Shown here one piece after another: positions 1 through 64,000 of a DNA stretch of 64,000 bases; the stretch's first letter is position 1; every line of letters starts with the position of its first letter. The notes under the pieces were generated by a model. The model saw only the letters and a program-made list of their open reading frames with translations. It was not told the DNA's origin and searched no databases. The translations under genes and the position numbers were made by a program. Origin of the DNA: Nitrincola sp. A-D6 (lineage in GTDB: Bacteria > Pseudomonadota > Gammaproteobacteria > Pseudomonadales > Balneatricaceae); assembly GCF_000764495.1 (NCBI RefSeq), contig NZ_JRLB01000031.1, forward strand, positions 1-64,000, in the 5' to 3' direction.

Positions 1-446
1 CTAAAGAAGCCGTTAAGCTTCAAGTGGAATTTCTGAAAACACTGGACTCCAAATTTACCGATGTTGCTGAAAAAGAACTGGCAACTCTGACAGACGCTAA
101 AGACAAAATCACCGACATCGTTGAAAAAAGCATGTCAGAGCTGGGTGATGTTCCCTTTATGTCAGAGTTAAAACAGTTTGATCTGAGTAAATTTGATCTG
201 TCTAAACTAATTCCGGGCAACACCCAAACCAAGCCAAAAGCGGCCAGCAAGCCAGCTGCAGCAGCCAAACCTGCCAGCAAGCCAGCAGCCAAACCGGCTA
301 CTGCACGCAAGGCAGCAGCCCCAGCTGCAAAACCGGCTGCACCGGCAGCAAAACCAGCTGCAAAACCAGCAGCGGCAGCTACTCCTGCTGCCAAGCAAGA
401 AGCAGCTCCTGCAAAGCCAGCCGCCAAGCCTGCTGACAAAGCCTGA
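1..446 (+). CDS. Phasin-like granule protein, 5' end outside the window
   Basis: The frame is open back to base 1, so the gene starts upstream; the GTG at 24 is not needed as a start. The visible part has an amphipathic helical region rich in Lys, Glu and Asp, a linker with the repeated phrase FDLSKFDLSKL, and a tail of about 70 residues made almost only of Ala, Lys and Pro (AAKPA-type repeats). Phasins coat polyhydroxyalkanoate granules, and members with Ala/Lys/Pro tails like this are common in gammaproteobacteria. PhaB at 20436 supports PHB metabolism in this organism. The low-complexity tail could also suit a histone-H1-like or PhaF-like DNA-binding role. Family assignment is by overall character, not by a decisive motif. 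Confidence 0.6.
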   Translation, partial: KEAVKLQVEFLKTLDSKFTDVAEKELATLTDAKDKITDIVEKSMSELGDVPFMSELKQFDLSKFDLSKLIPGNTQTKPKAASKPAAAAKPASKPAAKPATARKAAAPAAKPAAPAAKPAAKPAAAATPAAKQEAAPAKPAAKPADKA

Positions 447-461
447 TCTTATTGATATTCA

Positions 462-511
462 GTAGGAGCTGGAGGTCTTCGTGCGAATTTATCGCCGAGG
501 ACCCTGCTCCT
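462..511. repeat. REP-like imperfect palindrome after the phasin gene
   Basis: AGGAGC at 464-469 pairs with GCTCCT at 506-511, with partly complementary inner segments around GGTC and GACC. The centre reads GCGAATTTATCGC. A pyrimidine-rich stretch follows on the plus strand, so it may also end phasin transcription. The GTAGGAGC plus GCGAATTTATCGC layout resembles intergenic REP-type repeats of gammaproteobacteria; the family assignment is inference. Confidence 0.35.
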
Positions 512-674
512 CTCTCCCCTCTTTCTTAATCGCTCCAATCCCCAGCCTTTAAAATCAAAATACTGATCATTCAATTCTCATTTGTGCCCGTTATTTAACA
601 AAAACTTCACTTTAGTTAAATATGATCTAGTCTTGATGGATAACTCTACGCTTAACTAACATCAGGAACTCGCC

Positions 675-1789
675 ATGACAGTCTCTAGACGCCAATTTTT
701 AAAAGGTGCGGCTGCTGCCGGTACCTTAGCAGCGGCTACCCCGTTTTTTATTAACTCCACCCTGGCCGCTTCGAAAGAGCTGCGCATTTATGCCTGGGCT
801 GGATATATTACCGACGAGATGCTCGCCGACTTTAAGCAAAAGACCGGTATTAATGCGACCTTTACCCCCTACGGCACTAACGATGAGTTGATGAATTCGC
901 TGCGTGCTACCGATGGCACTGGCTTTGATATCATCATGCCGACGGTTGACCGGGTTCCAGGTTATATTGAATATGATCTGGTGCAACCACTGGATACCAG
1001 CCGCATCAACTGGGATGGTGCTCTGGACAGTGCTATTGCAGGCTCGGAAGTCGGTGGTGTTATAGATGGAAAGCGCTACTTTGCGCCCTCCGACTGGGGT
1101 ACTGAAGCCATCTGCTACAACAAGGAGCTGACCAATATTGATCGTAACAATCTAAGTTACGGTGATCTGTGGACACCTGAGCATGGTGATGGCGTAACAG
1201 TTCGTGGGCACTCGGCACTGGTCGGCATTGGCCTGTGGCTGGAAAAAGCAGGCAAGCTCCCCTTCCCACTGCTGGACTCCTACAAAAGCGAACAAGCCAT
1301 GCGCGCCAACTTTGATGTTATTCTGAAAGTGGCCACTGAACACAAACACATGATTGCGCAGTTCTGGTCAACTGAAAACGAAGCGCAAGGTGCCTTCCTG
1401 GCTAATGGTGCTGTGATCGGCCAAACCTGGGACAGCACTGCGTTCAACCTGATTAAAGAAGGCGAACCCATGGGTTATGCGGCACCTAAAGAAGGTGCCA
1501 TGGCGTGGATGGAGGGCTTTGTCATTCCTAAAAATGCCAACAATGTGGATGCTGTATACGAATTCATTAACTGGTATTACACCCCTGAAGCTGGCGCCAT
1601 GTTCGTTAAGGCTACAGGATATAACTCTACCTCCAAAGGTGCATCCGATTTACTGCCGGAAGAAACCAAGCAGTTTTTCCTGGACTCTTACACCGAACAG
1701 GATTTAAATAATCTGTGGTGGTGGCCCATTCAGGAGCTTGGTACGTTGCGCTACGCAATGAATATCAGGATCGTTACCTCTCCGCCTGA
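675..1789 (+). CDS. PotD/PotF-type ABC transporter substrate-binding protein, frameshifted near its C-terminus
   Basis: Periplasmic solute-binding protein of the spermidine/putrescine family. The N-terminus carries a Tat signal (SRRQFLKGAAAAG) followed by a hydrophobic stretch and an AAS cleavage region. The mature protein starts with KELRIYAWAGYITDEM, typical of PotD relatives. As written, the frame runs to 1850 with a tail unlike the family. Restoring one base near 1737 gives the expected ending WYVALRNEYQDRYLSA and a stop at 1787-1789. It heads an operon with an ATPase (1857) and two permeases. Because a phosphodiesterase and GlpD follow, the ligand may be a glycerol-phosphate compound rather than a polyamine; the sequence does not settle this. 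Confidence 0.85.
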
Positions 1790-1809
1790 TGCAAATCTGA
1801 TCTCTCTGA

Positions 1810-1834
1810 CACATGACCCGATAGCGGTCATGTG
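1810..1834 (+). promoter_or_regulatory. Intercistronic stem-loop between binding-protein and ATPase genes
   Basis: CACATGACC (1810-1818) and GGTCATGTG (1826-1834) form a perfect 9-bp stem with a 7-base loop and no U-tract. In the corrected annotation it sits between the binding-protein stop (1789) and the ATPase start (1857). Stem-loops in this place in other importer operons stabilise the upstream mRNA so the binding protein is made in excess; that role is inferred here. Confidence 0.55.
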
Positions 1835-1856
1835 CACTGACTCACTGTGAGACTTT

Positions 1857-2942
1857 ATGGATAGTAGTGTTCACCTTGATAATGTCATGATGCAATTTGA
1901 TGACTTTGTAGCGGTTCAAACCACCGATCTGAAAATCGAATCTGGCGAATTTTTCAGCTTTCTGGGCCCATCCGGCTGCGGCAAAACCACACTACTGAAC
2001 ATGATTAGTGGCTTCCTTGATCCAACTGAAGGTTGTATTCATATTGGTGGTGAAAATATGCACCACATACCGGCCAACAAACGTCCCACCTCAATGATCT
2101 TTCAGAACCTTGCGCTTTTTCCGCTCATGACTGTTGCAGAAAATATTGAGTTTGGTCTTGAGGTCCGCGGTATTAAAAAAGCCGAACGCAAAAAAACCTC
2201 TGATCGCCTGCTTAATCTGGTTGCCCTGCCGGAATGTCGCGATAAACGCATCGCTGACCTCTCTGGTGGTCAGAAGCAGCGCATTGCTATCGCACGCGCG
2301 TTAGCGGTTGAGCCCAGAGTACTGCTGCTGGACGAGCCCCTCTCCGCACTGGATCTCAAGTTACGCCAGCATATGCGCACTGAATTGAAAGCGATCCAGC
2401 GTAAAACAGGGATCACCTTTATTTATATTACCCATGACCAGGGCGAAGCACTGACCATGTCTGACCGGGTTGGCGTCATGTCTGCCGGCAAGCTGCAGCA
2501 AGTAGCTGATCCTGTCACCCTGTATCGTGCACCAGCAACCCCCTTTACGGCGTCATTTGTGGGTGAGAACAACCGCATAGAGGGTAAGGTAATCAGTATA
2601 GATGCCAATCGGGTTAACCTGGATTGTGGTGATTTGGGCCTGTTGTCAGGAATCAGCGTGCATGAACTGTCTGTTGGTGAAAACGCCCTGCTGTTTATCC
2701 GCCCCGAGCTCCTTAACCGTCGAACCACAATCAGCGAAAACTGCTTCACCGCACAGGTACAGGAACTAAGTTTTGAAGGAGCCTACCTGATGATGGAGGC
2801 CACACCGATCAATGCTCAAAGCCGTATCCGTGCGCAGCTGCTCAGTGATGTGAATATAGGCGACCTGTCCATTGGCAACCAGGTTATCTTTGGCTTTAAT
2901 AGTCAGGATGCCATTATCATGGCGGCAAAAAGCGATGTATAA
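1857..2942 (+). CDS. PotA-type ABC transporter ATP-binding protein
   Basis: ATPase of the importer, 361 residues. Visible motifs are Walker A GPSGCGKTT, the Q-loop in MIFQNLALFP, signature LSGGQKQR, Walker B LLLDEPLSALD and the switch His in YITHDQGEAL. The C-terminal ~100 residues after position 245 match a TOBE-type regulatory domain, as in the polyamine/iron/spermidine subgroup. It follows the binding-protein gene and overlaps the next permease gene by 8 bases, so translation is probably coupled. Substrate cannot be read from the ATPase. Confidence 0.9.
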   Translation: MDSSVHLDNVMMQFDDFVAVQTTDLKIESGEFFSFLGPSGCGKTTLLNMISGFLDPTEGCIHIGGENMHHIPANKRPTSMIFQNLALFPLMTVAENIEFGLEVRGIKKAERKKTSDRLLNLVALPECRDKRIADLSGGQKQRIAIARALAVEPRVLLLDEPLSALDLKLRQHMRTELKAIQRKTGITFIYITHDQGEALTMSDRVGVMSAGKLQQVADPVTLYRAPATPFTASFVGENNRIEGKVISIDANRVNLDCGDLGLLSGISVHELSVGENALLFIRPELLNRRTTISENCFTAQVQELSFEGAYLMMEATPINAQSRIRAQLLSDVNIGDLSIGNQVIFGFNSQDAIIMAAKSDV

Positions 2943-3822
2943 ACAACTTTCACAACGCTTCGGCCCCCTGATTACCTTCGGCATCCTGCTACTGATGCTA
3001 CTCTGGCTGGTGATGCTGGTTATCCTGCCGCAGATCCTGATGATCGATTATTCATTCAGTCCCAACCTGCCCCCAAGTCAGCTAGGCGGACCCGATGATA
3101 ACTACACCCTGAGCAACTACGCGACCTTGCTTGATAACCAGATCCATCAGAGCATTTTCTTTAAAACCATCTGGTCAAGTGTACTGGTTACCGTCTGTAC
3201 CCTGATGCTCTGCTACCCGCTTGCATTTTATCTGGCCAAGGTGGCTACGCCCCGACAAGCAGCACTCTGTGTTCTCCTGCTCATTATTCCGTTCTGGATC
3301 AATGAAATCCTGCGTACGTTTTCCTGGTATATCATTCTCTCCTATCGTGGCCCATTAAATGCCATGCTACTCAGTCTTGACTTGATTGATCGCCCCATAC
3401 GCTTTTTATCCGGTGATGCTGGTGTCATTATCGGTATGGTCTATGCCTACATTTTGTTCATGGTGTTCCCGCTTTACAATGCCATAGAAAGCCTGGATGG
3501 CAATCAGATCAAAGCGGCCAGAAACCTGGGTTCAGGCTGGATCAGAACCCATTACCGCATTGTCATTCCACACGCCAAACCCGGTATTGCTACGGGTTGT
3601 ATTATGGTATTCATGCTCTCTGCTGGTAGCTATGCTGTACCGGCACTTCTGGGCTCACCCGGAAGCCGATGGTTCACGCAAATTATTTACAACTGGTTTT
3701 TTGAAGGCGGTGACTGGAACCAGGGGGCGGCCTATGCGTTTATTTTGCTGCTGCTCTGTATCGGTTTTATTGTGCTGGTGATGCGCCTGTTTAGGGTTGG
3801 GCTGGGAGATATTGCACGATGA
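2935..3822 (+). CDS. PotB-type ABC transporter permease
   Basis: Inner-membrane permease of about 295 residues with six predicted membrane segments and the EAA-type loop (DGNQIKAARNLGSGWIRTHYR) that contacts the ATPase. The frame is open further upstream, but the ATG at 2935 is the sensible start because the product then begins MYKQLSQRFGP and the gene overlaps the ATPase stop by 8 bases. It works as a heterodimer with the product of the next gene, whose ATG overlaps this stop codon (ATGA). Confidence 0.9.
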   Translation: MYKQLSQRFGPLITFGILLLMLLWLVMLVILPQILMIDYSFSPNLPPSQLGGPDDNYTLSNYATLLDNQIHQSIFFKTIWSSVLVTVCTLMLCYPLAFYLAKVATPRQAALCVLLLIIPFWINEILRTFSWYIILSYRGPLNAMLLSLDLIDRPIRFLSGDAGVIIGMVYAYILFMVFPLYNAIESLDGNQIKAARNLGSGWIRTHYRIVIPHAKPGIATGCIMVFMLSAGSYAVPALLGSPGSRWFTQIIYNWFFEGGDWNQGAAYAFILLLLCIGFIVLVMRLFRVGLGDIAR

Positions 3823-4644
3823 CGTCCAATAGCATCCTGAAATGGGGTATCCGCTTCTATATCACCCTGTTTTTTCTTTACCTCTTCACCCCCTGATTAT
3901 CATGTCGGCGGCCACATTTAATGACAGCCGCTTTCCCACCATATCACCCTGGCGCGGTACTACACTTAAGTGGTTTGAGGAGCTTTGGCAGGATTCCGGT
4001 ATGTGGCAGGCACTGAGCAATAGCGCCATGATTGCTGCCGGCGTTCTGGTGATCGCCGTACCTATCGGGGTAGCCTGCGCGCTGTTTCTATCCACCTACC
4101 GGGGTGGCGGCAAGAACTTCATTTATGGTTTGATGCTATCCCCTTGCTGACACCCGGGGTCATCATTGGTATTTCAACACTGATTTTCTGGCGCAGCATG
4201 GGTGTCAGTGGCGGTATTTTGCTCACTATCATTGCGCAAACCACCTTTATCGCGGCCTATGTCATGCTGATGATCCTGGCGCGTATGCAGCGTTTTGACC
4301 GCACCCTGGAGAACGCGGCATTCAGCCTTGGTGCCACTCACCTGCAGGTATTCAGACGCATCACTCTGCCCTATCTGATGCCCGCCATACTCTCGGCAGG
4401 TGTCATCGCTTTTTTACAGTCCTTTGAAAACTACAATACAACGCTATTCGTCAAAGGTCATGACACAACGCTCACGGTGTATATCGCGTCAAAAGTCAGA
4501 ACCGGCCTGACCCCGGCTGTTAACGCGCTGGGACTCGTTCTGATCGTCATTACCATCCTGCTCGCAGCGGCCTATGAGCTAAGGCGTCGACACGAAGTAA
4601 AAAGCGCTGAACTAAGAGCAGTACAAATTGAACAAGCTGACTGA
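3819..4644 (+). CDS. PotC-type ABC transporter permease, two frameshifts
   Basis: Second permease of the importer. It starts at the ATG at 3819, which overlaps the preceding TGA. The reading frame breaks twice: at the C-run 3889-3893 (one C short; corrected reading LYLFTPLIIMSAATFNDSRF) and near 4135 (one G short; corrected reading GLMAIPLLTPGVIIGIST). When rejoined it is a normal permease of about 275 residues with an EAA loop (ENAAFSLGATHLQVFRRITLP). The breaks are probably sequencing errors. If real, the importer would be inactive. Confidence 0.85.
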
Positions 4645-4682
4645 AGCCTTAATAATTTAATAGTCTACCTGCAGGAATCACT

Positions 4683-5414
4683 ATGCTCGCTAGTCGTATA
4701 ATCGCCCACCGCGGCTGTTCCTTACTCGCACCCGAAAATACACTGGGTGCTATGGCACTGACTAAAAAATTGGGCGTCGACTGGGTGGAAATAGATGCGA
4801 ACCTGTTGGGCGATGGGACGGTGGTGGTATTTCATGATGACCGCCTTGAACGCCTGACCAATGGCCGGGGCAAACTGATGGATCTGGGCATCAGGGATAT
4901 AGCCGGGCTGGATGCTGGCAGCCATTTTTCGCAAACTTTCCAAGGTGAGCCTATCCCCACCCTGGATCAGATGCTGATACAGCTGGATCGGGATCAGCTA
5001 GGCCTGAATCTGGAAATTAAATGCTACCCCGACTTCACGCCGAAACAGATTGTTATGCCGGTTATCGCTTCTCTTGAACGTCACTGGAAGGCGTTTGATC
5101 GCCTGATTATTTCCTGTTTCGATACACAGGTACTGACATTGATTCGACAGCATAAACCAGACTGGCAACTCGGCCAGCTATGGGAAGCGTTACCGAGTGA
5201 CTGGCAAACAACCGTGGCTCAACTTAATGCGGTCAGTGTGCACCTGGACCATAGCACTTTAACCAACGCACAAGCCACAGCGATTAAACAAGCCGGCCTG
5301 GATTTATACGTTTATACCGTGAACGACAAAGTGACAGCAGAGCAGTTATTTGCAATGGGTGTTGATGGCGTATTCACGGATGACCCACCCTGTTTTAGCT
5401 ATTTTCTTTGTTAA
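4683..5414 (+). CDS. ugpQ: Cytoplasmic glycerophosphodiester phosphodiesterase
   Basis: Hydrolyses deacylated phospholipids (glycerophosphodiesters) to glycerol 3-phosphate and an alcohol. The 243 residues fit the UgpQ family. The N-terminus has the GDPD signature IAHRGCSLLAPENTLGAM; the metal and catalytic residues follow in VEIDANLLGDG and VVFHDDRLERLTNG. There is no signal peptide, so it acts in the cytoplasm. It lies 38 bases after the permease gene and just before glpD, so the cluster could import a glycerophosphodiester, cleave it and oxidise the glycerol 3-phosphate. Confidence 0.88.
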   Translation: MLASRIIAHRGCSLLAPENTLGAMALTKKLGVDWVEIDANLLGDGTVVVFHDDRLERLTNGRGKLMDLGIRDIAGLDAGSHFSQTFQGEPIPTLDQMLIQLDRDQLGLNLEIKCYPDFTPKQIVMPVIASLERHWKAFDRLIISCFDTQVLTLIRQHKPDWQLGQLWEALPSDWQTTVAQLNAVSVHLDHSTLTNAQATAIKQAGLDLYVYTVNDKVTAEQLFAMGVDGVFTDDPPCFSYFLC

Positions 5415-5477
5415 CCCTTTTTTTTGTTAACTCTATAGTCAGCAACTAGCCAGCCAGTTTGTTTGGAGCACAAATAC

Positions 5478-6973
5478 ATGAACGAAAAACTTCATGACCT
5501 GATCGTCATCGGTGGTGGTATCAATGGCGTGGGTATTGCGGCGGATGCTGCCGGGCGTGGATTGTCGGTGGCTTTGCTGGAAGCTGCTGATCTTGCCAGT
5601 GGTACCTCATCCTGGAGCTCCAAGCTTATTCACGGTGGCTTGCGTTACCTTGAAACCTATCAGTTTCGTTTGGTAAAAGAGTCACTGGCCGAGCGTGAGG
5701 TGTTATTAAAAATGGCACCCCACCTGGTAACGCCACTCAAATTCAAAATGCCCCATCATCCCGGCATGCGCCCAGCCTGGATGATCAGTATCGGGTTGTT
5801 TTTATATGACCATTTGAGTAAACGGGTTTCATTGCCTGGATCCAAACGTATTCGCTTTGCGGCTGATAGCCACCTGCAAGCCAAATTTAAACACGGCTTT
5901 GAATACAGTGATTGTCGAGTAGACGATGCGCGCCTGGTGGTAATGAACGCCAAGCTTGCTGAGCAAAAAGGTGCTGCAATCCTTACACGCTGCCAGGTAA
6001 CCGGGGCTAAGCGACATAAGGGTATTTGGTTGATTTCAGCAAAAACACCTGAGGGTGACGTATCAACATTTAAAGCCAAAACCCTGGTGAATGCAGCGGG
6101 CCCTTGGGTCAGCCAGGTAATAGCGCAAATCCCGGAGGTTAGCCATAAGCATCGGCTGCGCCTGGTAAAGGGCAGCCATCTGCTTGTGCCGCGTATTCAT
6201 GATGATCCAGCCGCCTATATCCTACAGAATGATGATGGACGAGTTGTCTTCATTATTCCCTATCTGGACGACTACTCGCTTATAGGCACAACCGATGTTG
6301 ATTATGCCGGTGACCCCGTACTGCAGAAATTGACGATGCTGAAATTGATTATCTGATCAAGGTAACTACGGATTATTTTCCTTGTAGCTTGACCCGCGAA
6401 GCGATCGTCTGGACCTTCTCCGGTGTACGTCCACTGATGCAAGGTGAGCACGAAGCCAGTAAGTCTGCCACAAAAATCACCCGAGATTATCAGCTTGAAC
6501 TCGATCTGCAGGCAAATCAGGCGCCGCTGTTATCGGTCTTCGGCGGCAAGCTTACTACCTATCGAAAACTCGCAGAAACAGTGATCAACAAGCTGCAACC
6601 CTACCTGCCTCCTATGGCTGAAGCCTGGACAGCGTCTGCAATCTTACCGGGTGGCGAAGGCGTAAGTTCGCCGCATGCCTACGCCCAGGAACTGACAAAG
6701 CATTACCCCTTTTTGGATCAGCAACAAGCACGTCGCCTGGCGTTTACCTATGGACGTCAATGTGAAATCTGGCTGGCAGGGGCGGCTTCGCTGACTGACT
6801 TAGGCCTTCGCTATGGGGATTTATTTGAGCGGGAGGTTAAATACCTGATCGATGAAGAGTGGGCACAGAGTTGTGAAGATATCATCTGGCGTCGCACTAA
6901 AGTGGGTATCAGCCTGTCTGAAACTGATACACAATCCCTGGAACGATTCGTCAAAACCTACCGTAAAGGGTGA
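5478..6973 (+). CDS. glpD: Aerobic glycerol-3-phosphate dehydrogenase, frameshifted
   Basis: FAD-dependent membrane-associated enzyme that oxidises glycerol 3-phosphate to dihydroxyacetone phosphate and passes electrons to quinone. The N-terminal FAD motif is DLIVIGGGINGVGIAADAAG, followed by SGTSSWSSKLIHGGLRYLE, diagnostic of GlpD. The ATG at 5478 is chosen because GGAG lies 9 bases upstream. The frame is lost at the A-run 6327-6329; adding one A restores KIDDAEIDYLIKVTTDYFP and joins the C-terminal half (LLSVFGGKLTTYRKLAE). The joined length, about 498 residues, is normal for the family. Confidence 0.9.
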
Positions 6974-6990
6974 TTCTAATCTATAACGGA

Positions 6991-8016
6991 TTAACGTCTT
7001 GCAGATTTTGGCTTTGCCGACACGGGTCTGGACGCGGATCTGGCCTTTCCTTTTGTGGCGCTGGTCCTTTTTGCAGAGGTCGACTTGATACCAGGACGTG
7101 CCGCTTTTTTCGGATTAGCGCGTGAATCACTTCGTCCTCGGGCACTGGACGCAGATCCGGAACTTCGGGACTTAGCCTGACCTGCCGAGACTGGCTTGCG
7201 TGAGTTACCGGACGCTTTTTTAGCCGTTTTAGCTGTTTTTTTAGATGCCGGTGCCGCCTGAGTATCTGACTGGGCGGTTAGCTTGGCGATAGTGTCAATT
7301 TCAGCACTGGTTAAATCACGCCAGTCTCCCAGCGCCAGGCCTTTTAACGACACATTCATAATGCGTACACGTTCCAGGCGGGTGACCTGATAGCCAAAAT
7401 GCTCGCACATACGCCGGATCTGGCGATTAAGCCCCTGCACCAGAATAATTTTAAAGACAAAGGTCGAAACCTTTTCTATTTTACATTTTTTGGTTACCTG
7501 CCCCAGGATGGGTACACCAGACATCATCCCCTGTAGAAAGCTATCTGTTATCGGCTTGTTAACTGTAACCATGTATTCTTTTTCGTGATTATTACTGGCC
7601 CGAAGAATCTTATTGACCATATCACCATTGTTAGTCAGGAAAATCAGCCCTTGTGAATCCTTATCCAGGCGTCCAATCGGAAAAATACGCACACCGTGAT
7701 TCACAAAATCGACAATATTGCCCTTTTCTGATGCCTCGGTAGTACTGACAATCCCCACGGGCTTGTTCAGGGCAATAAACACCAGGTCATCTTCTTCATA
7801 GGGCTCGAGTGTTTGACCATTCACCTTGACGATGTTGCCAGGGAAAACCTGATCTCCGGTTGTCGCGCGCTTACCATCAATAAACACATTACCCTGCTCA
7901 ATATAGCGATCAGCTTCACGACGCGAACACATACCACTTTCGCTGATGTACTTATTGATACGAGTTGATAGTTTTAAAAACCATATAACCTTCCGAATAG
8001 GCACACAACTAAGCAT
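6991..8016 (-). CDS. rluF: 23S rRNA pseudouridine synthase RluF
   Basis: Pseudouridine synthase of the RsuA/RluB/E/F family. An N-terminal S4 RNA-binding domain ([20 protein letters not shown]) is followed by the catalytic domain, with the active-site Asp in [18 protein letters not shown] and the conserved [18 protein letters not shown]. Similarity to E. coli RluF, which modifies U2604 of 23S rRNA, is strong over about 250 residues. The last ~85 residues are a disordered basic tail of Ser, Ala, Lys and Arg, longer than in E. coli. The start at 8016 is preferred because AGGAG lies 6 bases upstream; the frame stays open to 8040. The residues before STRINKY are unusual, so the true start is uncertain. 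Confidence 0.85.
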
Positions 8017-8021
8017 ACACC

Positions 8022-8080
8022 GCTCCTGCACCCACGGCATATAGCGCCACGGACGGCGCCTATGCAGAAAATGCAGGAGC
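8022..8080 (-). promoter_or_regulatory. Nested palindrome covering the rluF ribosome binding site
   Basis: GCTCCTGCA (8022-8030) and TGCAGGAGC (8072-8080) are perfectly complementary, and between them lies an inner imperfect palindrome (GCATATAGCGCC with GGCGCCTATGC). On the minus strand the distal arm contains the AGGAG that serves the rluF ATG at 8016, so folding would hide the Shine-Dalgarno. It could be a regulatory leader or a REP-type repeat that happens to lie there. Confidence 0.5.
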
Positions 8081-8111
8081 AGTTTTCTGTCCGTACATCC
8101 TGTACATAACT

Positions 8112-8138
8112 AAAAACGGGCCACTAGGGCCCGTTTTT
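8112..8138 (-). terminator. Rho-independent terminator of the cold-shock gene
   Basis: AAAAACGGGCC (8112-8122) pairs with GGCCCGTTTTT (8128-8138) around a 5-base loop. Read on the minus strand the stem ends in a T-run and sits 24 bases after the cold-shock stop codon. The flanking A- and T-runs would let it act in both directions. Confidence 0.85.
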
Positions 8139-8161
8139 TATAGCGTCGCTGAACTCGGGGT

Positions 8162-8371
8162 TCAGATCGCTACGATGTTTTCCGCCTGAGGACCTTTCTG
8201 GCCCTGAGTAACAGCAAACTGTACTTGCTGACCTTCGGTCAGGGTTTTGAAACCTGAACCAGAGATGGCGCTGAAATGGGCGAAGACGTCCGGTCCAGAC
8301 TGCTGTTCAATAAAACCGAAACCTTTAGCTTCGTTGAACCATTTAACTGTACCAGTAGTGACGTTTGACAT
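8162..8371 (-). CDS. CspA-family cold-shock protein
   Basis: Single OB-fold RNA/DNA chaperone of 69 residues. The two nucleic-acid-binding motifs are present: RNP1 as KGFGFIEQ and RNP2 as DVFAHFSAI. The start at 8371 gives [19 protein letters not shown], the usual N-terminus; the open frame upstream to 8410 belongs to the 5' leader. A strong promoter at 8542-8569 predicts a leader of about 165 bases, similar in size to the E. coli cspA leader that senses temperature. A terminator follows at 8112-8138, so this is a single-gene unit. Which Csp paralogue it is, and whether it is cold-induced, cannot be told. Confidence 0.95.
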
Positions 8372-8541
8372 AATATTAATCTCGATCAAAATATATAAAT
8401 TGTGAATCAATAAGCAAAATTGCTATAAGGATTCGGTCATGCTTTAAGTAATGTAGAACTTATGGTTTCAGAACGAGGGTCATACTATGATGCAGGACGT
8501 CGAAATGGTGCATAAATACAAGCTACTTTAAAAACAAGTTA

Positions 8542-8569
8542 AGTATACACCCTATTTTGTTGTTGTCAA
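8542..8569 (-). promoter_or_regulatory. Sigma-70 promoter of the cold-shock gene
   Basis: On the minus strand TTGACA (8569-8564) is followed after 16 bases by TATACT (8547-8542). Transcription would start near 8535, leaving an untranslated leader of about 165 bases before the ATG at 8371. The leader is AT-rich, as is typical of cold-shock mRNAs. Confidence 0.7.
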
Positions 8570-8667
8570 AGCTTTATTTCACTATCAGTTAAGGATAGTT
8601 GCGATATCTTTCATTAGCCCATAACAATGAAACCCAAGACCACTTTTACTCCTGTGCTAATGGGCCA

Positions 8668-8743
8668 GATCTGGCTGACACGCCATGAACACATCCCTGT
8701 GGGCTCCAGCGCGCCATCCCTGGCGCACAGGGTCAGCCAGATC
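8668..8743. repeat. Compound palindrome 1 in the csp-cls intergenic region
   Basis: Three nested perfect stems: GATCTGGCTGAC (8668-8679) with GTCAGCCAGATC (8732-8743); CCCTGTG (8695-8701) with CACAGGG (8726-8732); and GCGCCA (8711-8716) with TGGCGC (8721-8726). No credible gene covers it. The 13-base core CGCCATCCCTGGC recurs inverted in the neighbouring palindrome at 8974-8986, so the two may share an origin. Confidence 0.7.
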
Positions 8744-8915
8744 CGATCCCATCAGCCCTCCCAAACCTGGGTGCCCGCGTACAGACGGTTTCAAATCGGT
8801 ATTTGCGCAAATCTCTTATCAGACTGAGAGTTTGAATCTCAATTCAACGATCTATGCCGTGGCCATGCTGCTTGCTCTGTCCCAATCGATAGTTGGACTG
8901 GCACTGGGTTTTGGC

Positions 8916-9022
8916 GGGGTGGTGGTATCGCTTTGGAGTGACCGTCTGCCGCCAGGACGGCGGCAGTCGAGCGGCCAGGGATGGCGAAAAGCGCGTCACA
9001 CCAAAGCGATACCACCACCCCA
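8916..9022. repeat. Compound palindrome 2 with 21-bp perfect terminal inverted repeats (MITE-like)
   Basis: The outer arms, 8916-8936 and 9001-9021, are exact reverse complements over 21 bases (GGGGTGGTGGTATCGCTTTGG); 5 of the next 6 bases also match. Inside is a second perfect hairpin, CTGCCGCC (8946-8953) with GGCGGCAG (8959-8966). Short length, inverted ends and no coding content resemble a miniature inverted-repeat element, but I see no clear target duplication. The rest of 8617-9045 contains only weak, low-quality frames. Confidence 0.65.
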
Positions 9023-9045
9023 GCGTGGCACTACCCAACGTGGCA

Positions 9046-10485
9046 CTAAAGATAAGGTGACAACAACCCCGCCGCTGCATTACGCAAGCGTATTGGCAGG
9101 GATTGTTGTTGCAGGTCACTCAGTGTTACAGGTGTGGCTTGGGCAAACTGCGTATCAAAATGCTGATTCAACTGCTGCGTCAGCCAGTTATCATAACACT
9201 CCACATTACACTCAAAATTCAACGCCAGGCTGCGGTTATCCCAGTTGGCTGAGCCGAACAGTGTCCAGCTCTCATCCAGCATAAACAGTTTGGAATGAAT
9301 AAAACGCTCTGAGCTGAATCTGACTTCCACCCCCTGACGGACCATTTCCAGCAGATGGTGACGGCACGCCCAATCGACCAGTTTAAGGTTGTTGCGTCCG
9401 GGTAACAGCAACTGGATTTGGATGCCCCGTAGCGAGGCGGTAATCAGGGCTTCTTCCAGGCTGGCATCTGGTACAAAATAGGGAGTCATGATGCGTATCC
9501 GGGTTTGCGCTGACCCTATCGCCCCCAGCATCAGCTGTCTCAACATGTTAAAGCGATCATCCGGGCCATCAGCAATTGCGCGAGCGAGGGTGCTGCCGGG
9601 TGTTTCTGGGGTACTGAACCAGAGAGCACCCTCTAGCTCTTCACCAGTGCTTGAATACCAGTCTTCAGCAAAGATACTTTGCAACTCAGTTACGACGGGG
9701 CCTTCAACTAAAAAGTGAATATCTTCAATGGGAATGCACTGACGGCTATCACGGCAGTGATGGTCGCTGATATTCATGCCACCGGTAAAGCCTGTGCGGC
9801 CATCTACGATGAGTAGCTTACGGTGGTTGCGCAGGTTGAGAAAAGGAAAGGTACGCGGCCAGTTAGGCGGCATAAATTCAGCATATTGCAGACCGGCCTT
9901 TTTAAGGCGTTTTTTCAGTGTTGGAAAGGAATAGCGAAAGCCCATGTAATCCACCAGCAGGCGAATGGATACCTGGCGTTCGGCCGCTCGACTCAACGCA
10001 TCAACGAATTGCTTGCCAAGTTTGTCATTACGCAGAATAAACGTACTCAGCGTGATGCTGTGTTCAGCAGAGTCAATCGCTGCCAGCATACGTGGATAAG
10101 CCTCATCACCGTTGAATAGTGGTGAAATCGCATTACCAGCCAGCAGGGGTTGATTGGAGACCTTGTCAGCCAGTCGCGACAAGGTTTGCATGGGTTCAGG
10201 TACGCATTGTGCGAGCATATCAGGTAGAAATGGCTGTAGGCTATCACGGCGGTTATCGGCCAGCTTTTTTTTCCATTCATTGGCACGAGAATGCAGGCGA
10301 TTGATACCAAATAGCAGGTAGGTTAACGCCCCCAGTACTGGGGCAAGCCAAACCAGTCCCATCCAGGCAATGCTGGCGCGACTGTCACGTTTGGTCAAAA
10401 GGATGTGAGTTGAACAGACCAAGGACAGAGCGAGCGGAATTCCGACTAGTAGTAGGATTATGAAAAGGTCGAATAAACCAGTCAT
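9046..10485 (-). CDS. cls: Cardiolipin synthase (phospholipase D superfamily)
   Basis: Membrane enzyme that makes cardiolipin from phosphatidylglycerol. The 479 residues show two N-terminal membrane helices (PLDc_N type, with SRASIAWMGLVWLAPVLG) and two HKD catalytic motifs, NHRKLLIVDGRTGFTGGMN and IHSKLFMLDESWTLFGSAN. Length and layout fit ClsA. No clear Shine-Dalgarno precedes the ATG. The stop TAG at 9046-9048 lies just beyond the palindromic element. The gene follows galU on the same strand, with a strong hairpin between them. Confidence 0.92.
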   Translation of the reverse strand: MTGLFDLFIILLLVGIPLALSLVCSTHILLTKRDSRASIAWMGLVWLAPVLGALTYLLFGINRLHSRANEWKKKLADNRRDSLQPFLPDMLAQCVPEPMQTLSRLADKVSNQPLLAGNAISPLFNGDEAYPRMLAAIDSAEHSITLSTFILRNDKLGKQFVDALSRAAERQVSIRLLVDYMGFRYSFPTLKKRLKKAGLQYAEFMPPNWPRTFPFLNLRNHRKLLIVDGRTGFTGGMNISDHHCRDSRQCIPIEDIHFLVEGPVVTELQSIFAEDWYSSTGEELEGALWFSTPETPGSTLARAIADGPDDRFNMLRQLMLGAIGSAQTRIRIMTPYFVPDASLEEALITASLRGIQIQLLLPGRNNLKLVDWACRHHLLEMVRQGVEVRFSSERFIHSKLFMLDESWTLFGSANWDNRSLALNFECNVECYDNWLTQQLNQHFDTQFAQATPVTLSDLQQQSLPIRLRNAAAGLLSPYL

Positions 10486-10509
10486 TTCATAAGGAAGTTA
10501 TCAATTGGG

Positions 10510-10532
10510 TCCGACCCCGCTACGGGGTCGGA
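10510..10532 (-). terminator. Strong hairpin between galU and cls
   Basis: TCCGACCCCG (10510-10519) pairs perfectly with CGGGGTCGGA (10523-10532) around a 3-base loop. It lies 7 bases beyond the corrected galU stop (10540). It lacks a clean U-run on either strand, so it may attenuate or stabilise rather than fully terminate. Confidence 0.5.
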
Positions 10533-10539
10533 TTGGCAT

Positions 10540-11411
10540 TTACAGTGTGTCAAGATAAGCGCGCAGCGCATCAGCTGTTTCAGGGTGTTGCAGGCCAAAG
10601 GCTACATTGGCTTGTAACAGTCCAGCTTTGTTGCCGCAGTCGAACAGTTTACCTGCCATGGAGTAGCTTGGAGGCCAGATTCTGAAAGCAGAGTCTGCAG
10701 AGCATCAGTTAACTGTATTTCGTCGCCGGCTCCTGGCTGAGTATCCTTGAGCAAAGACATGATACGCGCAGGTAAAATGTAACGTCCTACAATGGCGAGA
10801 TTGGATGGCGCGGAGGCAACATCCGGTTTTTCAACCATGCCGCGGATATCGGCACTTTCGCCAGGGCTTACTGCAACACCGGCACAGTCGACGATGCCGT
10901 AGCGCTGTACCTGGTCTTCTGGTACGCCTTCAACCATGATCTGTCCCAGTCCGGAAGTTTTCCAGGCGGCTGCCATAGAGGACATATCGCGCTGTTGACC
11001 GGCATTATCAATAAGCATATCCGGTAACATCACCGCAAAATCCTCGTTGCCGACTATCGGCGCGGCGCAGAGTACCGCATGTCCCAATCCCAGTGCCTTG
11101 GGTTGTCGCACGCTAATCACTTCAACCCCGGCGGGTAGAATGTCACGAATACTTTCCAGCAGCGCGGTTTTACCCTTGCGGGCCAGCTCAGCTTCCAGCT
11201 CATAGTGATGGTCGAAGTGATCTTCAATAGCCTGCTTGCCACTGCGAGTAACCAAAATAATCTCTGTAAAGCCTGCGGCAATAGCTTCTTCAACAACATG
11301 CTGAATTACCGGCTTGTCAACCACGGTCAGCATTTCCTTGGGAACAGCTTTACTGGCAGGTAACACCCGGGTCCCGAGTCCGGCTACGGGAATAACAACT
11401 TTACTTAACAT
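10540..11411 (-). CDS. galU: UTP-glucose-1-phosphate uridylyltransferase, frameshifted near its C-terminus
   Basis: Makes UDP-glucose from UTP and glucose 1-phosphate for LPS, exopolysaccharide and glucosylated products. The nucleotide-binding start VVIPVAGLGTRVLPASKAVPKEML and the later GMVEKPDVASAPSNLAIVGRY are diagnostic. As written, the frame ends early at 10602. Restoring one base near 10658-10661 gives the family C-terminus (MAGKLFDCGNKAGLLQAN) and a stop at 10540-10542. The corrected protein has about 290 residues, the usual GalU length. It sits downstream of coaE and yacG on the same strand. Confidence 0.92.
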
Positions 11412-11435
11412 CCTTGGCTTCCTTGTGGGTAGTAT

Positions 11436-11642
11436 TTAATGACGTGTGAGTGGCGGGTGCTCAATATCAGCCGATGAAAAGTCATCCAGACTGGGTTCTA
11501 CCGGTATCTGGTAACTTTCACTGGCCCATTCACCCAGATCGATTAAACGACAACGTTCACTGCAAAAGGGGCGCGAAAGATTCTCTGCTGCGTAGAGTGT
11601 TGGTTTGCCACACTGTGGGCAGGCGATTTCACGTTTTGTCAT
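11436..11642 (-). CDS. yacG: DNA gyrase inhibitor YacG
   Basis: Small zinc-binding protein of 68 residues. The four Cys of the treble-clef finger are visible in CPQCGKPT and [14 protein letters not shown], followed by the typical SYQIP ending of the domain. E. coli YacG binds GyrB and blocks supercoiling. It lies 15 bases after coaE, the usual neighbour in gammaproteobacteria; no pilB/C/D genes are next to coaE here. Confidence 0.95.
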
Positions 11643-11657
11643 AATAGTCCATGTACA

Positions 11658-12266
11658 TCATGTGCTTTGGTTAATGGCCCTGGTTATAAGTTGTTGGTGA
11701 AGCGCGTTTACCTGTGCTTCAAGACTGGTCAGGCTACCGCTATTATCCAGAATATAGTCGGCGCTTTCCACCCGTTGCTGCCGGGGCATTTGTGCAGCGA
11801 TAATTTTACCTGCAGCGTCTGTCGTCATTGCATCACGCATACAACTACGCTGTAGCTGAAGGTTTTCGGGCAGATCAACCACTATAACAGCCTGTGTCAG
11901 CAAGTGCTGATCGGTTTCCAATAGTAGTGGGGAAGCTAAAATAACATAACTTTCCTGCTGCCGGGATGCTAACCAGTCAAGGATTTGCTGACGTATCAAC
12001 GGGTGTAATAGCGCTTCAAGCCAGTGGCGTTTGTCTGGATGATCAAACACCTGTTGGCGCAGCCAGCGCCGGTTCAATTGACCGGTGTTATCCAGTGCCT
12101 CCTTGCCGAATTCGGCTTGAATAGCCATCAGGGCCGGTTCATCCGGTGCGACGACATCACGAGCCACCTGGTCGGCATCAATCACGGCGACGCCCAATTG
12201 TTCAAACAGTCTGGATGCAGCACTTTTACCGCTGCCGATCCCACCGGTTAATCCTACAGTCAACAT
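11658..12266 (-). CDS. coaE: Dephospho-CoA kinase
   Basis: Last step of coenzyme A synthesis: phosphorylates the 3'-hydroxyl of dephospho-CoA. The N-terminus MLTVGLTGGIGSGKS holds the P-loop; VIDADQVARDVV and the LID-like RDAM segment are also present. The start at 12266 is chosen because AAGGAG lies about 9 bases upstream and the product begins at the conserved strand; the frame is open to 12329. The length of about 202 residues is normal. Confidence 0.95.
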   Translation of the reverse strand: MLTVGLTGGIGSGKSAASRLFEQLGVAVIDADQVARDVVAPDEPALMAIQAEFGKEALDNTGQLNRRWLRQQVFDHPDKRHWLEALLHPLIRQQILDWLASRQQESYVILASPLLLETDQHLLTQAVIVVDLPENLQLQRSCMRDAMTTDAAGKIIAAQMPRQQRVESADYILDNSGSLTSLEAQVNALHQQLITRAINQST

Positions 12267-12382
12267 ACAGTCTAACACTCCTTGGTTAAGGGCAAGATTA
12301 GCATTTAAAGCATTACAGACAAACTGCATTGGCTGTTTTTAAATGCTAAAATAGTGCATTTTCTGTTGGGTTACCCAGGTTA

Positions 12383-13731
12383 ATGAACCGCTCTCCTGAT
12401 CTTTTGAACGGACCGATGCGCAGTGTGTTGGTGCAGATGACCATCCCGATGATGTTCGGGATTGTCAGCATTATGCTGTTCAATCTGGCCGATATCTGGT
12501 TTGTCGGACAGTTAGGTACCTTGCCCATGGCAGCTTTGGCTTTTACCTTTCCGGTTTCCTTTGTGGTAATCAGCCTGGCGATTGGGTTGGGAATAGGAAC
12601 GTCAGCAACATTGGCGCGGCGCATCGGTCAGGGCGATACCGGGTCGGCGGCACAGGTAGCTACCTCAAGTTTGTTTATAACCACGATTCTGCTGGTGATC
12701 GTGGGTTTTGCCGGGCAATTTGCCATTGAGCCCGTGTTTAAGTTGATGGGTGCCGAAGCAGAACTCCTTCCCCTGATTCGCGCCTATATGCAGATCTGGT
12801 TTGCAGGTTCCGTGTTTATGGTGTTGAACATGGTATGTAACAGCATTTTACGTGCAACCGGAGATGTGCGTGGCTCGGCGATGATTATGCTATTGGCTTC
12901 ACTGTTGAATTTTATATTAGATCCCTTGCTGATCTTTGGTTTGGGTCCATTTCCGGCCTTGGGTATACAGGGTGCAGCCCTGGCCAGCGTCATCGCTTGG
13001 GGGATCACTACGCTAGTTGCATTGCACCTGTTACATCATCGTCGCCATATGCTGACTTTACGCTTTCCATCCCTGCTGACGCTGCTACGCTACTGGCGTG
13101 AACTCTTCAGTATTAGCGTGCCAGCCGCACTCTCCAATATCACTACACCGGTTGCTAACGGGGTGCTGACCGCTATGGTCGCCCGGCACGGTGCTGAGGC
13201 GGTGGCGGCCTCGGGGTAGGGAATCGTATTGAATCCCTGGCATTGCTGGTGTGCCTGGCTTTATCCATGAGCTTGCCTCCTTTTATTAGTCAGAATTTCG
13301 GTGCGTCCCAGCTGCTACGGATTAAAAAAGCCTATGCGCTGGTGATTCGCTTTGCATTAGCCTGGCAGGTAGTTATTTACTTATTTCTATTGATTTTTTC
13401 GGCACCGTTGGCGGCGCTTTTCAGTGATGATCCTGAAGTGACCCGGCTTATCCGCTTATGGATATTGATAGTGCCGTTGGGCTTTGGTTTTCAGGCGACA
13501 ACCTTCCTCAGTGCATCAGCTTTCAACGCCTTGCATCAGCCTCTGCTGGCACTCAAAGTCAGCCTGATCCGCTTGTTTCTGATGTATTTACCCTTGGGCT
13601 GGTTAGGTAATCAGTTGTTTGGATTGGAGGGACTGTTCAGCGCGCTGGTGCTGGCTAATATACTCACAGCAATTATCGCCTGGTCGTGGATGCGGCAGAA
13701 GTTGACTGGCCTGCTTCATGCCGGGGCTTAG
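12383..13731 (+). CDS. MATE-family multidrug/sodium antiporter, frameshifted
   Basis: Inner-membrane exporter with twelve predicted helices. The start MNRSPDLLNGPMRSVLVQMTIPMMFG is typical of MatE proteins; the middle LRATGDVRGSAM and C-terminal half complete the fold. The frame is lost at the G-run 13213-13216; with one more G the sequence reads AASGVGNRIESLALLVC without interruption. The joined protein is about 449 residues. Substrate unknown. It is transcribed divergently from coaE. Confidence 0.88.
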
Positions 13732-13769
13732 GTACGCTGAAGATAGGTTCGCTGAAGATAGGTGCGCTG
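13731..13769 (+). repeat. Short tandem repeat after the MATE gene
   Basis: A 15-base unit, GGTACGCTGAAGATA, is repeated at 13746 with one change (GGTTCGCTGAAGATA) and begins a third time at 13761 (GGTGCGCTG). It lies directly after the stop codon. No function is apparent. Confidence 0.6.
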
Positions 13770-13850
13770 TATAACTGTCGCCGGGTACATGAAGCGAGTA
13801 GGATGGGGTTTTGGCTTTTGCACTGTTGCAAAATCTAGAGGCCTGTTCCA

Positions 13851-14933
13851 ATGAAACTCTTTACCTGTACGGCTTGTGGCAATTTAATCTACTTTGACAA
13901 TGTGTGTTGCACGCAATGTGGAGCCACCCTGGGGTTTCTGCAGGATACTCAGCGTTTAAGTGCCCTGGTACCCGCTGGAAATGGACTCTGGCAACCTGTT
14001 GGTGATACGCGCCTTTACCGTATGTGTAACAATTATACAGGTGCAGGGGTGTGTAACTGGATGATAGAAGCTGAAAATGAGCAGCATTTCTGTCGTGCCT
14101 GTGATTTGAATCAAACCATTCCGGATCTGTCTGTACTCGGTAATACCGAACTTTGGCGTATTATGGAAACAGAAAAGCGCCGTTTGGTGTATTCCTTGCT
14201 GCAACTCAATCTGCCGTTAATGTCACTTAAACATCATTATCGTGGTATGGCATTTGATTTTCTGGCAGACCCTCATCCAAGCTTCAGTGAGCGCTCTAAA
14301 GTTTTGACCGGTCACGATCAGGGTTTGATTACCATCAATCTTGCTGAAGCCGACCCGGCAAAGCGTGAACAGATGCGCGAGCAGATGGATGAACCCTATC
14401 GCACCATATTGGGCCATTTTCGGCATGAATCAGGCCATTATTATTGGGACCGCCTGGTAAGAGACAGTCAGTGGTTACTTCCTTTCCGTGACCTGTTTGG
14501 CGATGATACCCAGAACTATGTGCAGGCGCTGGATAATCATTACCGCTTTGGTGCTCCAGTCGACTGGCGCACACGTTTTGTCAGTGCCTATGCCAGTTCT
14601 CACCCTTGGGAAGACTGGGCTGAAACCTGGGCTCACTATCTGCATATCGTCGATACGCTGGAAACCGCTTACGAATATGGCCTGCAGATACACCCACGTG
14701 TCGGCAGTCAGCATTCCATGAAAGTCAGCCATGATTTTAATGCCTATCATGAGGGAGCATTCGATACTCTGATTGAGCATTGGTTGCCCCTGACGTATGT
14801 GATGAACAGCCTGAATCGCAGCATTGGTCATGATCATGCTTATCCCTTTGTACTGGCACCGGCTACCATTGAAAAACTCCGCTTTGTGCACCGTGTTGTG
14901 CATGGCAGTAACCTGACTGCAGCCCCTGAATAA
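13851..14933 (+). CDS. Putative zinc-ribbon zinc metallopeptidase (Peptidase_Mx-like)
   Basis: 360 residues. The N-terminus has a zinc ribbon (CTACG at 6-10, CCTQCG at 19-24) and a second Cys set at 59, 68, 81 and 84. The catalytic motif is HESGH at 192-196, with a likely third ligand Glu in HPWEDWAETWAHY (251-263). The layout matches a family of putative zinc-binding metallopeptidases found near ATP-grasp and transglutaminase-like genes; its substrate is unknown. No signal peptide, so cytoplasmic. It is 136 bases upstream of the ATP-grasp gene on the same strand, perhaps with its own promoter in between. Confidence 0.75.
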   Translation: MKLFTCTACGNLIYFDNVCCTQCGATLGFLQDTQRLSALVPAGNGLWQPVGDTRLYRMCNNYTGAGVCNWMIEAENEQHFCRACDLNQTIPDLSVLGNTELWRIMETEKRRLVYSLLQLNLPLMSLKHHYRGMAFDFLADPHPSFSERSKVLTGHDQGLITINLAEADPAKREQMREQMDEPYRTILGHFRHESGHYYWDRLVRDSQWLLPFRDLFGDDTQNYVQALDNHYRFGAPVDWRTRFVSAYASSHPWEDWAETWAHYLHIVDTLETAYEYGLQIHPRVGSQHSMKVSHDFNAYHEGAFDTLIEHWLPLTYVMNSLNRSIGHDHAYPFVLAPATIEKLRFVHRVVHGSNLTAAPE

Positions 14934-15069
14934 GAATAACTTTACCTTGACAGCTGGGGGGGCTGGCTTGTTAGGGTCTAAAGGCAAATTCTTAATTAAT
15001 GAAGTTTATTGGCTCGTATAAAGTACTTGATAGGAGTTATTTGAATTTTCAGGCTACAGGAGATACATA

Positions 15070-16293
15070 ATGGAAAAGAATCTGGATAAAGGTTACATAG
15101 CCCTGCTGGGCTGGAGCCTGAGTGCTGTGGAAGCGGCAGAGAAATTTGATCGCAGGTATGTGGTTGTAGCCCCTGATTGGGCTGAAGAATACTGCACACA
15201 ACACAATATTCCCTATGTTGCCTGGAATTTTGAACGCCTGAATGACCGTTCAATGGAAATTGCTGAAACCCTCAAAGAGATGGGGGTGGATGTAGCCATT
15301 CCCATTTTTGAAGAAACTGTGGAGTGGGCTGGTGCCATCAACTCGGTACTGCTGGATAATCCGCGCTTGTTAGGCCAGGCGATGTTGATGCGTGATAAAT
15401 CTCTGATGAAACGTCGTGCTCAACTGGGTGGGATTCGTGTCGGTATTTTTGAGGAAGCGCATGATCGAGAAGATGTCGTGCGTTTTCTGCGCCGCGTTAA
15501 TCAGACGTTGCTGAAGCTTGATGGCGACCCGAATGACCCAATTCATTTCAAGGCGTTTGATAAGGCTGGTTGTTTAGGGCACCGGGTGGTGCGCACACCG
15601 GATGATGTTGATGCTATTCCCGATGATGAGTTTCCAGCGTTGATGGAGTCCCATCTGGATGGCTGGGAATTTGCCGTTGAAGCCTGGATCCATAATGGCA
15701 AAATTTGTTTTTTGAATATTTCTGAGTACGTCACGCTGGGATATTCCGTGTTTGTACCCGCTTCACCGGAGCTGGAAAAATACCGCGATCAAATTAAACA
15801 TCAGATCGAAAAACTGGTCAAAACCTTTGATATTGAATTTGGGATGATTCACCCTGAATACTTTGTCACCAGCGATGGTGAGATGTACTTTGGCGAAGTG
15901 GCTTATCGTCCGCCTGGGTTCAAAGTGTTTGAGCTACTGGAGCGGGTGTATGGCTTCAACGCTTATCAGGCCAGTATGTTGGTGTTTGATCCGAAAACGA
16001 CTGAAGACGAGATCCGGGAGTTCTTTCCGAAGGAAGTGGTCGATGCCAAGGGGTTTGCCGGTTGCTTTGGTGTTTACCCTCGACGCCGGGTTGTCAGCCG
16101 CCTTGAGATTCCTGAAGAAACCGAGGATCACCCCTATTTTGAGTCACATGAATTAACCACGCCGGCTCAGGAAACCGTGACTAAACGCACAGCGTTTGGT
16201 ACGCATTGGGGCTTGGTGTATTTTGTCGGGTCTGAAGCTGATGAAATGAAACGTTTACTCAAACATCAGGAAGAGCTGGATTTTTATATCTGA
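15070..16293 (+). CDS. ATP-grasp domain protein, putative carboxylate-amine ligase
   Basis: 407 residues. An N-terminal Rossmann-like region (IALLGWSLSAVEAAEKF, 10-26) precedes an ATP-grasp domain: nucleotide-binding Lys in HFKAFDKAGCLGHRV (159-173), central strand MESHLDGWEFAVEAW (192-206), and metal-binding Glu and Arg in FGEVAYRPPGF (274-284). Such enzymes activate a carboxylate as acyl-phosphate and join it to an amine or thiol. I do not recognise the specific family. The gene begins with a good Shine-Dalgarno (AGGAG) and is followed after 32 bases by the 673-residue protein, so the two are very likely co-transcribed and act together. Confidence 0.8.
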   Translation: MEKNLDKGYIALLGWSLSAVEAAEKFDRRYVVVAPDWAEEYCTQHNIPYVAWNFERLNDRSMEIAETLKEMGVDVAIPIFEETVEWAGAINSVLLDNPRLLGQAMLMRDKSLMKRRAQLGGIRVGIFEEAHDREDVVRFLRRVNQTLLKLDGDPNDPIHFKAFDKAGCLGHRVVRTPDDVDAIPDDEFPALMESHLDGWEFAVEAWIHNGKICFLNISEYVTLGYSVFVPASPELEKYRDQIKHQIEKLVKTFDIEFGMIHPEYFVTSDGEMYFGEVAYRPPGFKVFELLERVYGFNAYQASMLVFDPKTTEDEIREFFPKEVVDAKGFAGCFGVYPRRRVVSRLEIPEETEDHPYFESHELTTPAQETVTKRTAFGTHWGLVYFVGSEADEMKRLLKHQEELDFYI

Positions 16294-16325
16294 TGTTGGA
16301 TCGGTAGTCATAAAAGGATGAGCAA

Positions 16326-18347
16326 GTGAGTCAGGGTATTGAAGAAGTAGAGCAGACTAACCCGAAGCTTGATGCCTTGCTGCAAAAGCTGGATGCAGGT
16401 ATTGAGCGCCTGGCGCAGGCACCTGAGTTTGCCAAATATGACAAGCTGGTGGTTGTGCTGGATCTGGTCAGGCGTGTCTTGCTGCAGCCAGGTGGCTGTG
16501 CCGCGTTAGAAAGCCGAGCTGAAGGGATAGAGCAGGCTGGCGTGTTTGCCGGTTCTGACTGGCAAACGCCGCAGTTTTTGGTGCCTTCTCTGACCTCACA
16601 TTCATTGCAGAGTGCGGATGCCAACTTGCTGGTGATCGAGTCACTGAGTGAAATTCGTCTTCTGGCAGTTGCCATGGATGGCTATCGCCATCCACTGATC
16701 TCTGCTGAACAGGCTCACCACTACCTGACACAGGTCATGGCGATTAATCTGGCCTTGTTATTCACACCACCCAGTGAAGCCGAGCGTGAAACTCAGGGGC
16801 GTTTAGCACAAATCCCACGGCTATTGTTCGAGTATCTGGCGCATCGGATAGGTTATGAGCATGTAATTGATCAGTTGGTTGATGAAATCTGGCGCATCCT
16901 GCAACAACGCCCAATTCAGGTGGATGCGGTCAAACGCATGGTGACTCAGATTGCGATCTGCCAGCATAATCCGGATATAGATCTGGGTAGCAGTGGGCAG
17001 GGGGCGGCCCGGTTAGTCAGTAGTCTGTTTGGCACCACTCAGGCGTGTCGTGAAGATCCGGGTGTTGATGTCTACAAAGACAGGCTAGCGAGTATGGATA
17101 ATCAAGCCTTGCAGTCAGAAGCAACTGGCTTTGCCAGAGCCATGCACGACACAGGTTTGGTGTCACCTTATCATGCTGTGTTGCTGCGCCACCTGCTGGC
17201 GGTGGATGACTACTTGCTGATTGAAGCGCTGGGCTTGTCTTCAACCGGTCGGGATTGTTTTATGTGTTTCCGCCAGTTGATCCAGGCACTGATCCGTCAG
17301 GTGATTCTCCCGGCTACGGCTCAAGGCATTTACGGCCTGTCATTGATGCTGGAGCGCGGCATTCTCTATCAGCCTCCGGTCGCACCGGCGCTCTGGCGGC
17401 AGTTAGGTCTACCCTTGTGCAAAGCAGCGCAAACACGCTTAACCTTAGCCTTTGGCGATCAGGTATCCGTCAATGCGCGTTTACTGGAAGGCGTGCTGTG
17501 TATTCTGGGGCAACCACTGGGTGTTGGACAGGGTAACAGTCCAACCTGTCAGTCAGCCCGAGCCCTGTCCATGTGGGCTTACAATGATCCGGATTATCTG
17601 TTGCAGATGCTGGTCTGGGCGGCCAGGGATGATGAAGTAGTTATGCACTTTGAGGGTCAGCCTATTTCATCTCGCGATTGCCAGGCCGGCATTGCTGGAG
17701 AAACGCCCATAGATCTTGATCCGGTTTCCTTGCTGTTGGTCCCCCATCTTGATCGTATCTACGCCGAGATGGGGCGCCGCTGTATTGGTCGGGAGGGCGA
17801 TCCACATCGCTGGGTCAACCCCGAGTTTCATGGCTGGTGGTCAGGACGTGGATTTCGCATCAATGTTGATGTTGCCACCGGTAAGTTTCAGGATCTGGAT
17901 GAGTTTATCCGGGCATTTTATGCCTGTTACCATCCTTATTTTAACGGCAACCAACCACTGATTCATCCGCAACCTGCCGGTATTGCCATTACTGACTCAG
18001 CCGCGCGTTTTATTGGCTGGCATGCAATCACTCTGTTGCGTGTGGCACTGGATCCTGAGGATGTCATGCGGGTGTATTTCTATAACCCGAATAATGACAG
18101 TGGGCAGAACTGGGGTGATGATGTGGTAGTGAGCACGGCGGGAAAAGGTGAACGCTTTGGTGAAGCCTCTTTGCCCTTTGCGCAATTCACGTCACGTTTG
18201 TATATCTTTCACTATGATCCACTTGAAGGCGGGGCTTTGGCAAAAGTGCCGCAGGATGAGCTGGATGAAGTACAGGGTTATATGCTAAGAAGTTGGGGAA
18301 TGGACCGTCAACCTCCTGATGTAGCGTTGCAAGCGGCTGTACAATAA
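16326..18347 (+). CDS. Large uncharacterised protein with papain-like Gln/Cys/His/Asn pattern
   Basis: 673 residues, no signal peptide or membrane helix. Residues 1-390 look helical and resemble nothing I know. Residues 395-600 carry GQGNSPTCQSARALSMWA, with Gln402 six residues before Cys408, the spacing of the oxyanion Gln and nucleophile Cys in papain. GWHAITLL (His566) and VYFYNPNND (Asn587) follow in the right order. This suggests a papain/transglutaminase-fold peptidase or acyltransferase. That is inference from motif order and spacing. It is in an operon with the ATP-grasp gene. The name of the family, if one exists, is not known to me. Confidence 0.7.
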   Translation: MSQGIEEVEQTNPKLDALLQKLDAGIERLAQAPEFAKYDKLVVVLDLVRRVLLQPGGCAALESRAEGIEQAGVFAGSDWQTPQFLVPSLTSHSLQSADANLLVIESLSEIRLLAVAMDGYRHPLISAEQAHHYLTQVMAINLALLFTPPSEAERETQGRLAQIPRLLFEYLAHRIGYEHVIDQLVDEIWRILQQRPIQVDAVKRMVTQIAICQHNPDIDLGSSGQGAARLVSSLFGTTQACREDPGVDVYKDRLASMDNQALQSEATGFARAMHDTGLVSPYHAVLLRHLLAVDDYLLIEALGLSSTGRDCFMCFRQLIQALIRQVILPATAQGIYGLSLMLERGILYQPPVAPALWRQLGLPLCKAAQTRLTLAFGDQVSVNARLLEGVLCILGQPLGVGQGNSPTCQSARALSMWAYNDPDYLLQMLVWAARDDEVVMHFEGQPISSRDCQAGIAGETPIDLDPVSLLLVPHLDRIYAEMGRRCIGREGDPHRWVNPEFHGWWSGRGFRINVDVATGKFQDLDEFIRAFYACYHPYFNGNQPLIHPQPAGIAITDSAARFIGWHAITLLRVALDPEDVMRVYFYNPNNDSGQNWGDDVVVSTAGKGERFGEASLPFAQFTSRLYIFHYDPLEGGALAKVPQDELDEVQGYMLRSWGMDRQPPDVALQAAVQ

Positions 18348-18365
18348 TCTACTGATATTGAACTG

Positions 18366-18392
18366 AAAAAGGGGCCATCCATGAATGGCCCC
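18366..18392 (-). terminator. Terminator of lctP, between convergent genes
   Basis: GGGGCCAT (18371-18378) pairs with ATGGCCCC (18385-18392), loop of 6. On the minus strand the stem is followed by TTTTT (from the A-run 18366-18370), just after the lctP stop at 18409. On the plus strand there is no T-run, so the upstream plus-strand gene would be stopped only weakly. Confidence 0.75.
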
Positions 18393-18408
18393 CGGCAATA
18401 CAGGCTTG

Positions 18409-20107
18409 TTATTGCGCCATCAATGGATCACTCATACCTACCAGATGCAGAGCGATGAGCGTAATCAGGCCTGCCATGATCAGATAATAAATCGTCGGAA
18501 TAATGGTCAAACGGATTGTTTGGCCCTCACGTCCGAGCAAGCCCACGGTTGCTGAAGCCGCAACGATGTTGTGGATGGCAATCATGTTACCGGCAGCGGC
18601 ACCGACAGCCTGAGCGGCGATCAGCATGGCGCTGGAAACACCGATTAACTGGGCTGTGTCAAACTGGAACTGCGCCATCATCAGATTGGATACTGTGTTT
18701 GAACCGGCGATGAAGGCTCCCAGCGCACCCACAGTGGCAGCAAAGAAGGGGTAAACATCACCGACACTGCCGGCCACCAGTTCTGCCATAGCACGGGGCA
18801 TGGAGGCAAGTCCCCCAGGTTAACGCCTGAGTTAATCAGGATACGCACCATCGGGATGGTGAACAGCAACACAAATCCGGCTCCCAGCAGCGTTTTGGAC
18901 GACTCGCTTACCGCTGCGCGTAGCTCACCGAACTGCATCCGATGGAGCAGGAAGGTAGCCAGTACCACCATAATCATGATGCCGCCTGGCAAATACAGGA
19001 ACTGTATACTGCCGGATACGCCAGCTTCACCGAGAATATTCTGCCAGCCCAGTACCAGGTTTTGGGTGAAGAAGGCCTTTACATCCGCATTGACGCGGGA
19101 TAAAACCAGTAATACACCCAGCAGCAGGTAGGGAATCCATGCCAGTGCCATCGACATGGGTGCTTTAGCCGTCAGACTATCGAGTTTAATTTCGATATTT
19201 CCCATCCACTCCACTGGCCAGTCTCTGGCATCAGCAAAGTCCCAGGTCTTTTTAGGTAGCAAGAAACCGGCTTTAGCCGCAGGAACCACAATAATCAGGC
19301 CAACCAGGGCGCCGATCATGGATGGGAATTCCGGCCCAAGGAATACACCGGCTGCAGCATAAGGAATAACAAAAGCGATACCGGCAAACAGGGCAAAGGG
19401 CGCCATTGCCAGACCTTCACGCCATGAACGGTTTTTACCGAAAAAGCGCGTCAGCATCATGACCATAAACAGTGGCATAAGCACACCGATCAGTGCATGT
19501 ATGATGGCGACTTCGGAGGTAATCAAACGATAGAAGGTGTCCCAGTCAGAGCCCTGAGCAATCAATGCTTCAGTAATGCCTGCACGATCCAGCCCGCCAG
19601 TCACACCTACGACGATCGGTGTACCCACCGCACCGAAGGACACCGGCGTAGACTGAATCATCATGCCTACCATGACTGCACCGAGGCAGGGAAACCCAGA
19701 GCAACCAGTAACGGGGCAGCTACAGCGGCTGGTGTGCCGAAACCGGAAGCCCCTTCAATAAAGCAGCCAAACAGCCAGGCTACAATGATGACCTGAACAC
19801 GGCGGTCCGGGCTGATATTGGAAAACCCACCACGAATCGCGGTGATAGCACCGGAATGCTTAAGGGTGTTTAGCAGCAGGATGGCGCCAAAAATAATCCA
19901 CAGGATGGCACCGGTAAGAATTAAGCCTTGTAGGGTTGAGGCCAGTACGCGGTTAAACGTCATTTCCCAAGCGGTGAGGGCGATCACAGCGGTAACGACA
20001 AAGACTACAGGCATGGCGCGTTTGGCAGGCCAGTGCAGTCCGACCAGCAAAATAGCCGCCAATACAAGCGGTGCAAATGCCAGCAACGAGAGCAGGGTGG
20101 AATTCAT
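18409..20107 (-). CDS. lctP: L-lactate permease, two frameshifts
   Basis: Membrane lactate:H+ symporter of the LctP/GlcA family. The start at 20107 gives [21 protein letters not shown]. Family landmarks are [47 protein letters not shown] and [17 protein letters not shown]. The frame breaks at 19685-19686 (one G short; corrected [12 protein letters not shown]) and at the C-run 18812-18816 (one C short; corrected [12 protein letters not shown]). Rejoined it has about 566 residues, the normal size. A palindromic operator 47-67 bases upstream suggests control by an LldR/PdhR-type regulator, which is not in the window. Confidence 0.92.
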
Positions 20108-20153
20108 AAAACGTTCTCTAGTCCAGTTAATTGTGTATTTATACTTAGTTGGG

Positions 20154-20174
20154 TAAATTGGTATTACCAATTTA
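20154..20174 (-). promoter_or_regulatory. LldR/PdhR-type operator upstream of lctP
   Basis: Perfect 21-base palindrome TAAATTGGTA-T-TACCAATTTA. Its core AATTGGT-ATT-ACCAATT matches the consensus bound by PdhR and LldR, GntR/FadR-family repressors responsive to pyruvate or lactate. Its place about 50 bases before the lactate permease ATG fits repression relieved by lactate or pyruvate. Confidence 0.7.
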
Positions 20175-20435
20175 CTCGTGTAGGCAATAAGGTTAGGGGC
20201 TTGTTACAAGCGAGTCAATCAATCTGAGCCAAACTTAGACCTTTGTCTAGATTAGTGAATATCCATATTTTTTTCTCAATATAGACTAGTCCCGTCATGA
20301 TTGAGGGGCTATGCTTAAAGGGAAAGGCTTGCAAAAGATTGAGTTGCCGTACCTCGGTATGAAGTGCAATGCTTCGTTATGCCCTCAATGGCCGGCAATA
20401 ACAATAAAACCGACAGTGTAAATGGGATGTGAACT
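20175..20435. other. AT-rich intergenic region between lctP and phaB
   Basis: No convincing gene. It must contain the phaB promoter and possibly part of the lctP promoter, but I could not pick one confidently. It has a long T-run near 20268-20274. Confidence 0.5.
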
Positions 20436-21185
20436 ATGACAAAAAGAGTGGCTTTGGTTACAGGTGGTACAGGCGGTTTGGGTACCTGGATTTGCCGATC
20501 GCTGGCAGATGCTGGTTTTCGCGTTGTGGCGGGTTATAACAGTGGTGGTAATCACGATAAGGCTAAAACCTGGCAAGAAGACCAGCGTCGTGATGGTTAT
20601 GAAATAGATGTTGCCTACGGTGATGTGACCAATTCAGCTTCCTGTGCTGATTGCATCAAAACCGTAGAAGAGCTGACCGGTGGCAGTATTGATGTATTGG
20701 TTAATAATGCCGGTATTACCCGTGATGGCATGTTCAAGAAAATGAGTTGGGAGCAGTGGAGCGAGGTATTGTCAGCAAACCTGGACAGTATGTTCCATAT
20801 GACCCGTTTGGTGATTAACCCAATGCTGGAAAAAGGTTTTGGTCGCATAATTAATATCTCTTCCGTTAATGCACAGAAGGGTCAGTTTGGTCAGTGTAAC
20901 TACTCGGCAGCCAAGGCGGGTATTCACGGTTTTACTAAAGCGCTGGCGCAAGAAGTGGCGGCCAAAGGCGTTACTGTGAATACTTTGTCACCCGGTTATA
21001 TCATGACGCCAATGGTGGCAAAAATTTCTGAAGATATTCAGGCAAAAATCACTTCAACCATTCCGGTTGGACGCTTTGGTTACCCGGAAGAAATTGGTCG
21101 CGCCATTGCTTTTCTGGCAGACGAAAACTCCGGCTATATAACCGGTTCGGACTTGTCGATTAACGGCGGTCTGCACATGAGTTAA
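20436..21185 (+). CDS. phaB: Acetoacetyl-CoA reductase (NADPH), PHB synthesis
   Basis: Short-chain dehydrogenase that reduces acetoacetyl-CoA to (R)-3-hydroxybutyryl-CoA, the PHB monomer. The 249 residues carry the NADP-binding ALVTGGTGGLGTWICRSL, the NNAG motif with ITRDGMFKKM, the catalytic Ser in NISSVNAQKGQFGQ and Tyr/Lys in NYSAAKAG. GYNSGG and the QFGQCNYS region are typical of PhaB rather than FabG. It stands alone here, with a strong terminator behind it, but fits with the phasin fragment at the window start. Confidence 0.9.
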   Translation: MTKRVALVTGGTGGLGTWICRSLADAGFRVVAGYNSGGNHDKAKTWQEDQRRDGYEIDVAYGDVTNSASCADCIKTVEELTGGSIDVLVNNAGITRDGMFKKMSWEQWSEVLSANLDSMFHMTRLVINPMLEKGFGRIINISSVNAQKGQFGQCNYSAAKAGIHGFTKALAQEVAAKGVTVNTLSPGYIMTPMVAKISEDIQAKITSTIPVGRFGYPEEIGRAIAFLADENSGYITGSDLSINGGLHMS

Positions 21186-21204
21186 TTGGCCCCGGCCATC
21201 TGCT

Positions 21205-21236
21205 ACGAGTAAGCCCCGTTTACGGGGCTTACTCGT
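21205..21236. terminator. Bidirectional hairpin between phaB and the DUF349 gene
   Basis: ACGAGTAAGCCCCG (21205-21218) pairs with CGGGGCTTACTCGT (21223-21236), a perfect 14-bp stem with loop TTTA. It includes the stop codon of the minus-strand gene. No long U-run, but position and strength suit shared termination. Confidence 0.7.
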
Positions 21237-23624
21237 TATGTGTCAGTAATGTATTGAATCGTTCGTGTAAACACTCGAACTGTTCAGCGAAACCCCCTTC
21301 ATGCCATTCTTCAATAACCTGTTGAACAGCAATTTTGCGTTCAGTGTCTGAGCAGGGTTCAAGGGCTTCCTGCAAACGCTGCATCTGATACTCCATCCGC
21401 AGGTACTGGTCATTATCCGGGCTGGGTTGATTGAAAAGTATTTCCAAACGTATACACAAAAGCCGTGCAGCTGTTTCAGGATTCTCATCAGTAGGATGCT
21501 GATCTGAGGAATGCTGATCTTGTGACAGCGTCCTGATTCGGGCAAAAATTTGATCGCCGTGGCTGCGAAAAGCTTCCCAAAGTTTGCGTTCCTTGTGCTT
21601 GGCGGTGCTATCAATGCTTTTCCAGGCCTGTTGCAGGGCTTTGATACCTTCAGCTGCAGCAACTACATCTTCATCTTGAGTCAGTCGCTGAGCCTCATCA
21701 ACCAACGCCTGTTTTTGAATGGCGCAATGGTTACGGTGAGCTTGCAGTGCTTTATCAGCCTGGTCGATTAACTGCTGAAAGCGTGCCTGCAACAGCTTTC
21801 CAGGGGCGCGATCCACGGGTGAAAACTCCCGCCATTCATGCTTGGCTTTTTTCAGTATCTGTTCCAGTGCCCGCCAATCGGGTTGTGACCAGTTTAGTGT
21901 GCTGAAATAGGTTTCCAGGTGCTGGCAAATCAGTTCACGCTGCGACAGGTTCCAGGCACGTAATCGACTGAGTTCCTTATAGTAAGCATCACAGGGTTGA
22001 TAGGCCTGACGTGAGGCTGCGTGAAAACGCTCCCAGAGATGTTTGACTGGAGCAGGGGACTGTTGATCTAACTGCTTCCATTGCTGCTGCAGTGCACGTA
22101 TCTGCTCTGCCAAAGCCGCAGGTGCGAGGTGGCTGTCTATCAATGCTTCCATGGCAATGCAGAGTTGCTCTTTCTTGGAAATAGCCGCAAATTGTTGCCA
22201 CTCGGACATCTCATTGACCTGGGCTAAAAGATTTCGAAATTGCTGCTGCAGGGCTTCGGATAGTGGTTGTTTTTTGACCTGTTTGCTTAAGCTGTCAAGT
22301 AATTCCTGTGCTTTCAGGGTTTCGCCTTGCTTAATGTGAGCATCGAGCACACTCAGCTGCTCTTCAATCACGGCCTGTGCAGTCTGGTCTTGCTGTTTAA
22401 ACTCTTGCAGACGTTTTTCAACTTGTTGGCGCGTTGCTGTCAAGGCTTTAAGGTCCAGCACAGAGTGCAGTGCCTGTGGCCAGTTGTATGACTTCAGTGC
22501 CTGATTAATAGCCTGCTGGCTTTGCTGTAGCGTATGCACATCACCTGCCGCATTCGCCTGCTCAATTACGCTGCGAAAACCTGGGTTGTGTTGTTGCAAT
22601 GCCCGCAAAGCCTCAATGATTGTAGTAATTTCATCTATTTTTTGGTGTTCGGCGTTTGTCAGATGGGGAGCATATTCTGTTAATAGCTGTTGTATTTCGT
22701 TCTCTGGTTTGACCCAACTGAGTTCTGTGTCATTTTGATCAATCGAGAATTGCTGCAATTGGTCTAACTGTTGGGTAATCATATTTTGGCATAGTGCAAG
22801 CCGCTGACGTGCCATCGCCAGGGCCTCTTCGGCCTCAGCCTCGGCGTTCTGTTTAGCCACTTGTTGTTGCAGGATCAGTTCGGCCTTGCTGGCCAGTTGC
22901 TCATACGCTTCTGTCTCACCGCTTTGCTGATGATTTGGTAGCTCATTCCATTGGTTTTGCAGGGCCTGGAAACGGGCACTGAAAAACTGCCTGTCCGGGC
23001 TATTTATCAGATTATGCAGATTGTCCAACAGGGTAAGGCGCTGTTGCTGTATGGCCTGCTGTTCCAGCTCAAGCTGGTGCCTGCGCTTTTGTGTATCACG
23101 CGTAATACGATAAACCACCTTGTCATGATCTTTGGCAAAGTTACGCACTTTTTCAAGACAGTCTGGATCATTGAGTTGAGAGGCTGCCAGTTGACGCGTT
23201 GCGGTGAGTGGGGCGCGCATGGCAATGTCAGACAGTAGTAATTCGTTAATTATGCGAGGAAGTAGCGCGTGATGCAGTGCTTCACTCTGGCTGTGACGGA
23301 TGAGTAGGCTGAGTGCAGTTTCAGACTGAACAGATTCAAGCTGTCTTGGGTTGATCAGCCCTGTTCTGTCAAGGTGATCAGCCTGGATGCAGCCAGGTCG
23401 GCAAGCGCTGGATTGGCACTCTGCTCAAGCAGTTCAATTAGAAGCTGCAAATCCGTCAGGCGTGTTATAGCAACGCTCCGGACTTCGGGGTCCGGGTCGT
23501 GATAGGCAAGCTGCCTAAGTTTTCCGGCATCAGATTTTTTGTTGGGGTTGAGTTTTGTTGCCGCAAGACTGCGCACAGCAGCACTCGGATGACGCCATCT
23601 GGGTTTTAACAGGTCTACAAACAT
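21229..23624 (-). CDS. DUF349 coiled-coil protein with HEAT-like N-terminus, frameshifted
   Basis: About 799 residues. The first ~140 residues resemble HEAT-type repeats (HPSAAVRSLAATKL, DPEVRSVAITRLTD). The rest is long Gln-rich coiled coil with several DUF349 repeats, seen as W-containing units such as WKQLDQQSPAPVKHLWERF and WREFSPVDRAPGKLLQARF. The frame breaks at 23358 (one G of a GG short); corrected it reads TEQGLINPRQLESVQ and joins the two parts without loss. The ATG at 23624 is taken as start. Function unknown; DUF349 proteins are soluble and widespread in gammaproteobacteria. Confidence 0.8.
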
Positions 23625-23754
23625 CAATCACCGTAACCGGACGTTAAGTCCGGCAATCCTTAAATATGGCTAAGCTAACGCTAAGGCGGACTATTCTACC
23701 GGTGCGAGGTGTTGCAATAAAAGCCTTGATTGCAGCCTAAGTCGAAATAGTTGC

Positions 23755-24927
23755 TCAGACACTCAGGTCAACATGCTGGATCAAGCCTGCCTTGCCTTGC
23801 TCTGACAAGTAGACTCCACTGGAGCGGATCACTCCCAGACGCTCTTCACCTAGTGAACTGTTCAATGTAAAAGGTGTATCGGCATTACCCAAATAAATAG
23901 CGCCTATACCCGCATCTTTCAGGCTTATCAGCTGCTGACTGCTACCCTCGCCAGGTTTTAACCAGAGCTGCAGGTGTTCAAAAATACTATCGCTTTCATC
24001 AATCCAGCCATTACCATCAGCGTCATATCCTGCCAGTTCCGCAAAGCCATCACCGGTCGTTGCACCAAACAGCTCGCTACCATCATTAATGACACCATCA
24101 GTGTTTTTATCCAATGCCAGGAATGCGGCATTGCCAGCCAGTTTTGGAATCAGGTCTTGCTGACCATCCAGCGTTAAGTCGAACTCAAAGCGCTCCTGAC
24201 TAAGCTCCGCGGCGTTACCATCAAAACTGATCACCAGTGGGTCTTTGAGGGCGGCACCCAGTTGTAATGAGAACTCTCGATGCTGTAGCAACTCACGGCT
24301 CATATTCAGAGAAATATCGATCTGGATTTGCTTGCCGTCGGCCGTAGTGATCCGTCCACTGGCCTGAAAGCTTGTTTGCTCTTGCTGGTAAAAAGTTTCT
24401 GAAACCTGGTAGTCCAGGTTGGCTTGAGCAGGTGCTTCCTGTGGCTGTTCAGTTGCTGCACTTGCTTGCGGTAGCGCGGCTTCAGCAGGTTGCTGTTTGG
24501 GTATACGAAGGTCAGTGATGGAAAATTCCACTTCCTTGCCAGTAAGACTGCTGAGCAAGGATTGAATCAGCGAAATACGTAGCCGGTCTTCTGCTGAAAG
24601 TTCCAGAAAATCGTCATCTTCGTCGCTTGGATTAAGCTCTGTCGAGGCTGTATTGGCCGCTGATTGATTACGCTCGTTCGCTGCAGTAACCTGTTGTGAC
24701 AAGCGCTCTGCTTTTAGTGCTAACGCCGGGTTTCCCGCCTGACGTCGTAACTCGGCATAGGTCATAAGTTGAGTTGTTTCTGTACTCTGCTGGCTGTTGT
24801 AACTCAGCTCAGTAGTCTGGCCCGTTGGGCCGTTCGGAAGGCTGACCTGTAGCTGTTCGCTACGTTCGTAACGGCTAAATGCTTGATGTGATGATGTGAG
24901 CTGCAAAAAAGACGAATCGATACGCAT
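23755..24927 (-). CDS. Uncharacterised protein with EF-hand-like calcium-binding segment
   Basis: 390 residues, no signal peptide. The first ~190 residues are polar, Gln/Ala/Glu-rich and probably disordered. The C-terminal half has two calcium-loop-like stretches, ALDKNTDGVINDGSELFG and GYDADGNGWIDESDSIFE, each with the DxDxDG spacing of an EF-hand loop. This C-terminal layout is common in otherwise unnamed gammaproteobacterial proteins. It has its own short upstream region. Binding of calcium is inferred from the loops; the role is unknown. Confidence 0.7.
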   Translation of the reverse strand: MRIDSSFLQLTSSHQAFSRYERSEQLQVSLPNGPTGQTTELSYNSQQSTETTQLMTYAELRRQAGNPALALKAERLSQQVTAANERNQSAANTASTELNPSDEDDDFLELSAEDRLRISLIQSLLSSLTGKEVEFSITDLRIPKQQPAEAALPQASAATEQPQEAPAQANLDYQVSETFYQQEQTSFQASGRITTADGKQIQIDISLNMSRELLQHREFSLQLGAALKDPLVISFDGNAAELSQERFEFDLTLDGQQDLIPKLAGNAAFLALDKNTDGVINDGSELFGATTGDGFAELAGYDADGNGWIDESDSIFEHLQLWLKPGEGSSQQLISLKDAGIGAIYLGNADTPFTLNSSLGEERLGVIRSSGVYLSEQGKAGLIQHVDLSV

Positions 24928-24989
24928 GCTGATAACCTCAATCTATTCTGAGGTTATCGACCATGGTGTATAAATCTTAACCCAAAAAC

Positions 24990-25418
24990 TCAGGTGAGGA
25001 TGAGTTCCAGATCACCATCAACGTAATACCAGCGTTCCCCATCGCGTCGGAAACGTGATGTTTCTCTGAGTATGCCGTTGCCGTCTGGGCTTTCAAAGTG
25101 TGCCTCAAAGCTAACTTGACCTTCTGTATCACCGGACTGGCCTACCTGTGCCTCAAGAATAGTCAGTTGGGTCCAGTTGGTAATTTGTGATTGCTCAATC
25201 AGAAGCTCACGGTCTTCTTCCCGGCGGGTTTCCGGTGCCGTGGACTCGATCAGATAGTCAACGGTACCGACAAAAAATGCTGAATAACGTGAGCGCATCA
25301 GCGCTTCAGCCGTTTTGGCCGGTCGACTGCCATTGATGGCCGGACCACAACAAAAGTTAAAAGGCTTACCCGATTGACATGGGCAGAGTTGATCGCTGCT
25401 GGTTTGATCCTGCAACAT
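24990..25418 (-). CDS. ychJ: YchJ family SEC-C domain protein
   Basis: 142 residues. The N-terminal zinc-binding SEC-C motif CPCQSGKPFNFCCG is clear, followed by the YchJ signature TAEALMRSRYSAFFVGTVDYLIEST. The C-terminus has a paired SF-x-H-F and RW-x-YVDG pattern of the NTF2-like fold. Function unknown; the family (UPF0225) is widely conserved. It lies upstream of and divergent from sbcB. Confidence 0.9.
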   Translation of the reverse strand: MLQDQTSSDQLCPCQSGKPFNFCCGPAINGSRPAKTAEALMRSRYSAFFVGTVDYLIESTAPETRREEDRELLIEQSQITNWTQLTILEAQVGQSGDTEGQVSFEAHFESPDGNGILRETSRFRRDGERWYYVDGDLELILT

Positions 25419-25517
25419 AGGATGATCCCCGGATTATTAACTGATACTCTTCAGCATAACACGATAGGATAGCCGTATGAACGTTACGGATAATCGACTA
25501 TAGCATGAGATGGTGAG

Positions 25518-26974
25518 ATGGCACAGGCACAAACGGGTAGCTTTTTTTGGCATGATTATGAAACCTCCGGCACGGATCCCAAGCGTGACAGGCCCTTGCA
25601 GTTTGCCGGGGTGCGCACTGATATGGACTTTAATGTTATCGGTGAGCCATTGGTGCTGTACTGTGCTCCGGCCGATGATTTTCTGCCACACCCCATGGCA
25701 TCATTGATCACCGGTATTACGCCGCAAAAAGCCATAGCGGAAGGGGTTTGTGAAGCCGAGTTTATCAGTCGTATTCATGCTGAACTATCTCAACCAGGTA
25801 CCTGTAGCGTGGGTTATAACAGCTTGCGTTTTGATGATGAAGTGACGCGCTACACGCTTTACCGCAACTTTTTTGATCCCTATGCACGTGAATGGCAGAA
25901 TGGCTGCTCACGCTGGGATATTATTGATATGCTGCGTCTGGCACGGGCATTGCGTCCTGAGGGTATTGTCTGGCCCACCTATGAGTCAGGCGCTCCCAGT
26001 CTGCGCCTTGAAGATCTGAGTCGTGCTAACGGGCTGGCACATGAGCAGGCGCACGATGCCCTGTCAGATGTCTGGGCAACATTGGCTCTGGCGAAGCTGG
26101 TTAAGGAGAAACAACCCAAACTGTTTGATTTTGTGTTTTCCCAACGCTCCAAACAAGCGGTGCGCAGATGCTGGATACCCAATCCATGAAGCCGGTACTG
26201 CATGTGTCTTCGCGCTACCCGGTGGAGCAGGGTAACCTGGCTGCAATTGCGCCTCTGGCACAGCACCCGGTTAACAGTAATGCCGTGATTGTCTGGGATC
26301 TGCGTCATGATCCCTCACCCTTGCTTGATCTCACGGTTGAGCAACTTCGCACAGGTCTGTATACCCGTCAAGATGAACAGCCAGTCGATGCGCCCAGAGT
26401 GGCTCTGAAGTTGGTGCATGCTAACCGTTGTCCGGTACTCGCGCCAGCAACAATGCTCAGCCCTGCCGAGGCGCAGCGACTCACTATTTCCGGTGACGTG
26501 TGTCGACAACACCTGGCTATATTACGCCAGAGTCGTGCTGTCTGGCAGGACAAGTTACAGGCTGTTTATGCAGAATCCGGTTTTGATGCTGAAAAAAATC
26601 CGGACCATATGCTTTATAGTGGTGGCTTTTTCAGTGATACAGACCGGCATCTGATGGAAGAGGTTCGGCAAACACCGCCGGAGTTGTTGGCTGGATTGAA
26701 GCTGCCTTTTCAGGATCAGCGTTTGCCGGAACTGTTGTTGCGCTATAAAGCACGCAACTTTGCTTTCAGTCTTACCGATGACGAGCAGCAGCAATGGGAA
26801 GAGTATCGCAGTCGGCAATTACTGGGCCCGGATAATGATGGCTGCCTGACCATAACAGCGTTATTTGATGAGCTAAATCGTATTGCAGCAGAACGTGAGC
26901 TAACATCAAGGGAGCAACAGATACTTGAGGATCTGGCAACCTATGCTGAATCTATCTATCCGATGGAGTTCTGA
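25518..26974 (+). CDS. sbcB: Exodeoxyribonuclease I, frameshifted
   Basis: 3'-5' single-strand DNA exonuclease (DnaQ fold) that acts in recombination and mismatch repair. Catalytic residues are seen in FFWHDYETSGTDP (Exo I), GYNSLRFDDEVTRY (Exo II) and HEQAHDALSDVWATLALA (Exo III). The frame is lost near 26162, where one G of GG is missing; corrected it reads RSKQAVAQMLDTQSMKP. The C-terminal half has the SH3-like and helical ExoI_C parts. The joined length of 485 residues matches E. coli ExoI. Confidence 0.93.
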
Positions 26975-26977
26975 CCG

Positions 26978-27547
26978 GTGAATAAAAGCCTGCTGTGGTG
27001 TCTACTTGCATTCATGTCGCTGACAACCCTGGCAAATGAACGTCCTGACTACAGGGTGATAGAGCCAGAAGGCTACGAAGGCGGGCGTTTTCATGCCCGG
27101 GATGTATTTGAGGGACGTGACTGGGGTGACTATGATCCAGAGCCTATGCCGGAAATTTATCCGTCCGAACCCGCTGAGCCGTTAGAACCAGTGGTCATTA
27201 TGTACTCTGAACCTGATGAAGTCTTTGAAATAAAAGAGCTGTTTAACCAACCCGAAGAACCACAACCCCTGACAGGAGAAGATCGTATCTTTTCTGAAAT
27301 CACCGCGGATATCCGTGAGCAGCAGTGCTTTGCGTTAGGGTTGAGTCAGGGCTGCGATCCGGATGTCGGTTTTACCGGTGAGTTGACTTTTGAAACAGAC
27401 ACCGGGCAGTTGGTCGGTGAAGAGATGCTTGGCGCGGGTAATTTTTACCGACGCCTGGAAGCGCTGGAAACTGAGCCTGAACCGGAAGAGCGTTTCAGGC
27501 TGCTGGAAGAGTCATTTACCCCGGATTTAAATGTGTTGTTCAAGTGA
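26978..27547 (+). CDS. Small secreted acidic protein of unknown function
   Basis: 189 residues starting at GTG 26978, 4 bases after sbcB. A signal peptide is visible (MNKSLLWCLLAFMSLTTLAN), cleaved near Leu-Ala-Asn. The mature protein is very rich in Glu, Asp and Pro and has two Cys (QQCFALGLSQGC) that could form a disulfide. I recognise no family. It is probably co-transcribed with sbcB and ends exactly where the convergent M16 peptidase gene ends. Confidence 0.65.
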   Translation: MNKSLLWCLLAFMSLTTLANERPDYRVIEPEGYEGGRFHARDVFEGRDWGDYDPEPMPEIYPSEPAEPLEPVVIMYSEPDEVFEIKELFNQPEEPQPLTGEDRIFSEITADIREQQCFALGLSQGCDPDVGFTGELTFETDTGQLVGEEMLGAGNFYRRLEALETEPEPEERFRLLEESFTPDLNVLFK

Positions 27548-30368
27548 TTAGTAGAAGCGACTCTCAATACGTTGCTGTTGCAAACGTTGGTAGCCACTGA
27601 AATCCGGAATAATCGGCGCAGCATCACTTTCTGGAAGCAGGGCGCCAAAGCTGCGGATCTGGTATTGCCGTGTTTGTAGTTGCTCTAGCAGGTCTAGCAG
27701 ATCTTCACGGGTAATATCAGATACCTGTTCGGCGATCTGATAGTGTGTTGTGAATGCACCATCACGATCCAGCTCCCGCCAATAGCGTTGAGAACGTTCA
27801 GACAACCGGGTATCCGGCTGTAATAAACGTGAACGCAAGCCCTGCCGAAAATCAGCTAACCGCGCATCACTCAATTGCTGCAGTTGGCTGTGCATATCGA
27901 TTAAAAATTGATCAAAATAAGATTCCAGTTTTACCGGGTCAGCGACGGGTGATTGCACAATAAGTGCCAAACCAGGCACATCGCCCATGGGCAGGTAGTT
28001 AGCAAAAACGATATAACCCAGCTGCATTTCAGTGCGCAACCGTGAATAAAATGGTGTTGATATAATCTCATTCAACAGGGCGACACCTGCGCGCTGCTTG
28101 ATGCTGTGGTCATCTGCCTGTAAATAACGAACCAACGTAGCATCGTTGTGTGCCAGTTTCAGTGTATCAGTCAGTTGGCTGTTCAGCGGGATTTCAACCA
28201 CAGGCACCCGGATTCCGGAAACCGGATGGGTTTCAGACAGGAGTTTAGTCTGAATTTGCTGCGCCATACTCAGGGCCGTATCCGCGGTTATATTGCCATG
28301 TGCCAGGATACGCACTTCCGCTTCGGTATATAACTCTGCAAGAAACTGCTCTAACTGCTCAGGTGTCACCTTGGCGAGTGCTTCCAGCCGGTCTTCCGTA
28401 CTCCAGCGTGACATAAGTGCAGTAAAGAGCTGCTGCATGGCCAGCTGGTAAGGGCCTTCCTGACGTTGATTAATCAGGCGTTCTTCAAATTGCTGGCGTA
28501 CCCGCTCAAATCGGGCAGGGGTGATTTCAGGCTGTAGCATCTCCTGCAGCAGATAATCGAGCAGCAGGGGCTGTTTGTCATTGTAACCGGAAATTTGCAA
28601 AGAGATGCCACGCAGGTGCGGGTAGAGTGAAACATTCAGCCCGGCCTGAGATGCATCATAGAGCATCTCATTCATCTGATCATTGAGTATCCGGGTGTAG
28701 AGTTCCAGCATAACGGCATTTTCGGCACTCGCAAGTGCCAGATGAGTCATCATTGCAAAGTAAATATCGGCACGCGGGCGCAGGAACTGCTGGTCCTGTT
28801 GATGCCACAAGCTGAAACCGGGTTCATCCCGCAAGGTTACCGGTAAATCAGTCTGCGTATCAGAGCGTTCAGTTAACGCCAGTGAATCGGGAATAAACAG
28901 ATTAAGCTTGCGCAGATGCAGATCGCTATCAGGGCTGATTCACGCCACAGCGTCAGACGTTGCTCGTCGATAGGTGCAAACCGGTAACCCGCGTTATAAC
29001 GCTTTTCGGTGAACTCCGGCGTGACCTGGTCATGCTGTAACGTCAGTAATAGATTATCTGGATGCAACTGGCGTAAATAGGTATCAATCAGCTCGGCTTC
29101 AAAGCTTTCCAGCAGATAGTTGGCATTCAGCAGGTTTTCAACCGGATAGCGCTGCTGCATCTGTGCCAGCATCATAACTTCATGAATGGCCTGTGGCTGA
29201 TCACGAAACTGAAACTGTAACTCTGCCAACTGGCTTTCTTCCTGGTACAGGCTTTCGCTCAGGCCCTGCTGTTGCAGTAAGCTGACATAGCCAAAGAACA
29301 ACGCGGTAATTTGATCAACCTGATCAAGGCCATCATCGGTTAATTCGATATTCACCTGGAAACTTGCCTGGCCGGGCAGGTCGAGGCTGGTGAAGGCTGA
29401 AAGTCCTGTTGCCAGCTGCTTTGATTTCAGCAGGCTGAACAGGCTGCCTTCACCTTCATACCCCAGGAGACTGCCAATAAAGTACAGTGGCTTGCTGCGC
29501 CAATGGTCACGAATGGGTCAATCGGAAAGGTTAGCGACAGGGTACGTTGCTGACGCAAAGTTTGAATTTCAAGCTGCAAGGGTAGCTGGCCTTCATCGAA
29601 CAGTGGTGCCTGATCCACATAAGCGTCAGCCTGAAAATTGGCTATATCACTAAAACGCATTTCCACCAGCTCACGCAGCTCGTCAAGTGATTGGGGACCA
29701 CTGATCACCAGGCTCATTAGATTGGCTGAGTAGTACTGCTGGTAGAAATCAATCAGCGCGTCGCGTATGCGGACATTTTCACTATCTGACAAGGAGCGCA
29801 GGTCTCCCACGGCAAAGTTACTCCAGGCATGCGCAGCATTCATTACCTGTTTGGTAACCTCGTGTACGCGGCGGCTGTCATCCCGGCGTTTGGCTTGAAA
29901 CTCAGACTCAACAGCGTGACGTTCCCGCTCCACATACTCAGCAGAAAATAATGGGTCAATAAAAAACCGCGAAAAGCGATCCAGGGCACCTGTGAGGGAC
30001 TCAGGACGTACATCAAAGAAATAGTTGGTGTTCTCATACGCTGTGAAAGCATTGTGTGAGCCACCGTTGGCACTGATGAACGCCTGGTAGCTGTCAGCTT
30101 CCGGGTATTTTTCTGTACCCAGAAACAGCATATGCTCCAGAAAGTGTGCCAGACCTGGAATTTCTGCGGGATTAGCACCAGAACCAACCGCTACATCCAT
30201 TGAAGCCGCGGCTTTTTCGGCTTCAGGATCAGAAATCAACAATACTTTAAGCTGGTTGGGTAAAGTGAAGGCTTCAAATGCGCGGTTGTCATAGGGGCTC
30301 TGAATGACCTGAGCTGAAACGAAACCGGAAAAACTGAGCAGAAACAATAAAAAAACAACGCGGAACAT
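27548..30368 (-). CDS. M16 zinc metallopeptidase (insulinase/pitrilysin family), two frameshifts
   Basis: Secreted or periplasmic peptidase. The start at 30368 gives a signal peptide (MFRVVFLLFLLSFSGFVSA). The inverted zinc motif HFLEHMLFLG lies near residue 80, with the downstream Glu in ERERHAVESEF. The frame breaks at 29505-29506 (one G short; corrected FVTHWRSKPLYFIGSLLGYE) and near 28936 (one T short; corrected RESSPDSDLHLRKLNLFIP). Rejoined it has about 940 residues with the four-domain layout of pitrilysin, and probably degrades short peptides. Gene name ptrA is possible but not certain. Confidence 0.88.
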
Positions 30369-30501
30369 TTTGAATCCTGTAACCGGTGGCATAAGATACC
30401 TGTAAGTCTTTGAAGGCTTATGTTGATGTTCGATAAGACTGAAGAGTAGTCAGATAGTTCCTGACTACCGCTTGGCGTTAATTCCACTCTGTCACGGAAA
30501 T

Positions 30502-30890
30502 ATGTCTATGAACCGGGAAAAAGTGATTTTTGCATTTTTTATTATACTGCACTGACATTAAATTTCGGCTTTTTTGTTGGTGAAATCGATAATATTGATC
30601 ATCATGATGTCTGGGAGCTGTTTGCGGCCCTGGTTGTCAGCCTGATTTGTACCGTACTTAAGTTTGGGGATCGTACCCATCTTGGTGCGCTGATGTTGGC
30701 GACCAGTCTGGTGGCAGATCTGCAGTTATTGATTGCAGCTTGCACCTGGGGCTATGGCGTGAATATTCATGCAGGAGGCATGACGCCTTCAATTACCGCC
30801 AGTATGGTTTCTTTCGCAGCGGGCGCTCTGATTGCCAATGTGGTGTCGGTGATACTGCTAATGGTTGAGACCATTATTGTGCGGCGCTAA
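30502..30890 (+). CDS. Small integral membrane protein upstream of the K+ channel, frameshifted
   Basis: Reconstructed by eye; no intact frame shows it whole. The ATG at 30502 (or 30508) starts MSMNREKVIFAFFIIL; the frame is lost near 30549, where one G of GG is missing. Corrected, it continues as ALTLNFGFFVGEIDNIDHHD and LFAALVVSLICTVLKFGDR, then three more hydrophobic stretches up to VETIIVRR and a stop at 30888-30890. About 130 residues with four likely helices. It ends 2 bases before the channel gene, so it is probably a partner or auxiliary subunit. I do not know a named family. Confidence 0.65.
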
Positions 30891-30892
30891 GC

Positions 30893-32584
30893 ATGCAAAA
30901 TATACTGTATCTGCTATTGCGGCGTCTGCGCACGCCCTTGATCATGCTGATAGTGGTTTATGCCATTACCATCGCAGGCTTCGTGCTTATTCCGGGGCAG
31001 GATGATCAGGGTGAGCCCTGGCGGATGGGCTTTTTTCACGCCTTCTACTTTCTTTCTTACATGGCTACCACGATCGGCTTTGGTGAAATTCCTTTCGCCT
31101 TTACCAATGCACAGCGTATGTGGGCCATGGTAAGTATTTATCTGTCTGTTTCAGCCTGGCTGTATGCGATTGGTGCTACCTTGCAGGTTTTTCAGGAAGC
31201 GTCATTTTTACGCCTGATTCGCTTGCGCCGTTTTATTAAATCTGTGAACGCACTGGATGAACCCTTCTGGTTAATTTGTGGCTACGGCGTTACCGGTAGC
31301 CTGATTGTAAGGGAGCTGGCTGCGCAGCAAATCAGATCTGTGGTTCTGGATGTTGATCAGGCGCGAGTGGATAGTCTGGAGCTTGAAAATGCTCTTGTGC
31401 CTATTCCAGTATTCTGTGCCGATGCTTCCCGGCCGGATAACCTTGAGTATGCAGGTATCCGGCATCCCTGTTGTCAGGGTGTGATGGCATTGACCAACAA
31501 TGATAATGCCAATTTGTCCATTGCCATTGCCAGTAAACTACAATACCCCAAACGCCAGGTGTTCAGTCGCACGCAATCTGCACAGCATGCTGCAAATCTG
31601 GCTTCATTTGGGACAGATCTGATTGTAGACCCGTTTAAAGTCTATGCTGAGTACCTGGCACTGGCTGTGAGTTCCCCGAAAAAACATCTGGTATTTGATT
31701 GGTTAACTAATCCGCAGCATCGTGCCTTATCCAGTCTGTATAAAATACGTCAGGGGCGTTGGATTATCTGTGGTTATGGACGCTACGGACAGGCTTTGTA
31801 CAAGGCTTTAGTGCAAGTGGGTGTTGATATCACGGTGATCGAGCCGGATATCCAGGGCCGGCATACGCCTGATGATAGTGTTGAGGGCACAGGGACAGAA
31901 GCAGGTACCTTACGTCAGGCCAGAGTGGAAACGGCTGTGGGTATTGTGGCCGGAACAGCCAATGACGCCGATAATCTCTCCATTATCATGACCGCACGCG
32001 AACTCAATCCAAAATTAACCTGTGTAGTGCGCCAGAATCGACACTCAAACGAGCGGGTATTCCAGCATGCAAATTGTGATTTTGTGATGAAGTCAGGTGC
32101 CGTTATCGCCAGTCGGATTATGGCTTACAGCCGCTCAAGCCTGTTATTGGTTTTTATTGAACATCTGTTGCAGCAGTCTGACGTTTGGGCACACACGCTG
32201 CTGAATCGCCTCAATCACCATGTTGGTGATGAACGCCTGGAAACCTGGGAGGTGGTTATCAATGAGGATAAAACGCCCGCTGTGTGCAGCTTTATAGCAG
32301 TTGAAGGGAGTCTTCAGTTAAAATATCTGATGAAAAATCCACATGACCGACAAGTGATGCTCGATTGCTTTCCACTGCTGTTGCAGCAGGGAGATGATCT
32401 GGATTATTTACCCGGTGAGTTACAGGTGTTACAGCCAGGTGACAGGGTGTTATTTTGCGGCCGTGCAGAGGCAAGCCGTGAGATGGAGTGGAATTTAAAT
32501 AATTATAATATGTTGCATTATTCTGTCACAGGAGATGATGCGGGCCATACTGTTTTGGCCCGGATACTGCGAAAATTCATCTAG
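30893..32584 (+). CDS. Potassium channel with two TrkA-N (RCK) domains
   Basis: 563 residues. TM1 is near residues 14-34, the selectivity filter region is ATTIGFGEIPF (58-68) and TM2 is near 75-98, so it is a two-helix pore. Two NAD-binding RCK domains follow, with Rossmann motifs LICGYGVTGSLIVREL and IICGYGRYGQALYKAL. The filter reads TIGFGE rather than TVGYGD, a variant seen in some bacterial channels. Tandem RCK domains in one chain resemble GsuK or Kch-like gated channels. It follows the small membrane protein by 2 bases. Confidence 0.88.
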   Translation: MQNILYLLLRRLRTPLIMLIVVYAITIAGFVLIPGQDDQGEPWRMGFFHAFYFLSYMATTIGFGEIPFAFTNAQRMWAMVSIYLSVSAWLYAIGATLQVFQEASFLRLIRLRRFIKSVNALDEPFWLICGYGVTGSLIVRELAAQQIRSVVLDVDQARVDSLELENALVPIPVFCADASRPDNLEYAGIRHPCCQGVMALTNNDNANLSIAIASKLQYPKRQVFSRTQSAQHAANLASFGTDLIVDPFKVYAEYLALAVSSPKKHLVFDWLTNPQHRALSSLYKIRQGRWIICGYGRYGQALYKALVQVGVDITVIEPDIQGRHTPDDSVEGTGTEAGTLRQARVETAVGIVAGTANDADNLSIIMTARELNPKLTCVVRQNRHSNERVFQHANCDFVMKSGAVIASRIMAYSRSSLLLVFIEHLLQQSDVWAHTLLNRLNHHVGDERLETWEVVINEDKTPAVCSFIAVEGSLQLKYLMKNPHDRQVMLDCFPLLLQQGDDLDYLPGELQVLQPGDRVLFCGRAEASREMEWNLNNYNMLHYSVTGDDAGHTVLARILRKFI

Positions 32585-32715
32585 TTCAGTGAGTGTCTCA
32601 CTACCAACTATGTGGTTAAAGTCAAGACTATCAATTAGTCGTATTTGCGCTTATATTTGAGCTTGATGATTACATTAGAATCCATGCGTTTAAGTGTGTA
32701 CACAGTGAGGTGCTG

Positions 32716-33594
32716 ATGAACCGTTTTACACTTCCTCTTTTAACCCTTCTGATCGGACTGTTTTTGTTACCCATGGAGGCTGAGGCAAAACGCTTCGGTG
32801 GAGGCATCAGCGGTGGAAAGTCTTTTGCTGTGCCTCAGCGTCAGGCGACCCCTCCTGCACAACGACAACAGCAACGTCAGGACGGTGCTCAGAATCAGCA
32901 GGCGGCGCGTCCCGGTATGGGTGGTTTGATGGGTGGCTTGCTTGCCGGTGGTTTGTTGGCTGCGTTGTTCATGGGCGGCGCCTTCGACGGTATTCAGTTG
33001 ATGGATATCTTGTTGATCGCCGGAATCGGATTTTTGATTTTCAAATTTCTTAAAGGTTTGCGAGGTAACACAGCTAATCCTCGAACCGCTTATGCCGGGC
33101 AGAGTTCACCTGCTGCTTTTGCTGCTGGCCCTGACCAGCCGACTATGTCACGTAGCGGGTTTATGCCCGAGCCTCCTGTGTCCGGGTTGGCTACAGGCTA
33201 TATGATGGAACCACTGGATCTACCTGAATGGTTTGATCAGGACGCCTTTCTGGAGGCGGCCGGAAAACACTTTACTCACCTGCAAGGTGTTTGGGATCTT
33301 CAGGATTGGGACGAAATTGCCACCTATACCTCCGCTGAAATGTTGGCCTTGCTACAGCAGGAACGCGCCGGATTAGCGCATGATCAGCATACGGAAGTGG
33401 TATCGGTAATGGCTGAACTCATTAACTTTATCGATAAGGGTGATCGTGTGATTGCCAGTGTGAATTTTTATGGTTGGCTAAGGGAAGAAGATCAGGGTGA
33501 TGCAACTGAGTTCAGTGAGATTTGGCACCTTGAGCGTAGCATGCAGGAACAGCCGGGTAACTGGATAATCGTAGGTATTGAGCAACCGGCCTAG
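32716..33594 (+). CDS. Tim44-like domain membrane protein
   Basis: 292 residues. The ATG at 32716 is chosen because GAGG lies 5 bases before it. An N-terminal signal peptide or anchor (LPLLTLLIGLFLLPMEAEA) is followed by KRFGGGISGGKSFAVPQ, a phrase typical of bacterial Tim44-like proteins. Then come a Gln-rich linker, a Gly-rich hydrophobic segment and one more membrane helix near residues 98-112. The last ~130 residues are the Tim44-like (NTF2-fold) domain. Function in bacteria is poorly known. A terminator follows at 33633-33673. Confidence 0.85.
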   Translation: MNRFTLPLLTLLIGLFLLPMEAEAKRFGGGISGGKSFAVPQRQATPPAQRQQQRQDGAQNQQAARPGMGGLMGGLLAGGLLAALFMGGAFDGIQLMDILLIAGIGFLIFKFLKGLRGNTANPRTAYAGQSSPAAFAAGPDQPTMSRSGFMPEPPVSGLATGYMMEPLDLPEWFDQDAFLEAAGKHFTHLQGVWDLQDWDEIATYTSAEMLALLQQERAGLAHDQHTEVVSVMAELINFIDKGDRVIASVNFYGWLREEDQGDATEFSEIWHLERSMQEQPGNWIIVGIEQPA

Positions 33595-33632
33595 GCGACC
33601 AGCGTTAAACATTTGTATTTAGTAACTGTATT

Positions 33633-33673
33633 CAAAACAGGCAGCCATTGATGAATCATGGCTGCCTGTTTTG
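33633..33673. terminator. Bidirectional terminator between the Tim44-like gene and yaaA
   Basis: CAAAACAGGCAGCCAT (33633-33648) and ATGGCTGCCTGTTTTG (33658-33673) form a perfect 16-bp stem with a 9-base loop, with A- and T-runs at the base. It ends both convergent genes. Confidence 0.9.
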
Positions 33674-33678
33674 GTTTA

Positions 33679-34451
33679 TCAGTTATGATCGCGTAAAAAG
33701 ACAGGTGCTTCTGCACTCGAATGCTCGGGGCTATAGTAGTAGCCATCCAGATCAAACTGCAACAAAGCATCCGTTGACTCTATCTGATTCTGGATCAGAT
33801 AACGGCTCATCAAACCACGTGCTTTTTTGGCATAAAAGCTGATGATTTTGTACTGCCCGTTTTTCCAGTCTTTGAACACGGGTGAAACCAGCTGACCCTC
33901 CAGGCGTTTTTTATTAATAGCACCAAAGTACTCATTCGATGCCAGGTTGATGATCAACGGATCACTGACCTGGGCCGACTCAGCATTCAACTGCTCAGTG
34001 AGGCGGTCTCCCCAGAAATCATACAGGTTATTACCCTTGTCTGTTTTTAGTCGGGTGCCCATCTCCAGTCGGTAGGGTTGCATCAGTCTAAGGGTTTTAG
34101 TACACCATAAAGACCGGATAAGATGCGCAAATGCTGCTGAGCAAAGGTAAAGTCGCTGTCAGACAGGCTTTGGGCATCCAGGCCGGTGTAAACATCGCCC
34201 TTGAATGCCAATATGGCCTGACGCGCATTTTCAGGTGTATGTTGGGCTTGCCAGCTTTCATAGCGCGCAACATTTAGACTGGCGAGCTTGTCACTCAGTT
34301 TCATCAACTGGGCAATATCCTGTACCGCATAGTTTCGAAGTTGGGTAATCAGCTGTTTCGCTTCGTTAGTAAACTGCGGCATAGATGACTGGTTAGTCAC
34401 GGGCTTTGAATCAAAATCCAGTGTTTTGGCTGGTGATATCAAGATCAGCAT
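33679..34451 (-). CDS. yaaA: Peroxide stress protein YaaA, frameshifted
   Basis: DUF328 protein that limits intracellular iron during hydrogen peroxide stress in E. coli. The start [15 protein letters not shown] is diagnostic, as is the later [11 protein letters not shown] joined to [12 protein letters not shown]. The two halves are in different frames; restoring one base at 34086 (GG on the plus strand) gives [17 protein letters not shown] as in the family. Joined length 257 residues, normal. Confidence 0.93.
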
Positions 34452-34495
34452 AGTGGCAGAAAAAATCCTGTGTCAGTTAAAGTTTCAAGTCCGTA

Positions 34496-34729
34496 TCAGC
34501 CACGCAAGCGACTGTTCAACTCATCAACTACCTCAGCCCAGTCAGAATCACTGGAGATAGCATCGCGCAGAAAGCTGGCCTGTGCGTCATTCCAGAAGGT
34601 GGCATCTTCCAGTTTTATCTTGTCTGAGAAAAGCTTGTGTGTGTTGATGAACTGATCGATGTGTGCATCAGTTGATGCCAGTCCAAGCTGTTCGAACAAA
34701 GTATTCATTGTATGCGCAGACGTGTCCAT
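34496..34729 (-). CDS. DUF2789 family protein
   Basis: 77 residues. The start at 34729 is fixed by GGAGG 5 bases upstream. MDTSAHTMNTLFEQLGL and the closing WAEVVDELNSRLRG are typical of the DUF2789 family of small helical proteins. Function unknown. It lies 44 bases upstream of yaaA on the same strand, so the two may share a transcript. Confidence 0.85.
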   Translation of the reverse strand: MDTSAHTMNTLFEQLGLASTDAHIDQFINTHKLFSDKIKLEDATFWNDAQASFLRDAISSDSDWAEVVDELNSRLRG

Positions 34730-34807
34730 ATTCACCTCCGGTGAACTTATATGCAGTTATTTTCATGGTAAGTCTTGGTCACAGGTGTGACTTTGTCAAA
34801 GCGCTGG

Positions 34808-34836
34808 TTAACCCGTAAACGCCTTTCGTGTATGCT
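34808..34836 (+). promoter_or_regulatory. Probable trpS promoter
   Basis: TTAACC (34808-34813) and TATGCT (34831-34836) are separated by 17 bases, 38 bases before the trpS ATG. A moderate match to sigma-70 boxes. Confidence 0.4.
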
Positions 34837-34874
34837 TAGCAACTTCAACTTAAGTCACGTTTTACAGGTCTGTA

Positions 34875-36152
34875 ATGGGTAAAAAAACAGTTTTAACCGG
34901 TATCACTACGACCGGTATACCACATATTGGCAATTATCTGGGTGCGATCAAACCAGCGATCGAAGCCAGTCTTAATCCTGAGTATAACAGCTATTTTTTT
35001 CTGGCTGACTACCATGCGTTGATAAAATGTCAGGATCCGCAACGTGTTGCTGAGTCAACCCGCGCTATAGCGGCTACCTGGCTGGCACTGGGGCTGGATA
35101 CGGATATGGCCACTTTTTACCGTCAAACCGATATTCCTGAAATTCCAGAACTGACCTGGATACTCACCTGTCAGACCTCCAAAGGGTTAATGAATCGTGC
35201 GCATGCCTACAAGGCCGCTGTCGATGCCAATCGTGAGGCTGGCAAAGACGACCTGGATGATGGTGTGACCATGGGGTTGTTCAACTACCCGGTGCTCATG
35301 GCGGCTGATATTCTGATGTTTAACGCCGATATTATTCCGGTGGGTAAGGACCAGATACAGCATATTGAAATGGCTCGCGATATAGCCGGGCGCTTCAACC
35401 ACCAGTTTGGATCGCTGCTGACCTTGCCAGAAGCTCAGGTTGATGAAGACACCCAACTGATCCCGGGCCTGGATGGACGAAAAATGTCCAAGAGCTATGA
35501 TAATACCCTGCCACTGTTTGCCAGTGCTGATGAGTTGTATCGGTTGATCAAGTTGATCAAGACAGACTCACGTCAACCAGGTGAGCCCAAAGATCCGGAC
35601 AGCAGCACCTTGTTTCAACTCTATCGTTGTTTTGCCAGTGCCGATGAAACCGCACAGATGCGGCGTGAATTTGAAAACGGGATTGCCTGGGGTGATGCGA
35701 AGAAACAACTGTTCGAATACCTGGATGCCACGCTATCAGCACCGCGCCAGCGTTACCATGAGTTGATGGGAGATCTGGACTATGTTGAGTCCATACTGCA
35801 CAAAGGCGCTGAGAAGGCCCGTGCTCAGGCGGCCCCTTTGCTTAGCCAGGTGCGTGTCGCTGTGGGTATTCGCCCTCTGACCTATGTGGCGCCTTCAGCA
35901 GCGGCTGCAGCGCAGAAAAAAGAGAAATCCTCAGAAGCCCAGGAGCGGGCTGAAGCGGGACGTAAGCGCGCAATTTTATTGCAGTTACAGCCCTTGCTGG
36001 AACTAGTGGCTGGCGCGGAAGATAAATCCAGTGCGGCACAGGCATTGATCGCTGAGAAAACCGCTGAAGTGGAAACTCTCAAGAAAAAAGCCCGCCAGAA
36101 AGCTCAGAACGAGCTGGAGCTGCTGCAGGAAGCCTTGGCGGAGTGGCTTTAA
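34875..36152 (+). CDS. trpS: Tryptophanyl-tRNA synthetase with C-terminal extension
   Basis: Charges tRNA-Trp. Class I motifs are present: TGIPHIGNYLGAI (HIGH-type) at the N-terminus and GRKMSKSYDN (KMSKS) near residue 202. At 425 residues it is about 90 longer than E. coli TrpS (334). The extra C-terminal part, from about residue 335, is an Ala/Lys/Glu-rich probable coiled coil. The AVGIRPLTYV junction suggests a natural longer subtype rather than a fusion error. It is followed at 2 bases by a Sel1-type gene. Confidence 0.95.
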   Translation: MGKKTVLTGITTTGIPHIGNYLGAIKPAIEASLNPEYNSYFFLADYHALIKCQDPQRVAESTRAIAATWLALGLDTDMATFYRQTDIPEIPELTWILTCQTSKGLMNRAHAYKAAVDANREAGKDDLDDGVTMGLFNYPVLMAADILMFNADIIPVGKDQIQHIEMARDIAGRFNHQFGSLLTLPEAQVDEDTQLIPGLDGRKMSKSYDNTLPLFASADELYRLIKLIKTDSRQPGEPKDPDSSTLFQLYRCFASADETAQMRREFENGIAWGDAKKQLFEYLDATLSAPRQRYHELMGDLDYVESILHKGAEKARAQAAPLLSQVRVAVGIRPLTYVAPSAAAAAQKKEKSSEAQERAEAGRKRAILLQLQPLLELVAGAEDKSSAAQALIAEKTAEVETLKKKARQKAQNELELLQEALAEWL

Positions 36153-36153
36153 T

Positions 36154-36558
36154 ATGCGCACCCTCGGGCGTTTGCTGGCACCACTGATCTTCTGGATCGC
36201 CTATGCGTTGTTCCGCTCGCCCTTTGCCCGAAGTGGTAAAGGGCGCCATGATTATGTGATGAAGCTGTTCCGTTATGCCGCCGATCATCAAAGCCGGCGG
36301 GCATTGTCGGTGTATGGCCATCTGCTGCATTTTCGTGGTGAAGGGGTGAGCAATCGGATTCAGGGTGCGATCTATCTGCAGCAAGCTGCTGACCTGGGGG
36401 ATATGAAAGCCCAGTATCAGATGGGACGAATTTTCGAAAAGGGTTTTGAAGGCTACTTTCGAGAGGACGGTATCAAAGCACGCCACTATTATTCTCTGGC
36501 AGCGCGTCAGGGTCATAGCCTGGCCCTGACGCGACTGGAAGAGGGCGTTAACGATTAA
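36154..36558 (+). CDS. Sel1-like repeat protein
   Basis: 134 residues. A short hydrophobic N-terminus (LGRLLAPLIFWIAYALF) probably anchors it. Sel1-type units then follow: DHQSRRALSVYGHLLHFRGEG, NRIQGAIYLQQAADLGD and AQYQMGRIFEKGFEGY with RHYYSLAARQGHSLAL. Such repeats mediate protein contacts. It begins 2 bases after trpS, so it is co-transcribed, and its stop overlaps the end of the convergent DUF4139 gene by 11 bases. Confidence 0.8.
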   Translation: MRTLGRLLAPLIFWIAYALFRSPFARSGKGRHDYVMKLFRYAADHQSRRALSVYGHLLHFRGEGVSNRIQGAIYLQQAADLGDMKAQYQMGRIFEKGFEGYFREDGIKARHYYSLAARQGHSLALTRLEEGVND

Positions 36559-37959
36559 TGCGTTTTTTCATCTCTACGCTAAAGCGCATGGTTTCTGTGC
36601 CACCGGCTGGAAGGTGCATGCTCCAGGTTAGTTGACCGGCACCATCTTCCTGCATGGTATGGCTCGATTCTTTTAGTTCCCACTCCTGCTGAAATCCAGC
36701 GCTCAGATCGACACGGCGTCCTTCGTTTCCAGCGTTGGTGATGCTGACCTCCTGCTGTACCGTAACACTATCAAACCCATCGCTGAACAGGGTTTGCTTA
36801 CGGCTGATGTTCAGGTCGAAAGCTCGACCCAGCGACAGAACGGCTTCTTCACCCGCCGCCAGGTTATCTAGTTGTGCGGCGCCGATAAACTGCAGTTCAC
36901 CTTGACGATCCGGACGAAATACTCTGGCCTGCCCAGCCGGTAAAGGTGAGTTACTCTCATCCAGTGAGGGCGCTTCAAACACCAGTTGCACTTCGGGTTG
37001 AGACTGGTGGCGCTGTTGATCCATCGCTGGCCAGATGTTGAAGTGGTGGCGATAGGTCATTTTCACCGGCAGGTCATCAAACTGTACCAGGGGCAACTGT
37101 TTGGTTTCGTCGTGCTTTAGCGTGACTGGGTAGGGAAGACGGTAGAGGTAAAAGTCCTGCATCTGCTCTGGTGCATTGGCCTGGCCACCCATGGCATCAC
37201 TCATTGCCATCGCACGCATCATTTCAGGACGTTCTTGGGTCGGTGTGTTGATATCGCCAGCCATCAGGCGCAGGTCAGCATCCTGAAAACTACTGCCGCT
37301 GCGGTTATAAATAGATGCCAAACCCTCAGCCGCTAACGACTTGCCATGACTGTCCAGGGTAAGTACATAGTCCATCTGCCAGCCGAGGCCACGACTGAGG
37401 TAGTTGAGGTGTGCCGTGCTCTCTGTGTTTGTACCAGCGCTGACAAACTGCAAGCCGGCTTGCCCTTGCAAATTATCAGGCAGTTCAGAAGGAAGATAAA
37501 GCGCCATTCTGAGCTATGCATCGGAATGGATTCAATCCGCCCATCACGTCGAATCAGTGTTTGCTGTTCAATGCTGAGCAGTTCGACCGTGCTGATGGTT
37601 TCCTGCCCTGTCGCCTGGTTGACCCGGGCCAGTTGAATAAATTTGCCCAGATGCGCTTGTAGCAAGGCATGGTAGCTTAAAGGACTTTGTAGCAGGCTTT
37701 GTTCCAGAATCTGGCCGGCCCCTTGAATGCGCAGTGTTTCCGGCAGCATCTGATGGCTCACATTGTCAACGCGGATACGTTGCCCGGGTGACAAGGCTGG
37801 CAGGCGGCGTTGATCCTGAATCATTGCCAGGTCCTGATTATAAAGAGTCAGGGTAAGGTGTGATTGATCGGCTGCAGTAATCATACCCGCCTGTAACGGC
37901 AGGGACGCCAGTCCGAGACTTAAACAAAATGAAGAAATATTCAAAAAACCACGCATCAC
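36548..37959 (-). CDS. DUF4139 secreted protein, frameshifted
   Basis: Starts with a signal peptide (MMRGFLNISSFCLSLGLASLPLQA). The N-terminal domain (LTLYNQDLAMIQDQRRLPA) and the C-terminal beta-rich part (ADLRLMAGDIN, SYITNAGNEGRRVDL-like segments) fit DUF4139 proteins. The frame is lost near 37506-37510: the reading IPMHSS must pass to MALYLPSELPDNLQGQ. Joined length about 470 residues. Function unknown. It follows the pseudokinase gene after 13 bases, so the two are likely co-expressed. Confidence 0.75.
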
Positions 37960-37972
37960 AAGGCTCCTGTGA

Positions 37973-40051
37973 CTAAGGTGAAGCGTTAGAAATCGGGGTG
38001 GGAAGATCTAGTGCGACTCGAAACCCCCAAGTGTTGCGAGCGGTATCTTCCGGGTGACGGTAACGGCTGGATGAGCGTGTGAGTCGGGCCAGATCAAACC
38101 AGGAACCGCCGCGTATAACCCGATAGCTGCAGTCGCCACCGAGCATCGCTGATCCATCTTCTGGAGCATCGCGGTAATTATCACTGTAGCAGTCCTGCAC
38201 CCATTCATCGACGTTACCGTGCATATCTTTCAAGCCCCAGGCATTAGCGGGCAGCAGTCCAACGGGAGCAGTTTGTTGCCCATCCCATTGTGTTCCACAT
38301 TCATCACAGACTGCCATAGCGGGCACAAGTTCATTTCCCCACCACCAGGCTGAGATGGTACCGGCCCGAGCGGCATATTCCCATTCGGCTTCAGTGGGCA
38401 GGCGATAGGGTTCACCCGTAACCGCTGCCAGCCAACGGGTGTAGGCTTGTGCATCCTGCCAACTGACATTGATAACCGGTCGTTTTTCGCGTCCCCAGCC
38501 TTCATCATCAGGCAGAGACCGGTTGGTTGCCAGAGCAAATTGATCATACTCATCAAAGGTGACTTCATGCACACCAAGCGCAAAAGTGTAATCAAAACTG
38601 ACGGTGCGTACGGGGCGCTCGTTATCATCACCCATACGATTCAGGTCCCCCATTAGAAAGTCATCCTGTGGTAGTGCCTGCATGACAGGTGCATGACCAT
38701 TTTCACCAAAATGATCTCTAAAGCGGGGTCGGCTGTTTTGCGGGTCCAAACTTTGTCGTGAGGTGTCTTGTGCAGCCGCAGGAGTGACTTCGGCGTCGGA
38801 TGAGGTTGGTAGCGGTTGTGCCAGATCCTGTAAGCGGGACTCGGTTATCTGTTCGGATATAGCCGGTGGGTCAGCCTGAATCTGCGCAAGTTCCTGCTGC
38901 AGTTGATCGCGCTGCTCAGTCAGCGTGCGAATCCTGTCCTGCTGCTGGGGGTCTGACTTGGGCATTACTAGCAGGCTGATCAGCAGGCCGAGAATTAAAC
39001 CGCCAATAAATAGCAGTGGGCCCGTCAGTCGGGGTGAAACTGGTATTTTTTGTAGTAAGCCGGTTAGTGGCTGAAGGCGTTGCAACCAGCCACTCGGTAT
39101 AAATTTTCGTAGGGCTGAGAAGAAGCCCTTAATACGGCTGCTCTGCGCGGGGCTGGTGGCTGAACTGGCGAACTGAGAGTCCAGCGAGGGTGTATCTGCA
39201 GTAGTTTCCTCTTCACTGAATAATGCTTTCAATAGCTCAAGAATAGAGGCAGGTCTGCTTTGTTGATCCGGATTTAGCGCGGCCTGCAGTGCACTCCACT
39301 GTTTTGTCGTCAGATTGCTGGGAGCCTTCAGTTCGCGCTGAAAGCGGGACTTCTCATCATCTTCGGGCAAAAAAGCGGGTTTTCCAGCATAAAGTTGGTA
39401 GGCCAGTGCAGCAAAAGCATACACGTCAGAGCGCAGGTTGGTGGGTTGTGGGTCAAAGCCTTCTGGCGCCTGGTACTGACGGTATCCTGGCCTGCCGGGC
39501 ATAAGATCAAAATAATCATCCACGATATGACGCCAGCTGATCATCATCACCCTGACGCCACGTTTGCTGCTGATAAAGATCAGTTCAGGCGCCAGGCTGG
39601 CGTGGCTTTTGTGGATTTCCCGGTGAAAAGAATCCATCGCCTTACCTATCTGAATCAGTAATCCCTGCTTTTGCTTAGGCTTGAGCTTTGCGGCTTTATC
39701 CGTCGCAAACATATCAGCCAGTGTGAGTCCATCCACGGCTTCGAAGGCTATAAAAAACAGCCCATTGAAATTAAACAGGCCGTAACAGTCCAGTGCGTTA
39801 GGGTGCTTGCATTTACGACAGATAATAATCAGCTTGCGCAAGCGCTCAATAAAGTCAGGCTGACGGGTCAGGAGGTCGGGGAGAAACAGCAGCGTTACTG
39901 TGGGTCGTCCAGAAGAGGCCTGGTCCTCTGCTTGCCAAAGTGTGCCGTAAGCATGTGCACCGATTTCTGTAGTCAGGCGAAAGCGATGTCGCTCCGGACC
40001 GACAAGTAACCCGGTTTCAAGTACAGCACCAGAATCATCCATGTCACTCAC
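37973..40051 (-). CDS. Membrane fusion of a pseudokinase and a sulfatase-modifying-factor-like domain
   Basis: 692 residues. Residues 20-270 have a protein-kinase fold outline: glycine-loop-like GAHAYGTLW (31-39), APEG (195-198) and the SDVYAFAALAYQLYAGKPAF helix F region. The beta-3 Lys, the HRD motif (here SHASLAPEL) and DFG (here MISW) are all missing, so it is a pseudokinase. A membrane helix lies at 342-363, then a coiled coil (371-395). Residues 445-685 match the FGE-sulfatase fold (VHEVTFDEYDQF, RLPTEAEWEYAARAG, DMHGNVDEWVQDCY, RVIRGGSW). The Cys pair needed to make formylglycine is absent (RSSSRYR), so this domain is probably for binding. Role unknown, possibly signalling across the inner membrane. 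Confidence 0.8.
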   Translation of the reverse strand: MSDMDDSGAVLETGLLVGPERHRFRLTTEIGAHAYGTLWQAEDQASSGRPTVTLLFLPDLLTRQPDFIERLRKLIIICRKCKHPNALDCYGLFNFNGLFFIAFEAVDGLTLADMFATDKAAKLKPKQKQGLLIQIGKAMDSFHREIHKSHASLAPELIFISSKRGVRVMMISWRHIVDDYFDLMPGRPGYRQYQAPEGFDPQPTNLRSDVYAFAALAYQLYAGKPAFLPEDDEKSRFQRELKAPSNLTTKQWSALQAALNPDQQSRPASILELLKALFSEEETTADTPSLDSQFASSATSPAQSSRIKGFFSALRKFIPSGWLQRLQPLTGLLQKIPVSPRLTGPLLFIGGLILGLLISLLVMPKSDPQQQDRIRTLTEQRDQLQQELAQIQADPPAISEQITESRLQDLAQPLPTSSDAEVTPAAAQDTSRQSLDPQNSRPRFRDHFGENGHAPVMQALPQDDFLMGDLNRMGDDNERPVRTVSFDYTFALGVHEVTFDEYDQFALATNRSLPDDEGWGREKRPVINVSWQDAQAYTRWLAAVTGEPYRLPTEAEWEYAARAGTISAWWWGNELVPAMAVCDECGTQWDGQQTAPVGLLPANAWGLKDMHGNVDEWVQDCYSDNYRDAPEDGSAMLGGDCSYRVIRGGSWFDLARLTRSSSRYRHPEDTARNTWGFRVALDLPTPISNASP

Positions 40052-40076
40052 CTCAGGCTCCCGTTGTCACAGTTTG

Positions 40077-40949
<873 letters not shown>

Positions 40950-41011
40950 TTAGTTAATTATAGGGGGCCAGGGGAGTCAAGTCTGCCTGGTTCTGATATT
41001 TCATCCATTTA

Positions 41012-41932
41012 CTAGGATACCTGAGCTACCAGCAGTTCTATACAAAACCAGAGGGCTGCACAAATATAGATCAGGCACAAGAGTGCACGCAGTCTGAAGC
41101 GTTTTATCAGCCTGGCTTCATCCTGCGTGGAAATAAGCAAGGGGTGGCCTGGCTGCCCCGGGTTGGTAAGAACATGCATATCCGGTAAATTAAGCTGGTG
41201 TTGGCGTTGCTGCCGGGCTTCTTCCAGCGCTGCTTCACGTACCGCTTGCCATTCAATGGCTGAAAACTCAGTGGCTCCGGGGGCGGCAAAATGTGCCAAT
41301 AATTGCTCATGGTTGCGTTTCCAGTCACGAATAATATCCGCTTGCAGGCTGCTTGTTGTGGCTGTGTTGCGTCCCCCGCCGACTGTCTGAAACTGCCCCA
41401 GCGCATAGACTTGTTCATGCTCCATGATCAACTGTTCTGTATAGCGGTAACGACCCGTGGTGAAGCTGGGTGAACCCAATGAAGTGGCGTATTTCACTAA
41501 GGCCGACGGGTTGGGACTATGGCCATGCCAGATACTCCGTTGAGCTACATCTATTTCAGCCTTGTCAGGATCGATCAGGCAAACACCGGTACCATCATTG
41601 ATCTGAAACCAGGCATCAGACATGCCTCGTTCCAGCAGTTTCCAACCCCCCTTACCCTCATCACCCTGACGATCAATACGGTAGCGGTACCAAACACAAG
41701 GCCGGCCGGATAAAGGCGCGTGCAACAGACCGCCCTCACCACAAACCACATGGCCAATAATTTCCACATAGCCTTGTGGTGCAGAGCGAATCATGGCAGT
41801 CGGTGTGTCGGCAATCAGACGATAACGGCGCAAGTGCCGGAACATAAAAAACACTGCTGCCAGAATGCTCAGCCCACAGACGGCAAGCCCCAGTAACTGC
41901 TCTTGGCGGTCGATATAGAGGTCCAGAAACAT
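41012..41932 (-). CDS. GIDE-domain membrane protein
   Basis: 306 residues with a membrane helix at each end (LLGLAVCGLSILAAVFFMF and LLCLIYICAALWFCIELL). The central region (YVEIIGHVVCGEGGLLHAPLSGRPCVWYRYRI) is typical of the GIDE domain shared with the mitochondrial ligase MULAN, without the RING finger. In bacteria GIDE proteins often neighbour LemA, and here the LemA gene ends 9 bases before this start. Function unknown. Confidence 0.8.
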   Translation of the reverse strand: MFLDLYIDRQEQLLGLAVCGLSILAAVFFMFRHLRRYRLIADTPTAMIRSAPQGYVEIIGHVVCGEGGLLHAPLSGRPCVWYRYRIDRQGDEGKGGWKLLERGMSDAWFQINDGTGVCLIDPDKAEIDVAQRSIWHGHSPNPSALVKYATSLGSPSFTTGRYRYTEQLIMEHEQVYALGQFQTVGGGRNTATTSSLQADIIRDWKRNHEQLLAHFAAPGATEFSAIEWQAVREAALEEARQQRQHQLNLPDMHVLTNPGQPGHPLLISTQDEARLIKRFRLRALLCLIYICAALWFCIELLVAQVS

Positions 41933-41941
41933 CGGTGTAGC

Positions 41942-42514
41942 TTAGCTAAACAGCTTTTTCATGTCCGCATCTTTCAAATCAGCTTCATCAAATTCCAGCA
42001 GTGTCGCTGGTAGAAAACGCAAGCGCCTGGCAATGATAATGTCGGGAAACTGTTCAATACGGATATTCAGGTGATTTACACAATCGTTATAGTATTCACG
42101 ACGATCGGCGATGCCGGATTCAAGGGAGGTAATGCGGTTGTGCAGGTGCTGGAATGACTCACTGGCACGCAATTCCGGATAGGCTTCAGCGACCGCAAAC
42201 AGATTGCCCAGTCCAATACGCATCTGCGTCTCAGCCTGGCCTAATGCCCCCACATTGCCAGCCTCACGGGCACTGGCAACAGCTGAGCGGGCTTGCATCA
42301 CTTTTTCCAGCGTATCCTGCTCGTAGGTCATGTGCTGCTTACAGGTTTCTACCAGTTTGGGTAGTTCGTCATGACGTTGTTTCAACAGCACGTCAATGTT
42401 TGACCAGGCACGGCTGACATTATGCTTAAGACGCACCAGATTGTTGTACAGAAAAATGCTGTAAAAAATTGCCAGCGCCAACAGTACTAATACGATCAGC
42501 CAGAAAGGGTCCAT
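41942..42514 (-). CDS. LemA family protein
   Basis: 190 residues: an N-terminal membrane helix (FWLIVLVLLALAIFYSIFLY) followed by the LemA helical bundle with YNNLVRLKHNVSRAWSNIDVLLKQR and DELPKLVETCKQHMTYEQDTLEKV. Family function is unclear. It is in tandem with the GIDE gene, an often-seen pairing. Confidence 0.93.
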   Translation of the reverse strand: MDPFWLIVLVLLALAIFYSIFLYNNLVRLKHNVSRAWSNIDVLLKQRHDELPKLVETCKQHMTYEQDTLEKVMQARSAVASAREAGNVGALGQAETQMRIGLGNLFAVAEAYPELRASESFQHLHNRITSLESGIADRREYYNDCVNHLNIRIEQFPDIIIARRLRFLPATLLEFDEADLKDADMKKLFS

Positions 42515-42587
42515 AGCGTAACTCCCTGAGTAAGTGAAGTTCTACTATAACTGAATCCACGAAGCTGAAAAATACGCGTGACACATG

Positions 42588-42788
42588 TCAGAGATCAAAG
42601 AAGTAGACAACCAGGTTTTTAATCAGAAAGACGCCCAGGCCCATGCCCAGGGCAAGAAACAGGATAAACGTACCGAACTTGCCGGCTTTAGACTGTTTAG
42701 CCAGGTCATAAATAATAAAAAAGATAAACGCACCAAAGGCAGCTAAACCCACGTTAAGTATAATGATTTCTACTTCTGCGAGCCGCAT
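42588..42788 (-). CDS. DUF2788 family membrane protein
   Basis: 66 residues with two membrane helices. FIIYDLAKQSKAGKFGTFILFLALGMG is the hallmark of DUF2788. Function unknown. It lies upstream of lemA on the same strand and is transcribed divergently from sulP. Confidence 0.8.
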   Translation of the reverse strand: MRLAEVEIIILNVGLAAFGAFIFFIIYDLAKQSKAGKFGTFILFLALGMGLGVFLIKNLVVYFFDL

Positions 42789-43023
42789 AGATATTCCTCT
42801 GGATTGTTCAAGTGTGTGTAGTGTACAAATTAGTGTACAAATTCAATTTGCTGATTGGATACTGCCCGGTGGTTGAAGTTCAACCTGATGACTAAAAATA
42901 GCCGCACAACATAACACCAAGGTTTAACAAGGGGTAGATTGTACAGATTAGAACTGAGCGTTATAGTGTTTGCTTATAAAAAACTCGAACAATTAATAAT
43001 ATTTAGTTATAGATAAGGTAAGT

Positions 43024-44744
43024 ATGTCTTCATCACGTGCTCGATTACATTCGCTGGGTATTGCCAGTGCTCTGCGAGAAACTTTTCGTGAAGGGTATTC
43101 ACGCCGTGATTTTTCCGCTGATCTGATTGCGGGTGTTACCGTCGGTATTATTGCCATTCCATTGGCTATGGCACTGGCAATTGCCAGTGGTGTTAAGCCG
43201 GAATATGGCCTTTATACTGCCATCATAGCAGGGTTTCTGATCGCACTAAGTGGTGGTTCACGCTACAGTATTTCCGGCCCGACGGCGGCTTTTGTGGTGA
43301 TTCTCTATCCTGTGACCCAAGCCTTTGGGCTGGGTGGTCTTCTGGTTGCCACTCTTATGGCCGGTGCGATTCTGGTGGCTTTGGCTGTTGCCCGCCTGGG
43401 ACGTTTGATCGAGTATATTCCTGAATCGGTTACTCTGGGCTTTACGTCCGGGATTGCGATTGTAATAGCTGTATTACAGATGCGGGATTTTTTTGGCTTA
43501 CAACTCAGTGTGGTGCCGGAAAGTTTTGTTGAACGTATCCTGCTGCTGTTTTCGGCACTGCCTGGTTTGAATCTGGCCAATACCAGTGTGGCATTGTTCA
43601 CACTGCTGGTATTGATTTTCTGGCCTCGCCTTAAGCTGCCAGTGCCTGGACATCTGCCAGCACTGCTTGGCGGCACCTTTCTGGCCTGGCTATTTATTCA
43701 AACGGGTATGGATGTCGATACCATTGGCAGTCGCTTTAGCTATGAGCTGCCAGATGGCACCACAGGGCAGGGAATACCGCCGTTTTTACCCGCATTTGAA
43801 TGGCCGTGGATGCGTCCCGGAGCGGATGGCGAGCCGTTGAACTGGTCCTGGTCAGTAATCAGAGAGTTACTGCCAGCCGCTTTTTCAATTGCCATGCTGG
43901 GTGCAATTGAATCCCTGCTTTGTGCTGTTGTACTGGATGGTATGAGCGGTCAGCGTCATCATGCTAATGGAGAATTGCTTGGTCAGGGTATGGGTAACCT
44001 GGTAGCGCCTTTTTTTGGTGGTATCACTGCAACGGCAGCGATTGCCCGTTCAGCCACGAATTATAAAGCCGGTGCCAAATCACCCATCTCGGCGATGATA
44101 CATGCACTGGTTGTGCTGGCCGGATTGTTGATTCTGGCTCCCTGGCTGTCCTGGTTGCCGATGGCCAGCATGGCGGCACTGCTGGTTATTGTGGCCTGGA
44201 ATATGAGTGAAGCGCACAAGGTCATAGCGCTTATTAAGCGTGCTCCGGTCGGTGATATCCTGGTGTTGATGACCTGTATGTCATTAACGGTATTGTTTGA
44301 TATGGTGCTGGCGATTTCCGTGGGTATTGTTATGGCTTCTATCCTGTTTATGCGTGATCTGGCGGGTATGACGCGCTTTCAGGATATTTCGATGCAACGC
44401 AAGCATGTACCGCAGAACCTGCCGGAAGGCTGGACGGTGCTGAAGTTATCCGGGCCGTTGTTTTTTGCTGCTGCAGAACGGGTATTTGATGAACTGGCTG
44501 AAAGTGTGGAAGGGAACCAGGGTGTTGTACTCTATATGGATGGTGTGCCCTTGCTGGATGCAGGTGGTATTAACGGCTTTGATCGCTTCAGCAATTTTTG
44601 TGAGCAGCAGGGGATTCGTCTGATCATTGCAGATCTGCAGTTCCAGCACTGCGCGCCATGGCGCGAGCCGGGATGAAGCCGACTGAAAATCTCAGCTTCA
44701 CCGCTACTCTGGAAGAAGCCCTGGAACGACTGAGCGCCGCTTAG
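43024..44744 (+). CDS. SulP-family anion transporter with STAS domain, frameshifted at its end
   Basis: Membrane transporter of the SLC26/SulP family (sulfate, bicarbonate or dicarboxylate). DLIAGVTVGIIAIPLAMALAIASG and GGSRYSISGPTAAFVVILYP are the conserved N-terminal signatures. From about residue 450 there is a STAS domain (VLKLSGPLFFAAAERVFDEL, GVVLYMDGVPLLDAGGI). The frame is lost at 44647 (one C short); corrected it reads FQPLRAMARAGMKPTENLS and stops at 44742-44744, overlapping the stop of the convergent GGDEF/EAL gene. Joined length about 573 residues. Substrate not determined. Confidence 0.9.
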
Positions 44745-47700
44745 CTCAGGCGAATGGGCTGGTAGTCTGCCATCCATGCCACCAGGGCTTCGGCTGGCAT
44801 GGGCTTGGCAAAATAATAACCCTGCAGAAACTCACATCCCAGGCTGAAAAGTACATTGCGCTGTTCAGCCGTTTCGACGCCTTCAGCGATCAGTCGCAGC
44901 TTAAGGCTTCGGGCCATGGAAATAATGGCTTCCACCAACAGGGCATCTTCGTTATCCAGTGTCAGGTCGCGTACAAATTCCCGATCAATTTTCAGTGTGT
45001 CTATGGGGAAGCGCTTCAGGTAGCTCAGTGCTGAATAGCCGGTACCAAAATCATCAATCGCCAGGTGCACGCCCAGATCACAGAAGGATTGTAGCCAGGC
45101 AATGGTTTCCTCACTGTTTTCCAGTAACATGCCTTCGGTGATTTCCAGCACCAGCTGTGCGGCTTCAAGCCTGGACTCTTGCAGAATACGGTGAAGTAAC
45201 GGGGCATCCATACCCAGATTGCGTTGACGCCCGGAGATATTCACCGACAGGTAGAGCTTCAGTCCCTGTTGTTGCCATAGACTGATCTGTTGACAGGCTG
45301 TTTCCAGTACCCACTGACCGATCGGGCCTATCAAGCCGGTATCTTCTGCAAGTGGAATAAATTGATCTGGTGAAATCATCCCCAGAGTTGGATGGTGCCA
45401 GCGCAGCAAAGCCTCTACACCAGTGACACGCCCTGACTGCGCCCGAACCAGTGGCTGGTAATGAACTTCCAGTTGGCCATGCTCCAGGGCCTGGCGCAGA
45501 TTCTGCTCCATCTCCATCAGTGTGTTGGCATGTTCCTGAAGGCTGCTGGTGAAAAACTGGAAACGGTTACGGCCGGTTTGCTTGGCGCGGTACATGGCCA
45601 GATCAGCATTACGCAGCAGGGTATCGGGATCGTCTGATTCCCCTGGATACATGGCCAGTCCAATACTGGCACCGATGATAATGTCACGGCCTGCCAGAGT
45701 GAAAGGGTCAGATAGCTTGCGAATGATCTTCTCAGCTACCAAGGCTGCATCCCGATCAGACTGTATGTTGTGCAGCAGGATGACAAACTCATCACCGCCA
45801 AAGCGGGCTACTGTGTCACTTTCGCGCACACACTGTGTCAGGCGTTTGGAAACTTCCATCAACAGCTCATCACCGTGCTCATGGCCTAGCGTGTCGTTCA
45901 CGTATTTGAAACGATCCAGATCGATAAACAGGACGGATATCATTTGTTGATCCCGCTCTGCAGTAATAATGGCCACTTCCAGTCGGTCCAGCAGCAAGCT
46001 ACGATTGGGTAGCTGTGTCAGTGCATCATAGTACGCCTGATGACGAATATTCGCTTCGGCCTCCTTACGGCTGGTAATGTCGGAGAACACGGAAACAAAT
46101 TCAGTAATCTGACCCTCGTCATCATGCAGTGCTGAAATCGATAGCCATTCCGGGTAGACACTACCATCCTTACGCCGGTTCCAGATTTCACCTGACCAGC
46201 ATCCTTCAGTATTAAGGCTTTCCCACATGGCATTATAAAAGAAACGATCATGTCGGCCAGAGCTGAGTATGCTGGGATTTTGCCCTTTAACTTCTGCAGC
46301 GCTATAGCCGGTAATACGTTCAAAGGCCGCATTGACCACTTTTATCGTGCCCTGATGATCGGCCACCATAATCGCCTCATTACTGGTTTCGAATACGGCT
46401 GCGACCATGCGCAGCTGCTCTTCGGCTCTGAGGCGCTCGGTAATATCTTCCTTAACTGCAATAAAATGACTAATTTCACCTGTATCAGTTCGCAAAGGGG
46501 AAATGGATGTGGAATCCCAGAAAAGCGTTCCATCCTTTTTGCGATTGAGTAGTTGGCCTGACCAGATGTTGCCTTCACGCAGCTGTTGCCACATATCGGT
46601 AAAAATATCAGCGGATATCTCACCGGATTTAAGAATATTATTATTTTGCCCCAGTAGCTCCTCCGAAGAATAGCCAGTCATTTCGGAGAGCTTCGGGTTG
46701 ATGTATTCAATTATACCTGGGTGTCAGTGATCATGACGGCACTGGGGCTTTGCTCCAGTGCACGCCCGAGCTGTCGAAGCTTCAGATGCGTTTGCTGGGT
46801 TTCGGTAATGTTGGTACGTACACTGGCAATCCCGCCTTCGGCTGTGGGGTTGTTGCTAGCCTGATACCAGCTGCCATCCTGGGTATGCTCCAGGTAGTTC
46901 TGGGTGCTATCCAGAGGCACAGCAATCGGTGAAGACGTAGTCACCCCCTGAGACTTATTCATGCTTTGCAGGGTTGACCAGTCAGTGGCATTAGTCTGCT
47001 TCAGCCAGGGATAGAACTCGATCCAGCGTTTGTTATACAGCACCAGCTTGCCATGTTTGTCGAACAGTGCAAAGGCTTCAGATAAGCTGTTTACTGCATC
47101 CTGCAGGCGTGTGCGGGCCTGTTCCGAGCGGTGGTTGAGTTGTTGTAAGCTTCTGAACATACTGCCAAGCAGTATCATCAACAGGCAGGTTAGTAGCAAT
47201 AGCGCCAAGGTAAAGGCCTCGGCATGGCGTGAGCTCTGGTTGTAATGATCCTGGTAACTTTTTTCCAGAGCACGTAACTGGCGGCTGGTATCCACAGCAT
47301 TAAATTCATTTCGGTACTGGTGCAGACTCTTCAAATGACGCAGGTTGCTGCTTGCCTGGCTGGCAAAGGATAACAGTGACGGATGCGCATCAGCCTTGAT
47401 CTGACTGAGAGGCTCGATGGCCTGGGTTAGCTCAGTGAGTCTATTCTGCTCCGGAAACAGGTGGTAGCGAAACAGCTGACTCATCAGTCTGGCAGCAGCA
47501 TCCCGCTGAGGGTGATTCTGTTCGCGTAGCTCTTGAACCAGTGTTGGCATATAAAGTAAGGCGTTTCGTATCAGCGCGGCATAGTGTTTTATCTCTTCGG
47601 TCAGTGCATATTTATGCTGCTGATCCTGATAATAACTTTCCAACAGTTTTATGGATTGTGGATTGAGCCCCTGATTGAACGAGCTATCGGTGTTGAACAT

Positions 47701-47946
47701 GCGGCTCATCAGTTGATCATGCTGACGCCGATAGTTTACCTGCGTATCATATTGATGCTGCACACCTGTAGCGATTAGCAGGGTTTGCTCATCCAGGGCG
47801 GCATCCAGTTCGCGTAACTGCAGGAACTGATCAAGTCGCTGAGTATGATCAACACTGTTGATCGCGCGTGTCTGAAAAAACAACAAGATAAGAATAGCGA
47901 CCGTTAGTGCCAGTAGTAGCAGAAATGGACGGGATAAGGACTGCAT
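44741..47946 (-). CDS. Membrane PAS-PAS-PAS-GGDEF-EAL protein, frameshifted
   Basis: About 1068 residues. TM1 (LLLLALTVAILILLFF) and TM2 (LALLLLTCLLMILLGSMF) bracket a helical periplasmic domain of about 220 residues. Then come three PAS-type units, a GGDEF domain with an intact ARFGGDEFVILL site, and an EAL domain with GVEALLRW and DDFGTGYSALSYLKRFP. Both cyclase and phosphodiesterase sites look usable. The frame is lost at 46716-46717 (one C short on the plus strand); corrected it reads MITDTQGIIEYINPKLSEM. Its ATG overlaps the stop of the upstream peroxidase gene (TAATG), so translation is coupled. Confidence 0.9.
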
Positions 47947-48926
47947 TAGTGTTTCACCCGATCAAGCCGAGGGTGTTCACCGGTGAGTGATTGAATAAAA
48001 GCCGCAATCTCGGTGATATCCTCTTGAGTCATTTCACGTCCAAGCTGAAAGCGGGCCATGGTGGCAATAGCGTCTTCCAGAGTATCTGCACTGGCGTCGT
48101 GAAAGAAGAAGCTGTTCAGTGATGCAGTACGTAATCCGGGTACCTTGAATACATAACGGTGCTGGTCTTGGCCAGTTACATTGAACCGCCCTAAATCGGC
48201 CTGAGAAATAGCCTCGCCCTTGAGAGCAAAATAGTTTTCCAGGGACCCCATGCGGGCAAACATATTACCTCCGACGTTGGCACCTTGGTGACAACTGATA
48301 CAGCCATAGTCACGAAACTTTTGATAGCCCCGCTGCTGTTGCGCCGTGATGGCGGTTTCATCACCTTGAAGCCAGCGGTCAAAGGGTGCATCAGTGAGTA
48401 CCAGTGTACGCTGAAAACTGGCCAGTGCACTGCGTATATTGGTTGGGGTTATACCATCAGGGAAGAGTGCATTAAATTGCTGCTGCATGTCCGAATCCAG
48501 CATTAGCTTGGCAACCACTTCGTCCCAATTGCTGGCCATTTCTACCGGGTCATGCACCGGGCCATCTACCTGCTCTTCCAGATCGCGGGCCCTGCCATCC
48601 CAGAACTGTACGTGGTTAAGCTGACTGTTATATACGCTGGGTGAGCGAATGTGCCCCAGCTTACCGCCAACGCCCACGGAAAACGGACGTCGGTCAGCGC
48701 CGTTATGTGCCAAGTCATGACAGCTGGCGCAACTGATGGTGTTATCAGCGGATAAGCGCACATCATGAAACAGCTGGTCGCCCAGCTGTACTTTGCCAGT
48801 ATGCTCATTAGGGGCTTCGGGCACTGGTAGTATGGCATTGTTTGCAAAAAGCACAGTACTGAACACGAGGCTAACACATAAGGTTGCCAACTGACGTAAA
48901 TGTAAGGGCATAGCCTGTAGGATCAA
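47946..48926 (-). CDS. Di-haem cytochrome c peroxidase (CcpA/MauG family)
   Basis: Periplasmic protein with two c-type haem motifs, CASCH and CISCH, and the family phrases SVGVGGKLGHIRSPSVYN, FWDGRARDLEEQVDGPVHDPVEM and FKVPGLRTASLNSFFFHDAS. A signal peptide is visible (LATLCVSLVFSTVLFA). A TTG at 48926 with GGAG 6 bases upstream is the likeliest start; ATG 48911 is the alternative. Relatives reduce hydrogen peroxide with electrons from cytochrome c. The stop overlaps the ATG of the following c-di-GMP gene. Confidence 0.9.
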   Translation of the reverse strand: MILQAMPLHLRQLATLCVSLVFSTVLFANNAILPVPEAPNEHTGKVQLGDQLFHDVRLSADNTISCASCHDLAHNGADRRPFSVGVGGKLGHIRSPSVYNSQLNHVQFWDGRARDLEEQVDGPVHDPVEMASNWDEVVAKLMLDSDMQQQFNALFPDGITPTNIRSALASFQRTLVLTDAPFDRWLQGDETAITAQQQRGYQKFRDYGCISCHQGANVGGNMFARMGSLENYFALKGEAISQADLGRFNVTGQDQHRYVFKVPGLRTASLNSFFFHDASADTLEDAIATMARFQLGREMTQEDITEIAAFIQSLTGEHPRLDRVKH

Positions 48927-49047
48927 ACGTATCTCCTGCACCTGGTGTGCAATACATGGGGCTGAAACTTAATGATCCTTCTTGTGTAGGCAGAATTCAA
49001 CACACCTTTGGTCGCTTGATTGCGCTGTATCAATAAAACGTTGGCTT

Positions 49048-50784
49048 TTAGTACAATTCATAAGCTTTGCGGTGTCTACCTACATAATCAAACAGTTTTT
49101 CATTAATTGACCAGTAATGCTTGTGCTTTCTGGCGATAACGAAATCAGGGTGTTTTAACCGATCTGCAACCTTCAGTGCCTGTTGTGCTGAATGGATACG
49201 GGTGCGTTGCGTACCATCATGCCAGCGGCTGAACACACGATTAAACACTTTCAGTTGTGCCGGTTGGTTTAGATCAAAGTATTCACTGAGTGTTTTGCCA
49301 TCTTCATCATGGTAGGTTACTCTCAATTCTCTGCCTTGTAATGTAAATGTCATCCCGGCACAGCGCAGAATCCGTGTATCCTTTAGTGATAATGCCCGTT
49401 TCAGCAGATCGTCATGATCAATCAGTATCCCCTTGCACTGCTCACAGCGTCTTGCGGTAATATCGTTTTCGGCGTTGCAATGCGGACATTCGCGAAAGCG
49501 GAAACGAAAACGGCACTGGTCAACCAGAGTTTCACCGACCAGCCCCTGACAGCGTCGACCAAAGTGTTCTACAACCTGGCCCTGGTCATCGGTTCGCCCC
49601 CAGAAGGTATTGGCAAAGCTACACTCCGGGCAAAATACTTGTACCGGCTTTGTATTCGCTGCAGGTTTGGGTGAACCTACCTCGGGACTGAACAGGTTAA
49701 AGCCATTCGCCGCATAATCTATGATCAAACAGTCGCTTTTGTCTGGATAGAGTCGCAAACCTCGTCCAGCTATTTGCTGATACAGGCTGACTGAGCGGGT
49801 TGGGCGTAAAATAGCGATGAAATCCACATGCGGTGCGTCAAACCCGGTGGTCAAAACCGATATATTAACCAAATACTTGATCTGTAGCTGCTTAAACGCC
49901 AGCAGTGTCTGGTCGCGCTCGGTTGTATCTGTATGGCCTGTAATCAGGCTGGCCTGACCCATAGGAAGATAGGTCATTATTTCCTGGGCATGATCGACAC
50001 TGGCGGCAAAAATCATCACGCCTTTGCGTTTGACAGCCTGCTTGACGATCTCTTCACAGATAGCCTGAGTGACTCGGGGGTACTTGTGCAGAAGCTGATT
50101 AACCTCTTCAGTATCATAATCGCCTTTACCTTCTGCACTCAATTGGGAAAAATCATAATGGCGGGTTGCTGCATCAATACAAATCGGAGGCGTCAGGTAG
50201 CCTTCACGAATAAGTTGACTAAGTGGCAATTCATAAATGCAATGCTCAAAGGTGGCACTCAGTGTATCTCTGACAAAACCACGATAATCCCGACGGTAAA
50301 TCCAGCCCTCACCCAGCCGGTAGGGCGTAGCCGTCAGACCGAGTAGTTTCAATTTGGGGTTGTGCTGGCGCAGGTGGGTCAGCACTTGCTGATATTGGCT
50401 GTTCTCATCAATGCTGACACGGTGGCATTCATCAATGATCACCAGTGAAAAGGTTTCACTGAATAACTGTGTATGTCCGGCCAGGGACTGAATGCTGGCA
50501 AAGGTAACCTGATGTTGATTGTCCCTGCGTTGTAGTCCGGCCGAAAAAATACCGGCTTGCAGTCCCAGCGCCGCATATTTGGCATAGTTTTGCTCGACCA
50601 GCTCCCTGACATGGGTGAGTACCAGAATACGTTGGCGTGCAAGGCGTGCCAGTTCGGCAATTACCAGGCTTTTACCGGCACCTGTCGGTAACACTATTAC
50701 AGCGGATTCCGTGCTTTGCCTGAAATGAGTCAGTGTTGCTTCGACTGCCTGGCGCTGGTAATTACGTAGTATAATTGGTTGCAT
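49048..50784 (-). CDS. radD: RadD-type DEAD/DEAH helicase
   Basis: Superfamily 2 ATPase of 578 residues. Motifs: Q-like LRNYQRQAVEA, Walker A LPTGAGKS, DECH box IIDECHR, motif III GLTATP and motif VI QQIAGRGLR. After the helicase core are zinc-finger pairs (CPECSF, CPHCNAENDITARRCEQC). The layout and size match E. coli RadD (YejH, 586 residues), which helps process stalled or broken DNA. Confidence 0.88.
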   Translation of the reverse strand: MQPIILRNYQRQAVEATLTHFRQSTESAVIVLPTGAGKSLVIAELARLARQRILVLTHVRELVEQNYAKYAALGLQAGIFSAGLQRRDNQHQVTFASIQSLAGHTQLFSETFSLVIIDECHRVSIDENSQYQQVLTHLRQHNPKLKLLGLTATPYRLGEGWIYRRDYRGFVRDTLSATFEHCIYELPLSQLIREGYLTPPICIDAATRHYDFSQLSAEGKGDYDTEEVNQLLHKYPRVTQAICEEIVKQAVKRKGVMIFAASVDHAQEIMTYLPMGQASLITGHTDTTERDQTLLAFKQLQIKYLVNISVLTTGFDAPHVDFIAILRPTRSVSLYQQIAGRGLRLYPDKSDCLIIDYAANGFNLFSPEVGSPKPAANTKPVQVFCPECSFANTFWGRTDDQGQVVEHFGRRCQGLVGETLVDQCRFRFRFRECPHCNAENDITARRCEQCKGILIDHDDLLKRALSLKDTRILRCAGMTFTLQGRELRVTYHDEDGKTLSEYFDLNQPAQLKVFNRVFSRWHDGTQRTRIHSAQQALKVADRLKHPDFVIARKHKHYWSINEKLFDYVGRHRKAYELY

Positions 50785-50868
50785 TTAAAGCCTTGTCAGG
50801 GCAGTTTGTCAGGGGCCAAAAGGTGCCGCTGGGAATTCGCCATGAATGAATATAGGAAGCAATCGACC

Positions 50869-51354
50869 ATGATAACAATTGTAAAAGCTGATCTCACCCA
50901 TCCTGAGCATGCCGATGCACTGGTGCAGTTGCTCAGTGAGTACGCCCGCGATCCTATGGGAGGAGGGGAGCCCTTAGCTGAAACAGTGGTTGAAAATCTG
51001 GTTACAGAGATGCAAAAAAGACCTCATTTGCATAGTTTTATCGGTTTCTCGGGAGATGAGCCGGTAGCCTTGATGAATACTGTCGAGGGCTTTTCGACCT
51101 TTGCGGCTAAACCCCTGTTGAATATTCATGATGTGGTGGTCAGTCGTCCTTACCGGGGGCAAGGTATTTCACGCCTGTTGTTTGAATCAGCTGAAATCTT
51201 TGCGAAAACACTGGGTTGCTGCAAACTGACACTGGAGGTGCTGGAAGGAAATGCGATAGCAAAGAAGGCCTATAGCCGTCTGGGCTACGCGCCTTATCAG
51301 CTTGATCCGGACGCAGGAAATGCACAGTTCTGGGAAAAGAAAATAGAGAAATAA
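50869..51354 (+). CDS. GNAT family N-acetyltransferase
   Basis: About 161 residues. The acetyl-CoA binding motif A is VVVSRPYRGQGISRLLFESAE, preceded by the beta-4 strand and followed by LTLEVLEGNAIAKKAYSRLGY. The ATG at 50869 fits the domain start; ATG 50842, with GGGA 7 bases before it, is an alternative. Substrate unknown. It diverges from radD. Confidence 0.85.
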   Translation: MITIVKADLTHPEHADALVQLLSEYARDPMGGGEPLAETVVENLVTEMQKRPHLHSFIGFSGDEPVALMNTVEGFSTFAAKPLLNIHDVVVSRPYRGQGISRLLFESAEIFAKTLGCCKLTLEVLEGNAIAKKAYSRLGYAPYQLDPDAGNAQFWEKKIEK

Positions 51355-51464
51355 TTCTGTTTTTTCTGTTTTATATTTGTTAGAATTCTGTTTAATGAAT
51401 CGCTTCAGCGAGATTCAACAGGAGATCTGAGTCACACCCCAGGGAAGGCGGTATGACTCACTGT

Positions 51465-51490
51465 AACGCAGGACTTTTTAAGCCTGCGTT
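51465..51490 (+). terminator. Hairpin between the convergent GNAT and luxS genes
   Basis: AACGCAGG (51465-51472) pairs with CCTGCGTT (51483-51490), followed on the plus strand by TCTTTTTCC. The loop contains the luxS stop codon. It would mainly end the GNAT transcript. Confidence 0.45.
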
Positions 51491-51999
51491 TCTTTTTCCT
51501 GCAAAAACTCTTCACTCAGATACAGCTCATCATTACTGTTTACACCCACACCCCGATTGATAATATCGCTAGCGATTTGTTGTGCTTCGGTGAGTGAGTG
51601 CATTGTATACGTGCCGCATTGATAGGCATTCAGTTCTGGAATCTCTTCCATTGATTTAACCTTGAGTACATCCTGCATGGCACCCGTCCAGGCATCGGCA
51701 ACTTGCTGCTCGGTTGGTGTGCCTATGAGGCTCATATAGAAACCTGTGCGGCAACCCATGGGTGAAATATCGATGATTTCAACTGAATCACTGTTCAGGT
51801 GATTACGCATGAATCCGGCAAACAGGTGCTCCAGTGTATGGATGCCTTTCTCTGAGAGGATTTCACGATTGGGAATACAAAAGCGCAAATCATACACGGT
51901 GATCGGATCGCCGGATGGCGTTTGCATCATTTTGGCGGTACGAACCGCAGGGGCTTGCATACGGGTATGGTCAACACGAAAACTGTCAAGTAAGGGCAT
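51478..51999 (-). CDS. luxS: S-ribosylhomocysteine lyase (AI-2 synthesis)
   Basis: Cleaves S-ribosylhomocysteine to homocysteine and DPD, the precursor of autoinducer 2. The 173 residues carry the metal site HTLEH and the later Cys in [11 protein letters not shown], plus the diagnostic [17 protein letters not shown] and [18 protein letters not shown] lies 7 bases before the ATG. The upstream c-di-GMP gene on the same strand, if corrected, stops 25 bases before this ATG, so the two may be co-transcribed. Confidence 0.97.
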
Positions 52000-54815
52000 A
52001 GTCTACTCCTGATTACATTTACACTTAATGTAGCATATACGCTGTCCAGGCGGTATTCAGATGCCTGATCATCTGCTGCATCTGCAATGCAGATACGTAA
52101 CTGCTGATCCGATAGCGGCCTACTGAAATAGTAGCCCTGGTAGTGGTGGCAACCGAGTGCTTCAAGTTTTTGTAGCTGCTGTTCGGTCTCTACTCCTTCA
52201 GCAATCACATTCATGCCAAATGCCTCTCCCATGGCCAGTACGCTACGAATAATCGCTTCATCGCTATGATTATTTAACAGGTCATGTATGAAGGCTTTAT
52301 CCACCTTGATTTGATCAAAGGGCAGTTTCTTGAGATAGGAGAGCGAGGAAAACCCTGTGCCGAAATCATCTAAAGAAAAACAAATTCCGGCCTGTTTCAA
52401 TTGGCTCATTTTTGCAACGGCTTCATCTGAGTAGTCAATCAGCAGACTTTCAGTCAACTCAAGTTTAAGCCGGTTAGCGGGAGCGCTGGAGTCGCTGACA
52501 TGCTGCAGTACCCGTTCGACAAAATCATTGCATTGAAACTGGCGGGCACTGATATTAACTGCCAGTGTCCATTTCGCCGTGTAGGGATGCTGTTGCCAGG
52601 TAGCCAGGGTCTGGCAGGCTGTAGCAATCACAAAATCCCCTATCAGTAGTATCAGGTCAGATGATTCAGCCAGAGGGATGAAGGCGGCCGGTGAGATGAG
52701 CCCCTGAGTCGGGTGCTCCCAGCGTATCAGTGCTTCACACCCGGTGATCAGCCGGTGGCGATTATATTGTGGCTGGAAAAAAAGCCGCAGCTGGTTTTTA
52801 TCCAAAGCATGGCGCAGATCATTTTCAAGTTGTACCACCTGATCCACTTGCTGCTGCATAATCGGGTCGAAAAAGCTGACGTTATTATGGGTGTTGAATT
52901 TGGATTGATTTTTGGCCAGGTCAGCACGTTTGAGTAACTCATCTGCACTCGTGTCAGCATCAGCACAATGTACGATACCGATATTCGCCTGGGTGTAAAC
53001 CGGTTTATCCTGAATAGAAAAGGGGGTGATGAAAATCCCCTGTATATCCTTGATCAGGTGTTCTATATCAAACAACGCCTGTTCGGCTGAGTGCTCCCGA
53101 AACTCACATAGAATGACAAACTCATCCGCGGCCAGACGGGCAAGGCTGGAGTAGATGGGTAAAGCTTCGGTTAGCCGTGCGGCCACATCACATAGAAGTT
53201 GATCACCAGCACTACGTCCCAGGCTGTCATTGACCAGCTTGAAATTTCTTAAGTCGATCAGTATCAAGGCAAAGCTGTTATTCTGCATTCGAGTACGCGT
53301 CGATGCCGACTGGATGCGATCACGCAGCAGGTCGATATTGGCCAGTCCGGTGAGTTGATCATACAGCGACAGGTGCTCTATTTTCTCTTTGGACTCTTTT
53401 GCCTGGGTAATATCAGCAAAGGACGCAACAAAATAAAAGTGCCGCGGATGTGTGCCAGCGACTTTGGTGATACTGAGGTGTTCTGGAAAAATTTCTCCGT
53501 TTTTACGCCGGTTCCAGATTTCGCCATCCCAGTATCCCTGCGTATTCAGGGCGTTCCACATGGCCTTGTAAAAATCCTGGTGGTGATAACCCGAGCTAAA
53601 CATAGAGGGATTACGTCCGATAACTTCTTCTTCGCTGTATCCGGTGATACGTGTAAAAGCATCATTTACACGCAGGATTTGGTTATTTTCATTGGTGATA
53701 GTGATCGCTTCATTGGTTCTGAAAGCGGCCGCAGCAATACGCAGATCTGCTGCACGTTTCTGGCGCTGGCGAATGTCGTAACTCACCCAGGTTACCGCCA
53801 GCAGGATACTCAATGTCAGGACTAGAATGATTTCTGCAAGGTACTTGTTCACAAAATCACGCATATCAAAGTGAGTGATGCGATCTGGATGTACGCGCAG
53901 TTCCAGCAATATGTGTTCCAGGTTGGCATAGTCCACCGGTGGTATAAAGCCAAAGTATCCACCAGTAAGCGCTGCCTGTGAATCGGGTGGAATGGAATAC
54001 AGTGCCTGTGTTATGTCACGAACGACCAGTGGGTCCAGTGCTGGCATTGCCGCAAACGCCCACTCTGGAATCAGTGGGGTGGAGTGAATCAGGGGGAACT
54101 CAGGATGTTGTTGTTGGTTAATTACCTGCAATTGATCAATCGATAGCTTGCCTGACTGGATCATGGATTCCATGACGCCTGAGCGAATGAAGGCCACATC
54201 GGCCTGGCGGTTAAGTAACATCTCAATCGCTTTGTCCTGAGGCTGTCCGGAATAGGTTACTTTGTTTACATCCTGGGGAAGACGTATGCCCGCCTGGTTA
54301 AGCGTCCAGTGCTGAATACGGTAGGCACCCAGGGAGTTGGGGTGAACGGCAACTATATGCTGCCCGCGTATAGCGCTTAATGAATTTAGCTCAGGCCTGT
54401 CTGCAAGGGCGACTATAACACCAGCAAAGCGCTCCAGAGGCTGATCGTTGAAAGTCGGCATGAGTGTTGCTGATGCTGAAACCCCTGCAGATGATCGCAG
54501 CAGTATGTAATGTTCCGGCTGGGTAAGAATGAAGTCTAACTGCTGTTGATTCACCGCTTCAGTCATGCTGTCCATAAACAAAACCTGAAGCTCAAGTTCG
54601 TACTGAGGCAGTGTCTTATTTAGATGATTCAGTGTTTCCTGCCACTGTTGTTGGGTGGCGTCCAGACTGCGAAAAGCCAGAATACCGATGCGCAACTTCT
54701 CTGTCTCAGCGGCAGAGACAAGTTGAGCGCAACTGATCAGCAGCAAAGAAAAAAACAAGCCAAAAAACTGCACTGCAGGCTTGGTTGGGTTATGCAACAG
54801 CCAGTACTCCTTCAA
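51927..54815 (-). CDS. PhnD-like sensor, PAS, degenerate GGDEF and EAL protein
   Basis: Up to 962 residues. A signal anchor ([19 protein letters not shown]) leads into a periplasmic PhnD-type binding domain (residues ~40-300: [31 protein letters not shown]). A membrane helix lies near 335-355, then PAS (365-480), GGDEF (495-655) and EAL (665-925). The cyclase site reads [11 protein letters not shown], lacking the first glycines, so it is probably inactive. The EAL site ([26 protein letters not shown]) is intact, so it is a likely phosphodiesterase. The last ~30 residues run into luxS; one lost base between about 52040 and 52080 would instead end it at 52025, which is more plausible. Confidence 0.88.
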
Positions 54816-55014
54816 TGTTCAAAAAAATAGGGTTCAAAATGAACATACAAGCTTGCCGGTCAGTATAGTGTAACTGGTGTTTGAATAACTTGTTGTGTGT
54901 CAAATACTAGAGACATCTATAGGGAAAAACAGTAATTTATATGTGGAAAATGTACTAAGCTATGAGTAGCACAGCCTTGCCAATACCTGGCCTTACTCAG
55001 TATTAATAAATTCA

Positions 55015-57108
55015 ATGATATATACAGATAACGACATGCTTTCCCAGTCTCCTGAATACTTGCTGTTGTTAAAACAGCAAGGGCATATCCTTGAAGCGGC
55101 CAATGAAATGATTGCCACGGTATCATTGGATCAGCGCTTGATTTTTCTTAACCAGGCAGGTCGGCAGATGTTGGGGGTCTCGCTTGAAAGAGACTTGATC
55201 GAAGAGCCTTTGTATGTGGCTGATTTCCACTCACCTGAAGTGTATGCGCTGCTTAGTGATCATGTTTTTCCTTCACTGGTAAAAAATTTGACCAGGTGGA
55301 AGGGTGATATTGAGTTCAGAGATTTAAATCAGCGAGCTATTCCGGTGCACCTGACGGTGATCCCTCATGTGGATGATGAGGGTAAGGTTGCCTGGATGAC
55401 AGGTCTTGCCAAAGACCTGCGTGAAGTTAACGCATTAGAAATTCAGCAGCGCCTGGCTAAACGGGTATTCGATAACACCATTGAAGGCATATTCGTGACG
55501 GATGCCTTCGCACGTATTTTACAGGTGAATCGTGCGTTTACTGAAGTTACGGGTTATAGCGCTGAAGAGGCCCTGGGTAAAACACCCCGCTTGCTACGTT
55601 CTAATCATCATGATGCCGCCTTCTATGAAAAACTTTGGGCTGAGGTGGCGCTTAGCGGCAGTTGGCAGGGTGAAATCTGGAATCGTCGTAAGGATGGCAG
55701 TGTTTATTTACAGTGGTTGTCTATTAACTGTCTGAAAAACAGTCGTGATGAAACTGAATACTACGTGGCTGTGTTTCATGACCTTTCTGAGCTGCGGGCG
55801 CGAGAAGCCGAAATTGAGTATCTGGTTAATCATGATCCACTAACCGGGCTGGGTAATCGCAGCCAGTTTCGCGATCGTATTGAGCAAGGCATCCGTGGCG
55901 GCGCCGGGTCACATAGCCGAATGGCGGTAATTAAAATTGATCTGGGTGAAATCCAGCTGATCAATGACAGTCTTGGCCATGCCTGTAGTGATTTTTTGAT
56001 CAAAGAAGCGGGTAGCCGTCTGAAAGATTTAATGTCCCGCAGAGATTCGCTGGTGCGCTTGGGGGCCGATGAGTTTGGTGTTGTGGTCAGTGACGTTCGG
56101 CAGATGCTAGATATCAGTCAGATGGCGTTTGATCTGAAGGTGCAATTACAAGCGCCCTTTATAATAGGGGGCGAAACTCTGTACATGAATCCCTCGATGG
56201 GAATATCTTTCTATCCGGATGACGCTGACAATGTTGAAGATCTGTTGCGTTGTGCGCGCACAGCATTACAAGAGGCCAAAGCGACGGGTCGCAACACCTT
56301 TTGCTTCTATAATCAGGATATGAGTATTCAGTCACGCGACCGCTTGGTGCTTGAACAGGCTCTCAGGGAAGCGGTGTTGGGTAATGGTTTAAGCCTCAAT
56401 TTTCAACCGAAGGTGTTGTTGGAAACCGGGAAGATCTATGCGGCTGAAGTGTTGGTACGTTGGCGCCATCCTGTACTGGGGTTTATTTCTCCGGCTGTGT
56501 TTATTCCGATTGCAGAGCGTTCTGGCCTGATTGCGGAATTGGGGAACTGGGTTATGCAGGAAACCTGCCGTCAATTGGCAATAATGAAAACTGCCGGACT
56601 GACAGTGCCTCCGGTGGCAATCAATCTATCGGTTTATGAGCTTGAGCGTCCCGGGTTCGCTAAGCATTTAATGGATCCCGTCATCAAGTTCGGGTTGGAC
56701 CCGGGTTTGTTCGAGTTTGAAGTAACTGAAACAGGATTAATGTCACGTGAAGAAGCTGTCATAGATTCACTGAAACAGCTTCGTGATGCTGGCTTTAAGG
56801 TCGCTCTGGATGACTTTGGCACCGGTTATTCCAGTCTGTCGTATTTACGCAAATTGCCACTTTCCACGTTAAAGATAGACATGGCTTTTGTGACTGATAT
56901 GACCACGGATAAGGTCGCGGCCAGTATTGTTAAAACGGTAATAGCACTGGCAGACAGCCTGGAGCTGGAAGTGATTGCCGAGGGCGTTGAAACCACTGAG
57001 CAACAAATGATGCTATTGGATCTTGGTTGCAGTAAAGCCCAGGGCTTCCTGTTTTATAAGCCGCTCAGTGTAGATCACTTCCGGGATTTGCTTGTTAATG
57101 GGTACTAG
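55015..57108 (+). CDS. Cytoplasmic PAS-PAS-GGDEF-EAL protein
   Basis: 697 residues, no membrane segment. Two PAS domains (about 25-140 and 145-265) are followed by GGDEF (270-430) with the altered site VRLGADEFGVVV, and EAL (445-690) with AEVLVRWRH, NLSVYELE, ETGLMSREEA and DDFGTGYSSLSYLRKLP. The metal-binding acidic residues of the EAL domain are present, so phosphodiesterase activity is likely. Cyclase activity is doubtful because GGDEF is GADEF. It diverges from the PhnD-type gene across about 200 bases. Confidence 0.9.
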   Translation: MIYTDNDMLSQSPEYLLLLKQQGHILEAANEMIATVSLDQRLIFLNQAGRQMLGVSLERDLIEEPLYVADFHSPEVYALLSDHVFPSLVKNLTRWKGDIEFRDLNQRAIPVHLTVIPHVDDEGKVAWMTGLAKDLREVNALEIQQRLAKRVFDNTIEGIFVTDAFARILQVNRAFTEVTGYSAEEALGKTPRLLRSNHHDAAFYEKLWAEVALSGSWQGEIWNRRKDGSVYLQWLSINCLKNSRDETEYYVAVFHDLSELRAREAEIEYLVNHDPLTGLGNRSQFRDRIEQGIRGGAGSHSRMAVIKIDLGEIQLINDSLGHACSDFLIKEAGSRLKDLMSRRDSLVRLGADEFGVVVSDVRQMLDISQMAFDLKVQLQAPFIIGGETLYMNPSMGISFYPDDADNVEDLLRCARTALQEAKATGRNTFCFYNQDMSIQSRDRLVLEQALREAVLGNGLSLNFQPKVLLETGKIYAAEVLVRWRHPVLGFISPAVFIPIAERSGLIAELGNWVMQETCRQLAIMKTAGLTVPPVAINLSVYELERPGFAKHLMDPVIKFGLDPGLFEFEVTETGLMSREEAVIDSLKQLRDAGFKVALDDFGTGYSSLSYLRKLPLSTLKIDMAFVTDMTTDKVAASIVKTVIALADSLELEVIAEGVETTEQQMMLLDLGCSKAQGFLFYKPLSVDHFRDLLVNGY

Positions 57109-57221
57109 GAGGCTGTTCGAGAATAGACTGATCTACTGTCTTGTAGCGAGTGAAGGTTTGTCAGTTGCGGATATTCATGCTTCACTGAGATGTGAATTGT
57201 CAGGTATGCAGAGGCAGGAAA

Positions 57222-57929
57222 ATGGCAAATACTGTGTTGATCACCGGTGCCAGTCGAGGCATCGGACTTGAGCTGGCCTATCAGTATGCGCGTGACGGGG
57301 CACAAGTTCATGCCTGTGCCCGGGATTTGCTACAGGCAGAGCATTTGCAGGCGCTGGCCGCAAAGTTCCCCGAGCAGATTGAGTTGCATTATCTTGATGT
57401 GACTAGCGACAGTCAGATCAAGGCATTGGATCGTGCACTGGGGGATACAAGTATTGATGTGCTGATACATAATGCGGGCTGTTATGGTCCCAGGCGGATT
57501 AAGTTTGGAGAAATAGATCGGCAAATATGGCGTCAGGTGCTTGAGGTAAATACGCTGTCACCCCTGATGCTGTCCCAGGCACTCTATGCTAGGGTAGCGG
57601 CTAGCCAGCAGAAAACCCTGGCAATGATTAGCAGCAAAGTTGGCAGTATTACGGACAATCAATCAGGCGGAGGCTATTATTATCGCAGTTCTAAAACGGC
57701 TTTAAATCAGGTGGTCAAGAGCTTATCTATCGATCTCTCTGGTTTTGGTGTGCGTGTGATAGCCTTGCATCCTGGCTGGGTTCAAACAGCAATGGGTGGT
57801 CCTAATGCATTAATTACCACAGAAGAGAGTGCTAAGGGAATTATTCAAGTAATTGAAGATAAAAATAACTATGTCTCTGGAGGGTTTTATAATTACAACG
57901 GAGATCCGCTGCCTGGTAATCTTAGTTAA
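57222..57929 (+). CDS. SDR-family oxidoreductase
   Basis: 235 residues from the ATG at 57222, which has AGGAAA just upstream. NAD(P) motif VLITGASRGIGLELAYQYA, then HNAG, Ser in AMISSKVGSI and the catalytic YRSSK, followed by HPGWVQTAMGG. This resembles the C-factor/YciK-like subgroup. Substrate unknown. It lies between two c-di-GMP genes on the same strand with no obvious link. Confidence 0.88.
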   Translation: MANTVLITGASRGIGLELAYQYARDGAQVHACARDLLQAEHLQALAAKFPEQIELHYLDVTSDSQIKALDRALGDTSIDVLIHNAGCYGPRRIKFGEIDRQIWRQVLEVNTLSPLMLSQALYARVAASQQKTLAMISSKVGSITDNQSGGGYYYRSSKTALNQVVKSLSIDLSGFGVRVIALHPGWVQTAMGGPNALITTEESAKGIIQVIEDKNNYVSGGFYNYNGDPLPGNLS

Positions 57930-58048
57930 ACACTTGTGTATTTTATACGACTAATTTTATCTGTGAATCTGTGGAGGCTTCGGTTAATATCCAGCAGTTT
58001 TTTAAGTATATTAAGTTGTCTTCGTCGCCCGTTGTTTAAGGAATTTTT

Positions 58049-60888
58049 TTGCGTAATTCATTATATCTTCCTGCTTTAATACTCTTGGCACTTGTCTATG
58101 CTGGTGCAGGTATATTGGTTGCTGGTACTGGGTTGCATGACCAGATCATTCCTTTATGGATTCCTGCTGGTATTGGGCTGGCAATGGTTATTCGCTTTGG
58201 ACCGTCTTTTCTGCCGGGCGTGTTTCTGGGAAATTTACTGTTTAATATCTGGTTGCCACTGAGTTGGCAGCAGATTTTTGTTCCTGAAGCTGTTTTTGCT
58301 GCCATTCTGATTGCATCCGGGGCCACACTACAGACAGCGCTGGCTGCTTATCTGATTAAAAAAAATCATGCTCATCCATTGCGGCCTCAAAGTGGTCGTG
58401 GTCTGGTTAAGTTCATTTTATTTGCGGGCTTTTTAACCTGCACCTTAAATGCTTCAGTTGGCACACTTTCTGTGCACATGGTGGCTGATTCACAGGGCAG
58501 TGCCGGCTTTTTAAATGACTGGATAAGCTGGTGGATGGGCGACGCCTTCGGCGCCATCCTGGTTACGCCACTCCTGTTGGTATTGTTGGAGCCCAAAGCG
58601 CAGCTCAATACCAAACTTCGTTTGCGCCTGTCCGCACAGCTTGCGCTGGTCATTCTTGCGGTCTTGATCATCAATAAGATTTTCTTATCGCACCTGGATC
58701 AGCAACTGCGGCGTAGCTTCGAGCAGGATGTCAAAGTACTGGATGCGCAGGTACAGGCGGTAGTGCAGCAAAATCTCGCCGACCTGGCTCGTCTGGGTAA
58801 AGAGTTCTCCGGCCCGTTAGACGCCAATCCAGATGTATTTCGGGATATGGTGGCTGATATTCAGCAATATAATCCTTCCGTGCGTGCGTATTCCTGGGAT
58901 CCGGTCGTAGCCAGGGACGATCTGGATGAATTTGAAGCAGTTACCCGTAAATTGTTAAGTGAGCCCGAGTACCGGGTGTATGGAGAGTCCTTGCGCCCGG
59001 AGGATCCGCTGATTCCGGTACAGATGGTCGAACCACGGGATGCCAACCGTGCGGCACTGGGATTTAACCTGCTCTCTATAGAAGATCGACGACGCTGGGT
59101 GGTTCAGGCACAAGAGCAGGGGCAGCCAGTCGCCACACAAATACTCAATCTGACCCAGGCTCCGGATGAGCCGGGAATGCTGATTTTGCATCCAGTGTAT
59201 GTATTATCTGATCAGCAAAACCCATTAATGGGTAATATGCTGCTAACCGGCTTTGTTGTCGGTGTATTTACTGTCGATAAAATGTTCTCTGCAGCTTTGG
59301 AACTGTCTGGCATTGAGCATATCAATTTCAAGCTATTCGAAGCGGATTCCGAGTCTCCTTTTTTTACTACAACGGCTGCATTGGCAGCCCGTTCCCTGCT
59401 CAATAAACAATTTCAGGTCACTATCGCGCAGCAGACCTGGGATGTATACGCCGAGGCCGGACCAGATTATTTATCCATGCACCCAGCCAGTAATGCGCAG
59501 CTTATGCAGACCCTGCTGGTCCTGGTTGGATGTATGGGTGCAATGCTGGTATTAAGCATGCATGACCGTGAGCGACTGTTGATGGATCTGGTGACCAGGC
59601 AAACGCGAACTCTGGCACACCAGGCACGGCATGATGTGCTAACCGGCCTGCCCAATCGCTATATGTTGATGGAGCAAGTCAGTCAACGTATTCATGATGT
59701 GTCTGAACACAGTTTCAGTCTGCTGTTTATCGATCTGGACCGTTTTAAAATGATCAATGACAGCCTGGGGCATCAGGTTGGCGATAATTTATTGAAAGGT
59801 ATGGCCAATAACCTCGGTCGTCGCTTGGTAAATGGCTGTGAGCTGTTTCGTACTGGCGGTGACGAGTTTATTCTTCTGGTGAGTGGTGATGCATCGCGTG
59901 CCGAGCAGGAGGCCGAGCGGTTTCTTAATCTCTGTACCATCCCGCTGCAGATAGATGGGCATAAACTGCAAATGACAGCCAGTATCGGCATCAGTCACTT
60001 TCCGGAGCATGGCCAGGATCTGGATACACTGATCAAGCACGCTGATACAGCTATGTATAAAGCCAAGGCTCAGGGTAAAAACTGTTATGAGTTATACAGC
60101 AGCCAACTAACCGCGCAGGCTGTGCTGTCGTTCCAATTGGAGCAGGATTTACGTATTGCACTGAATACACGCCAGCTACTGTTGCACTATCAACCACAGT
60201 TCTCGCTGAAAACAGGCGATTTATGTGGTCTGGAAGTATTAGTGCGCTGGCAGCACCCCGAAAAAGGCATGATGCCCCCAGGGGAATTTATACCCCTTGC
60301 GGAAGAAACCAACTTGATTGTTCCTCTGGGTTGCAGGTCATCGAGCTGGCGTGTGAGCAGATACTGGTGTGGCAGGAGCAGGGTAAAATGGTGCCACCTG
60401 TAGCCATCAATATTTCACCCAAGCAGTTACTGGAAGCAAATTTTATTGAATATATCAATGCCATTCTGGCCCGTTACGGCATAGCCCGTAGTCAGATTGA
60501 GCTGGAAATTACCGAAAGCCTGATAATGCAAGATCCGGATTATGCCATAGAACAGCTCAACAGCCTGCGTCATGCAGGTTATCGATTGGCGATTGATGAT
60601 TTTGGCATGGGCTATTCTTCACTGAATCGTCTTAAACAACTACCGCTGGATCGACTGAAAATCGATTACAGTTTTACCCGTGATATCGGTGCCAATCCTA
60701 AAGATGAAGCGATTATCATCACAGTGATTGCGCTGGGCAAAAGCCTGAATATCGAAGTGTTGGCTGAAGGCGTGGAAACCGAAGCACAATTGGCGTTTCT
60801 GAAAGCGCAGGGTTGTGACAGTGTGCAGGGTTATCTGCTCGGGCGTCCAGTTCCCGAACAGGAACTGATCGCCCTAAGCGCGGCCTGA
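58049..60888 (+). CDS. MASE1-CHASE-GGDEF-EAL membrane protein, frameshifted
   Basis: About 946 residues from a TTG start at 58049 (AAGGAA upstream). The first ~190 residues are an eight-helix MASE1 sensor (LWIPAGIGLAMVIRFGPSFLPGVFLGNLL). A periplasmic CHASE domain follows (VRAYSWDPVVARDDLDEFE and LGFNLLSIEDRR), then a membrane helix, GGDEF (intact FRTGGDEFILL) and EAL (GLEVLVRWQHPE, DDFGMGYSSLNRLKQLP). The frame is lost at 60331-60332 (one T short); corrected it reads VPLGLQVIELACEQILVW. Both catalytic sites look usable. Confidence 0.9.
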
Positions 60889-60907
60889 TAGCCTTATTGC
60901 GGCTAGC

Positions 60908-61890
60908 CTATAATGATGCCGTAGCTGTAATGCTATACAGCAGGTAACCGGTATAGCTGATAAACACCAGCAATAAAGCACCACCCTCTATCCGGTTGAT
61001 TCGGCCAATTCTGCCTTTAAAACCATACCCCATTATAAAGAGGGCGAAGGTGAGCGCGGCCATTACCGGCCAGTCCCGCAAGAGCAGAGCCGGGTCAACC
61101 TGTAATGGATGGATCAATCCGGCCAGACCGACAACCGCAAGGGTGTTGAACAGGTTGGAGCCGATCACATTACCCAATGCCAAATCATGCTCCCCTTTAC
61201 GAATAGAAGCGAAGGCAGCCGCTAACTCGGGTAAAGACGTACCGACAGCAACAATAGTCAGACCAATAATCAGATCACTCACACCCAGTGACGTGGCAAT
61301 ATCAACTGCGCCCCAAACCAATACGCGAGAGCTTAGCATCAGCAGGATTAAACCCAGCAGCAGCCAGAATATCGCTTGTTTTAGCGTCATTTCACCGGCA
61401 ACTTCCTCGACTTCTGTGGTCCCGATAATGGGTTCAGCGCGGCCTTTGAGTCCTTCGTGAATGCTCCAGCCCATAATGAGCGCAAACACTATCAGCATAA
61501 TGCCTGCGTCCAGACGAGAAATCTGACCATTTAGCAGCAATAAACCGGATAGCAGTGTAATGCCTGCCAGTATGGGGAGTTCTTTACGTAAGACCGATGC
61601 ATTGACTGCGATCGGGCTGAGTAGCGCGGTGAGCCCAAGAATCAGGCCGATATTGGCGATATTGGAACCATAAGCATTACCCAATGCCAGGCCAGGATTG
61701 CCCTGTGTGGCTGACAAGACAGAAATAAATAGCTCAGGCGCGAGGTGCCAAAACCTATAATGACCATTCCGATTAATAACGGCGGCATACCGGCATAGCG
61801 TGCTGTAGCAGCAGCGCCGTCGATAAAGCGGTCAGCACTCCAGACAAGCAGCGCCAGACCGAACACAATAGCAATAATCGGTATTAGCAT
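60908..61890 (-). CDS. CaCA-family sodium/calcium exchanger (YrbG type), frameshifted
   Basis: Membrane antiporter with two inverted alpha-repeats: GFGTSAPELFISVLSATQGN with GNAYGSNIANIG, and AVGTSLPELAAAFASIRKGEHDLALGNVIGSNLFN. These are the ion-binding motifs of the family. The frame is lost near 61741 (one C short on the plus strand); corrected it joins GFGTS to APELFISV. The start at 61890 (MLIPIIAIVFGLALLVW) avoids overlap with the upstream ArsR gene. Joined length about 327 residues, normal for YrbG. Confidence 0.9.
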
Positions 61891-61934
61891 GGAAAAAAAC
61901 TCCAAGGTATCAGATGGATGAATAAGGGTAGTTG

Positions 61935-62282
61935 TTACAGAGTGATTTGTTGTCCACAAGGATCATCTGTTTGCTCGTTGAGCAGGTTCTGCTGGTCAGA
62001 TATTAACTGGTTTCGCTCCCCCTGACTGCAAGCATTCAATATATCCGTGGCCCAGGTAGGTAAAGTCGGGTTAATCCGGTAGTAAACCCACTGCCCACGC
62101 CGCTCATCTTTGAGCAGCCCACAGTTACGCAATTGAGCCAGGTGACGAGAGACTTTAGGCTGTGACTCTTGCAGTGATGTCATCAATTCACAAACGCATA
62201 ACTCACCCTGCTGCTGCAGCAGATTGGTAATACGCAGGCGGGTAGAGTCACTCAGGCATTTTAAAAAAGTAACAGTTTCCAT
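61935..62282 (-). CDS. ArsR-family metal-responsive repressor
   Basis: 115 residues. Winged-helix domain with the recognition helix QPKVSRHLAQLRNCGLL and the wing RRGQWVYYRIN. The ELCVCELM motif in helix alpha-3 (Cys29, Cys31) is the ArsR-type metal/arsenite site; a further Cys occurs near the C-terminus (DPCG). It lies 44 bases upstream of the exchanger gene on the same strand, so it may regulate it. The usual ars genes are not in view. Confidence 0.9.
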   Translation of the reverse strand: METVTFLKCLSDSTRLRITNLLQQQGELCVCELMTSLQESQPKVSRHLAQLRNCGLLKDERRGQWVYYRINPTLPTWATDILNACSQGERNQLISDQQNLLNEQTDDPCGQQITL

Positions 62283-62393
62283 TGTCTATCCAGTTGGCTT
62301 GATTCTGAAAAAAACGGATTATAACCTATATTTAGCGGCATTCCTCTTGTGCTTTGCAGTTAGTCTGCTAAAATGCGCCGCTCAATACGAAAC

Positions 62394-62481
62394 GGTCAGG
62401 TGTCCGAGTGGCTGAAGGAGCACGCCTGGAAAGTGTGTATACGGCAACGTATCGAGGGTTCGAATCCCTCTCTGACCGCCA
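62394..62481 (+). tRNA. tRNA-Ser (anticodon GGA)
   Basis: 88 bases including an encoded CCA end. Acceptor GGTCAGG pairs with TCTGACC, then G and CCA. Anticodon stem CACGC/GTGTG with loop CTGGAAA puts GGA at 62428-62430. The long variable arm (TATACGGCAACGTAT) and the T-loop GTTCGAATC are typical of serine tRNA, and the body is nearly the same as E. coli tRNA-Ser(GGA). Confidence 0.97.
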
Positions 62482-62657
62482 ACTAAGAATGTATCAATAG
62501 CTCGCTCAAGTCTGTAAATTAGGAAGAATGTTTTTTCCTTGTTTATCACACAATTTTACCATACTCTTACAGCCTTTAATTGAATTTATTTTACTTAAAA
62601 TCCTAAATGGGCAGAGTTGATTTAACATTGCTTAAGTTCACATAGATGAGGTTAGCA

Positions 62658-64000
62658 ATGTTAAAGGCTATATCAAAATTTCGAAAAACAACGCTTAGCT
62701 TAGTGATTGGCTCTACCATTATATTTTCTGGTTTGGTTAACGCTGATTCTTTTACTGTTGACGGTACTAGCATTTCCTCCGATGGGGCAGGGTTTTCTCA
62801 GCAGTCTCCCAATACCTTCTACTTACCAAATACCAATAGTGAGTTAACAACGTTAACTTTTACTGATGGAAGAGGTATTACGGTTACTTCTACTAGTGAA
62901 CTTGGTAATGGAAATTCAGCCAGAATAAACATTGTTGGTATTTTATCTGGCGGGTCTACTGTTAATGCAATTATTGGTCAGGGATATGCTTCTAATGTGA
63001 CGATCGCTGATGCTGTTAGCGGTCAAAATCTTATTTCTGGAGTATATAGCAGTTTATGGACTGATTTTGACTACACTGGTTTTGCTCCGGCCTTTGTTTT
63101 TGACTATTCGAATGGAACCTTAACTATAAGGGCTGTTAACTCTAATAGCAAAAATAACCAAACGAGTGAAAGTATTAACAGCGATGGTAGCTTTTCATTT
63201 ACAACTGGTCCGACCTATTTCTCATTAGGTAGTTTTTTACTTGGGCTATCTACAGTTACACCCGTGTATACTTTGGCTGATGCAGCTCCCTCACTTCTAT
63301 CTTCCTCTTACGGATTGACTACAAATTTAACCACTACAAGCTTACTTGTTCATGGTGCTCATAGTCGACCAATGAGCCGTTATGTCGCACCTCAAGAAAA
63401 AGCATTTTGGGTTGCCGGTGATTTCGGTACTGATAATCATGGAGATCGAGATGGTCAGGTTGGGTTAGCTGAGTTTGGTGCTGGTTATAATTACGGTCCT
63501 TTTCAGCTCAATCTGGCAGTTGGGCAAACATGGGCTGATCAAAAGCTGATCAGCTCTGGTGAAGTAGATGCCGATGGCCTTTATCTCATGCTTGAAACCA
63601 TCATTCCTTTGTCCGCTGAAAATGGTGTCTTTGCCACTATAGGTGCTTACAATCACTGGGGTGATATCGATATAAAACGTGGCTACTTAGTTGATGGCCT
63701 GCATAATTTCTCTTCAGGTAGTGTTGATAGCAACACATGGGGTTTACGTGCCGTGTTGATTGGGTTGATGCTTTTTCGGTTACAAATACGAGTATAAGTC
63801 CTTATGTTGATTTATCTTATAATCAATCAACGTTAGATGCTTACACAGAAAAAGGTGGGGATTTCCCAGCACAATTCGATAAGCGCAAAGATGAAATTAC
63901 AGAGCTTCGTGTGGGGATCAATTCTGCAACACCTATAAATTCGATTAACATGAATTTTGTAGCTAACTTAGAAGCTGCTCACCGCTTTGATGGCAGAGCA
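62658..64000 (+). CDS. Autotransporter-type outer-membrane protein, frameshifted and cut by the window end
   Basis: Starts at ATG 62658, with GAGG 6 bases upstream; ATG 62646 is also in frame. A signal peptide is visible (TTLSLVIGSTIIFSGLVNA). A Ser/Thr/Asn-rich, beta-type passenger of about 200 residues follows. From about residue 250 (KAFWVAGDFGTDNHGDRDG, GLAEFGAGYNYGPFQLNLAVG) the repeated amphipathic strands resemble an autotransporter beta-barrel. The frame is lost at 63751-63752 (one C short); corrected it reads RARVDWVDAFSVTNTSISPYVDL and stays open to base 64000. The region is clearly richer in A and T than its neighbours and lies directly after tRNA-Ser, which hints at horizontal gain. 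Confidence 0.7.

Follow-up and report, generated by a model that had tools for sequence, protein, structure and literature searches.

A conserved pair of an ATP-grasp ligase and a divergent papain-like protein looks like a small undescribed biochemical system in mostly salt-loving bacteria

Introduction

Few pairs of a ligase and a peptidase have been studied, and these have a bearing on how ribosomes are modified and how stress is tolerated (PMC12239564). In RimB-RimK and Rlo (RloA-RloB-RloC), an ATP-grasp protein is coupled to a peptidase; the ligase is RimK-like and the peptidase an aspartic (retropepsin-like) protease. Rlo additionally has an inactive transglutaminase membrane protein, and mutations in RloB and RloC compensate for the loss of its proteases (PMC12239564). 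The papain-like DUF3335 proteins, which frequently carry a fused GNAT domain, combine a papain-like domain with a possible peptide ligase (PMC10318531, citing Iyer et al. 2009). Ligase-plus-peptidase modules are already known as a kind from Rim, Rlo, and DUF3335/GNAT. In butirosin biosynthesis, the ATP-grasp enzyme BtrJ acts upstream of BtrH. BtrH is a papain-like acyltransferase (PMC10318531, which also names an acyl carrier protein, ACP). The butirosin pathway is ACP-based. For the ATP-grasp enzymes BL00235 and RizA, we know of no papain-like partner. L-amino acid ligases of this type produce dipeptides.

Here, we describe two adjoining genes, ATPG (ATP-grasp) and PAP (papain-like), that resemble the Rim, Rlo, DUF3335/GNAT, and butirosin systems but differ from each: ATPG matches no RimK model and PAP no retropepsin-like one, there is no match to DUF3335 (PF11814) in the genome or among PAP members, and PAP has no BtrH_N match among 36 members. 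We found no description of the pair in searches of the open-licence PubMed Central literature, nor in the portions available of PMC10318531, PMC4631099, PMC7824862, PMC4431377, PMC2922099, PMC6376114, and PMC12239564; the accessible main text of the bacterial-calpain paper PMC4631099, supplements aside, names none of the genera Halomonas, Nitrincola, and Alcanivorax.

Results and discussion

The window, that is, the whole 64,000-nt stretch analyzed, lies on contig NZ_JRLB01000031.1 of Nitrincola sp. A-D6 (genome G000). Its open reading frame listing contains three genes in a row on the + strand: a zinc-ribbon metallopeptidase (13851–14933; 360 aa, ATG start), ATPG (15070–16293; 407 aa, ATG start), and PAP (16326–18347; 673 aa, GTG start). 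The metallopeptidase is separated from ATPG by 136 bases, whereas ATPG and PAP are separated by 32 bases (16294–16325), a spacing consistent with a single transcript. Promoter- and terminator-like sites were at the level of shuffled sequence (7 vs 5.2 and 7 vs 5.7, respectively). Between the window and its sibling genome G010, dN/dS was 0.047 for the metallopeptidase, 0.013 for ATPG, and 0.022 for PAP, indicating strong purifying selection on all three genes, so the reading frames are not due to chance. The first-pass annotation had described this arrangement with the same outer coordinates and the same 32-base gap, and its identification of the first gene was borne out by Pfam (Peptidase_Mx, PF15887, E = 1.4e-103; zinc ribbon, PF10005, E = 6.1e-30).

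That annotation had also named repeated co-occurrence of all three genes across unrelated genomes as what would support it; ATPG and PAP do recur together across different families, and the trio does not. The PAP family comprises at least 590 matching stretches, i.e., hundreds of loci, and we sampled its genome-level distribution within Pseudomonadota. A full-length ATPG adjoined PAP in 73 of 80 loci; one of the remaining seven ends at a contig edge, and the other six come from genomes with a full-length ATPG elsewhere. ATPG was present in all 39 PAP-bearing genomes tested, one of which has just two partial matches on separate contigs. Among 398 sampled Pseudomonadota genomes, strong PAP matches and strong ATPG matches fell in one identical set of 11, counts that leave out six weak, short hits of 23–30% identity (PAP in G288, 5e-4; ATPG in G267, G385, G456, G286, and G363, 1e-3 to 1e-5). 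The order ATPG then PAP on one strand was kept in 90 of 98 distinct pairs. A coupling much closer than this would be hard to show by comparative genomics. A mirror-tree test of the two proteins gave r = 0.77 (0 of 500 permutations; 98 pairs thinned to 70, with species relatedness uncontrolled).

Variants of the pairing were also observed, and two of them speak for a functional link. At one locus (L002), a PAP 81% like the window copy adjoins a divergent ATPG (74%), a case of partner exchange. At another locus (L115), a PAP paralogue without adjacent ATPG has two other genes just downstream: one for a GCS2-type ligase (23.3 bits, cut-off 21), the other AstE/AspA-like and slightly short of its threshold (23.8 bits, cut-off 25); the same two gene clusters accompany such a paralogue at L126. 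Pointing the other way, genome G078 carries six matches to PAP, of which one is a fragment, against two ATPG, so PAP may have uses independent of ATPG.

The assignment of the second gene to the ATP-grasp enzymes, made in the first-pass annotation, was upheld mainly by structure. The protein scored slightly short of the Pfam threshold for ATP-grasp_4 (PF13535; 26.5 bits, cut-off 27) and far from that of the NCBIfam model PRK07206 (28.4 bits, cut-off 302). Its predicted model, of modest quality (mean pLDDT 69.0), matched BL00235 (3vot) with the whole-length ATP-grasp fold (Z = 24.0 over 342 residues, rmsd 4.8) and RizA (4wd3) likewise (Z = 22.5), with a Foldseek E of 2.2e-17, whereas sequence identity to the two was just 16–18%. 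K110, K161, E263, E276, and R280, which we take to be nucleotide- and metal-binding residues, were identical in 110 of 110 copies, and the E-x-A-x-R motif of RizA is also present. ATPG thus models as an L-amino acid ligase of the BL00235/RizA type, and its fold makes amide bond formation the most likely activity.

PAP looks like a very divergent papain-like enzyme from a family without a Pfam or NCBIfam model. It had no match in either collection at E ≤ 1 and no sequence match in the PDB at E ≤ 10. The papain-like residue pattern noticed earlier was confirmed: Q402 (five residues, then C408), H566, and N587, in the papain-type order Q, C, H, N, did not vary among the 111 distinct copies with at least 85% coverage, and C408 was the sole strictly invariant Cys. 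Since these copies are at least 44% identical and the alignment holds 90 invariant positions, invariance is weak evidence for any single residue. Three bacterial calpains share the residue order, the Gln six positions before the Cys, the "HA" at the His, and the "NP" at the Asn. Conversely, none of 36 PAP members matched Peptidase_C2 (PF00648) at E ≤ 10, and hhalign of the PAP profile against those calpains was not significant (P = 0.58), with Q402 and C408 in register. Residues 370–630 of the PAP model aligned with the calpain-3 core at Z = 7.6 (rmsd 4.3, 204 residues), where Z = 8 marks a clear match; the 15 best structural rows were all calpain cores (Z = 6.5–7.6), and helical chance rows in the same list reached Z = 6.2. 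A papain/calpain fold for the C-terminal half (approximately residues 370–635) is therefore suggestive only. Unlike calpains, PAP has a long helical first half, for which no clear structural match was found, and searching whole PAP by Foldseek against the PDB and BFVD returned nothing at E ≤ 0.001. Its N-terminus appears polar by eye, and PAP is probably cytosolic.

Taken together, we tentatively favor, at slightly under even chances, the reading that ATPG and PAP form a self-contained, horizontally moving two-gene module in which the ligase makes an amide and PAP acts on the product. ATPG would activate a carboxylate with ATP to an acyl phosphate and join it to an amine, so that a small molecule or a protein would come to bear an aminoacyl or peptide amide. 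PAP would be a thiol enzyme with a papain-type Cys-His-Asn site, its long helical domain binding a substrate or partner, and would trim or hydrolyse the same amide. With ATPG building and PAP trimming the same amide, the two would together control how much of one modified compound is present. That the papain-like protein processes or reverses the ligase-made bond, as the first-pass annotation had supposed, is what we infer as well; the same role given there to the metallopeptidase did not hold up (see below). The most likely role of PAP is that of a thiol enzyme hydrolysing or transferring the ATPG product.

Transfer rather than hydrolysis is the basis of the strongest alternative, which we regard as rather unlikely: PAP would be an acyltransferase through which the aminoacyl group of the ATPG product passes, via a Cys408 thioester, to a second acceptor, as in BtrH or phytochelatin synthase. 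The papain fold does include these acyl- and peptidyl-transferases (PMC10318531), and the co-occurrence of PAP with a ligase accords no less well with a two-step pathway than with a make-and-break cycle. Against it, none of the 36 PAP members matched the BtrH_N or phytochelatin synthase Pfam models at E ≤ 10, and no carrier-protein gene was noticed adjoining the pair on inspection, in contrast to the ACP-based butirosin pathway.

The conservation of ATPG raises a second alternative. Its minimum identity across 110 copies was 73%, and its dN/dS was the lowest of the three genes. Of the 11 genomes in which GalU matched over nearly its full length, 10 had an ATPG closer to the window copy than their GalU was. 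This would fit a slowly changing macromolecular target: the tail or tag that ATPG adds to a conserved protein would be removed or matured by PAP, as in Rim and, by analogy, Rlo; RimB-RimK is a precedent, but recent transfer would explain the conservation too. We consider this reading improbable: the nearest structural relatives of ATPG are L-amino acid ligases, ATPG matched no RimK model in Pfam or NCBIfam at E ≤ 1, and PAP matched none of the retropepsin-like aspartic protease Pfam models. Furthermore, clustering of reading frames in the fetched loci showed flanks that differ between families and recur within Halomonadaceae; across families, only scattered hits were found and nothing recurrent adjoins the pair, so no tag gene is in sight.

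Carriers of the pair are mostly salt-loving bacteria. A link to ectoine was considered and dropped, because an M24 peptidase gene near the pair in two loci (L110 and L113) scored 194.6 and 174.7 bits, far under the ectoine-hydrolase cut-offs of 575. The pair looks horizontally moved. As for the vehicle, plasmid mobility was set aside (the one hit was on a 1.83-Mb Halomonas replicon typed as non-mobilizable), as was a phage or viral origin, since no relative was found in viral contigs or phage records. The patchy distribution and movement between distant relatives could also suggest an anti-phage or toxin-antitoxin type conflict system, a reading that we regard as very improbable and dropped, given the lack of viral relatives, the very slow sequence evolution of the pair, the presence of a single PAP copy in 8 of the 11 carriers within the 398-genome sample, and a PADLOC result limited to one pAgo hit to ATPG (10.9 bits, E = 0.036).

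Equally hard to credit is the earlier proposal that the metallopeptidase, ATPG, and PAP form one ligation and cleavage system: in both the window and G010 the three genes lie in the same order on one strand, and in a PAP-bearing congener (G008) the Peptidase_Mx homologue overlaps another kind of amidoligase gene, Amidoligase_2, so the family can sit with amidoligases, but Peptidase_Mx gave no match in the 80 fetched PAP loci, 14 of which are shorter than 17 kb. PF15887 occurred in 21 of 96 genomes including the window genome, five of the 21 also bear PAP, and the two adjoin only in the window genome and G010; in the other PAP-bearing relatives, the gene is located elsewhere, apart from PAP. 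We therefore judge the metallopeptidase to be a bystander, which its 136-base distance from ATPG also suits.

The remaining two genes, ATPG and PAP, have the look of a small biochemical system not described before, compact enough for testing with knock-outs and purified proteins. PAP, a family without a Pfam or NCBIfam model that the same ligase accompanies in every genome tested, would add a new papain-like family to a heavily studied enzyme fold. In its boldest form, which we think unlikely, the pair would be a minimal, mobile, and obligatory ligase and thiol-transferase machine, in which a new calpain-like family is handed an aminoacyl group by an L-amino acid ligase and attaches it to, or takes it off, a conserved target. 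If true, this would point to a peptide modification or peptide metabolite that is dynamically reversible and hitherto unknown in halophilic and marine Proteobacteria.

Results and Discussion

The ORF check of the window found the three plus-strand genes that the first-pass annotation had described: gene 1 (13851–14933), which encodes a Peptidase_Mx protein (PF15887) with a zinc ribbon (PF10005) according to Pfam; gene 2 (15070–16293), which encodes an ATP-grasp ligase of 407 amino acids (hereafter ATPG); and, 32 bases further on, gene 3 (16326–18347), which encodes a papain-like protein of 673 amino acids (hereafter PAP). The genome bearing the window (G000) amounts to 3.8 Mb in 117 contigs. 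Three nearby genes are broken into two or three ORFs each, and each is a single gene in the sibling genome G010 (locus L109): a MATE-type transporter (12383–13731; 449 aa in G010) and a lactate-permease-like gene (18409–20170; 566 aa in G010), both named by eye, and a third gene (21229–23627; 663 + 90 aa, 800 aa in G010). This suggests sequencing indels or recent decay.

We investigated the distribution of ATPG and PAP among genomes. A sample of 398 Pseudomonadota genomes was searched twice, with PAP and with ATPG as queries. The two sets of strong matches coincided exactly, each comprising the identical 11 genomes, which represent seven genera (a single weak PAP match and five weak generic ATP-grasp matches were left out of these counts). 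PAP was present in 8 of 274 genomes of the class sample and in 7 of 96 relatives (G000 counted in both); ATPG was present in all seven other PAP-bearing genomes of the class sample, and was not found in six PAP-negative members of the genus. Across all samples and the genomes behind named loci, ATPG was found in 39 of 39 tested PAP-bearing genomes, 16 of which had been chosen via loci already known to bear PAP; G757, with the same locus as G008, was excluded. Scanning genome contigs for PAP gave at least 590 confirmed stretches, and full-length ATPG adjoined PAP in 73 of the best 80 that we retained. The proposed association of an ATP-grasp enzyme with a papain-like protein thus recurs across genomes. 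Among 98 distinct pairs, drawn from all loci collected by then, ATPG preceded PAP on the same strand in 90, the order was reversed in 3, and the genes lay on opposite strands in 5.

Another of the best 80 loci (L062) was interrupted by a contig end, and its genome matched ATPG twice, each time partially and on a different contig. Six more (L046, L056, L057, L065, L069, and L078) lacked full-length ATPG at the locus, and all six genomes encoded it elsewhere. Fragments were retained at L056, L069, and L078, and a 93-aa ORF at L046; these decayed remnants lay about 400 bases or less upstream of an intact PAP. In these four loci, the partner ATPG has apparently been replaced by a copy elsewhere in the genome.

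Gene 1, which had been grouped with the pair as a three-gene set, does not belong to it. It adjoined PAP only in G000 and G010, and had no match in any of the best 80 of the at least 590 PAP stretches, 14 of these 80 being shorter than 17 kb. PF15887 was detected in 21 of 96 genomes (G000 counted), including 5 of the 7 PAP-bearing relatives, and in six other genomes the sequence retrieved around the PF15887 copy showed no PAP and no ATPG. Gene 1 is therefore separate from ATPG–PAP. In one of these six, the same-genus genome G008 (L215, 763–3501), the Peptidase_Mx homologue overlaps an Amidoligase_2 gene (PF12224), which in turn overlaps a Peptidase_C26/GATase gene (PF07722), a possible separate ligase–peptidase operon and a lead in its own right; no such neighbour was found among the eight flanking proteins scanned in the remaining five.

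The closest structural matches of the AlphaFold2 model of ATPG (mean pLDDT 69.0) were L-amino acid ligases (Z 24.0 for 3vot, 22.5 for RizA, and 21.1 for YwfE; Foldseek E 2.2e-17). A purine-pathway ligase equalled the YwfE score, and biotin carboxylases scored lower. ATPG and RizA have an E-x-A-x-R motif in common, and the residues that we presume to bind ATP and metal were invariant in 110 copies.

PAP matched none of the Pfam or NCBIfam models (E ≤ 1) or PDB sequences (E ≤ 10), and 36 aligned members matched only six Pfam families at E ≤ 10, each in at most three members. In the model of PAP (mean pLDDT 82.6), the first half is helical and the second is mixed. The 15 best structural matches to the second half were all calpain cores (Z 6.5–7.6, where values below 8 are no proof), followed by bacterial papain-like peptidases (Z 5.0–5.2); interspersed helical matches (Z up to 6.2), covering the first half or middle, look like chance. 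The papain-like residue pattern reported earlier was borne out in 111 of 111 copies: Q402 lies six residues before C408, the only strictly invariant cysteine, H566 precedes Ala, and N587 precedes Pro. Fetched bacterial calpains contain comparable elements, namely NQG-x4-C, with Q likewise six residues ahead of C, GHA, and RNPWG, but profile comparison with them was not significant. Because of these invariant residues, and with Z below 8 and a nonsignificant profile comparison, we call PAP papain-like by residue pattern; a papain fold is likely, albeit unproven.

GalU of the window, whose copy may be shortened, served as the single-gene control for movement. Identities of GalU, ATPG, and PAP were 46%, 87%, and 73% in G064, 45%, 83%, and 72% in G078, and 76%, 75%, and 56% in the same-family genome G029. 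Of the 11 genomes in which GalU matched over nearly its full length, 10 had a higher identity for ATPG than for GalU; a twelfth (G061, 75% complete) gave only a short GalU match. The genes around the pair also differ between families. This fits horizontal movement of ATPG and PAP, as judged with one control gene. The mean tree distance of PAP was 2.7 times that of ATPG. At L002, a MAG named Nitrincola with the same locus as G008, a PAP 81% like that of the window adjoins a divergent ATPG (74%), and exchange of ligase partners with the pairing kept is therefore possible. Divergent ATPG ORFs at L206, L207, and L210 are 435–459 aa long with an extended N-terminus, and close to them lies a gene whose product looks, by eye, like NYN-domain nucleases.

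Modules of a ligase and a peptidase are of a known kind. In the open-access literature covered, both the pairing of ATPG with PAP and the PAP family itself appear to be undescribed. As precedents, two papers give RimB–RimK and Rlo, where a peptidase is tied to an ATP-grasp protein (PMC12239564), and DUF3335 and BtrH, papain-like proteins that occur with peptide ligases or act as acyltransferases (PMC10318531). Sequence models place ATPG and PAP outside all four; the pair may work like them.

Some PAP paralogues have no adjacent ATPG. At L115 (8025–13838), one lies just upstream of GCS2-type ligase and AstE/AspA-like genes (the latter just under the cut-off), and at L126 (8279–12865) another precedes the same gene clusters, Pfam having been run on the L115 copies. 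At L110 (7053–13091), transglutaminase-like, N-formylglutamate amidohydrolase, and SHOCT-like (under the cut-off) genes precede PAP and ATPG on one strand. These few contexts point the same way, to a ligase with an amide-acting enzyme. A 636-aa protein also recurs near PAP paralogues at L115, L126, and L127 (5640–7547); models run on the L127 copy liken its C-terminal half to ketoacyl-ACP synthase III.

ATPG and PAP were coupled in every genome tested, evolve slowly, and have no constant third gene. Most likely, ATPG makes an amide and PAP is a thiol enzyme acting on that amide, which it may either hydrolyse or transfer.
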